Positions 1 to 64,000 of a stretch of DNA of 64,000 bases are shown here, in pieces. The stretch's first letter is position 1, and every line of letters begins with the position of its first letter. The notes under the pieces were generated by a model. The model searched no databases. It was not told the DNA's origin and saw only the letters and a list, made by a program, of their open reading frames with translations. Origin of the DNA: Bacillota bacterium (lineage in GTDB: Bacteria > Bacillota > Clostridia > Caldicoprobacterales > Xylanivirgaceae); assembly GCA_023621995.1 (NCBI GenBank), contig JAMOAB010000068.1, positions 1 through 64,000 of the forward strand, in the 5' to 3' direction. The translations under genes and the position numbers were made by a program.

Positions 1-178
1 GCCTAGCGGCGAGCGAATAATGCACTTTATTTAGAAGTTTTTAAAACTGTAAAGTGACATATTCACTGATTAAAATTAGCCTATTTTACATGACATATTC
101 ACTGATTATTGACATAATTATTTCAAATTCTTGTATTTTCTGAAGTTTTTTTGCTCTATATTAAGTTTTATATCCAGC
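1..178. repeat. Gene-free left edge with 18-bp direct repeat
   Basis: No gene is supported here. The 18-mer TGACATATTCACTGATTA occurs exactly at 55-72 and again at 91-108, separated by 18 bp, so the period is 36 bp. A third, partial copy (TGACATAATTA) begins at 110. Arrays of short repeats of this kind are found at the ends of some insertion sequences, including the IS21 family, so this may be the end of an element lying to the left of the window; that is inference, since no transposase is visible. No clear terminator hairpin follows the last gene of the fla/che operon. Confidence 0.4.
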
Positions 179-502
179 CTATATAATAATATCTATCTTC
201 GATTTTTTTTTATGTCGCATAGCACTACCTTCTTTTTCTGTATTCGGCTCTTTCCATTTTTCGTTCTCCCTATCATTCTTACTGAACTGTTTATTCTCTT
301 TTTTATTTTTACCATCAATTTTTCCGTATTCAGTTTCTGTAGTGGAATTTACTTTCTTTTCTTCATGTACTTTTTGTCTTTGTAATTCTTGAGAGAACTG
401 AACTTGCTCGATATTAGGTTTTGTTCTTACAAAGTTGGCATCTTTTGTAAAGTCACTAGTTTTGTTTATAGTAATCTGATAATCTATTGGGCGGATAGAC
501 AA
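179..502 (-). CDS. Unrecognised small hydrophilic protein, last gene of the fla/che operon
   Basis: This 107-residue protein is not one I can name. The first 40 residues contain a sequence of ordinary composition (SIRPIDYQITINKTS); the rest is rich in Lys, Glu, Asn and Gln and ends in a basic segment, so the C-terminal half is probably disordered. I chose the TTG at 502 because GGAGG lies at 514-510, leaving a 7-nt spacer; the ATG at 508 would have a spacer of only 1 nt. A longer version starting at 556 has a weaker AGAGGG site and would overlap fapA. It follows fapA by about 20 nt and is probably co-transcribed. Small proteins of this general kind follow fapA in other clostridia, but the function is unknown. 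Confidence 0.6.
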   Translation of the reverse strand: MSIRPIDYQITINKTSDFTKDANFVRTKPNIEQVQFSQELQRQKVHEEKKVNSTTETEYGKIDGKNKKENKQFSKNDRENEKWKEPNTEKEGSAMRHKKKSKIDIII

Positions 503-521
503 TTTCATCCCTCCATAAGGT

Positions 522-2300
522 TTAATCTTCGAATGAGGTAAATGAGATTTTTCCATATTCCCTCTTGAAAGAGACATATTTCATTTCTTCATAAATTTGC
601 ATATTCGATGTACCTATAATTATTTGCACACCAGGATAGATTACATTATGCACACTGATTTTGCCGCTTCCTACAGAATGAAAAATCTCTTGTAGTTCTT
701 CCATTCTAGCTTTGATCGGAGGAAGTCTATCAATGCAGTCACTTTTTATTCTAAGAACCTTGAGCTTAAGAAGCTTCTTATCCCCTGATAGCCCTGACTT
801 TTTTTCCAATTTTTCCAATAGATCAATAGCTTGATTAGCTTTTTTTAATTCATTTTCTATTTCTTTAAGTTCTTTTTCAAGATCACCGTACTCGATTCTT
901 AATGATGGATTTAGTCCTACTTCAAGAACTGTGCTAGTGGCCATGGGAGAGCCTATTGTGCTAGCTATAATACCAGAAACGGCCTTAATACTTCCTCCTA
1001 CAATCAGCCCTTTTCTACCTGCTACTTGAACTTTGCCACCACTTTGCACATAACTATGCATAATAGCTTCGGATATGACGTCGCCTCCTGAGTCTATTAT
1101 AGCATTTTCAATAAATCTAGATACTACTTTGCCTCCAGCTTTTATGAATCCTTTACCTATTCCTTGGATACCGTTTCGTATAACAATATCACCACTTGCA
1201 TTCAATTTTGCACCTTCAACAACGCCTAGTACTTTTATATGTCCTTGTGCATTGACTTCAAAACCAGTTAATACATTCCCATTTATTATAACATTTCCGA
1301 TAAAGTCAATATTGCCTGTTGAAGTATCTACATCGCCATTTATCTCTAATGTACTATATACATGTATTCTATTGCCTATGAGTTCAACTCTGCCATCGGC
1401 GCCTGCGATTAATTCTGATCCATCCTGGGATATATCTACATTTTTACCTCTACCAATTCTTACAGGCTTCCCTGGTTTAGGACGCAATTCTTTACCTGTA
1501 ACAGTTTTACCTATAACTCCATCTGTAGGCGGAACAATTGTAGCTAATCTCTGTCCTTTTTTTACATTTTCCACAATATCCAGATGGAAATAATCAACAG
1601 TTCCATCTTCCTTGATAAGAGGCTTGCCGCTTTTATCTAATGATATATGATAGAGTACTTGTCCATCTTTTCCATCTTCAGGCCTTTTGCCTTCTGCAAT
1701 CAATAATTGAGTCCCGTACTGTTTATTTTTTAAAATTTCATCAATTTTGTTAACATCAATTCCAAATACCACTCCATTCTCTTGCAATAATCTTATTATA
1801 TCAGACTTTGATAGCATATTACCTCCTAATGGAGGCAACAATGTAACATACGCTTGCATATGATCGTCTGATATGAATACTTCTATATCTTCATCTATAT
1901 CCTTTTCTTGTTGTGGTGGAGCAATTTGAACCCATTGCCCTGGTTTGGAAAAAATAGCTTGAAATAGTGATTGTCTATTTATACCTTCTATTTTTTTTCT
2001 ACTTATATGTTGAACTATGGCTGTTTCTTGTTCTTTTGTGAGACCACTAGATGGCGGTAATACTGTTAGATATACGCCATCATTTCTATAGTCCAGTATA
2101 AATAAGTCTTTTGTCTTTCCACCTTTGGCACCTTCCTTAAGCCGTATAAGAAGTTTACAGGGATGCAAAACAATATCCATAATCTTTTGTCCATCGTCTA
2201 GTATTTCTACATCTACATTTTCTACATTTGTGCCTAAAGCTGAGAGCCCTTTTTCTAGCGCCTCTTCGAAAGAGTCACCCTGAACTATGATACTGCTCAT
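522..2300 (-). CDS. fapA: FapA-family (DUF342) protein
   Basis: This 592-residue protein has a Jag_N-like N-terminal segment (about residues 1-45, starting MSSIIVQGDSFEEALEKG) followed by the long glycine-rich repetitive DUF342 region typical of the flagellar assembly protein A family. The repeats around residues 260-460 suggest a parallel beta-helix (many 'GDV', 'GNV' and 'ASGDI' turns). A charged coiled-coil segment near residues 480-540 precedes a C-terminal domain. The ATG at 2300 is preceded by GGAGGTG with good spacing; an upstream in-frame ATG at 2366 has no such site. The gene follows sigD at the end of the fla/che operon. The family is linked by context to polar flagella and cell-surface processes, but its biochemical role is not settled. 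Confidence 0.85.
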   Translation of the reverse strand: MSSIIVQGDSFEEALEKGLSALGTNVENVDVEILDDGQKIMDIVLHPCKLLIRLKEGAKGGKTKDLFILDYRNDGVYLTVLPPSSGLTKEQETAIVQHISRKKIEGINRQSLFQAIFSKPGQWVQIAPPQQEKDIDEDIEVFISDDHMQAYVTLLPPLGGNMLSKSDIIRLLQENGVVFGIDVNKIDEILKNKQYGTQLLIAEGKRPEDGKDGQVLYHISLDKSGKPLIKEDGTVDYFHLDIVENVKKGQRLATIVPPTDGVIGKTVTGKELRPKPGKPVRIGRGKNVDISQDGSELIAGADGRVELIGNRIHVYSTLEINGDVDTSTGNIDFIGNVIINGNVLTGFEVNAQGHIKVLGVVEGAKLNASGDIVIRNGIQGIGKGFIKAGGKVVSRFIENAIIDSGGDVISEAIMHSYVQSGGKVQVAGRKGLIVGGSIKAVSGIIASTIGSPMATSTVLEVGLNPSLRIEYGDLEKELKEIENELKKANQAIDLLEKLEKKSGLSGDKKLLKLKVLRIKSDCIDRLPPIKARMEELQEIFHSVGSGKISVHNVIYPGVQIIIGTSNMQIYEEMKYVSFKREYGKISFTSFED

Positions 2301-2349
2301 ATATTTTTCACCTCCTCTCTTATTATTAATACCCATCTTTATAGCGTTA

Positions 2350-2375
2350 AACTCCCACTTGAACAAGTGAGAGTT
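2350..2375 (-). other. Intercistronic hairpin between sigD and fapA
   Basis: On the minus-strand RNA an 11-bp stem (2375-2365 with 2360-2350) closes a GUUC tetraloop and includes one U-G wobble. The same DNA on the plus strand would contain a C-A mismatch, so the structure favours the fla/che transcript. No U-tract follows, so it is not a standard terminator. It could be a processing or stability element. Confidence 0.55.
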
Positions 2376-2406
2376 ACTTAGGCAATAAAGCTAAATTAAG
2401 ATATTG

Positions 2407-3162
2407 CTAAGACGAAACAGATAGCTTTTCTTTTAATTTCAAAAGTGCCCGTGCATGGAGTTGTGAAACCCTAGATTCTGTTATATCTAACACCCTACCT
2501 ATCTCTTTTAAAGTAAATTCTTCATAATAGTATAGAGTAATAATAAGCCTTTCGCGTTCTGGTAAATCTTCTATTGCCTTTGCTAAATTCTCCTTTACCT
2601 CCTGTGCAATTGCCATGTCTTCTGGAGTCATTTTTTTTTCATTTGAACTACTTGCTGACATTTCGTCTACAAGCTCGAGAATTTTATCATCCATAGAAAT
2701 AATGGCATATGAATGCATTTGATCTAAAATTTGATTCAATTCCCTTTGGGATATAGTTAGATGTTCAGCTAACTCTGATGTTGTGGCTGATCGTCCTAGT
2801 GCATTTTCTACTTCTTCCATTGCATTCTCTACCTTTTTAAACTTTTGCCTTACATTCCTCGGAACCCAATCTAGTTTTCTTATTTCATCTATTATTGCCC
2901 CCCTTATACGAATAGAGGCGTAAGTTTCAAACTTTACTCCTCTATTAATATCATATTTTTCTATAGCATCAATTAAACCTATATTGCCGTAACTTATCAA
3001 ATCATCTAAGTCTATATAGTTCCTATAATTTGGAGCTAGTCGAAGGGCTATTTTGGTAACGAGATCACTATACTCCATAAATATGGCATTTCTTTTGTCT
3101 ATATCATTCGTTTGTTTATAATCAGACCACAGATCAATTTTGTTTGATATATGACTGCTCAC
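2407..3162 (-). CDS. sigD: RNA polymerase sigma factor for flagellar genes (sigma-28/SigD/FliA)
   Basis: This protein of 251 residues is a sigma-70 family factor of the FliA/WhiG type that directs RNA polymerase to late flagellar, chemotaxis and motility promoters. Region 2 is visible in LDDLISYGNIGLIDAIEKYD and the following KFETYASIRIRGAIIDEIR; region 3 follows (NVRQKFKKVENAMEE); region 4 has the helix-turn-helix FTLKEIGRVLDITESRVSQL near the C-terminus. I chose the GTG at 3162, which has AGGAGGA 10 nt upstream and gives the usual family length; the longer frame from 3213 has no ribosome site. Its place near the 3' end of the operon resembles B. subtilis, where distance from the promoter limits SigD level. 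No flgM is in this window. Confidence 0.95.
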   Translation of the reverse strand: MSSHISNKIDLWSDYKQTNDIDKRNAIFMEYSDLVTKIALRLAPNYRNYIDLDDLISYGNIGLIDAIEKYDINRGVKFETYASIRIRGAIIDEIRKLDWVPRNVRQKFKKVENAMEEVENALGRSATTSELAEHLTISQRELNQILDQMHSYAIISMDDKILELVDEMSASSSNEKKMTPEDMAIAQEVKENLAKAIEDLPERERLIITLYYYEEFTLKEIGRVLDITESRVSQLHARALLKLKEKLSVSS

Positions 3163-3222
3163 TTTTTTTATTCCTCCTATCCCCACTATCAGCATATTGC
3201 TAAGTGAAGACATAACATCAAT

Positions 3223-3711
3223 TCATATTTTCTTTATACCGTAGTTTATAGTTTTGACGACCAAAATACCAGTGTCTGAATGAAATTCAATTGTACGGCC
3301 AAAATTCCCTCCCGTATCTTCTGCTAAAAGAGGAATGCCAAACTTATTTAATATTTCTTTGGTCGCTATTACATTGCGTTTTCCAATGTTTAAAAGATTA
3401 CTATTGTTATTTTTAAAAGAAAACATCTGAGCTCCTCCTGCAATCTTTGCTACTATAACTTTTTGATCTGCTCCCCTTTCTATCATCATATTTAATAATG
3501 TTTCTACTGCTGTATCTGCAAATTTTGCTGGATTTTGCTTATTATTTATTGATTTGCTAGATGGTAGCATTATATGAGCAAGTCCTGCAATTCGTCTTTC
3601 TGTATCATATAATGCAATTCCTACGCAAGAGCCCAACCCTAACGTTACTAAAATTCCAGGGGCTATAACGGTATTTAAATCAGCCATTCCTACTTTTACT
3701 ATATTACTCAT
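3223..3711 (-). CDS. cheD: Chemoreceptor glutamine deamidase CheD
   Basis: CheD hydrolyses specific glutamines of methyl-accepting chemoreceptors to glutamate, and binds CheC. The 162-residue protein has the family's catalytic Cys in GLGSCVGIALYD (C29) and the catalytic His in AGLAHIMLP (H46). Its ATG directly abuts the cheC stop codon, which suggests translational coupling and fits the known CheC-CheD partnership. With no CheB in the window, CheD is the only visible receptor-modifying deamidase. Confidence 0.95.
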   Translation of the reverse strand: MSNIVKVGMADLNTVIAPGILVTLGLGSCVGIALYDTERRIAGLAHIMLPSSKSINNKQNPAKFADTAVETLLNMMIERGADQKVIVAKIAGGAQMFSFKNNNSNLLNIGKRNVIATKEILNKFGIPLLAEDTGGNFGRTIEFHSDTGILVVKTINYGIKKI

Positions 3712-4335
3712 CTATACTACTCCTAGTGACCTTAAGATTATGTTATAAGAATCCATATTAGGAATTAAAAAGAGATACCCATTTACTTGTTCCATTCCTT
3801 CAGTAAATTTTGTCTCTACAAATAGAGCCCTATCGCCTTGTTGACCAAATTCAATTAATGGTACACTCAGAATAGCACCTGCCATATCTACTGTTACACT
3901 AGGAATTGTATACTTTATATCTAATCCAGTTATCTTAGATAATGCAGTTAAAAATGAGCCAGTGAGTATATTGCCTATTTCTTTCAAAGCAGAGAACTTC
4001 ATTTCATCCAATTCATTAAAGTTTTTTTCTTTGCCATTTCCGGTAAAAAAAAATGATAATAAATTTTCTGTAGATAACTCATCTAATACAAACATGACAG
4101 TACCTGCTATATCACTATAGAATTCTAAATATATACCCGTTACTTTTTTATCTGCTCCTCCCAGTATATTTTCCACTTCATTAAAATAGATAATATTAAT
4201 TTTGGGTACATCCATATTTATAGGTTTATTGAGCATAATAGATAGGGCAGTAGCTGCATTTCCTGCACCAATATTAGCTATTTCTTTTAGAACGTCTAGT
4301 TGAAAATTATCTAATTTATCAATATTAAAATTCAT
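3712..4335 (-). CDS. cheC: CheY-P phosphatase CheC
   Basis: CheC dephosphorylates CheY-P and is stimulated by CheD. The 207-residue protein shows two copies of the CheC active-site helix, LKEIANIGAGNAATALS near residue 15 and LKEIGNILTGSFLTALS near residue 117, each with the conserved Glu and Asn. Both sites look intact. It sits between cheW and cheD in the fla/che operon and is preceded by AAAGGGG. Confidence 0.95.
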   Translation of the reverse strand: MNFNIDKLDNFQLDVLKEIANIGAGNAATALSIMLNKPINMDVPKINIIYFNEVENILGGADKKVTGIYLEFYSDIAGTVMFVLDELSTENLLSFFFTGNGKEKNFNELDEMKFSALKEIGNILTGSFLTALSKITGLDIKYTIPSVTVDMAGAILSVPLIEFGQQGDRALFVETKFTEGMEQVNGYLFLIPNMDSYNIILRSLGVV

Positions 4336-4347
4336 ATATATACCCCT

Positions 4348-4788
4348 TTAATTGCAGTTATTACTTAAAATACGATTAGTATTTAATATTGTTACCAGTT
4401 CTTCAGTTTGATCTTTTACTGCTCCATAAATTAAATCTGACACTCTATATTCTGATCCTTCAATTTCTTCAATAGAATAGATATTATTAGTATCAACAGT
4501 TTTCACATCTATGACCTTATCTACTAGTATACCTAACCGATTTTCCTGACTAGTCAATACAATAATTCTCATGTTATCATTAAGTTCATTTAGTGTCAGG
4601 CCTATCTTTTGTCTCAAGGATAGCACTGGTAATATATCACCTCGCAGATTCATCACACCTATTACGGCTTCAGGAGCCTTTGGTACTCGTGTAATACTGC
4701 CTGGCCTTTCAATAGATTCAATTTTTAATACATCAACTCCATAGGTCTTGTTATCTACAACAAAAAATAGGAATTGTTGCATATCCAT
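4348..4788 (-). CDS. cheW: Chemotaxis coupling protein CheW
   Basis: CheW links chemoreceptors to CheA in the polar signalling array. The 146-residue protein is a single CheW domain: it opens with QFLFFVVDNKTYGVDVLKIESIE and has the typical PGSITRVPKAPEAVIGVMNLRG segment near residues 31-52, followed by a GILVDKV strand. It lies 16 nt downstream of cheA and has an AGGATGTGAT ribosome site. It is a single-domain form, not CheV. Confidence 0.95.
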   Translation of the reverse strand: MDMQQFLFFVVDNKTYGVDVLKIESIERPGSITRVPKAPEAVIGVMNLRGDILPVLSLRQKIGLTLNELNDNMRIIVLTSQENRLGILVDKVIDVKTVDTNNIYSIEEIEGSEYRVSDLIYGAVKDQTEELVTILNTNRILSNNCN

Positions 4789-4804
4789 AATATCACATCC
4801 TTTC

Positions 4805-6790
4805 TTAGGCGATATTATTTATATCCAATATAAGTGCTATACTTCCATCACCTAATATAGTTGCTCCAGAAAATATTTTTACACCAGATAAATATTTTCC
4901 AAGTGTTTTAATTACGATATCTTGCTGGCCTATAAGTGAATTGACTAGTAAAGCAGCTGATCTATCGCCTTTTTTTACAATTATAACTGTCATATTATCA
5001 GGGATACTTCCGGTATCTATGTCTAAAATATTATGTAGCCTTATAAAAGGCATAAGCTCTCCTCTAAGAGAAACTACTTCCTTATTACCAAGCATTTCTA
5101 TGTTATTAGACGATATTTCAACAACTTCTCTTACGCTACTTAAAGGTATTGCATATAGTTCATTACCTACTTCTACCAATAGAGCTTTGATAATAGAAAG
5201 TGTCAAAGGAAGCCTTATTATAAATCTAGTTCCTTTATCAATAACAGTATCTATTTCAATTATTCCTCCTAGAGATTCAATAGTAGTTTTTACTACATCC
5301 AATCCAACTCCTCGTCCTGATATATTAGACACATTCTGGGATGTGCTGAAACCTGGATGAAAGAGATATTGAATTATGTCTTGATCATTTAATTCATCAA
5401 CTTCTTCATTAGAGAGTATATCATTGTCTATTATCTTATTTTTTACATTTTCTATATCTATGCCTTGACCATCATCTTTTACTTCAATTACTACATTATT
5501 GCCATCATGGTAGGCATATAAATCTATGTTACCAGTGCTATCTTTGCCTAAGGCAATACGTTTTTCTGGTGATTCTATTCCGTGATCGGCTGAGTTTCTA
5601 ATAAGATGTAATAAAGGATCGCCTATTTCATCTATTATGGTGCGATCTACCTCTGTTTCTTCACCATGTATATTTAAATTGATATTTTTTTCAAGTTGCT
5701 TAGAAAGATCTCTTACTACCCTAGGAAAACGGTTAAATGCCATTCCTATAGGTACCATTCTTACTTGCATAACCGCTTCGTGTAGCTCAGAAGTTACGCG
5801 TTGTAGATACTCTATTGATTCTTCCATACCTGGAATTTGTTCATAACCTTTGGCACCCTCAATACTGTTTTTTACTATTATAAGCTCACTTACCAAGTTC
5901 ATAAGATTATCTAATCTATCAATATCTACACGTATACTCTTATTTAGCTGTCTTGTACTAAAAGAACTACTTTTGGTATCTTTAGCTTTTGCTTTCTTTT
6001 CTTCTGCATTTTTATTGCCCTGTTGTGATATATTTAATTCCATTACATTAAAACTAGATATCTCGGCAATACCATCTATCGCATTTTCTATATCTTGTTT
6101 TAATCTGCCAGATATCATAACCAAAGAAAACTCTAAGTTGAATTTCCCATCTTCTATATCTTGGACAGAAGGATTGGTCTTTATTATTTCACCAAGTTCT
6201 TCCAATGCTTTAAACGTTATATAGGCACGTGCACCCTTCATTATACAAGTTGCTTCTAATTCAATTACTATGTAATATGGATACATATCTTGTTTGAGTG
6301 CTTGCTCAATCACAATTCTATGATGGTCATCCAATGTAATTTTATTAGTTTTTTTTGAATGCACACTGGTGACAGAATTGAGATTCTCGGAGTTAGCGAT
6401 AGTATTATCCTTTGTAAGGAATCTCTGTAACTTTTGTTTTATAGGATTTATATCATATTGGTCTTCATCTTTACCATCTAGTATGATACCATATAGATCT
6501 TCTATGGTATCTAAAGCTTCAAATAAAGTGTCGATTACATCAGTTTCTATTGCTATATCATGATTTCTAGCTGCATCTAATACATTTTCCATAGAATGGG
6601 TTAGGTTTGCAATATTTTTAAAACCCATTGTCCCAGCCATTCCCTTTAGCGTATGGGCTGATCTAAACATTTCATTTATATATTCTAAATTTTCTGTATC
6701 ATTTTCAAGTTCTAGTAGCATATCATTTAAATTTTGAATATGTTCATTGCTTTCCTCTATAAAGATCTCCATGTACTGGTTATCAGACAT
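4805..6790 (-). CDS. cheA: Chemotaxis histidine kinase CheA
   Basis: CheA autophosphorylates in response to receptors and passes phosphate to CheY. The 661 residues contain P1 with the phospho-accepting His in FRSAHTLKGMAGTMG (H46); a P2-like CheY-docking region (about 150-260); P3 dimerisation (about 280-350); the P4 kinase domain with HLIRNSADHGIE (N box), DDGQGI (G1) and GRGVGLDVV (G2); and a C-terminal CheW-like P5 domain. All catalytic motifs are intact. A strong GGGGGG ribosome site precedes the ATG. In B. subtilis cheB precedes cheA; here the preceding gene encodes a PilZ protein. Confidence 0.97.
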   Translation of the reverse strand: MSDNQYMEIFIEESNEHIQNLNDMLLELENDTENLEYINEMFRSAHTLKGMAGTMGFKNIANLTHSMENVLDAARNHDIAIETDVIDTLFEALDTIEDLYGIILDGKDEDQYDINPIKQKLQRFLTKDNTIANSENLNSVTSVHSKKTNKITLDDHHRIVIEQALKQDMYPYYIVIELEATCIMKGARAYITFKALEELGEIIKTNPSVQDIEDGKFNLEFSLVMISGRLKQDIENAIDGIAEISSFNVMELNISQQGNKNAEEKKAKAKDTKSSSFSTRQLNKSIRVDIDRLDNLMNLVSELIIVKNSIEGAKGYEQIPGMEESIEYLQRVTSELHEAVMQVRMVPIGMAFNRFPRVVRDLSKQLEKNINLNIHGEETEVDRTIIDEIGDPLLHLIRNSADHGIESPEKRIALGKDSTGNIDLYAYHDGNNVVIEVKDDGQGIDIENVKNKIIDNDILSNEEVDELNDQDIIQYLFHPGFSTSQNVSNISGRGVGLDVVKTTIESLGGIIEIDTVIDKGTRFIIRLPLTLSIIKALLVEVGNELYAIPLSSVREVVEISSNNIEMLGNKEVVSLRGELMPFIRLHNILDIDTGSIPDNMTVIIVKKGDRSAALLVNSLIGQQDIVIKTLGKYLSGVKIFSGATILGDGSIALILDINNIA

Positions 6791-6823
6791 TCTTTGCCCC
6801 CCTTAAATCATCATATTAGTTAG

Positions 6824-7498
6824 CTAAATTAATCCTTTTTTTCTCAAGCGTCTCTGTTCTTCAAATATAAATTTTATTATTTCATCTCGTTGTTGATCAG
6901 ATATATCTTCAAAGCAGATTCCCACTTCGAATTTATCCTCCATATTTTGAGATGGATTAGATCTTATAACTTTACCTTTTGTTTGAATAGTCCCTATATT
7001 GGAACTACTGTCTAAGGTAAATGTGCACTTTACTTTGGTATTTCTAGATATACTGCTATCTAAAACTATTGCTAATCCGCCACCACCAATATCTAAGGTA
7101 TATCCATACAAGGTATTAATAGTTTCTTTGTCATTTAAAGAAAATATATCTACTTTTACTGGGATAGTCTTCTGGAGTCTGAAGTAATTACGTCGTTGAA
7201 GACGGGTTACTTCAGAAATTTTTTGAATTTTGAAAGAATATATATTGTCTTGTTTATATCTGTCTATAACCTTAGCTTGAAACCAGTACTGTCCATGGGG
7301 TCTAAAATAACACACTCTAATTTCTTCTCCCAAATGTAAAAATGCCGATTCACCTTCTGACATTGGCAGAGTGATTAAAAAAATGTGTTCAGAAATAATA
7401 TCTTGTATCATACTAAAATAGACTCTTTCATTATCGCTATTAAAGCCAGTGACTATTTCAATTTTTTCGCCCAGATTAACTGCTTTTTTATCTCCCAT
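6824..7498 (-). CDS. PilZ-domain flagellar brake-like protein (YcgR family)
   Basis: This protein of about 224 residues has a YcgR-type N-terminal domain (residues 1-90) and a C-terminal PilZ domain. The PilZ c-di-GMP motif is visible as QRRNYFRLQ (the RxxxR element) near residue 96, then LDIGGGGLAI (D/NxSxxG-like, here with Gly in the Ser position). YcgR proteins bind c-di-GMP and slow the flagellar motor by acting on MotA or the switch. I prefer the ATG at 7498, which has a GGGGG tract upstream, to that at 7516, which has none; the spacing is not ideal. The gene sits between flhG and cheA. Confidence 0.88.
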   Translation of the reverse strand: MGDKKAVNLGEKIEIVTGFNSDNERVYFSMIQDIISEHIFLITLPMSEGESAFLHLGEEIRVCYFRPHGQYWFQAKVIDRYKQDNIYSFKIQKISEVTRLQRRNYFRLQKTIPVKVDIFSLNDKETINTLYGYTLDIGGGGLAIVLDSSISRNTKVKCTFTLDSSSNIGTIQTKGKVIRSNPSQNMEDKFEVGICFEDISDQQRDEIIKFIFEEQRRLRKKGLI

Positions 7499-7517
7499 AT
7501 GACATATTGCCCCCATA

Positions 7518-8396
7518 TTAATTATTTTTAAAAATGTTAAATAATTTCAATATATAAGTTGTCATGGTGGTTTTAGGTTGTTTATCAATTCCCACAATAT
7601 GGTTAGCTATGTTTTTTAGTTGTTTACTTATCTTGCTATTCGGGTATTCTAACACAAAGGGTCGCTGCGCTTTAATACATTTACTGACTAGGTAACTATT
7701 ATCCACTACCCCTAATTTAGATATTTCTACATCTAAAAATCTTTTTCCTGCTTTTTGGAAATTTTTTATATTAGTAGTTGCTTCATTTTTATCTTCTACT
7801 CTATTCATAATCAAATTAAAATTTGTGTTTCTTTCTATAGACGAGACTATCTTGACCACTCCATAAGCATCCATTAAGGAGGTAGGTTCAGGGGTGGTTA
7901 TGAGTATTACCTCGTTTGCTGCCAATATCATTTTTATATTGTTGTTAGATAATCCTGCACCTGTATCTATGAGAATAATATCGGCCATTGAGTCTAACTT
8001 AACTAACTCCCTTATAAACCTATCTAATTTTACTGATTCCATATTGGCTAATTCCAGGAGTCCATTCCCTCCTGGAAGGATCATAATACCTGAAGGACCA
8101 ATTGTTATTACATCATATATATTCATGTTATTGAATATGACATGGGATAAATTATATCTAGAAGATATACCAAGTAAAATATCCACATTTCCCAATCCTA
8201 AGTCGGCGTCTATTATCAATACTTTATAACCCATGTTCTGTAATATAATACCTAGATTCACTGTAAGATTGGTCTTTCCAACGCCCCCTTTACCACTAGT
8301 GATAGTGATAATTCTTGTATTGCTTTTAGATATAGCAGTTTGTTCATTTTCTTTAATCTTAACCAATTGTCTTAAATTTGCTGCTTGATCCCTCAT
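7518..8396 (-). CDS. flhG: MinD-like ATPase FlhG (YlxH)
   Basis: FlhG is a ParA/MinD-type ATPase that works with FlhF to control the number and placement of flagella. The 292-residue protein begins MRDQAANLRQLV, typical of the family, and has the deviant Walker A motif ITSGKGGVGKTNLTVNLG near residues 32-49, then VLIIDADLGLGNVD and a Walker B-like ILIDTGAGLS. The ATG at 8396 is preceded by GGTGAG; the in-frame ATG at 8408 lies inside flhF and is less likely. The start is 6 nt upstream of the end of flhF coordinates on this strand, so the two are tightly coupled. Confidence 0.93.
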   Translation of the reverse strand: MRDQAANLRQLVKIKENEQTAISKSNTRIITITSGKGGVGKTNLTVNLGIILQNMGYKVLIIDADLGLGNVDILLGISSRYNLSHVIFNNMNIYDVITIGPSGIMILPGGNGLLELANMESVKLDRFIRELVKLDSMADIILIDTGAGLSNNNIKMILAANEVILITTPEPTSLMDAYGVVKIVSSIERNTNFNLIMNRVEDKNEATTNIKNFQKAGKRFLDVEISKLGVVDNSYLVSKCIKAQRPFVLEYPNSKISKQLKNIANHIVGIDKQPKTTMTTYILKLFNIFKNN

Positions 8397-8401
8397 TTTT
8401 C

Positions 8402-9496
8402 TCACCATGGCATTAAATTATCCATTATTATAGATGGATATAGTGCTTCAATGTCATCTGGAACGCTTTGACCCGTTGTCATATAGGACATAGGTTTGCC
8501 CGAGATATAACAACAATTGAACATATTGCCATAGTACTTAACCTCATCAACTTTTGTATATATTATGGAGTAGTCATCAATGAACTCATAGCTATTTATT
8601 ATGTTTACACACCCTTGATAGCTAGTGCTTGCACTTATGCATAGAAAGACCTCATCAGCTTTGCTAAGGGTAAGGAGGGTGCCTATTTCCTCTGGTTGGT
8701 CAGTATCCTTTATGCTCTTTCCAGCTGTATCTATAAACACTATGTCCTTATCAGAAAAATGGTCTAATGTATCTACGATTTCATCTGGTGAATATATCAC
8801 TTCTAGTGGAATATCTAATATCTCACTATATATTCTAAGCTGATCTACTGCTGCGATTCTGTAGGTATCAGCAGTTATGAGACCAACTTTGTAATTATAT
8901 TTTATTGAATACATAGCAGCTAGCTTAACTAAGGTTGTAGTCTTTCCTACTCCTGTTGGACCTATAAATAGGACTATTTTTTGCTTATCTATTTTTGTAG
9001 CCATTGGTCTAGAATGTCCAAGAGAATTAACCATAACACTATATAGACAACGAGTAAATTCCGCGTTTTCCTTTAGATGTAAATTATATGCATCTTCTAC
9101 AAGCTTTTTTGCAATATCTCTTTGGATTTCTCTATCTATCAATCTATTAGAATAGTCCAAAAGGTCAGAAGAAACAGTTTTATTAATAGTGCTGTCATCA
9201 GCTTCTAACTTGTTTAAAAGTTTATCCATAGTCATATTTATGGTATTAATCTGTTTCTCGATTTCAATAAATTTATGATTAGAAAAACCTCCTGTAGACT
9301 CTATAGTGGATCTTGATAGCGGATTAGAATCATCGATAGCAGCTACTACTTCAATTAAAGGTTTTGAAAAGAGACCTTTAATCCCTTTACGTCTTATTTT
9401 TCTAGTACTTAATATGATAGCATCATTACCTAGACTATTTCTAACCTTCTCCAAAGCCTCTTGATTAGTCTTTCCCATATATCTTTTTACCTTCAT
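8402..9496 (-). CDS. flhF: SRP-type GTPase FlhF
   Basis: FlhF is a membrane-associated GTPase of the SRP54/FtsY class that helps place flagellar basal bodies. The 364 residues comprise a basic N-terminal B region, a variable linker (about 60-130) and an NG domain. The P-loop GPTGVGKTT lies at residues 179-187; ITADTYRIAAVDQL and the G3-like VFIDTAGKS follow, and YTKVDE provides the base-specificity motif. It lies 3 nt after flhA. Confidence 0.95.
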   Translation of the reverse strand: MKVKRYMGKTNQEALEKVRNSLGNDAIILSTRKIRRKGIKGLFSKPLIEVVAAIDDSNPLSRSTIESTGGFSNHKFIEIEKQINTINMTMDKLLNKLEADDSTINKTVSSDLLDYSNRLIDREIQRDIAKKLVEDAYNLHLKENAEFTRCLYSVMVNSLGHSRPMATKIDKQKIVLFIGPTGVGKTTTLVKLAAMYSIKYNYKVGLITADTYRIAAVDQLRIYSEILDIPLEVIYSPDEIVDTLDHFSDKDIVFIDTAGKSIKDTDQPEEIGTLLTLSKADEVFLCISASTSYQGCVNIINSYEFIDDYSIIYTKVDEVKYYGNMFNCCYISGKPMSYMTTGQSVPDDIEALYPSIIMDNLMPW

Positions 9497-9499
9497 AAA

Positions 9500-11524
9500 T
9501 TATCCTCTCACCGCCCCAACTGATTGAATTTCAACAGTATCATCCAATTCATTATAAGATAAGACTATTAAACTAGGAAAGACCCTCTCAGTAAGTCTTT
9601 TAAAATATACTCTAACAATAGGTGCTGTTAACACTATAGGTTGCATACCTAATTTAAGATAGTCTTCAACCTCTCTAGAAAGGTTGTCATATATTGCTTG
9701 GACTGTCTCAGGATCTAATGATAGATATGAACCATGCTCAGTTTGTTTTACATTATCCATTATAAGCTGTTCTAGCTCAGGATCCAACGTAATAACTTTA
9801 CCTTTTTTGTCAGGTATAAACCTATTTGTTATTGTTCGAGACAAAGCTTGTCTTACATATTCTGTTAATATATCAATATCTTTAGTCATATTGGAGTAAT
9901 CAGCTAAAGTTTCCATTATAGTAACCATATCTCTTATGGGTACATTTTCCCTTATCAAATTACAGAGAACTTTTTGGATCTCTCCAAGAGTAAGCAACTT
10001 AGGAACCACTTCTTCTACAAGGGTAGGGTGGGTTTCTTTTAAATTCTCAATGAGCATATTAACTTCTTCTCTTCCTATCAATTCATGGCCCTTCTGTTTG
10101 ATTATCTCTGTTAGATGGGTGGCAATGACAGAAGGTGCATCTACTACGGTATAACCTAACATTTCAGCTCTATCCTTCTGTTCTTCTTTAATCCATTTAG
10201 CTGGTAAACCAAATGCTGGTTCAATGGCATCTATCCCCTCAATATCTTCTGTTGCAATACCTGAATCCATAGCAAGATAATGGTCAACTAACACTTGTCC
10301 CCTTGCTACTTCTACTCCTTTGATCTTTATAATATATTCATCAGGATCTAATTGTATATTATCCCGTAAGCGAACAACAGGAACTATAAAGCCTAAATCT
10401 AGGGCAATTTGCCTTCTAATCATGACTACTCTATCAAGTAAATCTCCCCCTTGATTTACATCTACAAGTGGAATTATTCCATAGCCAAACTCTAGCTCTA
10501 GGGGATCGACATGGAGAAGATCTACTACATTTTCTGGACTTCGAATGTTTTCTACTTCTTCTTCTATGGGTATATGATCATCGATTCTTTGAATGGATTT
10601 TTGTTTAGAATATAATCTATAGCCTAATAATCCAAACCCTGCGGAAAATATAAGGAGCATACCTGTTGGAAAACCTGGGAAAAAAGATAATAACAGTAAA
10701 AAAGCAGCTGTCAGAATAAGTGCAATAGGTTGGTTAGTGGTCTGCTCAACAAAATCTTGGCCGAGGGAAGAATCAGATGCTGCTCTAGTGACTATAATAC
10801 CAGATGCTGTAGATATAAGTAGAGCAGGTATCTGGCTTACTAGACCATCACCTACTGTCATAGTGGCATATACTTCCAATGCCTCTCTTATGGGCATCTT
10901 CTTATAACCTACAATAATGCCACCGATTATATTGACAATAGTTATTATAATACCAACTATGGCATCGCCTTTGACAAATTTACTAGCACCATCCATGGCC
11001 CCATAAAAATCTGCTTCTCTTTGTATTTTCATCCTTCGTTCACGGGCGGTCTGTTCATCTATAAGTCCTGCATTTAGATCAGCATCTATTGCCATTTGTT
11101 TTCCAGGCATTGCATCTAATGTAAACCTTGCAGCAACCTCTGCCACTCTCTCTGAACCTTTAGTAATCACAATAAATTGTACTATGACAATTATCAAAAA
11201 TACTATAAAACCCACGGCAACATTTCCCTTTATAACAAAATTTCCAAAAGTTTCAATAACTTCACCTGCATATCCTTCGCCTAATATCAACTTAGTTGAC
11301 GATATGTTCAACGCCAATCTAAAAAGGGTTGCCAAGAGTAGCAATGAGGGAAATATGGAGAATTCTAAAGGCTCTTTTATATATAAAGTTGTGAGTAATA
11401 TGATTACGGCTAAAGCTAAGTTTATAGTAAGTAGCATATCAAGAACTACTGTATTTAGAGGTACAATTATTAACATTACTATGAATATGATAACAATGGC
11501 AATAAAAATATCTGCAAATTTCAA
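9500..11524 (-). CDS. flhA: Flagellar export apparatus protein FlhA
   Basis: FlhA is the large nonameric component of the flagellar type III export gate. The 674-residue protein has about eight N-terminal membrane segments (residues 1-310), with the conserved cytoplasmic FHIPEP-family loop including ARFTLDAMPGKQMAIDADLN near residue 138-157, and a large C-terminal cytoplasmic domain that docks substrates and chaperones. The start is a TTG at 11524, preceded by GGGGGGA with about 6 nt spacing; no in-frame ATG fits better. It follows flhB in the export-gene block. Confidence 0.96.
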   Translation of the reverse strand: MKFADIFIAIVIIFIVMLIIVPLNTVVLDMLLTINLALAVIILLTTLYIKEPLEFSIFPSLLLLATLFRLALNISSTKLILGEGYAGEVIETFGNFVIKGNVAVGFIVFLIIVIVQFIVITKGSERVAEVAARFTLDAMPGKQMAIDADLNAGLIDEQTARERRMKIQREADFYGAMDGASKFVKGDAIVGIIITIVNIIGGIIVGYKKMPIREALEVYATMTVGDGLVSQIPALLISTASGIIVTRAASDSSLGQDFVEQTTNQPIALILTAAFLLLLSFFPGFPTGMLLIFSAGFGLLGYRLYSKQKSIQRIDDHIPIEEEVENIRSPENVVDLLHVDPLELEFGYGIIPLVDVNQGGDLLDRVVMIRRQIALDLGFIVPVVRLRDNIQLDPDEYIIKIKGVEVARGQVLVDHYLAMDSGIATEDIEGIDAIEPAFGLPAKWIKEEQKDRAEMLGYTVVDAPSVIATHLTEIIKQKGHELIGREEVNMLIENLKETHPTLVEEVVPKLLTLGEIQKVLCNLIRENVPIRDMVTIMETLADYSNMTKDIDILTEYVRQALSRTITNRFIPDKKGKVITLDPELEQLIMDNVKQTEHGSYLSLDPETVQAIYDNLSREVEDYLKLGMQPIVLTAPIVRVYFKRLTERVFPSLIVLSYNELDDTVEIQSVGAVRG

Positions 11525-11551
11525 TGTATTCCCCCCTTCTATATATCGAAA

Positions 11552-12649
11552 CTAAATATCTTGCTTTAGACCATAGACATAGGCAAGGACTTCAGCAACA
11601 GCATGGTATAGATCAGGTGGTATTGCTTGACCTATTTCAGTAGTTCCATATAAAGCTTGTGCTAAAGGTTTATTTTCTACAATGGTAATATCATATTCTT
11701 TGGCCTTTTCTTTGATCTTTAGTGCCATATAATCTTGTCCCTTAGCCAATACTACAGGAGCATCATTTTTATCGGGATCATATGATAATGCAACTGCATA
11801 ATGGGTAGGATTTACAATGACAACATCGGCCTTAGGTATTTCTTGCATCATTCTGCTCATACTTAATTGCCTTTGCATTTCCCTTATTCTCCCCTTTACT
11901 TGGGGATCACCTTCTGTTTGTTTGAACTCTTCTTTAATTTCTTGTTTTGTCATTCGAATACTCTTCTCAAAATCCCACCACTGATAGAGATAATCAAATG
12001 CAGCCATGGCAAGTAAAGCAAATCCGCATTTAATTCCAATTTGGAATATTTGATTACAAATATAGGAAAATCCACTGCCAACTTGCATATTTAAAAGTGT
12101 CGGCATTGACTCAATACTCTCTTCAAAAATTTTATGCACAATACCTATTATTACTGCTAACTTCAATAATGATTTTAAAAGCTCATATAATGCTCGTTTT
12201 GAGAAAATCCTCTTAAAACCTTGTATAGGATTAACTCTATTTAAATCAGGTTTGAGAGGTTTCGTTGTAAACATGAAACCTAGTTGCAAATAATTTACAA
12301 CTAAACCTGCTATAAGACATCCGCCTAATATGGGTAAAATGCTTACTAGCATTTTAAGGGCGGCCTTCATAAGCCCGTTTTGTAGTCCTTTATATGTAAA
12401 AATATTATCTAATGGAATATCTATATCTAAAAAATTTATATAGATATCTTTTAGATTTTTAATTATATATTCTGAAAAAAAATTTATCATATAAAAGGCG
12501 ACTAATATAGTAACTGCTGAGTTTATTTCTATACTTCGAATAACTTGCCCCTTTTCTCGTGCTTCTCGCCTTCTTTTTGGTGTAGCTTTCTCTGTCTTTT
12601 CTTCTGCAAACAGTTGGAGATCAAATGTCAAACGCCTTAATTCTATCAT
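11552..12649 (-). CDS. flhB: Flagellar export switch protein FlhB
   Basis: FlhB is a membrane protein of the export gate whose cytoplasmic domain cleaves itself and switches export from rod/hook to filament substrates. The 365 residues begin with the usual FDLQLFAEEKTEKATPKRR leader, contain four membrane segments, and have the autocleavage motif NPTH starting near residue 280. The C-terminal domain continues to a normal end. Its ATG overlaps the fliR TGA by 4 nt (ATGA), indicating coupled translation. Confidence 0.97.
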   Translation of the reverse strand: MIELRRLTFDLQLFAEEKTEKATPKRRREAREKGQVIRSIEINSAVTILVAFYMINFFSEYIIKNLKDIYINFLDIDIPLDNIFTYKGLQNGLMKAALKMLVSILPILGGCLIAGLVVNYLQLGFMFTTKPLKPDLNRVNPIQGFKRIFSKRALYELLKSLLKLAVIIGIVHKIFEESIESMPTLLNMQVGSGFSYICNQIFQIGIKCGFALLAMAAFDYLYQWWDFEKSIRMTKQEIKEEFKQTEGDPQVKGRIREMQRQLSMSRMMQEIPKADVVIVNPTHYAVALSYDPDKNDAPVVLAKGQDYMALKIKEKAKEYDITIVENKPLAQALYGTTEIGQAIPPDLYHAVAEVLAYVYGLKQDI

Positions 12650-13434
12650 TTATGCATCATCGCTTCCATTACAGATTTAATATTTTTGAGCATATTGGAA
12701 AAGCTCCCCCTAAGTAATCCAATATAGGCTGGTATAAAGAAAAACAGTGTGATCAATCCTATAAATATTTTTGCAGGTATTCCAATTGCAAATATATTCA
12801 TCTGGGGGATAGATTTTGACATTAGCCCCATTACGCTCTCTGTTATTAGAGCTGCACCAACAATAGGAAGGGACATCTTAAAGGCAAGTTCAAAAGCCTG
12901 ACTAAAGAGTGTAACTAAATCAAGATATATATCTTGATTTAGCATAACTTGCCCAATAGGTATCATTTCAAAGCTTGTTACTAATAATTTTATAAGAGTA
13001 TGGTGCCCATTAATGATCAAAAAAAGCAAAAGAGCAATTATATTATTAAAGTTACCCAGTAAGGGTACCTGAATATTGTTTTGGGGATCTAGAATATTTA
13101 CCATTCCAAATCCAATTTGGGTATCTATAAGCTGGCCTGCCAATAATATGGCTGAAAACATCACTGTTGTCATATAACCGAATATAAATCCGATTATTAG
13201 TTCTTTTATTATAAAAATAAATAGATTTAAGGGACTATCTATTTGGGGAGTAGCTGTAAACGATTCAAATCCGAATATGACATAGCTCAACAGGATGGAA
13301 AACATTATTTTCCAATACATAGGTATATTTTGTTTACTAAATATGGGAGACATAATAAAAAGACCAGCAACCCTACAAAAAATTAAAATAAACATAGGAA
13401 AAGCATTGGCGTACTGGGCAAATGTAATTTCCAT
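12646..13434 (-). CDS. fliR: Flagellar export protein FliR
   Basis: FliR is part of the FliPQR export channel at the base of the rod. The 262-residue protein is hydrophobic throughout, with about six membrane-type segments, and contains the family signature around LAGQLIDTQIGFGMVNILDPQ (split near residues 98-118). It starts 1 nt after the fliQ stop codon and overlaps flhB by 4 nt. Confidence 0.95.
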   Translation of the reverse strand: MEITFAQYANAFPMFILIFCRVAGLFIMSPIFSKQNIPMYWKIMFSILLSYVIFGFESFTATPQIDSPLNLFIFIIKELIIGFIFGYMTTVMFSAILLAGQLIDTQIGFGMVNILDPQNNIQVPLLGNFNNIIALLLFLIINGHHTLIKLLVTSFEMIPIGQVMLNQDIYLDLVTLFSQAFELAFKMSLPIVGAALITESVMGLMSKSIPQMNIFAIGIPAKIFIGLITLFFFIPAYIGLLRGSFSNMLKNIKSVMEAMMHK

Positions 13435-13435
13435 A

Positions 13436-13711
13436 TTATGTCATCCCAATCAGAGTATTTATGTTTTTATATAACTCCAAGGTAAAATCGGTAATTTTTT
13501 GTAGCATCCAAGGTCCAAAAATCAATATAACAGCTATAACAGTCAATATTTTCGGTATAAATACCAGAGATTGTTCGTTAATCTGCGTTGTTGCTTGGAA
13601 TATAGCTACTAGTAAACCGACAATAAGTCCAAAACCTAATATTGGAGCAGCAATCATAAGTCCGGTATATATAGCCTGTTGAGCTATAACGATAACATCC
13701 CTCTCTGTCAT
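13436..13711 (-). CDS. fliQ: Flagellar export protein FliQ
   Basis: FliQ is the small hairpin-forming member of the FliPQR channel. The 91-residue protein has two membrane helices (about 17-40 and 52-72) joined by the conserved ATTQINEQSLVFIPKI segment. Length and position between fliP and fliR match the family. A 57-nt gap with a GGGAGGA-type ribosome site separates it from fliP. Confidence 0.95.
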   Translation of the reverse strand: MTERDVIVIAQQAIYTGLMIAAPILGFGLIVGLLVAIFQATTQINEQSLVFIPKILTVIAVILIFGPWMLQKITDFTLELYKNINTLIGMT

Positions 13712-13768
13712 ATCAAAACTCCTCCCACAAGCTTTTCCTATTCAAGAATTTTTTGGCTTAATATAATA

Positions 13769-14542
13769 TTATTTAAATCCGGTTATAAGGGTTTTAACTA
13801 CCAAATTCCATCCATCTACCATGATAAATAAAAGTATTTTAAATGGCAGAGATATAATGACTGGAGGTAGCATCATCATACCCATTGACATGAGGGTACT
13901 TGCAACCACCATATCTATAATTATAAAAGGTACAAATATTAAAAAACCTATTTGAAAAGCAGTTTTCAGCTCACTTATCATAAATGATGGAATCAAAACC
14001 TTATTTGGTATTTCGTCTAGATTTTCAGGTGCATCCATATCCGCTAGATTTAAAAATAGAGATAGATCTTTATTTCTTGTCTGCTTAAACATAAAAGTTC
14101 TTATAGGTGCCATAGCATTGTCAAATGCTTGTTCTTGATCTATGATTCCATCTAAATAGGGCTGGATTGCATTTTTATTTATATCATCTCCTATGGGGGC
14201 CATTATAAAAAAAGTCAAAAATAAAGCTAAACCTATCAAAACTTGGTTTGGAGGTGTTTGCTGAGTTCCTAATGCATTTCGTATAAATGACAGAACTATT
14301 ATTATCCTTGTAAAACTAGTCATCATTATTAATATGGAGGGAGCAAGAGTCAATATTGTAAATACGAATAATATCTCAAAGGTATTTACAATGTCTCTAG
14401 GCGTCTTAGCTTCTCCAACTTCTATGCCAATTCTAGGTATTTCGAAGGCGTTAGGCTGGGCATAGGCTACAGTAGGACTAAATAAAGATAATATAATTAT
14501 TATAAAAAGTATGTTTCTATGGCTTTTAAGCTTTTTTAACAT
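13769..14542 (-). CDS. fliP: Flagellar export protein FliP
   Basis: FliP forms the core of the export channel. The protein has a cleavable signal-type N-terminus (basic residues, a hydrophobic run, then AYAQ), followed by four membrane segments; the FliP signature RIIIVLSFIRNALGTQQTPPNQ-like region is visible near residues 85-106. I favour the ATG at 14542 (257 residues), which has GGTGA 8 nt upstream; two adjacent GTG codons at 14557 and 14554 are alternatives and would overlap fliO further. It follows fliO. Confidence 0.94.
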   Translation of the reverse strand: MLKKLKSHRNILFIIIILSLFSPTVAYAQPNAFEIPRIGIEVGEAKTPRDIVNTFEILFVFTILTLAPSILIMMTSFTRIIIVLSFIRNALGTQQTPPNQVLIGLALFLTFFIMAPIGDDINKNAIQPYLDGIIDQEQAFDNAMAPIRTFMFKQTRNKDLSLFLNLADMDAPENLDEIPNKVLIPSFMISELKTAFQIGFLIFVPFIIIDMVVASTLMSMGMMMLPPVIISLPFKILLFIMVDGWNLVVKTLITGFK

Positions 14543-14948
14543 CTTTTTCTTCACCACTGTCCTTTTTAAAATGTGTCATTGATTTGCCAAATTTATTCGT
14601 ATCCTCAGCTACACCTTGTTGTTTTTTAATGTACTTGCCAAAGAAGTCAGAGAATTCATTTTCTTGTTTTGCATCTACAGCTATCAGATCATCATGTTCA
14701 ATTTCTGCTAGAACCTCTATATTATTTGAAACACCAATTAGGAAGAATCTTTTGCCTATTTGCACTATATACATATCCTTTTCCTTTCCAAGCATAAGAT
14801 GATCTATTATTTGTATAAACTCACTATGGCCAAGTTTTGCATATTTTTTTCCTATAAATTTTGTAGTCAAGGAAGCAGCGTATAATATAGCAATAAACCC
14901 CAATAGCATTAATAGAACTTTAATATATTCACGCATGGAATCATCCAA
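14526..14948 (-). CDS. fliO: FliO-like flagellar biosynthesis protein
   Basis: FliO helps assemble FliP into the export gate. This 140-residue protein has one N-terminal membrane helix (about residues 8-27), a small beta-rich domain (FIQIIDHLMLGKEKDMYIVQ, then FLIGVS), and a hydrophilic, Lys/Asp/Glu-rich tail. Both the topology and the position between cheY and fliP fit FliO/FliZ proteins, which are poorly conserved. Its ATG overlaps the end of cheY, and its end overlaps the start of fliP. Confidence 0.85.
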   Translation of the reverse strand: MDDSMREYIKVLLMLLGFIAILYAASLTTKFIGKKYAKLGHSEFIQIIDHLMLGKEKDMYIVQIGKRFFLIGVSNNIEVLAEIEHDDLIAVDAKQENEFSDFFGKYIKKQQGVAEDTNKFGKSMTHFKKDSGEEKDVKKA

Positions 14949-15303
14949 TTACTTTTTTTATTGCTTCAATAACTCTCTCTGCCTGAAAAGGTTTTACAAT
15001 GAAATCCTTAGCTCCTGCCTGTATTGCTTCAATTACCATTGCCTGTTGGCCCATAGCAGAACACATTATTATTTTTGCATCTTTATTAAATGCCATTATA
15101 TCTTTAACTGCTTGAATACCATCAACTTCTGGCATCGTTATGTCCATAATAACAAGATCGGGCATTGTCTCTTTATATTTCTCTAGAGCCTTTGCTCCGT
15201 TTTCTGCTTCTCCTGCAATCGTATATCCGTTTTTAGTTAATATATCTTTTAACATCATACGCATAAATGCAGCATCATCAACTAATAATATACTCTTTTC
15301 CAT
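14941..15303 (-). CDS. cheY: Chemotaxis response regulator CheY
   Basis: CheY is phosphorylated by CheA and binds the flagellar switch (FliM/FliY). The 120-residue single receiver domain has the acidic pair D9/D10, the phospho-acceptor D54 in VIMDITMP, S82 in place of the usual Thr, and K104 in IVKPF. It lies between fliY, which encodes a CheY-P phosphatase, and fliO. The GGGAGG ribosome site is about 13 nt from the ATG, a long spacing. Confidence 0.96.
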   Translation of the reverse strand: MEKSILLVDDAAFMRMMLKDILTKNGYTIAGEAENGAKALEKYKETMPDLVIMDITMPEVDGIQAVKDIMAFNKDAKIIMCSAMGQQAMVIEAIQAGAKDFIVKPFQAERVIEAIKKVIG

Positions 15304-15330
15304 AGAAAATTCATATCCTCCCTTATAATA

Positions 15331-16446
15331 TTATTTGAAGTTAGATATTCTTTTCGATGAGTTAACTATGTCAGTAATTCTCACACCAAAACTATCTTCT
15401 ATGACCACAACTTCTCCTTTGGCAACCAATTTACCGTTGACTAATATATCTACCGGTTCACCTGCCATTTTATCCAATTCAATTATAGAGCCAGTATTTA
15501 ATTCTAATATTTCCTTTATCAGCTTTTTCGTTCTACCCAACTCTACAGATACCTGCAAGGGAACATCCATAATCATATCAATATTATCTTTTGATGGTTG
15601 AGGTTCTGTCTGCTCTAAAGGCTGAAATGATACTGGCTGTACGTTGACTACACTATCATCTTCTTGCTTAGACATAGACATATCTATGTCATAAGCAGTT
15701 TCTTCATGCTGCTTAGGTGACTGCTGATTTGTTTGTTCCTCAATAATGTCGTCTGAGATAGTTGCAGTTTCGTCACTATTACCACTTGTCATAAGTAAAT
15801 TTCTTACTAACTCTTTAGCAAATTCAAGAGGTAGTAGTTGCATTATATAACTATCAATAAGCCCTTCTACTACCATTTTAAATTTTACTTGCACTATAGG
15901 AGCATTATCTGATTTAAAATGATTATAACTCTCCTCTTCCCCAAATTTTATTACAAAAGCATTAGGAGGCGATATAGAGATAGTCTTATCTAGCATAGTA
16001 GACAGGGATGTAGAGGCAGAACCAATCATTTGATTCATGACCTCGCCTATAGCACTTAAATGCATCTCATTTAACTCCTCATCAATATTGGTACCATCAC
16101 CTCCAAGCATAAGATCTGTTATTATTTTAACATCTTTTTCATGTATTACAAGTAAGTTTTTTCCTTCTAGCCCTTCCACATAAGAGACTTCAACTGCAAC
16201 AAATGGAATTGGGTATTGTTCTGCCAACTTTGAGAAAGTTGTCTGCTGTACATCTGGTGCTGTTATCGTAACTTTTTTCCCAAGGAGAGTGGATAGGGTA
16301 GTTGCTGCCGTACCCATGCTAATATTTCCAATTTCACCTATAGCGTCTATCTCCTCTGGGGACAGAGCAGAATAATCGTTATGATTGTCGTCTGACTCGC
16401 CACGTAATAGCAGATCTATCTCTTCCTGAGAAAGTATATCACTCAT
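15331..16446 (-). CDS. fliY: Flagellar switch protein and CheY-P phosphatase FliY
   Basis: FliY combines a switch C-ring component with CheY-P phosphatase activity. The 371 residues start MSDILSQEEIDLLLRG (a FliM-like CheY-P-binding peptide), then a CheC-like domain with two phosphatase helices (IDAIGEIGNISMGTAATTLS and LSAIGEVMNQMIGSASTSLS), a polar linker (about 215-285), and a C-terminal SpoA/FliN domain (VELGRTKKLIKEIL onward). The ATG at 16446 is preceded by AGGGGGA. It begins 1 nt downstream of fliM. Confidence 0.96.
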   Translation of the reverse strand: MSDILSQEEIDLLLRGESDDNHNDYSALSPEEIDAIGEIGNISMGTAATTLSTLLGKKVTITAPDVQQTTFSKLAEQYPIPFVAVEVSYVEGLEGKNLLVIHEKDVKIITDLMLGGDGTNIDEELNEMHLSAIGEVMNQMIGSASTSLSTMLDKTISISPPNAFVIKFGEEESYNHFKSDNAPIVQVKFKMVVEGLIDSYIMQLLPLEFAKELVRNLLMTSGNSDETATISDDIIEEQTNQQSPKQHEETAYDIDMSMSKQEDDSVVNVQPVSFQPLEQTEPQPSKDNIDMIMDVPLQVSVELGRTKKLIKEILELNTGSIIELDKMAGEPVDILVNGKLVAKGEVVVIEDSFGVRITDIVNSSKRISNFK

Positions 16447-16447
16447 G

Positions 16448-17434
16448 TTACAGTCCCCCTTCTTCAATATTTGTTATCTGTACTGCTAAATTATTATTTT
16501 TCAGTCCAACTATACCCTTAAACTTTTTTGTATTTTCTATCATTATATCTATATCTTCATCAACCTTTCTATCTAAACATATTACATCACCTTTTTGCAG
16601 TCCAATAAAATCATTTACTGTTATATAAGTTTCACCTAATATTGCCCTTAAATTAATCTTTGTGCTTCCTAATTGTTTTGATATTACATTTGTCTTTTTT
16701 TTATCTGACTCTTCTGCCACTTGAGATTTAAACCAATATTTGGTTGTAAGTTGATTGGATATTGGTTCTATTACAATATGGGGGATGCATATATTTATCA
16801 TTCCTTCCGTTTCACCTATTTGAATACTTAGAGTCACTATTGCTATTGGTTCATTAGGTGACATGATTTGGGCAAATTGTGCATTGGTCTCTATTCGATC
16901 TAGTTTGAACTCAGCATCTATAACGTTGGACCAAGCATCAGACATAAATATTAAAAGATTCCTTACTATTCTCTCTATTAAAACTAATTCTATCTCAGTA
17001 AAGTCCCTTACTTTATCTATACTTGTCCCTGGACCTCCTAACATCTTGTCAATCATAGAGAATGCCGTATCTGGCGAGATTGCAAGCATGATAGAACCCT
17101 TTAAAGGGTTAAAAGTGATTATGTTTAAGACAACCGGTTCGGGCAATGAATTATTAAATTCATAATAGGTAAGAGGTTCGACTGAAACTACTTCAGACTG
17201 ACAGTACGTTCTAAGCACCCCAGACAAATACGATGACATCATGCGAGCAAAACTTTCATATATAATCTGTAGGGTTCTTAGTTGATCTTTTGCGAATTTG
17301 TTAGGTCTCTTAAAGTCATATTCTTTTATTTTATTTTCTTCAGCTTGGTCTTGTATTTCTGCCACATCTACTTCTCCAGTGCTTAAGGCACTTAAAAGTT
17401 CATCTATTTCTTTTTGTGATAAAATTTCAGCCAT
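16448..17434 (-). CDS. fliM: Flagellar motor switch protein FliM
   Basis: FliM is the CheY-P-binding C-ring protein. The 328 residues begin MAEILSQKEIDELLSAL, the conserved CheY-P-binding peptide, followed by the CheC-like middle domain (residues about 40-230, with LGGPGTSIDKVRDFTEIE) and a C-terminal SpoA domain. The ATG at 17434 has GGGGTGA 9 nt upstream, whereas the longer frame lacks support. It precedes fliY. Confidence 0.97.
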   Translation of the reverse strand: MAEILSQKEIDELLSALSTGEVDVAEIQDQAEENKIKEYDFKRPNKFAKDQLRTLQIIYESFARMMSSYLSGVLRTYCQSEVVSVEPLTYYEFNNSLPEPVVLNIITFNPLKGSIMLAISPDTAFSMIDKMLGGPGTSIDKVRDFTEIELVLIERIVRNLLIFMSDAWSNVIDAEFKLDRIETNAQFAQIMSPNEPIAIVTLSIQIGETEGMINICIPHIVIEPISNQLTTKYWFKSQVAEESDKKKTNVISKQLGSTKINLRAILGETYITVNDFIGLQKGDVICLDRKVDEDIDIMIENTKKFKGIVGLKNNNLAVQITNIEEGGL

Positions 17435-17466
17435 AGCCAGTTTCACCCCCCATTGTATAGCTATAG

Positions 17467-17898
17467 TCAATGTTGTACAACGAATTCATTAAAATATATA
17501 TTTGAAATATTTTGAATACCAAGCGTTTCTTGAAGATCTGATTGAATATGATTTTTAAGTTCTTCTTGTATATCTTGTCTTTCAATATCTTCAATCGTAA
17601 GATCGCGAAGAATAAGTATTATTCTATCCCGTATTTTGGGTATCTCTTTTTTGAGCTGTTCCGCTACGTCTTTATCGTTTACTTCTATATATATATCACA
17701 TTTTAGTATACTTCTATTATCTTTAATATTTGTTATAAATGGAGTACCTGTATTAAATACAGCACAAGTTTCCTTTGATTTATTATAGTCATCAGATTTT
17801 GTCGTAGGTGTCTTATACACATTTACAAGTAAAAATATACTTATGAATATAAATATAATCAATAGAACAGTAATAAAAATCATCCAACTATTCTTCAT
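17467..17898 (-). CDS. fliL: Flagellar basal body-associated protein FliL
   Basis: FliL is a single-span membrane protein that surrounds and supports the stator. The 143-residue protein has a short cytoplasmic N-terminus, one membrane helix (residues about 7-27), and an extracytoplasmic stomatin-like domain (KCDIYIEVNDKDVAEQL...IRDRIILILRDLTIEDI). It follows motB, consistent with stator function. Confidence 0.93.
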   Translation of the reverse strand: MKNSWMIFITVLLIIFIFISIFLLVNVYKTPTTKSDDYNKSKETCAVFNTGTPFITNIKDNRSILKCDIYIEVNDKDVAEQLKKEIPKIRDRIILILRDLTIEDIERQDIQEELKNHIQSDLQETLGIQNISNIYFNEFVVQH

Positions 17899-17902
17899 TT
17901 TT

Positions 17903-18694
17903 CTACTCCTTTGTCTGTTGTTTTGTATCTATAATCTCCGGCTCAGTTACCCTTACTATGGTTATATCTACTCTTCGATTTCTCGCCATACCTTCTTGAG
18001 TAGTATTTGTATCAATAGGATGGTATTCGCCATATCCTGCAAAGGAAAGCTTATATCCAGGAATATTTTTATGCTCCTGAAAATGTCTTACTACTCTTGC
18101 AGCTCTACCCCCTGATAATTCCCAATTAGTAGGATATACATATGTATTTATAGGTCTACTGTCGGTATGTCCTTCAACTCTTATTCTTTGAATTTGGCTA
18201 TCAAATTTCAGCAATACATCGCCTATACCATCTAAAATATCAAGAGCTTCTGGCTTTATATCAGCCTTACCTGTATCAAACAATATGTATTCTTTAAAGC
18301 GTACCAATATTTCTGTATGGGCATCTGATAATTCTACTTCTGCTTGTATAGAATTTTCCTCCAAATATGAGGAAATATTCTTATACAGCTCAACAAAGTC
18401 ATCATCTGGATCGAGAGATCCATTATCTGTTTCAGTCTTTGTATCTCCAGGTTCGATTTCTAGATCACTTGCCAGATCGCCATCTGAGGAGGGCGGTAAT
18501 GTATAACCACCTTCCAATACTCCAATATTACCTTGTAATGAGCCTACCAGCTGTCTCCATTTTTCAGCATCTACAGTGGAAAAAGAAAATAGGAGGACAA
18601 AGAAACATAGAAGCAGTGTAACCATATCACTATATGTAGTAAGCCAGTTAGAATTAACTCCACTGTCTTCTTTATGTTGCTTTCTTTTGCTCAA
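17903..18694 (-). CDS. motB: Flagellar stator protein MotB
   Basis: MotB anchors the stator to peptidoglycan and conducts ions with MotA. The 263-residue protein has one membrane helix near residues 18-40, with the essential ion-carrying Asp at D23 (NWLTTYSDMVTLLLCFF). A periplasmic plug and linker follow, then an OmpA-like peptidoglycan-binding domain with VEGHTDSRPI and the closing RNRRVDITIV. The ATG overlaps the motA TGA (ATGA). The sequence alone does not settle whether it uses H+ or Na+. Confidence 0.96.
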   Translation of the reverse strand: MSKRKQHKEDSGVNSNWLTTYSDMVTLLLCFFVLLFSFSTVDAEKWRQLVGSLQGNIGVLEGGYTLPPSSDGDLASDLEIEPGDTKTETDNGSLDPDDDFVELYKNISSYLEENSIQAEVELSDAHTEILVRFKEYILFDTGKADIKPEALDILDGIGDVLLKFDSQIQRIRVEGHTDSRPINTYVYPTNWELSGGRAARVVRHFQEHKNIPGYKLSFAGYGEYHPIDTNTTQEGMARNRRVDITIVRVTEPEIIDTKQQTKE

Positions 18695-19485
18695 TACTCC
18701 TCTCCCCCTTCGATTGTATTGCTATTCTGCCTGGCCTCCCTATGTTTAGGAGATAAGAATGCCTTGAGCTTTTCCTCTATAATTCTTGGATTTTCTCCTG
18801 CTTGGATAGATAGTATACCTTCCAATATTATTTCTTTATAGAGTATTTCTTGATTACTCCTATATTTTAGCTTCTCAGCTGTGGGTAAGAAAAATAAATT
18901 GGCAAGCAATGAACCATAAAATGTGGTAACTAATGCCGTAGACATACTAGGCCCAATAGTATCAGGTTTATCCAATGTTTTCAACATATTTATAAGCCCA
19001 ATGAGTGTTCCTATCATACCGTACGCTGGTGCAAAGGCACCCATGGTAGTAAATATTCCTTGTCCTTGCTTATGTCGTTCTTCTAAAAAGTTTAGCTCTG
19101 TTTCTAGTATGTTTTTAACAAGCTCTGGGTCTGTCCCATCAACTATTAGGAGTATGCCTTTTTGTAAAAAAGCATCATCTTCGTGTTGTACTGCTTCTTC
19201 TAAAGCAAGTAAACCTTCCCGTCTAGCTATATTTGCTAGTTCTATTATCTTGTCTATAATGTCATTAGGGTCTTCATCACTTGTAACAAAAAGGTTCCTG
19301 GAGACCTTAAATATACTGGTGATTGCATCTAGCGGATAAGCTATAAGAGTACTGGCAATAGTACCACCAAGTGTTATGGCAATAGATGGCAAATCATAAA
19401 AAGTGGAGAGATCTCCATTTAGCAAAATACCTGTCACAATGAAGGCAATACCAGCAATCATACCAGCTAATGTTGCTATATCCAT
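18691..19485 (-). CDS. motA: Flagellar stator protein MotA
   Basis: MotA forms the rotating ring of the stator. The 264-residue protein has four membrane segments (about 4-24, 31-50, 145-165, 175-200), with a large cytoplasmic loop between the second and third, and the family segment FTTMGAFAPAYGMIGTLIGLI. I chose the ATG at 19485, preceded by GAGGTG; the upstream ATG at 19503 has no ribosome site. It lies between flbD and motB; in B. subtilis motAB is a separate operon. Confidence 0.96.
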   Translation of the reverse strand: MDIATLAGMIAGIAFIVTGILLNGDLSTFYDLPSIAITLGGTIASTLIAYPLDAITSIFKVSRNLFVTSDEDPNDIIDKIIELANIARREGLLALEEAVQHEDDAFLQKGILLIVDGTDPELVKNILETELNFLEERHKQGQGIFTTMGAFAPAYGMIGTLIGLINMLKTLDKPDTIGPSMSTALVTTFYGSLLANLFFLPTAEKLKYRSNQEILYKEIILEGILSIQAGENPRIIEEKLKAFLSPKHREARQNSNTIEGGEEY

Positions 19486-19495
19486 GTTGTACACC

Positions 19496-19708
19496 TCACT
19501 CATCTAGATCATAAGTCACTTTTGTATCCACATATATCTTTCTCTTAAAATCTACTATTCTATTTATTAATTCTTCTATATCTTCTACTACAACGACCTT
19601 TTTATCTGTGGTCATTGTTATAACTGTATCGGGAGTGCTTTCAATAAACTCTATCAAGTCAGGATTTATATAGTATTCTTTACCATTCAATCTGGTGACT
19701 TTTATCAT
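19496..19708 (-). CDS. flbD: FlbD/SwrD family protein
   Basis: This is a 70-residue FlbD-family protein, beginning with the family's MIKVTRLNGKEYYINPDLIE and a central VITMTTDKKVVVVED. In B. subtilis the homologue SwrD raises flagellar torque. The role here is inferred from family and position between flgE and motA. Unlike Caulobacter FlbD it has no transcription-factor domain. Confidence 0.92.
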   Translation of the reverse strand: MIKVTRLNGKEYYINPDLIEFIESTPDTVITMTTDKKVVVVEDIEELINRIVDFKRKIYVDTKVTYDLDE

Positions 19709-19782
19709 ATCATATCTCCCCTAGTTAGATTTAAATTGTCTCCTAGGACAAAGATACCTCTATCCTAGGGACAAGCATTTAA

Positions 19783-21006
19783 TTATCTCTTAAGATTGAC
19801 TAGTTCTTGTAACATCTCATCAGATGTAGTAATTATCCTAGAATTTGCCTGGAATCCCCGTTGTGCTATTATCATATCAGTAAATTCCTTTGCAAGATCT
19901 ACATTTGACATCTCAAGGCTTCCCGGATTTAATACTCCTCTTCCGCCAGTACCGGCTACTCCATAATCTGCCTCACCCGAGTTAGTACTCTTTTGAAATA
20001 GATTATTACCTAGCTTTGTGAGGCCTGCAGGATTTGTAAAGTGAGCCATTGCTATTCTCCACTCCTCCTGGGATTGTCCATTGGTATATAGCCCAGTTAT
20101 AACTCCGTTGGAATCTATACTTATAGACTCTATCACTCCTGCTGTATATCCGCCTATCTGTTCGCCCTTTAAGTGTGTCTTGCCGGCAGATTGGGTGAGT
20201 TTCGAGAAGTCAATCATGACATCTCCCATATTGTTAGCCTCATTCTCAGTAAATGTAATAGTTATTTTGTCATTGGAGATTGACTTTATTGTACCATCAC
20301 TATTAAATTCTAGAGTTCCACTACCTGTAACATCCCCAATCCTTGTATCACCTTCCATTTTTTTGACTGCCCAATTCCATTGGTTAGTTGCAGTTTTTTC
20401 AAACTCCAGCTCAAGCTTATGCTCTCTACCTAAGGAGTCAAATATACTTATAGTGTAATACTCCTCATTGCCAACGTTTGAATCTGCACTTAGGTTTCCA
20501 TTGAAGGTCAAACTTTCTGTCTGTTTTGCTGGCATACTAAGCCCTGATAAGTTTATTGGTTTGGGAGCTGCTGATGTAGGTTCATCCTTTTCCCAACCCA
20601 TGACTTTAAGTCCGCCAGGAGCTACTAAGTTGCCTAGCCTGTCTACATCAAAATTGCCTGCTCTAGTATAGAAGTTACTTACCCCGTCAGATACTACAAA
20701 GAAGCCATCGCCTTCTATAGATAGATCAGTAGCTTTGTCAGTTCTCTGAGCACCAGTTCGTGTATGTAGTACATCGATAGTTCCAACTGATACACCGAGT
20801 CCTACTTGATGGGGATTTGAGCCCCCCCTTGCTCCAATAGTAGGCCCCGTGGCAGACTTAAGTGTTTGGCTATATATTTCTTGGAAGGTCACTCTACTGG
20901 CCTTATAGCCTACTGTATTGACATTTGATATATTATTACCTATTACATCCATCTGCATTTGATGGGCTCTTAGCCCAGAAACTCCAGAAAACATAGATCT
21001 CATCAT
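19783..21006 (-). CDS. flgE: Flagellar hook protein FlgE
   Basis: FlgE builds the hook. The 407-residue protein has the conserved rod/hook N-terminus MMRSMFSGVSGLRAHQMQMD and GNNISNVNTVGYK, variable middle domains (DGFFVVSDG; FlaD1-like 150-300), and a C-terminal coiled-coil zipper ending in IIAQRGFQANSRIITTSDEML. It follows the hook-cap and TIGR02530 genes; an AAGGAGG site precedes the paired ATG codons at 21006/21003. Confidence 0.95.
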   Translation of the reverse strand: MMRSMFSGVSGLRAHQMQMDVIGNNISNVNTVGYKASRVTFQEIYSQTLKSATGPTIGARGGSNPHQVGLGVSVGTIDVLHTRTGAQRTDKATDLSIEGDGFFVVSDGVSNFYTRAGNFDVDRLGNLVAPGGLKVMGWEKDEPTSAAPKPINLSGLSMPAKQTESLTFNGNLSADSNVGNEEYYTISIFDSLGREHKLELEFEKTATNQWNWAVKKMEGDTRIGDVTGSGTLEFNSDGTIKSISNDKITITFTENEANNMGDVMIDFSKLTQSAGKTHLKGEQIGGYTAGVIESISIDSNGVITGLYTNGQSQEEWRIAMAHFTNPAGLTKLGNNLFQKSTNSGEADYGVAGTGGRGVLNPGSLEMSNVDLAKEFTDMIIAQRGFQANSRIITTSDEMLQELVNLKR

Positions 21007-21094
21007 AATGAATCAAACCTCCTTGGAAATTCTTTTATTGCAGTGTCACTCCTTCTGTCATTCGGAAGTGATATAGCTTCCTTAAGAGGTCCAG

Positions 21095-21484
21095 CTATAC
21101 TATCACTGCTCCATCAATGTTAGTAAATACGTTTTGTTTCATGTTCTGCCCATCCATGGCTGTTATAACAGTTCTGGAGGGTACATTTATTATAAGAGCT
21201 AAGTCACCTAATATAACAAGGGAATCTTCGATAGCTCTTTCTCTAGCAAGATCCACTGCCATATTTATTTTTTTAATATCTCTTTCGCTGAGTTTTATTC
21301 CCCTTGTATGCATTCGTTCTTGGGCATGTTTGGAGAATTTAATGGGCTCTTGATCTTTCAATGTCTGTTTTAATATAGCATCGAAAGATTTATCGTTTTT
21401 CGATCGACTTGTGGAATTTAAATGTGGATTTACTACCTTTCCTGTAGTTATAGGCTTTCTTAAATCCACTTTATAGTTGTTCAT
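21095..21484 (-). CDS. TIGR02530 flagellar operon protein
   Basis: This 129-residue protein matches the family of flagellar operon proteins known as TIGR02530, found between flgD and flgE in Firmicutes. The recognisable core is IKFSKHAQERMHTRGIKLS followed by a basic helix and LALIINVPSRTVITAMDG. The start has RBS support near 21490. The exact role is unknown; context points to hook assembly. Confidence 0.88.
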   Translation of the reverse strand: MNNYKVDLRKPITTGKVVNPHLNSTSRSKNDKSFDAILKQTLKDQEPIKFSKHAQERMHTRGIKLSERDIKKINMAVDLARERAIEDSLVILGDLALIINVPSRTVITAMDGQNMKQNVFTNIDGAVIV

Positions 21485-21496
21485 ATTATCACCACA

Positions 21497-22018
21497 TCAG
21501 TCTGTATTCTCAATATTATTTTTTTCTCTACTGTCATCATAATCGGGATCTATAGATCTACTATCATCAGGATCAGTTATTTCACCAGGATCATCTTTAA
21601 ACTTATCTGATAATACCATTTTTATATCATCTAAATTTAGATCAACATCTCCTACAGTTAAATATAACTTGCCATTTACAAAGATTGCAGAATCTACCTC
21701 TCCTGAAACTGGTACTAGCTGCCCTGTTGCGTTGTCATAGATCTCTGCATATACTGTTCGTCCTACTAAATTCATGCCTCGCATGACATTAAAATCATGG
21801 GACATATTTTGCATCTGTTCTAATGCACTAAACTGGGCTAACTGTGCTATAAATTCTCTGTCTTCAACAGGGCTTAGTGGGTCTTGATGTTGTAATTGTG
21901 TTATGAGTATTTTTAAAAATTCCTCTTTACCTAAATTACCACTTACATTTCTTTCAGTTTCCGTACCATATCCATATACTATACTTTGATAAGGACCAGT
22001 TACCTGCATTTTTTTCAT
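21497..22018 (-). CDS. flgD: Flagellar hook capping protein FlgD
   Basis: FlgD forms the cap under which hook subunits polymerise. The 173 residues have the conserved FLKILITQLQHQDPLSPVED core (residues about 30-50) and QFSALEQMQNMS. The C-terminus is an unusual acidic tail rich in Asp and Glu (about 145-173). It lies directly upstream of the TIGR02530 gene. Confidence 0.94.
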   Translation of the reverse strand: MKKMQVTGPYQSIVYGYGTETERNVSGNLGKEEFLKILITQLQHQDPLSPVEDREFIAQLAQFSALEQMQNMSHDFNVMRGMNLVGRTVYAEIYDNATGQLVPVSGEVDSAIFVNGKLYLTVGDVDLNLDDIKMVLSDKFKDDPGEITDPDDSRSIDPDYDDSREKNNIENTD

Positions 22019-22023
22019 TCCTC

Positions 22024-23409
22024 CTATGCTAAATAATCAATGCTACCATGTTCTAAGACAGATCGATGTATTGAGGACTTATTATAGTGTGGTTTTCTGT
22101 CTTCTATAGGAATATAATTAGAGAAATCATCATCTAATTTAGTATTAAAGGTATTTTGTCTGCTATTGTAGAAATACCGAGCCTGAGATCCATCCTGATT
22201 GACATCTACATCGAGATTAGCAAGTATATATCCCTGTTCATTCAAAGCATTTCTAAGTTCATCTATCTGTGCAACTATCATGTCCCTTGTCTCGTAGGAT
22301 TGTGTGACTATCTTTGCTGATAGCATGTTATCGTCTAAAACTACTTTTAATATCACTTTCCCTAATATCTCTGGTTTTAACTGTACTATCATTTCTGATG
22401 AATCATTATCTAAATTAGTATATATCTTCTCTGAAAGTTGATGTATAATTTTTATACGTTGAGGAATATCCATGGCAATATCGTCTTCAATAGAGTTTAC
22501 TGTTGCAAGTACATCTTGAAATTGATTTTTGCTTATTATATTATTGCCATCTATCCCTGCATCTGTTATGTCTTCTATTTCATCATCGCTTAATTGCCTA
22601 AAACCGAGAGCGAAATTAGAAGCCTCTTCAATCTCTGGAGTATCTTCTTTTGTTTTTATAAGTTCAATGCCAAAATATTTATTTGAATTATTATCTTCAA
22701 ATTTAAATTGAAATTTTCTATGTAATGTCATATCATGTTTGCTATTATCATCCACACTCTTATTGGATATATGATTGTATATACTTTGGGTAAAACCATG
22801 TCTAAATGATAGGTAATGCCTAGTATCTCCTGTTTTATCTGTATATTTTTTTACCTCTTCTGTACTTGCAAAGTTAACAGTTTCATTAACAATAGTAGAA
22901 ACTGGGTCAATTTCAATGTCCTGATCTTTAGTTATATTTACTTCTGTGTTTGTCTGTAATATATTATTTTCTTTGGTTTGTATAGTATCTTCAAAACTAG
23001 GTGTATCAATTTTTTGTTCTTGCCATATCTCATTCTCTTTATGGTCTTCCATAATAGGCAAAAAGACATTTGCATCTCCTTGGACTAACTCTATGTCAGG
23101 ATCTTGCATACTATCGAGCACATGAATAAACTCTTCTCTATTACAGCATATGGCATTGTGACAAAAGCATGGTGTATTAATATAGGTCAAGTAGGTTTCT
23201 TGGTATTCTTCCATATTCCTTTTTTCATCATCTTTATAAGTCTTTTTATCCGCTTTTTCGCCTATACCATTCATTTCCTCTTTTAATGATTTAAGGGCAT
23301 TATATACTTTTTTAAAATCTATATTATCTTCTTTATCAGTAGCTACTTTGTTTGCAGTATTAAATACGTTTTGTCCTTCCACATTCGTTAAAATTTCTAT
23401 CATATCCAT
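22024..23409 (-). CDS. fliK: Flagellar hook-length control protein FliK
   Basis: FliK measures hook length and triggers the FlhB switch. The 461-residue protein has a long, poorly conserved N-terminal ruler region and the C-terminal Flg_hook domain (about 330-430): MIVQLKPEILGKVILKVVLDDNMLSAKI and ALNEQGYILANLDVDV. The N-terminal region contains a Cys-rich patch (C81, C83, C88, C89 in PCFCHNAICC), which is unusual. A GGGAGGTGAT site precedes the ATG. Confidence 0.92.
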   Translation of the reverse strand: MDMIEILTNVEGQNVFNTANKVATDKEDNIDFKKVYNALKSLKEEMNGIGEKADKKTYKDDEKRNMEEYQETYLTYINTPCFCHNAICCNREEFIHVLDSMQDPDIELVQGDANVFLPIMEDHKENEIWQEQKIDTPSFEDTIQTKENNILQTNTEVNITKDQDIEIDPVSTIVNETVNFASTEEVKKYTDKTGDTRHYLSFRHGFTQSIYNHISNKSVDDNSKHDMTLHRKFQFKFEDNNSNKYFGIELIKTKEDTPEIEEASNFALGFRQLSDDEIEDITDAGIDGNNIISKNQFQDVLATVNSIEDDIAMDIPQRIKIIHQLSEKIYTNLDNDSSEMIVQLKPEILGKVILKVVLDDNMLSAKIVTQSYETRDMIVAQIDELRNALNEQGYILANLDVDVNQDGSQARYFYNSRQNTFNTKLDDDFSNYIPIEDRKPHYNKSSIHRSVLEHGSIDYLA

Positions 23410-23443
23410 AGTTTATCACCTCCCTTCAATATACCAAAATTGG

Positions 23444-24025
23444 TTATTGTAACATTTTATTAGTTATATAGGCAGCTGTCTTAGGATCCATATTCTCTAA
23501 TATATCAGCTGTCTTTTCTTTCTTTATGTTTTTGAGTATTAAAATAACAGTCTCCACATCATCTAGCTCTGTTAGTATCTGTGCTGCTCTTTGAGCATCC
23601 ATATTTTCATATAGTTTAGATATACTTTTAATGTCATCTACTTTCTGAGATAGCTGTAATTGTAAACTTTCTATCTCTTCTTCTCTCTGCATAAGTTCTG
23701 TTTCCCTTTCTGTTAGTTCTTTTTCCCTTAGCTCTAAATCTGTCCTTATGGTATCTAGCTTGGTCTGTAGTTGTAATATTTTTTCCTTTTCTAACTCTAA
23801 CCTTTCCATGTCATCTGCTATTTTTTTCTTTTCTTCGACCTCTTTACTACTTTTTTTCTTAAATATAGGATTTATAAATTTAGCAGTCTTTTTTTTCATG
23901 TCTCCTATATTGAACACATACGCCAAAATTCCACTCACAACTAATGTGAAAACAAGAATGAGGGCTACAATCTTAGCATTGATCTTTTTATCATTTGATT
24001 GTATAGGTTCATTGGATATTGCCAT
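23444..24025 (-). CDS. MotE-like MgtE_N-domain flagellar protein
   Basis: This 193-residue protein has a membrane helix near residues 22-40, a long Glu/Lys-rich coiled coil (about 60-130), and a C-terminal MgtE_N-like domain with ILTELDDVETVILILKNIK and ILENMDPKTAAYITNK. This architecture matches the MotE/YlxF family in Firmicutes flagellar operons, thought to act in stator or export function. The start is the ATG at 24025, preceded by AGAGGTG; it overlaps fliJ by 17 nt. Confidence 0.85.
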   Translation of the reverse strand: MAISNEPIQSNDKKINAKIVALILVFTLVVSGILAYVFNIGDMKKKTAKFINPIFKKKSSKEVEEKKKIADDMERLELEKEKILQLQTKLDTIRTDLELREKELTERETELMQREEEIESLQLQLSQKVDDIKSISKLYENMDAQRAAQILTELDDVETVILILKNIKKEKTADILENMDPKTAAYITNKMLQ

Positions 24026-24479
24026 ATTGTACACCTCTACTTGTTTTATATGATAGTATATCCTCTATCTCTTTCATCTGCTCTTGTGCCATATTGTAAC
24101 GATATATGTCAAGCTGTTGTTTTTTTAGTTTGTCTAGCATATCTAATTCTTTTTTTAGTGTTATGTAGTCATCTCTTAATTGTTCTATCTTGTCGTGGAT
24201 ACTCCCAATTTTTTGTACCTGTACCTTGCTTAGTTCGGCAAGTTCTCTTCTGTATATATTGTAATTTTTTAGATTATGAACAGGTATACCCTCTTTGAGA
24301 GCTATTTCAATAGTCTTGTCTCCATCTCTTTGCTTGGCCTGGACTTTTTCAAGTTCCTGTCTACAATATATCAACTGTTGATTAGCTTCATATATTTCAT
24401 AATTTAGTTTCTTTTTTTCAGCATTTCTTATTTTAAGCAATACGTCTAGGGAAAATTTAAACTTTTTCAACTTTTTCAC
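24009..24479 (-). CDS. fliJ: Flagellar export chaperone FliJ
   Basis: FliJ couples the FliI ATPase to the FlhA gate. The 156-residue protein is almost entirely coiled coil, beginning KKFKFSLDVLLKIRNAEKKK, typical of FliJ. The GTG at 24479 is given as the start; a TTG at 24470 has GGGGTG about 6 nt upstream and is an equally plausible start. It lies between fliI and the MotE-like gene. Confidence 0.92.
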   Translation of the reverse strand: MKKLKKFKFSLDVLLKIRNAEKKKLNYEIYEANQQLIYCRQELEKVQAKQRDGDKTIEIALKEGIPVHNLKNYNIYRRELAELSKVQVQKIGSIHDKIEQLRDDYITLKKELDMLDKLKKQQLDIYRYNMAQEQMKEIEDILSYKTSRGVQYGNIQ

Positions 24480-24488
24480 CCCAATATC

Positions 24489-25805
24489 TTATCCAGTAAT
24501 TCTATTCATCCAATTTATTGTCTCGTCAAAGGTAGTTTTCTCTTGAACCTCTTGCTGCAAGAATTCGTTTATAACCTCCATCTTTTCCATAGACTCATCT
24601 ATTTTTGAGTTGGTACCTGGCTTGTATGCTCCTATATTTATGAGATCTTTATTTTCATTATAGATAGCCATAAGATTCTTTATGTAATTACATTTTTTAA
24701 TCTGCTCTCTGTTTACTATATCAGGCATTACTCTGCTAACGCTTGCTAGGACATCGATAGCAGGATAATGATTTCTATTGGCAAGCTCCCGAGATAGAAT
24801 TATATGTCCATCTAAAATTCCTCTTACAGCATCAGAGATAGGTTCATTAAAATCATCTCCATCTACCAATACTGTATAGAGCCCAGTAATAGAACCAGTG
24901 CATGAATTTCCTGATCTTTCTAGCAATTTGGGGAGCATAGCAAATACTGAAGGTGTATAACCTCTAGAAACTGGTGGTTCGCCAATAGCCATGCCTACTT
25001 CCCGCTGTGCCATAGCAAGCCTGGTAAGTGAATCCATCATGAGCATGGTATTTTTCCCCATATCCCTAAAATATTCAGCAATTGCAGTGGCTACCATAGC
25101 ACCTTTTATCCTGACGAGGGCAGGTTGATCTGAGGTAGCTACAACTAGTACTGATTTTTTTAGTCCCTCTTCTTTGAGATCCTGTTCGATAAATTCTCTA
25201 ACTTCTCGCCCCCGCTCTCCTATAAGTGCAATTACGTTTACATCGGCATCAGAGTTTCGTGCTATCATACCTAATAAAGTGCTTTTTCCAACACCACTGC
25301 CTGCAAATATTCCCATTCGTTGTCCCTGACCACATGTCAACATTCCGTCTATTGCTCTAATACCAAGGTGTAAAGGTTTTTGTATTCTTTGTCTTTCGAG
25401 GGGATTGGGAGGAGAATTGGAGACTTCTATCCATCTATCTGGTACAATATTTCCTTTTCCATCCATAGGCATTCCAAGTCCATCCACTACACGTCCAAGA
25501 ATACCTTCTCCTACTGGAATGATAAAGGGTTTGCGAGTGGCAACTACTGAGCTTCCCGGTCCTATGCCTTGCAACTCACCAAACGGCATTAAAAGCACAT
25601 TTTCATCTTTAAATCCAACTACTTCAGCCTGAATATATCTGTCGCCTCTTAGATTATATAGCTGACATATCTCGCCTAGTTCTACTGCAGGCCCTTGAGA
25701 TTCAATAGTTAGGCCTACAACTTGGGTTACGTTGCCAGTATATAATAGCGAATCCATGTGGTTGAGTATTGCTTTATATTTATTAAGTGAGATGTATTCG
25801 GACAT
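24489..25805 (-). CDS. fliI: Flagellum-specific ATPase FliI
   Basis: FliI is the export ATPase, related to F1-ATPase beta. The 438-residue protein has a Walker A motif GSGVGKST at residues 169-176, followed by the IALIGERGREVREFIE region and a Walker B stretch NTMLMMDSLTRLAMAQRE. It is complete and typical in length. It follows fliH by 15 nt. Confidence 0.97.
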   Translation of the reverse strand: MSEYISLNKYKAILNHMDSLLYTGNVTQVVGLTIESQGPAVELGEICQLYNLRGDRYIQAEVVGFKDENVLLMPFGELQGIGPGSSVVATRKPFIIPVGEGILGRVVDGLGMPMDGKGNIVPDRWIEVSNSPPNPLERQRIQKPLHLGIRAIDGMLTCGQGQRMGIFAGSGVGKSTLLGMIARNSDADVNVIALIGERGREVREFIEQDLKEEGLKKSVLVVATSDQPALVRIKGAMVATAIAEYFRDMGKNTMLMMDSLTRLAMAQREVGMAIGEPPVSRGYTPSVFAMLPKLLERSGNSCTGSITGLYTVLVDGDDFNEPISDAVRGILDGHIILSRELANRNHYPAIDVLASVSRVMPDIVNREQIKKCNYIKNLMAIYNENKDLINIGAYKPGTNSKIDESMEKMEVINEFLQQEVQEKTTFDETINWMNRITG

Positions 25806-25820
25806 AGTTTCCTCCTATAT

Positions 25821-26585
25821 TCAATCTTCTATATCATTTAGGATAGATTTAAAAGCTTTTTCTATCTGTTTAAGTTGAGTTTGAATGCTTCCATCTATTA
25901 CCCCTATACCTCCATCTACAATACAGCTGCCTTTTAGAAGATATTTATCATCTATTATCTCAATATCTTCTAATCCATCGATAGAAGATACTAAATAATC
26001 TTTGTATTTAAGGGTCCGATCAAAATCTTCTGTACTTACGCGCAATTGAATAGTACTTCTTCCCTTTATATTTCTTATAGTATTCTCTATAAGTTTGATG
26101 TACTTACCATCATCTTCCAACTCAATATCAATTATTTTTTTTGCAATCTCCATAGAAAGTTCAATCATTTCTCTTTCGCATTGCTTAAAGATATAGGCCT
26201 TTTCTTGATATAAATCTTGTCTTACTTGATCTATTTTTTTTAGTTCTGTACTTAACTTCTCATTTACATTCTTTGCTGCTTCATCATAGCCATATTTATA
26301 GCCTTCTGCATGTCCATCTGAATATCCAGTATCATATGCATCCTTTTCTATTTTTTGTGCCCTTATTATTGCATCTTGTATAATGTTTTCTGAAATTTTT
26401 TTTGCATCTTCAATTATGTTATCAGCTTGAGCATAAATATCATCTAAATTTGGCTCGTTGTCAGATGTTTTTTCTTCATAGTTATTGTGGTTGTATTCAA
26501 TGGTAGAGTTATTTTTATCAATGATATATTCCTCATGTGTGAAGAATATATTGTTGAACTTTAGCACATTAGACAATGATTTCAT
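25821..26585 (-). CDS. fliH: Flagellar assembly protein FliH
   Basis: FliH regulates FliI and recruits it to the export gate. The 254-residue protein has a variable N-terminus, an Ala/Lys/Glu coiled coil with GYSDGHAEGYKYGYDEAAKN (a glycine-spaced repeat typical of FliH), and a C-terminal V-ATPase E-like domain (LSMEIAKKIIDIEL...GSCIVDGGIGVIDGSIQTQL). The ATG at 26585 has a GAGGTG site 8 nt upstream, located within the end of fliG, so the genes overlap by 17 nt. Confidence 0.94.
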   Translation of the reverse strand: MKSLSNVLKFNNIFFTHEEYIIDKNNSTIEYNHNNYEEKTSDNEPNLDDIYAQADNIIEDAKKISENIIQDAIIRAQKIEKDAYDTGYSDGHAEGYKYGYDEAAKNVNEKLSTELKKIDQVRQDLYQEKAYIFKQCEREMIELSMEIAKKIIDIELEDDGKYIKLIENTIRNIKGRSTIQLRVSTEDFDRTLKYKDYLVSSIDGLEDIEIIDDKYLLKGSCIVDGGIGVIDGSIQTQLKQIEKAFKSILNDIED

Positions 26586-27582
26586 CACCTCCACCTCGAG
26601 CAATAACTATCTCTCCTGCATCTTCCAATCGTCTTATGATGTTGACAATTCTTTGCTGTGCCTCCTCAACATCTCTAAGCCGTACAGGTCCCATAAATTC
26701 CATATCTTCCTTTATCATGTCCTGAAGTCGCTTAGACATATTGGCAAATATTACACTGCTAACCTCTTCACTGGATCCTTTAAGAGCAAGAGCCAAATCA
26801 GCATTATCCACTTCACGTAAGAATCTTTGTATGGCTCTATTATCCAGTGTAACGATATCTTCAAAGACAAACATGCGTTTTTTGATTTCTTCTGCCAGTT
26901 CACCATCTCTAATTTCAAGAGTTTCAATTATATGTTTTTCTGTTCCACGATCAACAGATAATAGTATATCTACTATTGTCTCTATACCGCCAGCTTCCGT
27001 AAAATCAGAGGATACCATAGTTGATAGTTTTTTCTCCAATATACGCTCTACCTCTTTAACAATTTCAGGAGAGGTGCTATCCATAGTCGCAATTCTAGCT
27101 GCCACATCTGCCTGTTTATCTTGTGGTAATTCGGATAGTATTGCAGATGCCTGATGGGGGCTTAAATAGGCTAGTATAAGAGCAATAGTTTGAGGATGTT
27201 CATCTTGTATAAAGTTGAGAACCTGTGCTGGATCGGATTTCCTTACAAATTCAAAGGGACGAACCTGTAGGGAAGACGTTAAGCGATTTATTAACTCCAG
27301 CGCTTTTTGACTTCCTAAAGCTTTTTCTAGTACTTCCTTTGCATATTCTATACCACCTTCTGCAATATAATTTTGTGCTAGGCATATTTCATAGAATTCT
27401 TCTATTACTGCATCAGTAACTTCTGGTTCAACTTTTTGCATATTAGCTATTTCTAATGTAAGTTGTTCAATTTCCTCTTCCGTCAGATGTTTATATATAT
27501 CGGAGGCTTTTTCAGATCCAAGGGCGACAAGTAAAATTGCCGCTTTTCTTTTACCGCTTAATTCTTCATGAACCCTCGCCAT
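26569..27582 (-). CDS. fliG: Flagellar motor switch protein FliG
   Basis: FliG is the torque-generating switch protein. The 337 residues include the N-terminal FliF-binding domain (LSGKRKAAILLVALG), the middle domain with EHPQTIALILAYLSPHQAS (EHPQ motif) and the C-terminal charged torque helix with DNRAIQRFLREVDNADLALA. The ATG at 27582, preceded by AGGGGTG, is preferred to a GTG at 27591. It overlaps fliH. Confidence 0.96.
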   Translation of the reverse strand: MARVHEELSGKRKAAILLVALGSEKASDIYKHLTEEEIEQLTLEIANMQKVEPEVTDAVIEEFYEICLAQNYIAEGGIEYAKEVLEKALGSQKALELINRLTSSLQVRPFEFVRKSDPAQVLNFIQDEHPQTIALILAYLSPHQASAILSELPQDKQADVAARIATMDSTSPEIVKEVERILEKKLSTMVSSDFTEAGGIETIVDILLSVDRGTEKHIIETLEIRDGELAEEIKKRMFVFEDIVTLDNRAIQRFLREVDNADLALALKGSSEEVSSVIFANMSKRLQDMIKEDMEFMGPVRLRDVEEAQQRIVNIIRRLEDAGEIVIARGGGDEIIV

Positions 27583-27593
27583 ATATTCCACCC

Positions 27594-29129
27594 CTAATCT
27601 TCATTCAACCAATTTCGTAGCAACTGAGCAACTGCTTCAGGATTTTGTGAAACTAAATCTTCTATCTGCTTCTTTGCTTGATTTTTCTCTTTTGCATCTA
27701 GGTCAATTGGCTCTATTGTTTCTTCTTCGCTTTCCATTTCTATTGCTTCTTGGAGTGTTGCTGCTTCTTCCTCTAGTTCTGCCATTCGTTTTTTGGTCAA
27801 GTAATTAGTCAAGACTATAACTGTTATTGCTGCTGCACCTGCGATTATTGCAATTATCCATGCTGGCAATCCATCTTTCTTATTTCTGTCTTCAAAGCCT
27901 TTCAAAATATTGTCTTGAAAGGTGGTATCAAACTTCATAGTATGTACAGCGACTTTAGATGGATCTGTACCTACTGCCATGGTCACCAATTCTCTCACCT
28001 GTTCAATAGTTTGGATATCTAGCTCTTCATTATCTATCACAACAGATATAGTTAAGTCTTCTATCTTGCCTTGTTGCTCTTCTATAAGTTCTTTTATTTC
28101 GTTTACTTCATAATTTATAGTACTTTGGGTCTTATCGTATGATCCTGTCTCGCCTCCCACTGCCTCTGGATATTGGGTAGTGTTTTCGTATTCTCCTGCT
28201 ACACCTGCATCTTGAGCATTTTGTACTCGTTCTTTAAGTTCTTCTCTACTTATGACTATCCCTTCATCATCAATGACAGGCTCAAACTGCACAGATTCTG
28301 TAACTCTTTTATCGAAATTTAACTCTACATTTACTGATGTAGCAACTTTTTTATAGCCAAACACTGGTTCTAACAGGTTGGTTACTTGAGCCTTTAACCG
28401 TTCCTCGAGTTGTTGCTTGAGTGCAAAATTGTCTTCGGTTCCTTTGTTATTATCATCTTGCTTACTGTTTAGTACGTTCATATTTGTATCGATGATTGAA
28501 ATATTTTCTTCCATTAAACCAGGTACACTTTTTGCTACCAGCATTTCTATATTATTGGCTTGTTCTGGAGTGATTTCGTAACCCCTTTCAGGTTTAATTA
28601 CAACAGCGGCTGTAACGGGTATCTTATCACTTTTAAGTACAAAGCTATCTTCTTTAGGCATAGCAATGGTAACAACAGCATCTTCTACCCCGTCTAAGAT
28701 TTTTATAGATTGTGCCAGCCTCTCTTGCAACTGATAGATTAACAAAGTGTGTTTTTCATCATCTGTTTGTCCTAGACCGCTTTTGTCAAGGAATAAATCA
28801 TAATTAAAACCAGACTTGGGGTATCCTTCTTTGGTAAGTTCCATTCGTATTTCAGCTTCTTTGTCTTTAGGAACCATTATAGTTGATGTTCCTTCTATTT
28901 TTGGTTCGACTTTTAAATCCTTGAGTTTATCATATATCTCAGCTGTCTCTTGACTATCGAGCTGACTATATAGAACAACATACTCAGGTCTGTTAAAGAT
29001 TATAATCATAGTGATTAGAGCTATGATGCCAATTATAGATATAAGTATTATTCTGTTTTTTTTCTCTTTTTCTAGTCCATCCCAAAAATCATTAAGTTGT
29101 GCTCTCATAGAACCCAGTCTGTCTGGCAT
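27594..29129 (-). CDS. fliF: Flagellar MS-ring protein FliF
   Basis: FliF forms the MS-ring in the membrane. The 511-residue protein has an N-terminal membrane helix (about 26-45), two ring-building YscJ-type domains (50-215), a large hydrophilic loop, a C-terminal membrane helix (about 436-458), and a C-terminal FliG-binding tail (VSQNPEAVAQLLRNWLNED). It is preceded by a GGGG ribosome site and a 120-nt gap that holds one copy of a repeated element. Confidence 0.96.
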   Translation of the reverse strand: MPDRLGSMRAQLNDFWDGLEKEKKNRIILISIIGIIALITMIIIFNRPEYVVLYSQLDSQETAEIYDKLKDLKVEPKIEGTSTIMVPKDKEAEIRMELTKEGYPKSGFNYDLFLDKSGLGQTDDEKHTLLIYQLQERLAQSIKILDGVEDAVVTIAMPKEDSFVLKSDKIPVTAAVVIKPERGYEITPEQANNIEMLVAKSVPGLMEENISIIDTNMNVLNSKQDDNNKGTEDNFALKQQLEERLKAQVTNLLEPVFGYKKVATSVNVELNFDKRVTESVQFEPVIDDEGIVISREELKERVQNAQDAGVAGEYENTTQYPEAVGGETGSYDKTQSTINYEVNEIKELIEEQQGKIEDLTISVVIDNEELDIQTIEQVRELVTMAVGTDPSKVAVHTMKFDTTFQDNILKGFEDRNKKDGLPAWIIAIIAGAAAITVIVLTNYLTKKRMAELEEEAATLQEAIEMESEEETIEPIDLDAKEKNQAKKQIEDLVSQNPEAVAQLLRNWLNED

Positions 29130-29191
29130 TATATCCCCGCTTTCATAACATAACTAGCAAAATGCTGTAAAATTCTCATATTTAATTCTAT

Positions 29192-29230
29192 AACATTTAT
29201 AAATATAAAGAAATGCATCCTTCGACCTAA
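29192..29230 (-). repeat. Copy B of a 39-nt repeated element, fliE-fliF gap
   Basis: This 39-nt stretch in the gap between fliE and fliF matches 30532-30570 (upstream of flgB) at 30 of 39 positions in the same orientation, by my count. The conserved parts are TCGAA, GCATTT, TTATATT and AAATGTT on the minus strand. CATTT and AAATG within it can pair to form a small hairpin. No known family is recognised. The 120-nt gap that holds it is the largest inside the early part of the operon. Confidence 0.6.
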
Positions 29231-29249
29231 TTATGCAAAATATGCCATA

Positions 29250-29549
29250 TCATATTTGCATTCTCATAATTTCTTGATATGCTTCAATTGCTTTATTGCG
29301 TGTTTGTAACATAAGCTGCATTGCAATATCAGCTTTTTCTGCGTCTATCATTATCTTATGTAGATTATCTGCCTCTCCTGTTGCTAAAAGCTCAGTGTTT
29401 TTTTCATCTACAGCGTGCAGATGTTTTACATAATCCATTGCATCTCTCAAAGTGCTACTAAAAGATCTTATGGGCATGTCATCTTTTGACGAACCTACAC
29501 TCCAATTAACAGGTTTGACTTGAGTATCTATTATATTACCAATACGCAT
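29250..29549 (-). CDS. fliE: Flagellar basal body protein FliE
   Basis: FliE connects the MS-ring to the rod. The 99-residue protein has the family's C-terminal helix MIDAEKADIAMQLMLQTRNK followed by AIEAYQEIMRMQI. It lies between flgC and fliF. A ribosome site (GAGGA) precedes the ATG. Confidence 0.95.
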   Translation of the reverse strand: MRIGNIIDTQVKPVNWSVGSSKDDMPIRSFSSTLRDAMDYVKHLHAVDEKNTELLATGEADNLHKIMIDAEKADIAMQLMLQTRNKAIEAYQEIMRMQI

Positions 29550-29564
29550 ATCTTACATCCTCCT

Positions 29565-30005
29565 CTATCTTCCAATTTCTAATGCCTTCATAGCCATTGA
29601 TTTAGATGCGTTGAAAGCTGTAACATTTGCTTCATAGGATCGGGTAGCCGATATCATATCCACCATCTCACGCAATCTATCAACATTAGGTAATTCCACA
29701 TAACCATCATCATTTGCATCGGGATGAGTGGGATCATATACTAGCTTATATGGTGATGGATCTTCTACTATTTTTACTGCTTTTACGCCATTTCCATCAA
29801 ATCGAGCTTGTACCTCGTCCATATGTTGCGAAAAAGGTCTATAATCCTTTTGTTCTTGAACGAGTACAAGACGCCTCCTATAGGGTATATTTCTTTCAGT
29901 TCTTGTGGTGTTTTCATTAGCTATGTTTTGTGATATAACATCCATTCTAAGCCGCTGTAATGTCATAGCAGATGCACTAATATCGAGAGATTTCATAATG
30001 TTCAT
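29565..30005 (-). CDS. flgC: Flagellar proximal rod protein FlgC
   Basis: FlgC is a proximal rod subunit. The 146-residue protein begins MNIMKSLDISASAMTLQRLR, and contains NIANENTTRT in place of the usual 'NIAN' motif. The C-terminal region MISATRSYEANVTAFNASKSM is typical. The ATG at 30005 has GGGAGG 8 nt upstream; a TTG at 30011 is a weaker option. Confidence 0.96.
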   Translation of the reverse strand: MNIMKSLDISASAMTLQRLRMDVISQNIANENTTRTERNIPYRRRLVLVQEQKDYRPFSQHMDEVQARFDGNGVKAVKIVEDPSPYKLVYDPTHPDANDDGYVELPNVDRLREMVDMISATRSYEANVTAFNASKSMAMKALEIGR

Positions 30006-30007
30006 TA

Positions 30008-30418
30008 TCAACGCCTCCCTTCATTAACTACGTTTTTAATTCTTCTAAGCCCAGCATTCGTCTTTTCTGCTAGATAGAAATACGTAATAGTATTTTTAGC
30101 CTGTTTCACCATCTCGGTGTCAATATCCACATTGTTGCCATCCTCCCTCATGATAGTGTTGGGCACTGTATATATATTTGGCACAAAATCTAAGTTTGAC
30201 GTTGGACCAATATCCATATGTCTATCACGTGTCTTCCTACCTTTAAAATTAACACCTTCAATAGCAGCTTTTAATTCTTTTTCAAAAGATACCCCTCGAG
30301 TTTTATAATCGGGTGTATCTATATTTGATATATTATGAGATATAATTTCATCCCTTCGCCATGTACCATCTAAAGCTTTTTGCAAATACCCAATATTAGT
30401 AAAAAGACCATTGAACAA
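30008..30418 (-). CDS. flgB: Flagellar proximal rod protein FlgB
   Basis: FlgB is a rod protein and the first gene of the fla/che operon. The 136 residues contain NGLFTNIGYLQKALDGTW, HNISNIDTPDYK (the rod signature) and a C-terminal helix. The start is a TTG at 30418, with GGGGGTG 7 nt upstream; no in-frame ATG is available nearby. It is followed directly by flgC and preceded by a 207-nt region holding the operon promoter. Confidence 0.95.
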   Translation of the reverse strand: MFNGLFTNIGYLQKALDGTWRRDEIISHNISNIDTPDYKTRGVSFEKELKAAIEGVNFKGRKTRDRHMDIGPTSNLDFVPNIYTVPNTIMREDGNNVDIDTEMVKQAKNTITYFYLAEKTNAGLRRIKNVVNEGRR

Positions 30419-30452
30419 ATAGACACCCCCCTCTTGTTAACTAAATAAGAAT

Positions 30453-30481
30453 ATTATACCTAATTAACTAGTATTCGACAT
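30453..30481 (-). promoter_or_regulatory. Sigma-A-like promoter of fla/che operon with Spo0A-type box
   Basis: On the minus strand, TATAAT lies at 30458-30453. At the -35 position, 17 bp upstream, the hexamer is ATGTCG (30481-30476), a poor match to TTGACA, but it overlaps TGTCGAA (30480-30474), an exact match to the Spo0A-box core TGNCGAA. Weak -35 elements with overlapping 0A boxes occur at sigma-A promoters activated by Spo0A in B. subtilis; boxes can also repress. The direction of any effect cannot be read from the sequence. A leader of about 30 nt leads to flgB. Confidence 0.65.
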
Positions 30482-30513
30482 AATCCCTGAATATCCTCTT
30501 TATTTTTCATGTA

Positions 30514-30530
30514 TACACTTATTAAGTGTA
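30514..30530. promoter_or_regulatory. Palindrome upstream of the fla/che promoter
   Basis: TACACTT and AAGTGTA form a 7-3-7 inverted repeat about 33 bp upstream of the candidate -35. Its size and position suit a dimeric regulator's operator, but it does not match a named site that I recognise. Confidence 0.45.
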
Positions 30531-30531
30531 C

Positions 30532-30570
30532 AACATTTTCCAATATAATAAAATGCGTCTTTCGAGCTAT
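30532..30570 (-). repeat. Copy A of a 39-nt repeated element upstream of flgB
   Basis: It matches 29192-29230 at 30 of 39 positions in the same orientation, by my count. It lies upstream of the palindrome and the flgB promoter. The minus-strand CATTTT and AAAATG parts can pair, as CATTT/AAATG do in the other copy. No known family is recognised. Confidence 0.6.
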
Positions 30571-30596
30571 TTTTAGTGTTGTCGGTTTATTTCTAC

Positions 30597-30620
30597 AAAA
30601 AAAGAACCCTGCTAGGGTTC
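30597..30620 (-). terminator. Rho-independent terminator after the alaS-DUF1292 unit
   Basis: The minus strand reads GAACCCT, a 3-nt loop, AGGGTTC, then seven T. It starts 6 nt after the stop codon of the DUF1292 gene and separates that unit from the fla/che promoter. Confidence 0.9.
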
Positions 30621-30625
30621 TAGCT

Positions 30626-30907
30626 TTATATGTCAGAATTTATAATTTCACCGTAAGCATTAAATATTTCTTTTAATTCACTTTCATCCTCTATACCTAC
30701 ATATATATCATTACCATCAGTATCTTGCTCCACGCGAAGAATCACTATCTCTAGCTCTTCTTCGTCTTCTTCATCGTGCTTCTCGTCTTCTAGTGTTGCT
30801 AAAATGATATAATCTTGTTCACCATAGGTGAGTGTCATTAGATGTTCAAAGAAGACAGATTCACCTTGTTCATCTATAAGCTGAACTATATTTTCATTAT
30901 TATTCAT
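30626..30907 (-). CDS. DUF1292 family protein (YrzB-like)
   Basis: This 93-residue acidic protein belongs to the DUF1292 family, which in Firmicutes usually follows ruvX/yqgF. It shows [14 protein letters not shown] near residue 30, an acidic stretch, and [17 protein letters not shown]. Its start overlaps the ruvX stop region by 8 nt. The function is not established. Confidence 0.88.
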
Positions 30908-31340
30908 TTTGAATATCGTCCTCTTTCTTGTTTTTTATATAATCTAGATATCCTTGCAATATAAAAACTGCTGCTATCTTATCTACAATTTGTTTTCGCT
31001 TCCTTCTACTTAAATCGCCTTCTAACATAGCCCTATCTGCTGAAATTGTAGTAAGGCGTTCATCCCAATATTCGATTTCAATATCTACATGCCGCTTGAT
31101 TAGATTTCCAAACTCAAGTACTTTCTCAGCCTGTGGCCCTATTGTTCCATTCATATTTTTGGGAAGTCCTATAATTAATTTTTGTGGTGAATATTCTTTT
31201 ACAAGAGCGTTTATCTCTCCTATATCAGCTTTTTTATTAGTTCGTTTAAATGTCTTTACAGCTTGAGCTGTTATACATAAAGGATCACTTACTGCAACTC
31301 CTACATATTTATCGCCTACATCTAATGCTAAGATTCTCAA
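30900..31340 (-). CDS. ruvX: RuvX/YqgF putative Holliday junction resolvase, rRNA-processing nuclease
   Basis: YqgF proteins have an RNase H-like fold and act in 16S rRNA 5' maturation and possibly on Holliday junctions. The 146-residue protein shows [17 protein letters not shown] at the N-terminus (first catalytic Asp), [13 protein letters not shown] near residue 57, and WDERLTT near residue 93. It lies in the conserved alaS-ireB-ruvX-DUF1292 group. Confidence 0.94.
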
Positions 31341-31376
31341 TAATATTCTCTCCTTGCCTTATCAAAAATACACTTA

Positions 31377-32324
31377 TCATATTATCTTAATTGCCATCTC
31401 TGGACATTCTGAACCACAGTATCCACATAATATACACATGTCCTCATCTACATGTGCCTTTTTGTCATCTCCAATGATCAAAGCTCCTTGGGTGCATCTC
31501 TCTACGCATTTCCCACAACCAAGACACCAATCTTGTATAATAAGTTGTCTATTTATGTTTTCTAGAATGTGTTCAATGTTCTTGTCTATACTTCTATCAT
31601 TAAAGAATTCAATATTGGCATCTATTTCTTCCTTCCTTTGCATGCCTATAGCTATTGAATGGGTATAGGGAAAATCTAATACATAGTTCATAGCTTCTTT
31701 ATATTGGCGTATAAGATGACCTCCACCCAAAGGTTTCATCAAGTAAATTCCTTTGCCATTTTCATATGCGGTTTTTACAGCCATTTCCATCTGAGTTCTA
31801 GTACCATCTACAATACCTAGTCCTTTATAGTTTAATATGGGAAATATTATATCTATTTCATCCATTGAAGATGCAGCCTTGACAGCAGCAACATGATGAG
31901 TAGATATACCAACAGCTCGTATCTTTCCCTTTTGTTTTTGCTCTATAAAATATTCTAGAGCTTCGCGATGACCCTTCAAGGTGTATTGACTTTCTTGTTC
32001 ATGCAATAAAAATAAATCGACATAATCCCTATCTATTCCTCTAAGAGCCCGTTCTAGAGTTTCTTTGGCAGTTTTCACATCATATGCATAGGATTTAGTA
32101 CCCACCACTAGATCTGGGTATTCTTTGATTACTTCTTTTATATATGGATAAGTATCATAGAGATCAGCCGTATCTACAAAATTAATACCATGCTCTATTG
32201 CGTATTTTAATACCTCTACTCCTTCTTCTAGCGGTAATTTTTTTTGAAGAGGCCCAATGGTAAGGGCCCCAAAGCAAAGTCTTGAAACTTTTATCTCTGT
32301 ATTCCCCAAAACACTATATTCCAT
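31377..32324 (-). CDS. Aldo/keto reductase with C-terminal 4Fe-4S ferredoxin domain
   Basis: This 315-residue protein has an aldo/keto reductase barrel with the catalytic tetrad visible as D51, Y56, K77 and H108. Its last 55 residues contain two CxxCxxCxxxC clusters (CLGCGKCVERC and CILCGYCGSEC), so it should bind two 4Fe-4S clusters. Ferredoxin-fused reductases of this kind are common in anaerobes; the substrate is unknown. It sits between ireB and ruvX, a place where the conserved Firmicutes cluster usually has no gene. Confidence 0.88.
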   Translation of the reverse strand: MEYSVLGNTEIKVSRLCFGALTIGPLQKKLPLEEGVEVLKYAIEHGINFVDTADLYDTYPYIKEVIKEYPDLVVGTKSYAYDVKTAKETLERALRGIDRDYVDLFLLHEQESQYTLKGHREALEYFIEQKQKGKIRAVGISTHHVAAVKAASSMDEIDIIFPILNYKGLGIVDGTRTQMEMAVKTAYENGKGIYLMKPLGGGHLIRQYKEAMNYVLDFPYTHSIAIGMQRKEEIDANIEFFNDRSIDKNIEHILENINRQLIIQDWCLGCGKCVERCTQGALIIGDDKKAHVDEDMCILCGYCGSECPEMAIKII

Positions 32325-32346
32325 TTAAACTATATCCCCTTATTTA

Positions 32347-32619
32347 TTATTTATCATGTCTATTGTGTTTCATATAAAATTTTATAAGCTCTCCTAAGAG
32401 TTCATCCCGTTCTAGACGTCTTATTAGGGAGCGAGCATTTTGATGACTCGTAATATAGGTAGGGTCACCAGAGATAAAATATCCTACCATTTGATTTATA
32501 GGATCATATCCCTTTTCTTCTAACGCCTGATATACCTTTACTAGTATATCTTGTGGTGTATCAGACGATTCTTTATCTATCTTGAATTTCATAGTTTTTT
32601 GTGAGTTTTTGTTTTTCAT
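32347..32619 (-). CDS. IreB family regulatory protein (DUF965)
   Basis: This 90-residue protein is IreB-like: it has [20 protein letters not shown] followed by [15 protein letters not shown] and [14 protein letters not shown]. In Enterococcus IreB is a substrate of the IreK Ser/Thr kinase and affects cephalosporin resistance. It lies immediately downstream of alaS as in most Firmicutes. Confidence 0.93.
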
Positions 32620-32699
32620 GGACCATACCTACTTTCAAAAAATACTTATTTTGGATATGTTAATATTCCAATATAGAAACTTTAAACTATATATAACAT

Positions 32700-35345
32700 T
32701 TAATTTTGTAGTTGCTTTAATAACAACTCATGTACACAGCCTAAAGCTTCATCGACTTTTGATGGATCTTTGCCACCAGCTTGTGCCATATCTGGCCTAC
32801 CTCCACCACCGCCTCCTACTTTTTTGGCTACTTCCCTTATAAGAGTACCTGAATGTACACCTTTTTCTACTACATCTTTAGTTGCTGCGGCAATTAGATT
32901 GACTTTATTTTCATCACTAGAAGCTAACACTACTACTCCTGTTTTTATTTTATCTCTGAGTAAATCAGCCATATTTCGTAAGCTTTCCATATCTTGGCCT
33001 TCAATATGTGTGGCAATGTAAGGTACATCATTTACTACTCTTCTCTTATCTATTATATCATCTATAGATCCAAGGGCAATATTTTTTCGCATTTGTTCAA
33101 TATTTCTCTGAGCAACTTTGAGATCATCTAAGAGAATCTCAATCCTTGCAGGTATGTCTTCTATACCTGCTTTAAGTATTGTAGAAGCCTCAGATAGTAT
33201 TCCTTCAAGATGATTTACATAGTTATATACATTGAGACCTGTAGACGCTTCTATACGGCGTATTCCGGCTGCTACACCTGTTTCACTGGTAATCTTAAAC
33301 ATACCTATCTGACTGGTATTGGTAAGATGGGTGCCACCACATAGTTCTATGCTGAAATCGCCTATTTTTATAACTCTAACATCTGCACTATATTTTTCAC
33401 CAAAGAGTGCAGTTGCTCCCATCTTCTTTGCTTCATCAATTGTTGTATTAATAGTCTCTACAGGTATTGCATCGAATATTTGCTTGTTTACTATCCTTTC
33501 GATCTCTAAAATCTCATCTTTGGTTACTGGTGAGAAGTGGGAGAAATCAAATCTCAGTCTGTCTGCTGCAACTAGAGAACCAGACTGCTCTACATGATTA
33601 CCCAAGACTTCTTTTAAAGCCCTATGGAGTAAATGTGTGCATGTATGATTTCTTGCAATAGCCATCCTATGTTCCCTATCTACAATTGCACTCACATTAT
33701 TATCTACTTTTAACTGACCCTTTAAAACTTTGCCTTTATGGAAGATCTTAGAATCTGAAATTTTCTGCGTGTCAGATATATATATTTCATTTCCGTCATC
33801 ATCCTTAATAATGCCTATATCTCCTATTTGTCCACCACTTTCAGCATAAAAGGGTGTCTTATCTAGTATTATGATAACTTCATCATCTGTATCTGCTGAT
33901 TCCATCCGTTTATTATCTTTTATTATGGCTAGTACATTACTAGAACTATTTAAGGTCTCATAACCGACGAATTCTGTATTTATGTGAGTATCAATCAGTT
34001 TTAATAACCCATCATCTCTTCCAGTGTAGTTTGTCTCTTCTCTAGATGAACGAGCTTTTTCCCTCTGTATATTCATAAGCTTATTAAATCCTTTTTCATC
34101 AACAGACAAATGGTGTTCTTCAAGTATTTCTTTTGTCAGGTCCAATGGGAATCCATAAGTATCGTAGAGTTTAAAAGCTTTTTCCCCATCTAATACGGAA
34201 GTATTATTGGTTTCTAGTTCATTAATATAGTTATCTAGGATATTTAGACCCTGATCGATTGTTGCATTAAAGCGCTTTTCCTCTATCTCTATTATGTTTA
34301 GAATATAATCTCGCCTTTCAAGGAGTTCAGGGTATGCGTCACAAGATTCTGATATAACTACATCGGCAATATCTTTGAGAAATGCTCCTTCTATGCCTAA
34401 TAGTTTGCCGTGTCTGGCTGCCCTCCGTAGTACTCTTCTTAATACGTAACCCCTTCCTTCGTTAGACGGTAGTATACCATCTGATACCATAAATGTAGTT
34501 GCTCTTATATGATCGGTAATAACTCGTAAAGATACGTCTGCTGTTTCGTCTTCGCCATATTCTATATCAGCAATACGACAGATAGCGTCCGTTATATTCT
34601 TCATGGTATCTACTTCAAATATGGAATCTACATCCTGCATAATGGCAGCTATACGTTCCAATCCCATGCCAGTGTCTATATTGGGATGGGCAAGGGGATG
34701 ATAGTTACCATCCTCATCTTTGTTAAATTGGGTAAAGACCAAGTTCCAGAATTCTATAAATCGATCACACTCACATCCAATTCCACAATCTGGTTGTCCA
34801 CAGCCTTTTTCTATTCCCCTATCATAATACAATTCTGAACACGGACCACATGGACCTACTCCAATCTCCCAAAAATTGTCTTTTTTGCCCATTCGAACAA
34901 TGCGCTCTTTGGGTAACCCGATTTCTTCATGCCATATTTTAAAAGCTTCATCATCATCTAAATATATGGTGACCCATAGCCTATCGATGGGCAATTTTAA
35001 TTCCTCAGTAACAAATTCCCATGCCCAGTGAATAGCTTCAGTTTTGAAGTAGTCACCAAATGAAAAATTACCTAACATTTCAAAAAAAGTAGCATGTCTC
35101 GATGTCTTTCCCACATTTTCAATATCAGGAGTTCTAATACATTTTTGGCAAGTAGCGATTCGCTTTCTAGGGGGAGTCTCCTGACCGGTAAAATAAGGTT
35201 TTAGCGGTGCCATGCCTGCATTTATAAGCAATAAACTCTTGTCATCTTGCGGTACAAGAGAAAAACTAGGTAGCACAAGGTGTTCTTTATTTTCAAAGTA
35301 TTCGAGAAATTTTGCTCTCAGTTCATTTAATCCCAACTTCTCCAT
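32700..35345 (-). CDS. alaS: Alanyl-tRNA synthetase
   Basis: AlaRS charges tRNA-Ala and edits mischarged Ser and Gly. The 881-residue protein is full length: class II catalytic core ([15 protein letters not shown] near residue 80), the editing domain with HTCTHLLH (about 555) and [13 protein letters not shown] (about 655), and a C-terminal C-Ala domain with the glycine run and [11 protein letters not shown] consensus promoter lies about 110 bp upstream, and an untranslated hairpin lies in the leader. No T-box motif is found there. Confidence 0.97.
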
Positions 35346-35389
35346 TTGTTATTTCCTCCTAAGTTAATTAACTGGTATTATTAATAATT

Positions 35390-35416
35390 ATGCGCCCCAA
35401 CGAACAAGGGACGCAT
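35390..35416 (-). other. Hairpin in the alaS leader RNA
   Basis: Minus-strand RNA 35416-35408 pairs with 35398-35390 in a 9-bp stem that includes one U-G wobble, around a 9-nt loop. It is not followed by a U tract, so it is not a terminator. It lies about 35 nt downstream of the predicted start of transcription. Confidence 0.6.
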
Positions 35417-35457
35417 ACACTACTTACATAAATTAATATAAAAACATCTATAGTAGA

Positions 35458-35486
35458 ATTATATAGAACGATACAATATTTGTCAA
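35458..35486 (-). promoter_or_regulatory. Consensus sigma-A promoter of alaS
   Basis: TTGACA at 35486-35481, 17 bp spacer, TATAAT at 35463-35458: a perfect match to the vegetative consensus. Confidence 0.93.
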
Positions 35487-35520
35487 TAAAACGCAGGTTT
35501 TTTTAATTGCTATTTTGTTT

Positions 35521-36564
35521 TCAGCTATTAGAAACAATTCCTATATAGATATTTTTAACTATTATTCTAATAATTAAAAATATTGGAACTGCAAAGAGCA
35601 TTCCTAAAATGCCAAATAGCATACCTCCTGTCCATAATATCAAAATAATTATTGCAGGATGAAGCTCCGTGCTGTAACTCATTATCTGTGGTGTTATTAT
35701 ATTACCCTCTATTTGTTGTACTAACATAACTACCAATATAGTCCAAATGAATTTATCGGGAGTATTTAGAGCAGATATTATCAATGCCGGTATTGCGCCT
35801 AAAAGTGGACCGAAATATGGAATTATTTCAAATATACCACACAATAGCCCTAGGGTGAAGGCATATGGAAGGCCTATTGCTACAAATCCTATTATTGATA
35901 ATACGGCAATTATAATGGATATTAGTAGTTGTACTCTTATAAAACTCTGAAGTACTCTATTTATTTCTCTAAAAGCAACTAAAGTACCTTTTCGTATAGA
36001 CTTGGGTATTATATCTATGATTGTATCACAAAAGTATTCTCTATCTTTTAAAAAGTAAAGTCCAAGCACCATGGAAAGAAATACATCACTACTTTGGGAT
36101 AACACATTTATTGTCTTTTGAGCATATATAAATAAAATTTCACTAACTTTTTTCTGGACGATATTTAATTTTCCCCGTACTGATTCTTTAAATCCATGGG
36201 GTAATTCAATATTATCCATATTTTTGATGATTCTATCGTGATATTGTTTGGCTTTATTTGCATAAGAAGGCAATCTATTTATTAATGATGTAATTTCATT
36301 GCTGAGCATAGGTAAAAATAATAATATAGATAATATAAATATTACTAGAATTAAAATAACAAGAAGTATAATTGCTATAGAAGGCTTCATATATTCTTCA
36401 AAAAATTGAACAATAGGTAGAAATATATATGCAAATACTAAACCATAGAATGTAACTTTCAATATTTTTAAAAACTCAGAGATATGATTAACTATAAAAA
36501 AAGAAATAAATAATATTATTAATAAAAAACATATTAAAGCCACTAGGCCTTTAGAATTTTCCAT
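35521..36564 (-). CDS. AI-2E family transporter (PerM/YtvI-like membrane protein)
   Basis: This 347-residue protein belongs to the AI-2E transporter/PerM family: about seven membrane segments, with the family motif in GIFEIIPYFGPLLGAIPALI near residue 244 and the C-terminal helices GMLFGILGMLFAVPIFLI. Substrates for this family are not well established. It starts 18 nt downstream of a strong terminator-like hairpin and has a GAGGAGC ribosome site. Confidence 0.9.
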   Translation of the reverse strand: MENSKGLVALICFLLIILFISFFIVNHISEFLKILKVTFYGLVFAYIFLPIVQFFEEYMKPSIAIILLVILILVIFILSILLFLPMLSNEITSLINRLPSYANKAKQYHDRIIKNMDNIELPHGFKESVRGKLNIVQKKVSEILFIYAQKTINVLSQSSDVFLSMVLGLYFLKDREYFCDTIIDIIPKSIRKGTLVAFREINRVLQSFIRVQLLISIIIAVLSIIGFVAIGLPYAFTLGLLCGIFEIIPYFGPLLGAIPALIISALNTPDKFIWTILVVMLVQQIEGNIITPQIMSYSTELHPAIIILILWTGGMLFGILGMLFAVPIFLIIRIIVKNIYIGIVSNS

Positions 36565-36582
36565 TGAATAGCTCCTCTAAAT

Positions 36583-36608
36583 ACAAAAGGGACGTGCGTC
36601 CCTTTTGT
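36583..36608 (-). terminator. Terminator-like 26-bp inverted repeat before the AI-2E gene
   Basis: ACAAAAGGGACG and its complement flank a 2-nt centre, so the stem is 12 bp with A- and T-rich ends that could stop transcription in either direction. It lies 5 nt after the stop codon of the YtxH-like gene and 18 nt before the AI-2E start codon, so it may be an attenuator between them. No separate promoter for the AI-2E gene is visible. Confidence 0.75.
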
Positions 36609-36613
36609 GTAAA

Positions 36614-36772
36614 CTATCTTTTTAATATGCCCATACCTTTGTTAAAGTTATCTATCAATTCTTTCCCCATATTTCCCGTGTTTTTATTTTTTTGGGGAAT
36701 AAACAGAAAACTAGTAGCCATGCCTACTATACTTCCGATTATGAATCCCCTTAGATACCTTCTACTATTCAT
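36614..36772 (-). CDS. YtxH-like small membrane protein
   Basis: This 52-residue gene starts MNSRRYLRGFIIGSMVGMAT, a short basic N-terminus followed by a glycine-rich membrane helix, then a basic Pro-containing hydrophilic C-terminus. That layout is typical of small YtxH-type proteins. It has an AAGGATGTGA ribosome site upstream of the ATG and is 16 nt downstream of the PRC-barrel gene, so the two are probably transcribed together. Function unknown; YtxH proteins are often linked to stress. Confidence 0.75.
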   Translation of the reverse strand: MNSRRYLRGFIIGSIVGMATSFLFIPQKNKNTGNMGKELIDNFNKGMGILKR

Positions 36773-36788
36773 AAGTTTCACATCCTTT

Positions 36789-37325
36789 TTATTTTATTCT
36801 GTTAAAAAATATATTTTTTATACCTTTATCATTACAAAGTTTTATATCTTCGTATTGAATATTAGTTACAACTAAAGCATTATTATCTAGTCCATATGGA
36901 ATTGGATAAGGGATAAAGCCTCTTCCATATACAAAATCGTCTATTATCCCCCTGGAAAATTCATATCCACTTATTGTCCATTTTTCCTTATCTATAAATA
37001 TATCGCTCACCTTTCCAATTTCATATCCATCTTCCCTAATAAGCTTTACACCTATTAAATTCTTACCCAGACTTAATCCATATGTCTTATATAGGACATC
37101 ATTATATCCGTGCATCACTATGGAATATTCCCCTATAGTAGATATATGTTCATGCATTATAATTACTTGCTTCTTTATCCAATGGTTTAAAATAGCTACA
37201 AGGCCTTTCAATATACCACTTCGATTTTCAAATATTATGTCACCTATTTCACCTATTTTTTCGCCCTTATTTATGTCTATCACTGGCATGCCAATAATAT
37301 CTAATCTTCTAATTATATTACCCAT
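36789..37325 (-). CDS. PRC-barrel domain protein
   Basis: This 178-residue protein contains two PRC-barrel-like repeats: IIGMPVIDINKGEKIGEIGD near residue 12 and LIGVKLIREDGYEIGKVSD near residue 90. PRC-barrels occur in RNA metabolism and membrane-associated proteins; the role here is unknown. The ATG at 37325 has AGGGGAG upstream; the longer frame from 37352 has no ribosome site. Preceded by the serA terminator. Confidence 0.8.
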   Translation of the reverse strand: MGNIIRRLDIIGMPVIDINKGEKIGEIGDIIFENRSGILKGLVAILNHWIKKQVIIMHEHISTIGEYSIVMHGYNDVLYKTYGLSLGKNLIGVKLIREDGYEIGKVSDIFIDKEKWTISGYEFSRGIIDDFVYGRGFIPYPIPYGLDNNALVVTNIQYEDIKLCNDKGIKNIFFNRIK

Positions 37326-37410
37326 ATGTGTTTGCTCCCCTTTTAAACCCATACTAATTAATAGTATTAACCATATATCTATAAATAATGTACATATTAT
37401 TGGCTACAAC

Positions 37411-37440
37411 AAAAAAAGAAGTAGTGAAATCCACTACCTC
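37411..37440 (-). terminator. Rho-independent terminator of serA
   Basis: Directly after the serA stop codon, GAGGTAGTG and CACTACTTC form a 9-bp stem (one G-U pair) around a 5-nt loop and are followed by seven T on the minus strand. Confidence 0.92.
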
Positions 37441-39036
37441 TTAAAGATCAATTTGTTGAACTTTTAAAATTCCATCAACATTTTTTAATATTTTTAAGGT
37501 ATCTTTAGGCAATTGGCTATCTATATTTATAATTGCAATTGCCATATCAGTTCCTTCATTTCTGCTGACTCTCATTGTTGCAATGTTTACACCACTCAAA
37601 CCAATTATGGTGCCCATTTGCCCTATCACTCCAGGTTTGTCTATGTTGTATATGGCAACCATATGTTTTGTTGGAACAAAGTCAACATGATATCCATCAA
37701 AATTTACAATACGGATCTCTTCTCCGCCAAATACAGTACCTGCAAATGTTACTTCCCTTTCTTTATTCATAATCTTCATAGTTACAAGGTTGGTATAGTG
37801 TTCTGTACTACTTGTTATACTCTCAACTACTTCTATACCTCTATTCTTTACTATCATCTCTACATTAACAAAATTGACCCTTTCTTCCATCACTTTGTTT
37901 AGCAACCCTGATAGGCAAGAGAGGGTGATCAGCTTTGTCTCCTCCTTAGCAATATCCCCACTATAGGATACTTCGACCTTCTGTACCGGTAATGTATCTA
38001 CTGCGTAATAGAGCTTACCTAACGTCTCACCTAATTTTAAGTAGGGTATTATAAATTCCATATCTTCGACTCTAAGCCCTGATAGATTTACAGCGTTTAC
38101 AATATTACCTTTTAATGCCTGCGACACTTGGGTAGCAATAGCTTCTCCCACATTTTCCTGAGCTTCTGCTGTAGTAGCACCAAGGTGTGGTGTCAAAACT
38201 ACATTATCTAAATCCTTAAATGGACTGTCAAAGATGCCCCCACCATCAGTCTCTTTAGGTTCATTTACATATACATCGAGGGCTGCTCCTGCAATTTTCT
38301 TCTCTTTTAGTGCCTGATATAAGGCATCTTCATCTATGAGACCACCCCTTGCACAATTCACTATACGTAAATTGGGTTTTGCCATACTAAGTTCCTTCTC
38401 ACCGATTATTCCCATAGTTTCATCTGTCTTAGGCAAGTGAAGTGTTATAAAATCTGCTCTTTTCATGGCTTCTTCAATTGTATCTATCTTTTCGACACCT
38501 ATCTTACTAAACCTAGTATCATCTATATATGGATCATAGGCAAGTACATTCATACCAAATCGTTTAAGTCTCTGTGCAACTATAGAGCCTATTCTCCCCA
38601 TGCCCATGACTACTACGGTTTTGTCGTATAGCTCTACTCCTTTGAAGCTCGAACGCTTCCAAGTACCACTCTTTAAAGTCATGTGGGCTTCTGGAATATT
38701 CCTAGCAAGGGCTAACATTAGAGCTATAGTGTGTTCTGCAGTAGATATGTTATTACTGGTTGGTGTATTGACAACTATTATTCCCTTAGATGTGGCTACA
38801 TCTAAATCTATATTATCTACACCAATTCCAGCTCTTCCAATGACTTTTAACTTCGTTCCCCGTTCTATTACATCAGCAGTAACCTTAGTGGCACTTCTTA
38901 CTATTAAAGCATCATACTGATGTATACATTCTAAGAGCTCCTCTGGTAACATATTAGGTTTAAAGTCTACATCGAAGTCTTCTTCTAGTATATCTATCCC
39001 TACTTGAGCAATTTTTTCAGCTACTAGTACTTTCAT
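37441..39036 (-). CDS. serA: D-3-phosphoglycerate dehydrogenase SerA
   Basis: SerA makes the first step from 3-phosphoglycerate to serine with NAD. The 531-residue protein is the long form: a substrate-binding and NAD-binding D-isomer dehydrogenase core (GRAGIGVDNIDLD; MGMGRIGSIVAQRL; catalytic Arg in NCARGGLIDE; catalytic His in LTPHLGATT), an intervening domain, and a C-terminal ACT domain (VAIYNIDKPGVIGQMGT) that often binds serine. It follows an aminotransferase gene in the same T-box-controlled unit. Confidence 0.97.
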   Translation of the reverse strand: MKVLVAEKIAQVGIDILEEDFDVDFKPNMLPEELLECIHQYDALIVRSATKVTADVIERGTKLKVIGRAGIGVDNIDLDVATSKGIIVVNTPTSNNISTAEHTIALMLALARNIPEAHMTLKSGTWKRSSFKGVELYDKTVVVMGMGRIGSIVAQRLKRFGMNVLAYDPYIDDTRFSKIGVEKIDTIEEAMKRADFITLHLPKTDETMGIIGEKELSMAKPNLRIVNCARGGLIDEDALYQALKEKKIAGAALDVYVNEPKETDGGGIFDSPFKDLDNVVLTPHLGATTAEAQENVGEAIATQVSQALKGNIVNAVNLSGLRVEDMEFIIPYLKLGETLGKLYYAVDTLPVQKVEVSYSGDIAKEETKLITLSCLSGLLNKVMEERVNFVNVEMIVKNRGIEVVESITSSTEHYTNLVTMKIMNKEREVTFAGTVFGGEEIRIVNFDGYHVDFVPTKHMVAIYNIDKPGVIGQMGTIIGLSGVNIATMRVSRNEGTDMAIAIINIDSQLPKDTLKILKNVDGILKVQQIDL

Positions 39037-39053
39037 AACATTCCATCCCCCTT

Positions 39054-40202
39054 TTAATATTTTAAAATATTTTGTGCAGCCGAAATGGAAGTGCCAAGTT
39101 CTATATCATATCCTACTTGCATAAGGGCCTTCTCTAGAGCAGATAGGGTTTTTATAAGATCAAAACCGTCTACATAACCCATATGTCCAATTCTTATTAT
39201 TTTGCCCTTGAGTTGTTGTTGTCCCCCTGCAATCATAATATCATAGTCTAGATTCAAGATTTTTCTTACTTTTTCTATATCTATTTTCTCTGGAGCTTTT
39301 ATAGATGTAATGAGATCTGAGGCCATATCTTCTTCTGCAAAAAGTTCCAAACCTATAGAACAGACGGCTGCTCTACAGGCCTTACCAAGATTTTCATGTC
39401 GATCAAATATATTATCTAAACCTTCTTCAATGAGCATCTGCAGAGCTTGGCTAGCCCCAACTATTAACGACACAGCAGGCGTATAAGGAGTTGTATTCTT
39501 TTCAAGGGATTTCTTATACGCTAAAAAATCAAAATAGAATTTTGGGAAAGTGGATCTCTCTATTGCCTCCCATGCCCTATCGCTTATGCTTATAAATGCC
39601 AATCCTGGAGGCAGCATAAGAGCTTTCTGTGAACCTGCAATTACAATATCAATACCCCACTCATCAGTCTTTACATCCATTCCACCTAATGAACTTATAG
39701 CATCGATTATAAACAGACAGTCCCTATCTTTTAATGCTTCGCCAATAGATTGGATATCATTTGCAACACCTGTAGATGTCTCATTATGAGTCACAAATAC
39801 ACCTTTTATATTCTTTCCATCTTGGCTATCTAATATTTGCGTTATATGATGGCCAGTAACGCCCTTACCCCATGGAACATCCATTGTAATTACATCTAAT
39901 CCAAATTTAGTAGCAATTTTTACAAAACGATCTCCAAAAACTCCCGTATTTGCGATTAGCACTTTGTCTCCTGGAGAAAATGTATTTACTATTGCAGCTT
40001 CCATAGCTCCTGTACCAGAACTTGCTAAGGTCAATACATGATTATCTGTTTGAAATACTTTTTTCAAATTTTCATTCATACTTGTAAAATAAAATTCGAA
40101 CTCGTCTGTCCTATGATGAATCATAGGTCTTGCCATTGCCTCTCTGACCTTATAAGGTACATTTGTAGGACCTGGTGTCATGAGCAATTTATCCTTTTTC
40201 AT
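39054..40202 (-). CDS. Class V aminotransferase, serine pathway
   Basis: This PLP enzyme of 382 residues belongs to the alanine-glyoxylate/serine-pyruvate class V group: TPGPTNVP at residues 9-16, D167 in IIDAISSLGG, and the PLP lysine K193 in AGSQKALMLPPG. By homology alone it could be a serine-glyoxylate or alanine-glyoxylate aminotransferase. Its partner serA and the serine-type T-box in front of it make a phosphoserine aminotransferase role (making phosphoserine from 3-phosphohydroxypyruvate) likely. A similar gene precedes serA in other clostridia. Confidence 0.88.
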   Translation of the reverse strand: MKKDKLLMTPGPTNVPYKVREAMARPMIHHRTDEFEFYFTSMNENLKKVFQTDNHVLTLASSGTGAMEAAIVNTFSPGDKVLIANTGVFGDRFVKIATKFGLDVITMDVPWGKGVTGHHITQILDSQDGKNIKGVFVTHNETSTGVANDIQSIGEALKDRDCLFIIDAISSLGGMDVKTDEWGIDIVIAGSQKALMLPPGLAFISISDRAWEAIERSTFPKFYFDFLAYKKSLEKNTTPYTPAVSLIVGASQALQMLIEEGLDNIFDRHENLGKACRAAVCSIGLELFAEEDMASDLITSIKAPEKIDIEKVRKILNLDYDIMIAGGQQQLKGKIIRIGHMGYVDGFDLIKTLSALEKALMQVGYDIELGTSISAAQNILKY

Positions 40203-40230
40203 TTTATTATACCTCCTAGAGTCATAATAT

Positions 40231-40506
40231 AAAAAAATCCCTAACCTTGATAACTCAAGGACGGGATTGGTTCACGTGGTGCCACCTTGTTTTGTTATAG
40301 AAACTCTGCATAAGTTTCCATAACCTCAATAGATATAACGGTCTCTGCCGGTGCTGGTTCTTTCCCAGACAGCTCCAAGGTGGATTCGATAGGATACCGG
40401 GCAGTTTTCACCGACCACCGCCTCTCTAGAACATACTATTCAGTATAGCCTATCTACTATTCCTTTTCATCACTTTACCTTGTTAAATTAACATGCATCT
40501 TATATA
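40231..40506 (-). ncRNA. T-box leader, serine specifier (UCC)
   Basis: The minus strand shows T-box features in order: the promoter, a Stem I beginning with AAGTGATGAAAAGGAATAG, the AGAGAGGCGGTGG element, a specifier reading GAA-UCC-ACCUUGGAGCU with UCC at 40384-40382 (serine), the T-box sequence AAGGTGGCACCACG at 40288-40275, and a terminator (stem TCCCGTCCTTGA/TCAAGGTTAGGGA at 40266-40238, followed by seven T at 40237-40231). Uncharged tRNA-Ser should stabilise the antiterminator and switch on the aminotransferase-serA unit. Confidence 0.93.
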
Positions 40507-40512
40507 GAATAT

Positions 40513-40541
40513 ATCATATATCACCAATGGTATTTTGTCAA
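40513..40541 (-). promoter_or_regulatory. Sigma-A promoter of the serine T-box unit
   Basis: TTGACA at 40541-40536, 17-bp spacer, TATGAT at 40518-40513. It lies 37 bp downstream of the rarA stop codon. Confidence 0.9.
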
Positions 40542-40577
40542 CATATCTAGATGAATTTAACATTTAGACTATATATT

Positions 40578-41879
40578 TCATATATCTTTATATATCTTGT
40601 CTAGTTGTTTTTTTATTTTTGCTTCTATCCCTGAATCTTTAGGTATATAATATTTTCTTCCCCGTAATGGATCAGGCATATATTGCTGTATTGCCCTCCC
40701 ATGGGGATAATCATGGGAATATTTATAGCCTTTGCCATGTCCAAGATTCTTAGCACCACTATAGTGGGCATCTTTCAAATGAGATGGAACCTGTCCTATG
40801 TCTCTATTTCGTACATCTTCTAACGCTTTTTCTATTCCTATATATGCAGAGTTAGATTTTGGCGAGCATGCAACCATTAGGGCAGCCTCAGCTAATATAA
40901 TCCGGCTCTCTGGCCAACCGATCATCTCCACTGCTTGCGCTGCGGCAACTGCTACTTGAAGTGCAGCAGGATTAGCAAGTCCCACATCTTCTGCAGCAGC
41001 TATTATTATCCTTCGAGCTATAAATTCTGGCTTTTCGCCCGATTCTATAAGTCTTGCAAGCCAGTGAAGTACGGCATCAGGCTCCATATAATTACGCATA
41101 CTCTTTATAAAAGCGCTTGTAATATCATAGTGGTTATCACCGTTCTTATCATATTGAAGTGCCTTTTGTTGAACACATTCTTCGATTATAGATTTGTCAA
41201 TGATTATAGTTCCATCTTTTGTTGGGGTAGTTAACACTGCTAATTCAAGGCCATTTAAGGCTACCCTTGCATCTCCATTGCTAACCATGACCAGATGCTC
41301 TATGGCTTCATCGTCTATCTTTATGTCTTTTTGTCCCAATCCCCTATCTTTGTCGGTAATACAGGTACTAATTATATACAATATATCTTTCTTAGAAAGA
41401 GGTTCAAATTTAAATATATTTGTACGTGACAACAATGCTTTGTTGAGTTCAAAGTATGGATTTTCAGTAGTAGCTCCAATGAGTATAATACTTCCATTTT
41501 CTACATAGGGGAGTAATACATCTTGCTGTCCTTTGTTGAGTCTGTGTATCTCATCAAAAAATAGCACTACTCGTCCTTTAGGAGTAAATATTGGATTCTG
41601 AGCTTCCGAAGCTATCTCCCTTATCTCTTTTACTCCTGCAGCAACAGCATTTAACTGTTTAAAGGGATAGTCTGTCTCTTTTGCAATAATACGTGCTAAT
41701 GTGGTTTTGCCTGTACCGGGTGGACCGTAAAATATCATAGATGTCAGTCTATCAGCCATTATAAGCCTATTGAGTAGTTTTCCCTTGCCGACAATATGGT
41801 CTTGTCCAACAAATTCGTCTAGAGTAGTAGGACGCATTCTAGTGGCCAGGGGAATATTTTTATTCATTTTATAATTCAC
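40578..41879 (-). CDS. rarA: Replication-associated recombination protein A (RarA/MgsA)
   Basis: RarA is a clamp-loader-like AAA+ ATPase acting at stalled replication forks. The 433-residue protein has Walker A GPPGTGKTT (residues 52-60), Walker B VVLFFDEIHR, the sensor region IGATTENPYFELN and a C-terminal MgsA domain (ALQVAVAAAQAVEMIGWPESRIILAEAA). The GTG at 41879 is only about 2 nt from GGAGG, and the ATG at 41867 is 14 nt away, so the start is uncertain. A switch-like hairpin region lies directly upstream. Confidence 0.94.
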   Translation of the reverse strand: MNYKMNKNIPLATRMRPTTLDEFVGQDHIVGKGKLLNRLIMADRLTSMIFYGPPGTGKTTLARIIAKETDYPFKQLNAVAAGVKEIREIASEAQNPIFTPKGRVVLFFDEIHRLNKGQQDVLLPYVENGSIILIGATTENPYFELNKALLSRTNIFKFEPLSKKDILYIISTCITDKDRGLGQKDIKIDDEAIEHLVMVSNGDARVALNGLELAVLTTPTKDGTIIIDKSIIEECVQQKALQYDKNGDNHYDITSAFIKSMRNYMEPDAVLHWLARLIESGEKPEFIARRIIIAAAEDVGLANPAALQVAVAAAQAVEMIGWPESRIILAEAALMVACSPKSNSAYIGIEKALEDVRNRDIGQVPSHLKDAHYSGAKNLGHGKGYKYSHDYPHGRAIQQYMPDPLRGRKYYIPKDSGIEAKIKKQLDKIYKDI

Positions 41880-41881
41880 TT

Positions 41882-41933
41882 CCTCCTATAAAAATAGGAG
41901 ACAATAGTATTATGTTAACTATCTATCTCCTAT
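41882..41933 (-). promoter_or_regulatory. Three-segment hairpin region: terminator-like structure and RBS sequestration
   Basis: On the minus strand, segment 1 (41933-41926, ATAGGAGA) can pair with segment 2 (41901-41894, TCTCCTAT), with an inner ATAGT/ACTAT pair and a following TTTT, as a terminator for glyA. Segment 2 can instead pair with segment 3 (41889-41882, ATAGGAGG), which is the rarA ribosome binding site, with a TTTT loop. The two pairings exclude each other. Confidence 0.55.
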
Positions 41934-42001
41934 AGAATTATACTGTTTTAATTCGTAATTTTCAAAAAATATTAGATATACAAAATTATGATCTAGGGTA
42001 A

Positions 42002-43255
42002 CTATTTTACAACTATATCTTCATATAATGGGTATTTATCACATAAGTTTTCTACAATTTCCTCTATAGTTTGCCTGTTCTCATCTACGTCGGTTATAGC
42101 TAGATATATAGCTTCACCTATCTTTTTCATATCCTCTTCTTTCATACCCCGAGTGGTAACTGCAGGTGTTCCAAGACGTATCCCACTTGTTACAAATGGG
42201 CTTTGAGGATCGAAAGGAATAGTATTTTTGTTTACCGTTATACCAACACTATCTAATATGTTCTCAGCGTCCTTGCCTGTTATATTTTTATTTCTCAGAT
42301 CAATTAGAATAAGATGATTATCAGTACCTCCAGATACTAAGTTAAATCCTCTATCAATAAGTGTATTGGCAAGAGTTTTAGCATTTTTAATTATCTGTTG
42401 TTGGTATTCTTTGAAATCTTCTGAAGCGGCCTCATTAAGACATACCGCTTTTGCTGCGATTACATGCATAAGAGGTCCTCCCTGAGTTCCAGGGAATATC
42501 GCCTTATCGATGGTCTTAGCATATTTTTCTTTGCATAGTATCATACCACCCCTAGGACCTCTAAGAGTCTTATGTGTAGTTGTAGTAACAAAATCAGAGT
42601 AAGGTACTGGGTTAGGATGAAGCCCTGCAGCTACCAGACCTGCTATATGTGCCATATCTACCATTAAATATGCTCCTATTTCATCGGCTATCTCTCTAAA
42701 TTTTTTAAAATCTATTATACGTGGATATGCACTTGCACCAGCTACTATCATACGAGGGCTGTGCTTAAGAGCTAAGCGTCTTACTTCATCAAAATCTATG
42801 TACTTAGTGTCTTCATTTACTCCATAGGGTATTATATTAAAATATTTTCCTGATATATTGACAGGACTACCATGGGTTAAGTGGCCTCCGTGAGATAAGT
42901 TCATGCCCATAATGGTATCACCTGGTTCTAGCATGGCAAAATATACTGCTGTATTTGCCTGGGCACCTGAGTGAGGTTGGACGTTTGCATGTTCTGCTCC
43001 AAATAGCTTTTTTGCCCTTTCAATGGCTAGAGATTCTACCACGTCTACATGTTCACAACCACCATAGTATCTCTTGCCAGGATATCCTTCTGCATATTTA
43101 TTTGTCAGGTGTGTACCCATTGCTGCCATAACAGCGGGACTAACAAAGTTTTCTGATGCAATTAATTCTAGTTTACTACGCTGCCTTATAAGCTCTTTTT
43201 CGATGGCATCGGCTACTTTCGGATCAGATTTATATATCTCTCTTATATTGATCAT
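42002..43255 (-). CDS. glyA: Serine hydroxymethyltransferase GlyA
   Basis: GlyA interconverts serine and glycine with tetrahydrofolate. The 417-residue protein has the PLP lysine motif [13 protein letters not shown] and [19 protein letters not shown] substrate-binding segment ([20 protein letters not shown]) near residue 80-100. The ATG at 43255 with AAGGGAGA is preferred to an upstream ATG at 43321. It has its own promoter. Confidence 0.97.
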
Positions 43256-43342
43256 ATCTTTTCTCCCTTTCTTATATAGTTGGAATAGTATTATAGCCAT
43301 TGATCCATGACTAAACTTCAAATTTCATAGCTATCTTCTTCA

Positions 43343-43371
43343 ATTATAAATATAATGATAAAAAATTACAA
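43343..43371 (-). promoter_or_regulatory. Sigma-A-like promoter of glyA
   Basis: TTGTAA at 43371-43366, 17-bp spacer, TATAAT at 43348-43343. The leader to the GlyA start is about 80 nt with no T-box features. Confidence 0.75.
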
Positions 43372-43436
43372 GTCCCACAATAATAGCGTCTATAAGAAAT
43401 GGAACTAGTGCAGTTAGTATATTTATAAAATACACA

Positions 43437-43466
43437 ATAAAAATAAGACCGGCATGATGCCGGTCT
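43437..43466 (-). terminator. Rho-independent terminator of the hisS-trxA operon
   Basis: AGACCGGCAT and its complement form a 10-bp stem (43466-43457 with 43455-43446), followed by TTATTTTTATT on the minus strand, just after the trxA stop codon. Confidence 0.93.
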
Positions 43467-43472
43467 ATCCCA

Positions 43473-43802
43473 TTATAATGCTCTATTTAGCATATCCTCA
43501 AGTTCTGCTTTAGGCCTTACTCCAACAGTCTGATCGATGACTTCTCCATCTTTGAACAGGAAGAGCGTAGGTATGCTCATGACTCCATATTTTGAAGCCA
43601 ATTCTGTCTGTTCGTCTACGTTTACTTTAGCAATTTTTGCCTTGCCATCATATTCGTCGGCTAGTTGGTCTAGTATAGGTGCAATCATTCTGCATGGACC
43701 ACACCATGCTGCCCAAAAGTCTACCAACACAGGAACATCAGACTCCAGAACCTCTGTATTAAAGTTATTACTATCTAATGTAACGATTTTCTCATTTGCC
43801 AT
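43473..43802 (-). CDS. trxA: Thioredoxin
   Basis: The 109-residue protein is a thioredoxin with the active site WCGPC (C34 and C37 when the ATG at 43802 is used) and the cis-Pro segment MSIPTLFLF. The ATG at 43802 has AGGAGAA upstream with good spacing; the upstream ATG at 43838 lies in the rseC-like gene. It is the last gene of the hisS operon. Confidence 0.95.
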   Translation of the reverse strand: MANEKIVTLDSNNFNTEVLESDVPVLVDFWAAWCGPCRMIAPILDQLADEYDGKAKIAKVNVDEQTELASKYGVMSIPTLFLFKDGEVIDQTVGVRPKAELEDMLNRAL

Positions 43803-44277
43803 TATAATATTCTCCTTTCTCACCAGTGTATATCCCAATCATTTTGGGATTTAGGTTATCATTTTTGCGGAATTTAGGTTCCATTTTTTTTATTGTCATA
43901 TATGCAATGATTGTGAACAATATTCCACCAATTGCTCCAATAAGCTCTTCATGCAATTTTGCATATATTCCAATATAATATCCAATTACGACTCCAAGTA
44001 TGAGACCCACAAGGGGGATTAGATATAATATAACTGACGCCTTTAAAAATTGTGAGGCGGGTAGCTCAAGTTCTACAATATCTCCTGGTTGTGCATTTAG
44101 TGTGTTGTCTAGAGTCAAACGCATCTGGGAGTTAGCTGCTCCCAGTTCACATGCACCACATTGACTACATGCAGAACTTCTCTTTATACCTATTATTGCC
44201 TTGCCGTTATCAAGTTTTAATACTACACCATACTCTTTCAAAGGATCAATCCTTTCATGATATATTAGTCGTGCCAC
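43792..44277 (-). CDS. RseC/MucC-like membrane protein
   Basis: The protein resembles the RseC/MucC family, associated with regulation of envelope stress and with SoxR reduction. It has a Cys cluster SACSQCGACELG, then two membrane helices (about 80-120 in the longer form), and a basic C-terminal tail. The listed GTG start at 44277 overlaps tcdA; a TTG at 44241 with AAAGGA 8 nt upstream gives 149 residues beginning at KEYGVV, which matches the family better. It sits between tcdA and trxA. Confidence 0.82.
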   Translation of the reverse strand: MARLIYHERIDPLKEYGVVLKLDNGKAIIGIKRSSACSQCGACELGAANSQMRLTLDNTLNAQPGDIVELELPASQFLKASVILYLIPLVGLILGVVIGYYIGIYAKLHEELIGAIGGILFTIIAYMTIKKMEPKFRKNDNLNPKMIGIYTGEKGEYYNGK

Positions 44278-44963
44278 CCTATTAGATCCCTTATAACTTG
44301 CCCTGCCATAATCAAACCTACAGTAGATGGGACAAAGGCTATGCTAGCTGGAATTTTGCTTTTATTAGACTGTTTTTTTATAGGCGGCTCATCTGACCAT
44401 ACTACTTTGAGTTCACCTACATCATGGTTTCTAAGTTGTGAACGCATGATCCGGGCAATGGGATCGGTATGGGTTTCAAATATATCAACTACTTTAAAGG
44501 CAGTTGGATCCATTTTATTACCAGCACCCATACTGGATATAATTGGAATACTCATTTGTTTACATCTTACAACTAGATCTATCTTGGCAGTTATAGTGTC
44601 AATCGCATCAATTACATAGTTATAATCTCTATTTAAAAGTTTTTGCGAAGTTTGACTATTATATTCCATATCATATGCATCTACATGGGCATATGGATTG
44701 ATAGAGAGTATTCGGTCTTTCATAACATCAACCTTGGGCAATCCTACTGTGTAGCTGTTTGCATGGATTTGCCTATTTATATTAGTTTCATCTATGCAAT
44801 CACTATCGATTAACACAATATGCCCTATTCCTGATCGTGCTAAAGCTTCGGCGGCATAGCTTCCCACACCGCCAACGCCAAATACTGCAACTTTACTGTG
44901 GGATAAAATATCCAAAGCTTCTCTTCCTATTAGCATCTCTGTCCTATAAAAAAAGTTTCTCAT
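44265..44963 (-). CDS. tcdA: tRNA threonylcarbamoyladenosine dehydratase TcdA
   Basis: TcdA converts N6-threonylcarbamoyladenosine in tRNA to its cyclic form. The 232-residue protein has the ThiF/E1-like fold: nucleotide-binding VFGVGGVGSYAAEALARSG near residue 28 and the IDETNINRQ segment near residue 62. It is at its usual place next to aspS in Firmicutes. The ribosome site is GGGTGG. Confidence 0.93.
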   Translation of the reverse strand: MRNFFYRTEMLIGREALDILSHSKVAVFGVGGVGSYAAEALARSGIGHIVLIDSDCIDETNINRQIHANSYTVGLPKVDVMKDRILSINPYAHVDAYDMEYNSQTSQKLLNRDYNYVIDAIDTITAKIDLVVRCKQMSIPIISSMGAGNKMDPTAFKVVDIFETHTDPIARIMRSQLRNHDVGELKVVWSDEPPIKKQSNKSKIPASIAFVPSTVGLIMAGQVIRDLIGWHD

Positions 44964-45021
44964 ATGAAAGCCACCCGTTTATAAATATATTTAACCAAAT
45001 ATGACTGACTTAAACATCAAA

Positions 45022-46803
45022 TTATATATCTAATTTGATATGAAGTTCTTTCAGTTGTTTTTGGTCCACTGGTGATGGTGCTTCTGTCATCAGGTCAGAA
45101 GCATTTTGAACTTTAGGAAAGGCAATAACTTCCCTTATAGAGTCTTCTCCAGCAAGGAGCATTACAAGTCGATCTAGTCCATAAGCTATTCCACCATGGG
45201 GCGGTACTCCATATTGAAAAGCCTTTAGTAAAAATCCAAATCTCTCCCAGGCTTGTTCCTCAGTAAAACCTAGTGCCTTAAACATTCTCTCTTGCAGTTT
45301 CGAGTCATGTATTCTAATACTTCCCCCGCCTATTTCTATACCATTTAGCACAATATCATATGCTTTTGAACGTACCCTTTTGGGCTCAGTTTCTAGATAA
45401 TCTATATCTTCTTCCATTGGTGAAGTAAAAGGGTGATGCTTTGCTACATATCTCTTCTCTTCTTCACTATATTCAAACAATGGGAATTCTGTAACCCAAA
45501 GCAAATTGTATTGGGAATCATTCATAAGTCCAAGTCTTCTACCTAATTCTAACCTTAATTCTCCTAAAGCATGAAATACAATCTCATCTTTATCTGCTAC
45601 AAATAGTAATAAATCACCAGGTTCCCCATTTAAATTCTCTAATAGAGCATCTAAACAATCAACATTGAAGAATTTAGTTATAGGAGATTTCAAACCTTCT
45701 TCTTCTACTATAATCCATGCTAAACCTTTTGCCCCATAATCCTTTACATAATCTACTAACCCGTCTATTTCTCGTCTAGAAAAAGAAGCCCCACATCCCT
45801 TTGCATTTATTGCCCGTACACTGCCTCCCTTTTCAATGGCATTTGTAAATACTTTGAAATCGGAATTTTTAACGATATCACTTACATCTTTGAGCTCTAA
45901 TCCAAAACGAGTGTCTGGTTTATCACTACCATATCTATCCATAGCTTCCTTATAGGTCATTCTAGGTAATGGTAGCTCTATGTCAATATCAAGAGCATTT
46001 TTAAATATCTTTGCGAGCATTCTTTCATTTAAATCTATAATGTCATCCACATCTATAAACGACATCTCAATATCTATTTGGGTAAATTCTGGTTGTCTAT
46101 CTGCTCTTAAGTCTTCGTCTCTGAAGCAACGAGCAATTTGATAATACCTATCATACCCTGATAGCATTAATAGCTGTTTAAATAGTTGAGGTGATTGTGG
46201 CAATGCATAAAAAGCCCCGGGATGTATTCGACTAGGTACTAAGTAATCTCTGGCTCCCTCCGGAGTACTCTTAGTGAGCATTGGTGTCTCTATTTCTAAA
46301 AAGCCTTTTTCATCCAAGAATTCTCGAATCCATTTACACACATTATGGCGCAATATTAAATTTTGTTGCATCTTAGGTCTTCTAAGATCTAGATATCTAT
46401 ATTTTAATCGAACGGCATCTGATACTTTAGTATTATCTTCAATCATAAAGGGAGGAGTTTGGGAAGTAGATAATATGTCAAGCTCTCTTGCGACTACTTC
46501 AATATATCCAGTAGATATCTTAGTATTCACCGTCTCTTGCGCCCTTTCTACCACATCACCTTTGATTGCTATGACATATTCATTCCTTAATTTTTCGGCA
46601 TCGTCAAAGTATTTTCCACACTTTTTAGCATCAAATACAACTTGGACTATACCTTCCCTATCTCTGAGATCTATGAATATTAGCCCACCAAGATCTCGTC
46701 TTCTCTGTACCCATCCCATTATAGTAACTTTTTTACCTACATGATTTTGATTTAGATGACCACACATATGTGTTCTATTAAGTTTTTTCATTGCTTTTTC
46801 CAT
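45022..46803 (-). CDS. aspS: Aspartyl-tRNA synthetase
   Basis: AspRS charges tRNA-Asp. The 593-residue protein has an N-terminal OB fold ([23 protein letters not shown]), class II motifs ([29 protein letters not shown]), the GAD insertion found in bacterial enzymes and the closing motif [24 protein letters not shown]-like segment. The ATG at 46803 has GGAGGTT with 8-nt spacing. It follows hisS. Confidence 0.97.
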
Positions 46804-46822
46804 AATTACAACCTCCATAATA

Positions 46823-48085
46823 TTAGTGTATTTTTGCAACAAGAGTTTCAGCCAAATTATCAATTGGGATTTCAGTCTCCACTCCGGTTTCCATATTTCT
46901 CAATTTAATTATATTGCTTTCAAGTTCGTTGTCGCCCAATATACAAACCCATGGAACGTCTAATTTATCACTATATTTAAATTGGGATTTTAAACTCCTA
47001 CCTAGATGATCTAGGTCGGCAGCTATTCCTAATTTTCTTAAATCTGTTACTAATTGGATAGCTTTTGATTTTGACGCCTCTCCTATAGTTGCAAAGAATA
47101 TATCTAGTTCTTTTTCGCTTGGTATGTCTGTTTTTTGTCCCTCCATTACCATAAGAAGTCTGTCAAGTCCCATACCAAATCCGATTCCTGGAGTAGCGGG
47201 ACCACCACATTCTTCCACTAATCCATCATATCTGCCACCACCACACACTGTGCCTTTAAATTTACCTTCTTCAGCAATTATTTCAAATACAGTCTTGGTA
47301 TAATAGTCTAATCCCCTAACTATCATGGGATTGATTTTATAGTCTAGATTCATAGCTGACAGGTATTTCTTCAAGGCCTTAAAATGTTCGCTACATTCTT
47401 CACAAAGATAATCTAATACAACAGGTACATCTTGTAAAAGTTTCTTACAAGATTCCTCTTTACAATCTAAAATCCTCAAAGGATTTTTATGATATCTATC
47501 TTGACAAGTAGGACATAACCTATTGTATCTATCTTTTAAAAACTCTTTTAGTTCCTTTTGATACTCTGGGCGACATTTAGGACAACCAATACTACTTATG
47601 TTTATATAGACATGGCCAATATCTAGTCTTTTCAAAAGATCCATGGCTAAGCCTATTATCTCTGCATCAATAGAGGGTTCTTTAGCTCCAAAAACTTCTA
47701 CACCAAATTGATGATGTTGTCTTAGTCTTCCTGATTGAGGTGCTTCATAGCGAAATACCGGTGTTATATAATACATTTTTATTGGTTGAGACTGGGCATA
47801 TAGACTATGCTCTATATAAGCCCTTGCTACCCCTGCTGTACCCTCAGGTTTTAAAGTAATGCTTCTCTTTCCTTTATCTAAAAAGGTATACATCTCTTTT
47901 TGAACGATATCTGTAGTATCTCCTACGCCTCGTTCGAATAGTTCAGTATGTTCAAATATAGGTGTCCTTATCTCTCTATATCCATATAATCTTGTAAGTT
48001 CACGTATGTGTTCTTCAATATACTGCCACTTATATGATTGATTTGGAAGTATATCTTTTGTACCTTTTGGTGCTCTTGTAAGCAT
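46823..48085 (-). CDS. hisS: Histidyl-tRNA synthetase
   Basis: HisRS charges tRNA-His. The 420-residue protein has the class II motifs [42 protein letters not shown] and [12 protein letters not shown], and the HisA motif [13 protein letters not shown]. It contains a Cys-rich insert (CPKC, CPTC, CKEESC) characteristic of some clostridial enzymes. It is the first gene of the T-box-controlled operon. Confidence 0.97.
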
Positions 48086-48112
48086 CTATGCATCCTCCTC
48101 TTTACATAATAT

Positions 48113-48368
48113 AAAAGCTCCCCAATCCCAATATCAAGGGACGAGAAGCCATGCACTCGCGGTACCACCCTTTTTGGAGAATATATCTCCCCGCTCTAAC
48201 TCATAACGCCAAGCTGCGGACTTACTTACTATTAATACTACATTGTTCAGTAAGTCAACTCCGAAGTGTCCTTCTCTAGAATATGGATAAAGTACATTTT
48301 CAGCATATATGCACTCTCTCTGTTAACCTCATCTAGATACTCTCTTCATCATAGTTTTTAACATTATC
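48113..48368 (-). ncRNA. T-box leader of hisS-aspS, GACAC specifier
   Basis: The minus strand shows a Stem I starting ACTATGATGAAGAGAG, the specifier GAAGGACACUUCGGAGUU, the T-box motif AAAGGGTGGTACCGCG at 48173-48158, and a terminator at 48149-48113 that ends in TTTT. Aligned with the serine T-box in this window, the specifier triplet is GAC (48270-48268, Asp); the next overlapping triplet is CAC (48268-48266, His). The two downstream enzymes are HisRS and AspRS. Confidence 0.9.
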
Positions 48369-48374
48369 ATATTA

Positions 48375-48403
48375 AATATAATAATTTTTCTTTCTATTGT
48401 CAA
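48375..48403 (-). promoter_or_regulatory. Sigma-A promoter of the hisS-aspS T-box unit
   Basis: TTGACA at 48403-48398, 17-bp spacer, TATATT at 48380-48375. The -35 is 2 bp beyond the hemZ stop codon, so hemZ has no terminator of its own. Confidence 0.88.
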
Positions 48404-48405
48404 CC

Positions 48406-49890
48406 TTATTTTTCTATTAGTTTCATTTTTCTCTCTATCATCTCATCTATGCGTTCCATATATTCCACATGGCTCTTTACATTTGGTACACGTTCAAGTC
48501 TGTTTTCTTCCTCATAGAATACTTTACTTATTCCTCCTGCTCCAAAAGCCCAAATAGTTTGCCGCTCCTCCATCATCTGTATGTTATATATACATTCTTT
48601 TCCAGGTTTAGAATAACCAATATTCTCTAAATTACCTAACATGTATTTTTGCCTGTAAAGATAGTAAGGAATCATTCCCATATTTTTAGACCACAATTTG
48701 CACTTATCAAGCATTTCTTCTGCTGTATTATTATCTGCAAACTCATATTTATCTATATGCTCTTTTAAGAGCGATCCCTTTTTTATCGCCAAGGTATGAA
48801 CAGTAAGATTGTCAGGAGATAGATTATAGATATTGGTCATAGTTTTGTCTACATGTTCTAGTGTTTCGCCAGGAAGCCCTATAATCACATCCATATTAAT
48901 TGAGTCAAAACCTAAAGAGCGGGCAGATTCAAAGCAATTTATTATATCATCTGGTGTATGACTCCTACCTATTCGCTTTAATGTGTCTGCATTCATAGTC
49001 TGGGGATTTATACTTATACGTGTCACTCCATATTTTCTTAAAAGATGGAGTTTTTCTAAATCTAAACTATCTGGTCTTCCTCCTTCAACAGTATATTCTT
49101 CGATATAATGGGGTAATATACTATCAAGTTCCATGAATAATCTTTCTAACTGGTCGACATATAGGGATGTTGGAGTGCCTCCCCCAATATAAACAGTTTG
49201 AATTATATAATCCTTTTTTAATATTATATCCATTACTGATTTCAATTCATAAATAAGACTCTCTATATATTTGTCCAATTTATCATGGCACCTTTCAATG
49301 GTATCTGATGGAAATGAACAATACAGGCATTTTGTAGTACAAAATGGTATATTAATATATAGAGAAATAATCTTATTATGATTTTTTGATAAAATACTCC
49401 TCTGCTGGGCAGTGGTCTCCATGAGTAGTTGGACTTTGGAAGGAGAAAGTAAATATTCATTAGAAAGAGTTTCGATTATTAAGCGTCTATTCATATTGGC
49501 ATCTAGCATTTCGTTTACAATCTTAGTTGGTCGTATTCCCGTTAAAATACCCCAGTCTAACTCTATACCCGCAAACCTTGACATCATGTTATAGACACAA
49601 CGTTTAGAGCCGTTTTTAATATATCTCATTGTAAGTAACTTATTACTCTTTATACAGGACAAGTCTATGTCTTCATTAGCTTTGTCTATTACTTGTTCCC
49701 TCGCTATAAGTTTAGAAGATATATATGTGGTATCTTGTTTATTTCGATAGACTACTTCTATTTTTAAATCACCCATAGGCGGATCTTCAATATCATCTAA
49801 TATATTTACTTTTTTGCTTGGAAAGAATGCACGTATAAGCTCATCTAGCTCATGGGCAAAACTTCTAACTTCTACATATAAGTCTATCAT
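48406..49890 (-). CDS. hemZ: HemZ-type radical SAM coproporphyrinogen oxidase-like protein
   Basis: The 494-residue protein is of the HemZ group within the HemN-like radical SAM family. An N-terminal domain of about 160 residues precedes a radical SAM domain with the cluster motif CTTKCLYCSF (CxxxCxxC) at about residue 183, followed by YIGGGTPTSL near residue 231. HemN relatives without a full set of substrate-binding residues can be heme chaperones, so dehydrogenase activity is not certain. It lies at the end of the recJ-rel group. Confidence 0.9.
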   Translation of the reverse strand: MIDLYVEVRSFAHELDELIRAFFPSKKVNILDDIEDPPMGDLKIEVVYRNKQDTTYISSKLIAREQVIDKANEDIDLSCIKSNKLLTMRYIKNGSKRCVYNMMSRFAGIELDWGILTGIRPTKIVNEMLDANMNRRLIIETLSNEYLLSPSKVQLLMETTAQQRSILSKNHNKIISLYINIPFCTTKCLYCSFPSDTIERCHDKLDKYIESLIYELKSVMDIILKKDYIIQTVYIGGGTPTSLYVDQLERLFMELDSILPHYIEEYTVEGGRPDSLDLEKLHLLRKYGVTRISINPQTMNADTLKRIGRSHTPDDIINCFESARSLGFDSINMDVIIGLPGETLEHVDKTMTNIYNLSPDNLTVHTLAIKKGSLLKEHIDKYEFADNNTAEEMLDKCKLWSKNMGMIPYYLYRQKYMLGNLENIGYSKPGKECIYNIQMMEERQTIWAFGAGGISKVFYEEENRLERVPNVKSHVEYMERIDEMIERKMKLIEK

Positions 49891-49919
49891 AGATAAAATC
49901 CCTTTCTTTAGTCGTATTA

Positions 49920-50549
49920 CTATTTAAATTGTTTGATATAGGGATTCCTAGATCGCTCATTCCCTATAGTGCTCGTAGGACCATGACCAGGATATATCAT
50001 AAGATGATCATCAAGGGGCATTATCTTCTCTATTATAGATTTTATGAGGATATCATGGTCTCCTCCATAGAAATCAGTTCTTCCAACAGAATACATAAAT
50101 AGAGTATCACCAGTGAAAATTCCCCTGCCTTCTAGCAAAAGACATAAACCACCTTTGGTATGGCCTGGGGTATGGATAACATATAGTTTGTCATTGCCAA
50201 TTTGTATTGTATCTCCTTCTTCTAGAAGTATATCTACACCTTCTAGTTTATAATCAGCCCCCATCATACGGGATAGATTCTTATAGCCATCTAAGAGTAA
50301 TTCCTCGTCTTGGTTATGTATGGCTATCTTAGCTCCCGTCTTTGCTTTGATTGTGTCCGCACCACCTATATGATCAAAATGTCCATGGGTCAAGATGATC
50401 TTTTCGATATTTAACTTTTTCTTATCTATTTGAGCTAGTATTAATTCAGGATCAGCACCAGGGTCGATAATTACGCCTTGTCCCATATTATCGTATAGTA
50501 TATAACAATTTGTATCTAAAGAACCGACAGTTATAGGGAAAATTTCCAT
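49920..50549 (-). CDS. MBL-fold metallo-hydrolase (glyoxalase II-like)
   Basis: This 209-residue protein is a metallo-beta-lactamase-fold hydrolase with the metal motif THGHFDH (H55, H57, D59, H60) and HTPGHTKGG. The most similar known enzymes hydrolyse thioesters (GloB-like), but substrate cannot be assigned. It lies next to dtd in the conserved recJ-rel-dtd-MBL-hemZ group. Confidence 0.9.
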   Translation of the reverse strand: MEIFPITVGSLDTNCYILYDNMGQGVIIDPGADPELILAQIDKKKLNIEKIILTHGHFDHIGGADTIKAKTGAKIAIHNQDEELLLDGYKNLSRMMGADYKLEGVDILLEEGDTIQIGNDKLYVIHTPGHTKGGLCLLLEGRGIFTGDTLFMYSVGRTDFYGGDHDILIKSIIEKIMPLDDHLMIYPGHGPTSTIGNERSRNPYIKQFK

Positions 50550-50566
50550 AACATCTCACCCCTTTT

Positions 50567-51016
50567 TTAGAATTCTTTTTTGCTATCTAAGAGAATGGTT
50601 ACTGGACCATCATTTTCCAGTTCAACTGCCATATGAGCTTGAAATATGCCTCCTTTGACTTCAATGTCTCTTCTACGAACCCCCTCTATAAAACCTTCAT
50701 AGTATTTATTTGCCAAATCGGGCGATGCTGCCTCTATAAAACTAGGTCTCCTACCCTTTCTACAGTCACCATATAAGGTAAATTGAGATACTACCAGCAT
50801 TTCGCCTCCTATATCTTTTAAAGATAGATTCATTTTATCGTCCTTATCTTCAAATATACGCAAGTTTATAATTTTGTCTATCATGTACTCAAGATCATCT
50901 TCAGTATCATTAGAACCTACTCCAAGTAGTACTAGCAGTCCACGATCTATCTCACTTATCAATTTATTGTCTACTGTAACCTTAGCCCTATTCACCCTCT
51001 GGATAACTGCTCTCAT
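50567..51016 (-). CDS. dtd: D-aminoacyl-tRNA deacylase
   Basis: Dtd removes D-amino acids from tRNA. The 149-residue protein begins [17 protein letters not shown] and has [20 protein letters not shown] near residues 75-95 (SQF motif) and [19 protein letters not shown] near the C-terminus. It lies 15 nt downstream of rel. Confidence 0.97.
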
Positions 51017-51031
51017 GTATTATCAACCCCT

Positions 51032-53188
51032 TTATGAATTTACTCTATATACATCTGAAATACCATCTATTTTTTTAAATTGTTTCATAACCTTATCCAG
51101 TTGTTTTATATTATTTATCTCTAAGACTAGGTTTATAATTACCTGTTTATTTTTTGTTGTTCTTGCATTGATAGCAGTGACATTCAAGTCCATGTCTGCA
51201 ATGGCAACTGAAATATCAGCTAGTAATGAATTCCTATCATCAGCTATAATCTGTATCTCTGCAAAATATGATGCCTTATTGGCTTCAATCCATTCTACTT
51301 CTATTAGTCGATATTCTTCTATTGATGGGTCGGTTACATTCATACAGTCAGTTCGATGAATAGACACTCCCCTTCCCCTTGTTATATAGCCTATTATATC
51401 ATCACCAGGAACCGGATTACAACATCTAGCAAATCGTACTTTAATGTTGTCTACTCCCTTGACTTTAACTCCTGTATCTTGTGTCTTTGGTGGGCGTGCC
51501 CTTTTCACATCTTTTACGACGGCTTCAGGAGCTTCAGTTCGTACGGTCTTTTTATATTCTTCTATTAGTCTTGCAAGTACTTGGTTAGTTGTCATACCGC
51601 CATAGCCAACTGCTGCATATATATCTTCTATACTATGATATCCATATTTTTTTACTATAGGTTCTAGCCATTCATTGCGGGCTAAATGGGAAAAAATATA
51701 GCCTTGTCTTTTTGCTTCTTTTTCCAGCATCTCTTTCCCTTTTGCTATATTCTCTTCTCGTCCTTCTTTTTTAAACCATTGTTTTATTTTGTTCTTTGCC
51801 TGGTTTGTCTTTACGAGTTTTAGCCAGTCTCTGCTAGGACCGTTACTGCTAGATGATGTTATTATCTCCACTATATCCCCTGTCTGTAGCTGATAATCAA
51901 GGGGCATAAGTTTTCCATTTATCTTTGCACCAACACATCTATTTCCTATATCACTGTGTATTGCATATGCAAAATCTAATGGTATTGCACCTTTAGGCAG
52001 ATCAATTACATCACCTTTAGGAGTAAAGACAAAGACTTCATCTGTAAACAGATCTATTTTTAGAGTTTCCATAAACTCGGTGGCATCCTTTAAATCGCTT
52101 TGCCATTCTAAAATCTCTCTAAGCCAAGCTAGTTTATTGTCTAATTCAGTGTTTACCTTTTTTCCTTCTTTGTATTTCCAATGTGCTGCAATACCATATT
52201 CAGCCGTTCTATGCATCTCCCATGTTCTTATCTGAATTTCGAAAATTTCTCCCTCTAATCCAATTACCGTTGTATGCAGGGATTGATACATATTAGGTTT
52301 TGGCATAGCAATATAGTCTTTAAACCTTCCAGGAATAGGCTTCCATAAAGTATGGACAATTCCCAATACTGCATAGCAATCTCTTACTGTATTTACTATA
52401 ACTCTAATTGCCAGCAGATCATATATCTGTTCAAAATCTCTATGTTGCATATACATCTTTTTATATATACTATAAAAATGTTTGGGCCGTCCTTCAATAT
52501 CTGCCTCTATCCCCATCTCTTCAAGTTTTTCTTCTAATATATTTATAACCTGTTCAATGTAGGCTTCCCGTTCTTGTCGCTTTGCTGCTACTTTCTCTAC
52601 AAGATCATAGTAACCCTTTGGATCAATATATCTAAGAGATGTATCTTCTAACTCCCATTTTATTCTATATATACCTAGCCTGTGAGCTAAGGGGGCATAA
52701 ATCTCTAAAGTTTCGTATGCTTTTTCTCGCTGTTTAGCCTCATCTACATATTCAAGGGTCCTTAAGTTATGTAGTCTATCGGCCAGTTTTATTATGATAA
52801 CTCTAATATCTTTTGCCATTGCAAGAAGCATTTTTCGTAGACTTTCAGCTTGTTGCTCTTCTTTGGTTTTATATTCTATTCTACCGAGTTTTGTCACTCC
52901 ATCTACTAACATGGCAATTTCGTGTCCAAATTTGTCTTCTATTTCATCTAATTCCACATCAGTGTCTTCTATGACATCGTGAAGTAGCCCAGCAGCAACT
53001 GTATCTGCATCTAATCCTAGATCCATGAGGATATGAGCCACCTGTACTGGGTGGACAATAAAAGGTTCTCCTGAAGACCTTTTTTGGTCTTTGTGTGCAT
53101 CTTCAGCAATATAATAGGCATCTATAATTTTTTCTACACTTTCATCATTATACATAAGTTTTGCTCTTTCAACTAACTCTTCTAACAT
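51032..53188 (-). CDS. rel: Bifunctional (p)ppGpp synthetase/hydrolase Rel
   Basis: Rel controls the stringent response by making and degrading (p)ppGpp. The 718-residue protein has an intact HD hydrolase domain (HPVQVAHILMDLGLDADTVA; LHDVIEDTDV), a synthetase domain (RFKDYIAMPKPNMYQSLHT; EIQIRTWEMH), a TGS domain, a zinc/helical segment and a C-terminal ACT domain. The synthetase and hydrolase motifs suggest both activities. It follows apt, with an intervening hairpin. Confidence 0.97.
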   Translation of the reverse strand: MLEELVERAKLMYNDESVEKIIDAYYIAEDAHKDQKRSSGEPFIVHPVQVAHILMDLGLDADTVAAGLLHDVIEDTDVELDEIEDKFGHEIAMLVDGVTKLGRIEYKTKEEQQAESLRKMLLAMAKDIRVIIIKLADRLHNLRTLEYVDEAKQREKAYETLEIYAPLAHRLGIYRIKWELEDTSLRYIDPKGYYDLVEKVAAKRQEREAYIEQVINILEEKLEEMGIEADIEGRPKHFYSIYKKMYMQHRDFEQIYDLLAIRVIVNTVRDCYAVLGIVHTLWKPIPGRFKDYIAMPKPNMYQSLHTTVIGLEGEIFEIQIRTWEMHRTAEYGIAAHWKYKEGKKVNTELDNKLAWLREILEWQSDLKDATEFMETLKIDLFTDEVFVFTPKGDVIDLPKGAIPLDFAYAIHSDIGNRCVGAKINGKLMPLDYQLQTGDIVEIITSSSSNGPSRDWLKLVKTNQAKNKIKQWFKKEGREENIAKGKEMLEKEAKRQGYIFSHLARNEWLEPIVKKYGYHSIEDIYAAVGYGGMTTNQVLARLIEEYKKTVRTEAPEAVVKDVKRARPPKTQDTGVKVKGVDNIKVRFARCCNPVPGDDIIGYITRGRGVSIHRTDCMNVTDPSIEEYRLIEVEWIEANKASYFAEIQIIADDRNSLLADISVAIADMDLNVTAINARTTKNKQVIINLVLEINNIKQLDKVMKQFKKIDGISDVYRVNS

Positions 53189-53235
53189 GGCTCACATCCT
53201 CTCTCTATCTTTATAGTGATTAAAATATTGAAATA

Positions 53236-53262
53236 GTGGTTGATATACAGTATACCAACCAC
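53236..53262 (-). other. Intercistronic hairpin between apt and rel
   Basis: Minus-strand RNA 53262-53251 pairs with 53247-53236 in a 12-bp stem that includes one G-U wobble around a 3-nt loop. A weak U-rich stretch follows (UAUUUCAAUAUUUU). It might partially reduce transcription into rel. Confidence 0.55.
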
Positions 53263-53285
53263 CTAATCTTTTATTTACTGCACTT

Positions 53286-53798
53286 TTAATATTTCACAGG
53301 AGCTACAACTTCATAATCCGATAGGGTTTCCCGTCCTTTGAGATATTCAAGCTCTATTATAAATACAAAACCTACAATAATTCCACCAAGCTTTTCTACT
53401 AACTTCGCAGTAGCTAAGGCAGTTCCACCAGTAGCTAAAAGATCATCAGCAATTATAACTCTTTGTCCTGGTTCTATTGCATCCTTATGGATCTCTAGTG
53501 CATCTTTACCATATTCTAAATCATATTCATATGTAACAGTCTCTCCTGGTAGTTTCCCAGGCTTTCTAACGGGTACAAACCCTATCCCCAATCCATAAGC
53601 TAAAGGAGCACCTACCACAAACCCTCTAGCCTCGGGTCCTACTATTACATCCACATTTTTATCCTTACAATAGTCAACAAGAGTATCTATGGTATAGTTA
53701 TATGCTTCTTTATCTTTTAGAAGAGTAGTGATATCTTTGAAGCTTACCCCTTCTTTCGGAAAATTAGGAATAACTCTTATGGTTTCTTTTAAATCCAT
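53286..53798 (-). CDS. apt: Adenine phosphoribosyltransferase
   Basis: Apt makes AMP from adenine and PRPP. The 170-residue protein has the PRPP motif [14 protein letters not shown] at residues 114-127 and the N-terminal [12 protein letters not shown]. Its ATG overlaps the recJ stop codon by 1 nt, so the two are coupled. The apt-rel-recJ order is conserved in Firmicutes. Confidence 0.97.
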
Positions 53799-56305
53799 TA
53801 TGATTCCTCCTTAATCTTTTGACAATTAGTTTTAGTATTAATCTTCGATAGCCAACTAGTGTGATACTGATATAACGGGCTCTCATCAAGGGATCTTCGT
53901 TTTGGATGTCTATTGATAAGAGCAACAACATGCCCTTTTGTCATATGGCAACGAAGAAAGTTTAATTCCTTAAAAATTTCAACGATAAGACGAAACTGAA
54001 AATAATTTAGAGAATAGTCAGTATCTCTATTGAATTCATAGAACATAACTAACATGTCATGCCAGACACATGGCCTATGTGCCGTGTGTTGAAACCATCT
54101 ATATACATGGACAAAATCTTCTCTTCTAAGCATAAAATCATATTTATGATTATTTTTTAATTTATCTTCTATTATCCACACTCGATTTTTATAGCCTTTT
54201 AGCTTGGACCTTGACATAAGTATATCATCTTTAAAGATAAATATATTTTTATATTCATTTAATCTATCATAAGACATATTGGGAAGTATAACTATCCCAT
54301 TTGTTCCCCTGTCATTTTCACATATTAGATCACCGTATCCTACTTCTATTCGATCTATAAGTTGTCTATCTACCAATGAAAAAAGCAAAGCCCTAGCTAT
54401 TTCTATACTGTCAACCAATACAACGTTGCCCTGGTAAGAGGTATTAAACTGTTTATATAGCTTATTTTTGTCAACATAACCAGATATCTCAGTATATTCA
54501 TTGCAATAATCTATAAGGCTATATTTTCTATTATATAGGAAATTGAAATAGAAGTCATCAAAAAACTTTAAATAAATTTGATCGATGAAACTATCAATGT
54601 GTTTTTTGCTATCTACTTGAATTTTTAGACTTTTAACATTGAACTGTAGCTTGGTGAATCCATTCCACTCATTTTTATCTAAGTTTACAATCAAATTTGT
54701 ATAGGGCTTCATATCCAAGTTATGTTTTGCTGTCCCAGCGTTAAACCAAATGCCTTCCCACAGACGTCCATCTAACCCAATTGATAGTTTAATGTGTTGT
54801 TGGTCTTTTCCTACTAATCTAAAGTCATCTATATATGCATCTTTCAATAGAAATATAGGCATTGGATTTGATAAGCCAAACGGTTCAAACTTTTCCAGAT
54901 CATTATATAATTCAAAAGAAATATCTTCGTTATATAGTTCTAAATCATACTTATATTCTGGTGTGAGCATGCTGCTATGAATATTTTCCCTACTATATAT
55001 ATTCAGATTTTGTTTTAGTTCAGGTATATTCTTTTCCCTTATTGTAAGACCTGCCGCCTGCTTATGTCCTCCAAACCTTTCAAGGATATGACTAGTAGCT
55101 GAAATTGCCTCATATATATTAAAACCATCTATACTCCTTGCAGAACCCGTATATAGATCGTCTTTTATATTGGTAAGGAGTATAACAGGTCTATTGTAAG
55201 TATTTACTATTTTAGAGGCTGCAATGCCTATAATACCAGGATGCCACTCTTCATTTTCTAAGACAATTATCTTATCATCCCTATCTAGATGAGTTTCAAG
55301 ATGTTTTTTTGCCTCAGTTATTATTTTTGACTCTTGTCTTTTTCTTTCCTTGTTCTCCTTATCCAGCTTGGCTGCCAGTTTTGCCGCTCTCTGATAATCT
55401 TCGGTTACCAAAAGGTTGAATGCATGTAATGCACTATCCATTCTTCCTGCAGCATTTAACCTTGGAACAATGCCAAAGGCTATATCGTATGATTTTATTT
55501 TTTGATAGTCTAGGTTAGAGATATCCATTAGTGCCTTTATTCCTATGCGCGGTGATCTATTTATTGATTTTATACCATTGGCTGTTAAAATTCGATTATC
55601 TCCCACTAAAGGTACCATATCTCCAATAGTACCTATAGCTATAAGATCTAAAAAATCAATTAGTGCTCTATCTCCACCGATGGCATGTATGAGTTTAGCA
55701 GCCACTCCGACTCCTGCCAATTCAGTTTGGTTATCATTTTCAATTCTTTTTGGATTTATCACAGCTATAGCAGGAGGCAATCTATCTCCTATACTATGAT
55801 GATCGGTTACTATGACATCCATACCTAGGTTTTTAGCATGTTCTATTTCGCAGAAAGAAGTAATACCACAATCTACTGTTATTATAAGTCGAACCCCATC
55901 TGCATGAAGCTCTTGTATCGCATCGATATTCAGACCATATCCTTCTTCAAACCTATGGGGGATATAGACTTGTACATTTCCTCCTATTTCATGCAAATAC
56001 ATATATAAAATGGCAGATGCTGTAACTCCATCAACATCATAATCGCCATAAATAGCAACTTTTTCCCCTTGATGTATTGCAACATTAATTCTGGCTACAG
56101 CCTTATCCATATCTACTAATTCGAATGGATCTTTAAGTTGATTTAAACTCGGATGGAGAAAAGAGTATGCAGCCTGGACATCTACTATACCCCTGTTTAT
56201 TAAAAGTTTAGCGGCAATTTCTGTTATATTAAGTTCTTTAGATAACATATCAACTATATGTTTGTCATATTTATGCCTATTCTTTACCGCATTATACAAA
56301 GCCAT
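53798..56305 (-). CDS. recJ: Single-stranded-DNA exonuclease RecJ
   Basis: RecJ is a 5'-3' exonuclease in recombination and mismatch repair. The 835-residue protein has DHH motifs ([30 protein letters not shown]), DHHA1 with [15 protein letters not shown], an OB-fold region and a C-terminal extension of about 270 residues typical of Firmicutes RecJ and longer than E. coli RecJ. A ribosome site AGGAG is 11 nt upstream of the ATG. Confidence 0.96.
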
Positions 56306-56420
56306 ATGCTATTCTTCTCCTACTTTCTATCTTTCAAGTCTTTATAAATTCAAATGAATAAAACTTCATTTTTTTAGTATCGGTAGTGGTTATTTATATT
56401 TAACCTCTCAACATACAACT

Positions 56421-56458
56421 CAATTATAAAAGCTTCCCTAGGGAAGCTTTTATAATTG
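56421..56458 (-). terminator. 38-bp perfect palindrome, terminator of secF
   Basis: Positions 56421-56439 and 56440-56458 are exact inverted copies. The core AAAAGCTTCCC/GGGAAGCTTTT forms a strong stem with a T-rich end on either strand. It follows secF by 8 nt; recJ lies on the other side, but that gene reads the other way relative to it and has its promoter downstream of here, so only secF needs it. Confidence 0.9.
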
Positions 56459-56466
56459 TATATAAT

Positions 56467-57345
56467 TTATTTTGACAGTACGGCTTTTTCTTCTGTCCAA
56501 GTGGCCCACAGTGGACCTGCAATAAATACAGATGAAAAGGTTCCAGATATAAGACCTATTATAATTGGGAGAGAAAATTCCTTTATAGATTCAACCCCTA
56601 ATACATACACGGTTGTGATAGTAAATAAAGTCGTAAGGGAAGTATTTAATGTTCTAGACAGGGTATCGTTTATACTCTTGTTTACTATTTCCCTTCGGGA
56701 TAATTTCCGGCCATATCGTTTCATGTTTTCTCTTATTCTATCAAATATTACTATGGTATCATTTATAGAATAACCTATTATGGTCAGTACAGCTGCTACA
56801 AAGGAACTATTTAGTTGCATGCCTGAAAGGGCAACGAAAGAAAACATTATAAGCACATCATGTATAAGTGCAACTATGGCCACAAGTCCCGATTTCAATT
56901 CAAACCTTATCCATATATATATAAGTATAAGTCCCCAGGAAATTGCGATAGATTTGATGGCGTTTAGTGTAAGCTCTCTTCCAATGGCAGGACCTACCAT
57001 ATCTATATTGACCTGATCGCTTGTAATATTATATTTTTCGTTTAACCCCTCTATAATTTTTTCTTCCAGTTCTTTATGATTTTCATCTAACTTCATTCTA
57101 ATTACTACATCTTGATTTTTTTCACCTGCATAAGATGCTTCTGCTTGAGCACCAGTTTTAGATATTATATTTCTAACATCATCTATATCGTATTCTTGTC
57201 CAATATTCACATATATTATGGCACCGCCAGCGAAGTCTATTCCATAGTTCAATCCATTTATGCCTATGACTACAAAGCCTGCAATTATTATAATGAGTGA
57301 TATAATCACAATATATTTTGATATTTTGGTAAAATTAATATCCAA
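56467..57345 (-). CDS. secF: Protein translocase accessory subunit SecF
   Basis: SecF works with SecD to complete protein export using proton motive force. The 292-residue protein has six membrane segments and the signature GINGLNYGIDFAGGAII near residues 28-44 and SINDTIVIFDRIREN near residue 195-208 (D4-type motif). It lies 12 nt after secD. Confidence 0.96.
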   Translation of the reverse strand: MDINFTKISKYIVIISLIIIIAGFVVIGINGLNYGIDFAGGAIIYVNIGQEYDIDDVRNIISKTGAQAEASYAGEKNQDVVIRMKLDENHKELEEKIIEGLNEKYNITSDQVNIDMVGPAIGRELTLNAIKSIAISWGLILIYIWIRFELKSGLVAIVALIHDVLIMFSFVALSGMQLNSSFVAAVLTIIGYSINDTIVIFDRIRENMKRYGRKLSRREIVNKSINDTLSRTLNTSLTTLFTITTVYVLGVESIKEFSLPIIIGLISGTFSSVFIAGPLWATWTEEKAVLSK

Positions 57346-57357
57346 TTTTGTCCCTCC

Positions 57358-58593
57358 CTATTTTGCACCATATAGCTTTTTATTTTGAATATTTAATCCA
57401 GCAAATAATTTCATTATTTGTTTGGTAAAAGTTATTGCAGTAAACATACTTAATATAACACCAATTACAAGGGTTTTAGCAAAACCTTGTATCGGACCTG
57501 TTCCAAACTTCCATAATACAAATCCAGCTATTAATGTTGTAATATTTGAGTCAAATATTGCACTGAATGCCTTATCAAAACCTGACTCAGTAGATGCGCG
57601 AAGCGTTTTGCCTGCAGCCAGTTCTTCGCGTATTCTTTCGAATATGATTACATTGGCATCTACTGCCATACCAACCGAAAGAATTATACCTGCGATTCCA
57701 GGAAGGGTCAATGTGATCTTAGTAGCAGCTAATATTATAAGCAAAAGTATAATATATACTATAAGGGCCAAATCTGCCACCAATCCAGGAAGACGATAAT
57801 ATGTAAGCATAAAAAGAAGGACAACAGATATACCAATTATTCCAGCCTTTACGCTCTTCTCAAGTGCATTAGACCCTAATGTAGCACCAATAGTTCTAAT
57901 TTCCAGTTGTTCTAGTGGAACAGGGAGAGCACCACTCTCAATTAAATTAGCAAGTTTTTTAGCCTCTTCAATATCTTGCATTCCTGTTATCTGGCCGCTT
58001 CCCCCTGTTATGGCAGTGTTTACCTTTGGGGCCGATATAACCTTTCCATCAAGTTCTATTCTAATTATCTCACCAATGTGTGCCTCAGTCGCTTTAGCAA
58101 ATTTTTCTGCTCCTTCTTTATTGAGTTCAAAGTGCACTACAGGAGTACTGACTCCATCGAATGCTGGTTGGGCGGTTTTCACATCCTTACCTTCGATTAT
58201 TACATTATCATCTGGATCAAGAAATTTAAGCTCCGCCGGTTGTGATAAGATGTTTGCAAGCTCGCGAGGATCTTTAACTCCAGGAATCTCTACTCTTATC
58301 CACTTGCTACCTTGTCTTACTATTACGGCTTCATTTTGATTTTCCTTATCTAGTCTATTTCGCATAACACGCATTGCACTCTCTATTTTGTTATCTTTTT
58401 CTGGGTCACTGGCATCGACTTTTGCTTCATAGGTTACAAAAAGCCCACCTCTAAGATCAAGACCTTGGTTTATGCTCTTTGTAGCAGGTTCTATTATATA
58501 CATACCTATGTTAAGCCCGTTTAAGACAACATATCCTACAGCGGCAATTACTAGGACTATGATAATCAAGCTAATTATGTTTTTTCTATTCAT
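57358..58593 (-). CDS. secD: Protein translocase accessory subunit SecD
   Basis: SecD has an N-terminal membrane helix, a periplasmic P1 domain and five further helices. The 411-residue protein shows SINQGLDLRGGLFVTYEAKV near residue 39-58, the P1-head region and AVDANVIIFERIREELAAGK near residue 316-335. Clostridial SecD proteins lack the extra P1 parts of E. coli, hence the length. A GGAGGATAATACT ribosome site precedes the ATG. Confidence 0.96.
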   Translation of the reverse strand: MNRKNIISLIIIVLVIAAVGYVVLNGLNIGMYIIEPATKSINQGLDLRGGLFVTYEAKVDASDPEKDNKIESAMRVMRNRLDKENQNEAVIVRQGSKWIRVEIPGVKDPRELANILSQPAELKFLDPDDNVIIEGKDVKTAQPAFDGVSTPVVHFELNKEGAEKFAKATEAHIGEIIRIELDGKVISAPKVNTAITGGSGQITGMQDIEEAKKLANLIESGALPVPLEQLEIRTIGATLGSNALEKSVKAGIIGISVVLLFMLTYYRLPGLVADLALIVYIILLLIILAATKITLTLPGIAGIILSVGMAVDANVIIFERIREELAAGKTLRASTESGFDKAFSAIFDSNITTLIAGFVLWKFGTGPIQGFAKTLVIGVILSMFTAITFTKQIMKLFAGLNIQNKKLYGAK

Positions 58594-59080
58594 AGTATTA
58601 TCCTCCTCGTAAATTACTTACTATGTCATTATAGTATTTCATAGTTTAGCAGTCAATATTAGGATTACATGCGTTCTGCTAGTTTTAGCATAACACTTAT
58701 TCTATTGTATTCTGCTTTTTTATCTCATGATATATATTGCAGGGGCTGTCCAATATCCTAGTAAGATTGATTTTTGAAAACTTGCAACACAATCTCTTAC
58801 AAAGTAAAACTTAGTCCAATAACATTGACAAGTTTCCCTTATATAAAAATCATAATTAATATAGCAGTAGCGTCGCTACTGCTATATCTACCCCATAAAA
58901 AGGTCATAATCATGTTTCGTAGCTTTGATTTGCTAAAGCATAAAATGTCTTGTAAGCTAGTTGGCAAGACAATCGACATTCATCACAATCGCTTTTAGCT
59001 AATATCTTCTTTAAATTACTTTATGTAGCGTCATGTAACCCTTTTCCCTTAACTACTCACATACCTTTTTTATTATATCA
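58594..59080 (-). promoter_or_regulatory. Long secD leader with extended -10 promoter and 29-bp palindrome
   Basis: No gene is supported in these 487 bases. An extended -10 (TGATATAAT, 59080-59072 on the minus strand) is the most likely secD promoter; its -35 region is poor. That would make a leader of about 470 nt. Within it, ATATAGCAGTAGCG and its complement (58859-58872 and 58874-58887) form a 14-bp inverted repeat around one base. No clear riboswitch consensus was recognised. A 24-codon frame starting with ATGATTATG and ending near 58845 lies across the palindrome, but has no ribosome site. Confidence 0.55.
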
Positions 59081-59135
59081 CAAAATTTTTAGATAAAAAA
59101 GTACTGATCAATACTCCTATAAGAAATGTAGCATA

Positions 59136-59546
59136 TTATTTTAAGTTTATACCAATTATGCCCCCTATGGCCCCTACTATAAAGCTCATTACTATATCAG
59201 ATACGACAATTCTGTCTAATGTCATTCGATGTCCAAATAGAGCACTTATTAAAAATGCCCACAGCATATACATAATACCTGTCAATGCTCCCATTAGCCA
59301 GCCATTTACATTGCTTGCCCGCGCAGCAAAAGCACCCCCTAGTGCTATACTAATTATTCTTATAGCTTGGTTGATAGGTGGAATTATCGTTTCATCTAGA
59401 TTGCCAATCTTCATAACAATTGCAAATATAATAAAAAATAAAAGTGTCATTATTACGGCTATAATAGATGACTTTATAATAATCTTGGTGCTTTTTGGCA
59501 GAGAATCACCTTTTCCACTGTCCATCTTTTTTACATTAGTTTTCAT
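59136..59546 (-). CDS. TIGR04086 family membrane protein
   Basis: The 136-residue protein has four membrane segments (about 27-47, 62-82, 85-105, 115-135) and a glycine-rich C-terminal SFIVGAIGGIIGINLK. This matches the TIGR04086 family, which often lies close to yajC in clostridia. The function is unknown. The ATG at 59546 has AAGGAG 8 nt upstream. Confidence 0.85.
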   Translation of the reverse strand: MKTNVKKMDSGKGDSLPKSTKIIIKSSIIAVIMTLLFFIIFAIVMKIGNLDETIIPPINQAIRIISIALGGAFAARASNVNGWLMGALTGIMYMLWAFLISALFGHRMTLDRIVVSDIVMSFIVGAIGGIIGINLK

Positions 59547-59621
59547 TATTTCCACTCCTTATAATTATCCTATTTAAGATTATGCACAATGGAGTGGTTT
59601 TATGATATTAGATCAAAATTG

Positions 59622-59647
59622 AAAAAAGCCTGTTTAAACAGGCTTTT
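59622..59647 (-). terminator. Terminator after yajC
   Basis: AAAAGCCTGTTTAAACAGGCTTTT is a perfect 24-bp palindrome, with TTTTTT on the minus strand. It lies 10 nt beyond the yajC stop codon. Confidence 0.9.
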
Positions 59648-59656
59648 AGTCAAACT

Positions 59657-59977
59657 TTAATCAGCTGATATTGGTTTGTCTACATTTCTTACTGCCCATC
59701 GTTCAATGACAAGATTGACTCTATCTCTACCTACTTCTATTGTCAATATGTCGTCTCTAATGTCTACAACCTTTCCACATATACCGCCAATAGTGGTGAT
59801 ATTATCTCCATTTCTAATAGATGATAACATCTCTTGCATTTCCTTATCTCTCTTCTTTTGAGGCCTTATGATAAAGAAATACATTATCACAAATAAAAAA
59901 ACAATAGGCATGAGAAGTTGCACAATGGCTGCTCCTGTACTTGGTGGAGCACCTTGTGTTGTTCCATCGTTTGGCAT
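59657..59977 (-). CDS. yajC: Preprotein translocase subunit YajC
   Basis: YajC is a small single-span protein associated with the SecDF complex. The 106 residues have one membrane helix (about 18-38: IVQLLMPIVFLFVIMYFFII) then RPQKKRDKEMQEMLSSI and a C-terminal basic/acidic domain. It lies 72 nt downstream of tgt, as in many Firmicutes. Confidence 0.95.
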   Translation of the reverse strand: MPNDGTTQGAPPSTGAAIVQLLMPIVFLFVIMYFFIIRPQKKRDKEMQEMLSSIRNGDNITTIGGICGKVVDIRDDILTIEVGRDRVNLVIERWAVRNVDKPISAD

Positions 59978-60049
59978 ACAAATCCTCCTTCCACATTAGA
60001 ATTATACCTTGATATGTTATTTGATTCAACAAAAATATTAGAAATTCCT

Positions 60050-62220
<2,171 letters not shown>

Positions 62221-62243
62221 TACTGTTTCCACCTCAAATTCTA

Positions 62244-63248
62244 TTATTCATACGTAAGACCAAAGTGGTCATATGCAAGGGGAGTCACTACCCTCCCTCT
62301 AGGAGTTCGTGCAATATAGCCTATTTGTAGCAGATATGGTTCATATACATCTTCAATAGTAGTGCTCTCCTCTCCTGTAGAAGCTGCAATAGTATCTATA
62401 CCTACTGGTCCACCATTGAATTTTTCGATAATCGTCAATATGATCTTTCTATCTATATTGTCTAATCCCATTTCATCTACTTCTAACATCTCAAGGGCGT
62501 CTTTTGCAACTTGTCCATCAATTTTACCATTAGCTAATACTTGAGCGTAATCCCTTACCCTCTTAAGAAGCCTATTGGCAATTCTAGGTGTACCTCTAGA
62601 TCTAGCTGCTATCTCACTTGCTCCTTCATCATCAATCTCTACTTCTAAGATCTTGGCAGATCTATTAATTATTTTTGTCAATTCATCCTCAGTATATAGT
62701 TCTAGCCTATCAATTATGCCAAATCTATCTCGCAGAGGTGATGTTAGCATGCCTGCTTTAGTTGTTGCACCTATGAGTGTAAAGTGGGGTAGATCAAGAC
62801 GTATAGACCTCGCACTAGGACCTTTACCTATTATTATATCCAATGCAAAATCCTCCATAGCAGGGTATAGTATCTCTTCGATGCTTGCATTCATTCGATG
62901 TATTTCATCTATGAATAGCACATCCCCTTCTCCCAAGTTGGTAAGAATTGCAGCCAAGTCCCCTGTTCTTTCGATAGCAGGACCGGATGTAACCCTGAGA
63001 CCAACTCCCAGTTCATTTGCTATTATATTGGCAAGTGTTGTCTTACCTAATCCTGGTGGTCCATATAATAGTACATGATCAAGGGCTTCCCCTCGCTCTC
63101 TAGCAGCATTTATAAATATATTTAGTTTTTGTTTAACTTTTTTTTGGCCTATGTATTCATCAAATGTTTTAGGCCTTAAGCCATATTCGCAATTGTTGTC
63201 ATCTTCTATCATGGTAGAAGATACTATTCTATCATATTCTTCTGGCAA
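62244..63248 (-). CDS. ruvB: Holliday junction DNA helicase RuvB
   Basis: RuvB is the motor of RuvAB branch migration. The 334-residue protein has Walker [10 protein letters not shown] at residues 63-71, Walker B FIDEIHRM, the arginine finger region [18 protein letters not shown] and a winged-helix C-terminal domain with [15 protein letters not shown]. Confidence 0.97.
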
Positions 63249-63267
63249 TACAATTCACCCCTCTATT

Positions 63268-63867
63268 CTATGTATCTAAACTCTTTAAGGCTGCTTTTAC
63301 AAGAGTAGAAGTATCACCATCCATTTCTGTAAGGCTAGACATTGCCATCTTTATCTCAGTTTGGCTATATCCTAGTGTCATAAGGGCTTCTGCCACTTCA
63401 TCTAATGAAGGATTTTCTCTTGATAATGTAGAGCGCTCACCATCTATATTAGCTATAATATCAAAATCATCCATCTTGTCTTTAAGGTCTAATATTATTC
63501 GTTGTGCAGTTTTCTTTCCAACTCCTGCTGCCTTGGTAAGGGAGGTTATATCCTCTGATATAATAGCTCTTACTATTTCATCTGTACTTAGAGCAGACAG
63601 AACAGAAAGTGCACCCTTAGGTCCAATACCTGATACGGTGATAAGTTTCTCAAACATAGTCTTCTGCTGCTTGTCAATAAAACCATATAATTCTTGGGTA
63701 TCTTCCCTATTTATAAGATAAGTATATAGCTTTACATTGTTGCCTATACTAGGAAGCTTATCCACCACACCATTGGGGACAGTTAGCATATACCCAACGC
63801 CATTTACATCTAATACAATTTGATTTTTTTCAATTTCTTCTAAAGTACCATTCAAGTATGCAAACAT
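63268..63867 (-). CDS. ruvA: Holliday junction binding protein RuvA
   Basis: RuvA binds four-way junctions and loads RuvB. The 199-residue protein has the OB-fold N-terminus (MFAYLNGTLEEI; GVGYMLTVP), two helix-hairpin-helix motifs (VSGIGPKGALSVLSAL; AAGVGKKTAQRIILDLKDK) and a C-terminal domain. The AGGAG site lies within the end of ruvC. Confidence 0.96.
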   Translation of the reverse strand: MFAYLNGTLEEIEKNQIVLDVNGVGYMLTVPNGVVDKLPSIGNNVKLYTYLINREDTQELYGFIDKQQKTMFEKLITVSGIGPKGALSVLSALSTDEIVRAIISEDITSLTKAAGVGKKTAQRIILDLKDKMDDFDIIANIDGERSTLSRENPSLDEVAEALMTLGYSQTEIKMAMSSLTEMDGDTSTLVKAALKSLDT

Positions 63868-63878
63868 CTATTAAACTC

Positions 63879-64000
63879 CTATCGATATTTTAATAATTTA
63901 TACATATCTATATTATTAAGATGACATATGGATATGGCTAAAGCATCAGCTGCATCATCTGGTTTTGGTATATCTCTCAATCCAAGTAACATCTTGACCA
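63879..64000 (-). CDS. ruvC: Crossover junction endodeoxyribonuclease RuvC, 3' end only
   Basis: Only the last 40 residues are inside the window; the reading frame runs off the right edge. The visible end includes [16 protein letters not shown], the conserved RuvC C-terminal motif with its catalytic Asp. It lies 11 nt upstream of ruvA, as in ruvCAB operons. Confidence 0.9.

What the first reader, a model, noticed from the sequence alone, without database searches (positions are those of the whole stretch)
48266..48270. hisS-aspS T-box specifier GACAC reads both Asp (GAC) and His (CAC)
The T-box in front of hisS-aspS has its specifier at GGACACUU. Aligned by the following ACUUCGGAG with the UCC-ACCUUGGAG of the serine T-box in this window, the codon is GAC for Asp. 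The overlapping triplet CAC is His. The operon encodes HisRS and AspRS, so a leader able to sense both tRNAs would fit. T-boxes with more than one usable specifier have been described for other operons, so this is a specific prediction rather than a new principle.
Basis: partly seen in the sequence, partly recalled or inferred. Interest (0 to 1): 0.65.

Follow-up and report, generated by a model that had tools for sequence, protein, structure and literature searches.

The report
Ordinary aspartate T-box before hisS-aspS
The RNA switch in front of the histidyl- and aspartyl-tRNA synthetase genes is a standard T-box that reads aspartate tRNA; the overlapping histidine codon is a by-product of the usual T-box layout, has been noted in print before, and is lost in about one in five relatives that keep the switch.

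Summary
Window 48361-48134 (- strand) is a 131-bit RF00230 T-box before hisS-aspS, and 48270-48266 reads GACAC. GAC sits in the canonical specifier slot. The next A (48267) is the purine that stacks under the codon-anticodon duplex. The final C (48266) is the first pair of the stem below (GAAG:CUUC). Any C-ending specifier followed by A and then C or U gives an out-of-frame His codon: it occurs in 28 of 69 C-ending T-boxes not linked to hisS in seven genomes, and in 12 of 13 Ile T-boxes. In 63 hisS-aspS leaders it occurs in 51, no more often than in the Ile controls (p=0.45), and is lost in 12. All 63 bulges are UGGC or UGGU, which pair with G73 of tRNA-Asp and not with C73 of tRNA-His. Fourteen leaders have an Asn (AAC) specifier instead, so the slot tracks tRNAs of AspRS, not of HisRS. 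GACAC in hisS-aspS leaders and the dual-sensing idea go back to Gutierrez-Preciado et al. 2009, known here only through citing papers. Verdict: Asp-responsive T-box, already known. Dual sensing is unlikely but not excluded, because no binding or antitermination test was possible.

The parts
48375..48403 (-). sigma-70-type promoter-like site TTGACA-17-TATATT
   Evidence: consensus scan, 11 of 12 matches; a sequence match only
48134..48361 (-). T-box leader (RF00230), full length
   Evidence: cmscan 131.1 bits, E 7.5e-29, model 1-219
48344..48347 (-). 5' strand GAAG of the helix below the specifier loop
   Evidence: pairs with CUUC 48263-48266; Rfam structure and register scan
48338..48341 (-). 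AGUA of the specifier-loop S-turn
   Evidence: Rfam alignment
48268..48270 (-). specifier codon GAC (Asp), canonical register
   Evidence: aligned to the Rfam consensus slot GAA-n-codon-a-CC; the same slot holds recognisable codons in other T-boxes of this genome
48267..48267 (-). conserved purine after the codon (A; equivalent of A90 of the O. iheyensis glyQ T-box)
   Evidence: position in alignment; role of the purine from PMC7583486
48263..48266 (-). 3' strand CUUC of the helix; its first base is the last C of the out-of-frame CAC
   Evidence: 4 of 4 pairs with 48344-48347
48266..48268 (-). out-of-frame CAC (His), judged here to be incidental
   Evidence: lost or changed in relatives; equally frequent in Ile T-boxes
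48161..48167 (-). T-box bulge UGGUACC; variable base U48164 can pair with G73 of tRNA-Asp (wobble), not with C73 of tRNA-His
   Evidence: sequence; tRNA discriminators of this genome
48116..48150 (-). terminator hairpin followed by UUUUAUAUU
   Evidence: RNA fold -19.8 kcal/mol, z -2.5 for the 60-base segment; the consensus terminator scan found none
46823..48085 (-). hisS, histidyl-tRNA synthetase
   Evidence: TIGR00442 518 bits
45022..46803 (-). aspS, aspartyl-tRNA synthetase (start taken at the ATG at 46803)
   Evidence: TIGR00459 850 bits

Best explanation
This is a canonical transcriptional T-box that senses uncharged tRNA-Asp through GAC and pairs the tRNA 3' end with UGGU, stabilising the antiterminator so that hisS and aspS are transcribed. 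HisRS is co-regulated because it shares the transcript. The overlapping CAC is produced by a C-ending specifier followed by the usual stacking A and the usual C of the first helix pair. Shown by sequence: the T-box, the register, the helix, the gene order, and the frequencies in relatives. Inferred: the response to tRNA-Asp and the absence of a response to tRNA-His.
For: GAC fills the Rfam specifier slot. The last C of CAC is a helix base: in 63 leaders its partner is G in 42 of 48 cases when it is C, and A in all 10 cases when it is U; the register was chosen by best pairing, which favours this. A His codon in the +2 frame is as common in Ile T-boxes (12/13) as in hisS-aspS leaders (51/63, p=0.45), and as common in all ANC or NAC specifier T-boxes (16/20, p=1.0). 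Twelve of 63 leaders lack any His codon there, including a same-genus pair GACGC (L066) versus GACAC (L068). All 63 bulges are UGGC or UGGU (two automatic 'A' calls in 54 are pattern slips, see the motifs). tRNA-Asp has G73 and tRNA-His C73 in this genome. Fourteen leaders carry AAC, a codon of tRNA-Asn; leaving out the one family with AsnRS, all 9 AAC genomes lack AsnRS against 17 of 41 GAC genomes (p=0.002).
Against: Taken against all C-ending T-boxes together, the +2 His codon is enriched in hisS-aspS leaders (51/63 against 28/69, p=3e-6); this disappears only when codon class is matched, and the matched sets are small (13 to 20). The leaders are related by descent, so counts are not independent. 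TBDB does not use the discriminator base to rule out His, because tRNA-His C73 can be paired internally (PMC7778990). AAC leaders of one family with AsnRS are not explained by an AspRS that charges tRNA-Asn.
Confidence: 0.87

Rival explanations
1. Two-codon T-box: tRNA-Asp reads GAC in the canonical register and tRNA-His reads CAC two bases further on, after the first helix pair opens and the stacking A becomes the middle codon base.
For: CAC or CAU is present in 51 of 63 hisS-aspS leaders. Both genes lie downstream. [quoted passage not shown] acetobutylicum (described in PMC4052509), and the B. cereus lysK T-box also responds to tRNA-Asn (PMC2916919). Dual sensing through two alternative structures was suggested for hisS-aspS (PMC4342826 citing Gutierrez-Preciado 2009).
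Against: Needs a helix base as third codon base, uses up the stacking purine, mismatches the bulge with C73, is lost in 12 of 63 leaders, and is no commoner than in Ile T-boxes. The published opinion quoted in PMC5313534 is that GACAC mainly interacts with tRNA-Asp.
Confidence: 0.08
2. His-specific T-box reading CAC only, GAC being incidental.
For: hisS is the first gene of the operon.
Against: CAC is out of register; GAC or AAC is kept in 62 of 63 leaders while CAC/CAU is lost in 12; the bulge never pairs with C73.
Confidence: 0.01
3. Asp-specific specifier, but with real tolerance for tRNA-Asn in this genome, because AspRS there probably charges tRNA-Asn as well (no AsnRS found).
For: No AsnRS above the cut-off in the window's genome. 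Relatives switch between GAC and AAC in this slot. tRNA-Asn also has G73.
Against: The specifier here is GAC, whose first base mismatches the GUU anticodon of tRNA-Asn. AspRS type and amidotransferase were not tested.
Confidence: 0.04

Closest known systems
hisS-aspS T-box with GACAC (Gutierrez-Preciado et al. 2009, as cited in PMC5313534 and PMC4342826)
   Same: same operon, same GACAC in the specifier loop, same Asp/His overlap already discussed
   Different: another species; no other difference found
Two-codon T-box of C. acetobutylicum reading tRNA-Asn and tRNA-Glu (Saad et al. 2013, as described in PMC4052509)
   Same: overlapping codons in one specifier loop
   Different: there both tRNAs were shown to bind; here the second codon runs into the helix and is not maintained in relatives
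Ile T-boxes of the same and related genomes
   Same: AUC followed by A and C/U gives the same out-of-frame His codon in 12 of 13 cases
   Different: no link to histidine, so they serve as the control

Membership tests
T-box riboswitch (RF00230) | covariance-model score above gathering threshold over the full model | tested here: met
   131.1 bits against 93, positions 1-219
T-box riboswitch (RF00230) | specifier codon in the canonical slot followed by a purine | tested here: met
   GAC then A; Rfam slot GAA-n-codon-a
T-box riboswitch (RF00230) | UGGN bulge able to pair with the cognate tRNA discriminator | tested here: met
   UGGU with G73 of tRNA-Asp, wobble; UGGC in the same-genus relative
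T-box riboswitch (RF00230) | antiterminator/terminator alternatives before an amino-acid gene | tested here: met
   terminator hairpin folds; hisS-aspS downstream; switching itself not tested
Two-codon (dual tRNA) T-box | second codon maintained in related leaders beyond the family background | tested here: not met
   lost in 12 of 63; equal to Ile controls
Two-codon (dual tRNA) T-box | bulge compatible with the second tRNA (C73 of tRNA-His) | tested here: inconclusive
   UGGC/UGGU in all leaders, C73 in tRNA-His; TBDB treats this criterion as unsafe for His
Two-codon (dual tRNA) T-box | binding of and antitermination by both tRNAs | not testable with these tools
   needs an experiment

The most novel reading that the evidence does not exclude
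The leader senses tRNA-Asp through GAC and, by opening the first pair of the lower helix, also tRNA-His through CAC two bases downstream.
Probability: 0.08. Interest if true: 0.5.

Novelty: already known. Interest (0 to 1): 0.2.

Why it matters
It shows that an overlapping second codon in a T-box is weak evidence for dual sensing: the family layout (C-ending codon, then A, then a C/U-starting helix) writes an out-of-frame His codon into about 40% of C-ending T-boxes not linked to hisS. It also shows that hisS-aspS leaders switch between Asp and Asn specifiers, which points to AspRS as the enzyme whose tRNA is monitored.

Tried and rejected
A test of functional dual reading by conservation: the raw enrichment of CAC in hisS-aspS leaders (p=3e-6) first looked like support, but it vanished against codon-matched controls. 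The idea that AAC leaders occur only where AsnRS is missing: holds for 9 genomes of 8 families but fails in one family (f24), where four of five genomes have AsnRS. The primary papers (Saad 2013, Vitreschak 2008, Gutierrez-Preciado 2009) are not held, so their content is taken only from citing papers. Single-sequence folding of the specifier region did not recover the T-box fold. True His T-boxes were not collected for comparison of the CAC register.

Full report
What is there. The - strand of window 48361-48134 is a full-length T-box leader (RF00230, 131.1 bits). It is followed by hisS (46823-48085) and aspS (45022-46803), identified by TIGR00442 and TIGR00459. A TTGACA-17-TATATT site lies just upstream and a terminator hairpin with a U-rich tail at 48150-48116. 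GACAC is at 48270-48266 as stated.

Register. The Rfam consensus around the specifier is GAA-n-codon-a-CCcu-gGAG. The window reads GAA-G-GAC-A-CUUC-GGAG. GAC is the codon, A48267 the stacking purine (A90 in glyQ, PMC7583486), and C48266 the first base of a perfect four-pair helix with 48347-48344 (GAAG). CAC would need the stacking purine as second codon base and a helix base as third. TBDB considers only frames -1, 0 and +1; CAC is at +2.

Background frequency. I read the specifier regions of 87 T-boxes not linked to hisS, from the window's genome and six relatives (some registers assigned by eye). Of 69 with a C-ending specifier, 19 have CAC and 9 CAU in the +2 frame. Among them are the serine T-box of this window (UCCACC), Ile (12 of 13), Leu, Pro, Thr and Tyr T-boxes. 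None has to do with histidine.

Relatives of the hisS-aspS leader. From HisRS searches over class, order, family and phylum and fetched upstream regions I curated 63 distinct leaders with a T-box. Specifiers: GAC 48, AAC 14, GGC 1. The +2 triplet: CAC 44, CAU 7, others 12 (CGC 4, CAA 2, CGA 2, CCU 2, CAG 1, CUU 1). Compared with all C-ending controls the His codon is enriched (p=3e-6). Compared with Ile (p=0.45), Ile plus Thr (p=1.0) or all ANC and NAC specifiers (p=1.0) it is not. The choice of A after the codon therefore follows the codon class. These tests ignore shared descent, and the matched control sets are small.

The helix base. When the base after the purine is C its partner is G in 42 of 48 leaders; when it is U the partner is A in 10 of 10; one A pairs with U. 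This is what a helix pair does, not a free codon position. The register was picked by best pairing, which biases the count upward.

The tRNA end. In this genome tRNA-Asp ends G73-CCA and tRNA-His C73-CCA. All 63 leaders have UGGC or UGGU (37 and 26 after correcting two automatic mis-calls from the motifs printed). Both pair with G73, neither with C73. TBDB cautions that this criterion is unsafe for His, so it is supporting evidence only.

Asn specifiers. Fourteen hisS-aspS leaders have AAC. Nine of the genomes, outside one family, all lack AsnRS, against 17 of 41 GAC genomes tested (p=0.002); with the family included (4 of 5 have AsnRS) p=0.07. The simplest reading is that the leader monitors tRNAs charged by AspRS, including tRNA-Asn where AspRS must serve both; that is inference. 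The exception family is unexplained. I found no paper in the held library on this, but the library is partial.

Literature. PMC5313534 states that T-box-controlled hisS-aspS operons are known from bacilli and lactobacilli, that GACAC is characteristic, and that Gutierrez-Preciado et al. 2009 suggested it mainly interacts with tRNA-Asp. PMC4342826 cites the same paper for sensing of both tRNAs by two alternative structures. The two citing papers stress different sides; I could not read the original. Either way the observation and the hypothesis are not new.

Verdict. A regular Asp-responsive T-box. Dual sensing cannot be excluded without an antitermination test.

Noticed in passing
L076, L082, L083, L270, L271/L099, L078, L086, L275, L279, L304, L321, L324, L329, L340: hisS-aspS T-box leaders with an Asn (AAC) specifier; outside one family all their genomes lack AsnRS, as if the leader monitors tRNA-Asn charged by AspRS.
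   Followed up: partly
L076, L082, L083, L270 (family f24): AAC specifier before hisS-aspS although the genome has a full AsnRS; not explained.
   Followed up: partly
L152: hisS-aspS leader whose specifier slot reads GGC (Gly), one base from GAC; could be a decayed or re-targeted leader or a sequence error.
   Followed up: no
window genome G000: No AsnRS above the NCBIfam cut-off, so AspRS (window 45022-46803) may charge tRNA-Asn too; amidotransferase genes not checked.
   Followed up: no
window 40254-40479 (-): Serine T-box (UCC, UGGC) before a serC/serA-like pair; its UCCACC holds the same out-of-frame CAC.
   Followed up: yes
T-box set: The base after the specifier goes with codon class: A after AUC, ACC, GAC, AAC; G after GUC and mostly after UUC, UGC. 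Reason unknown, perhaps tRNA position 37.
   Followed up: no
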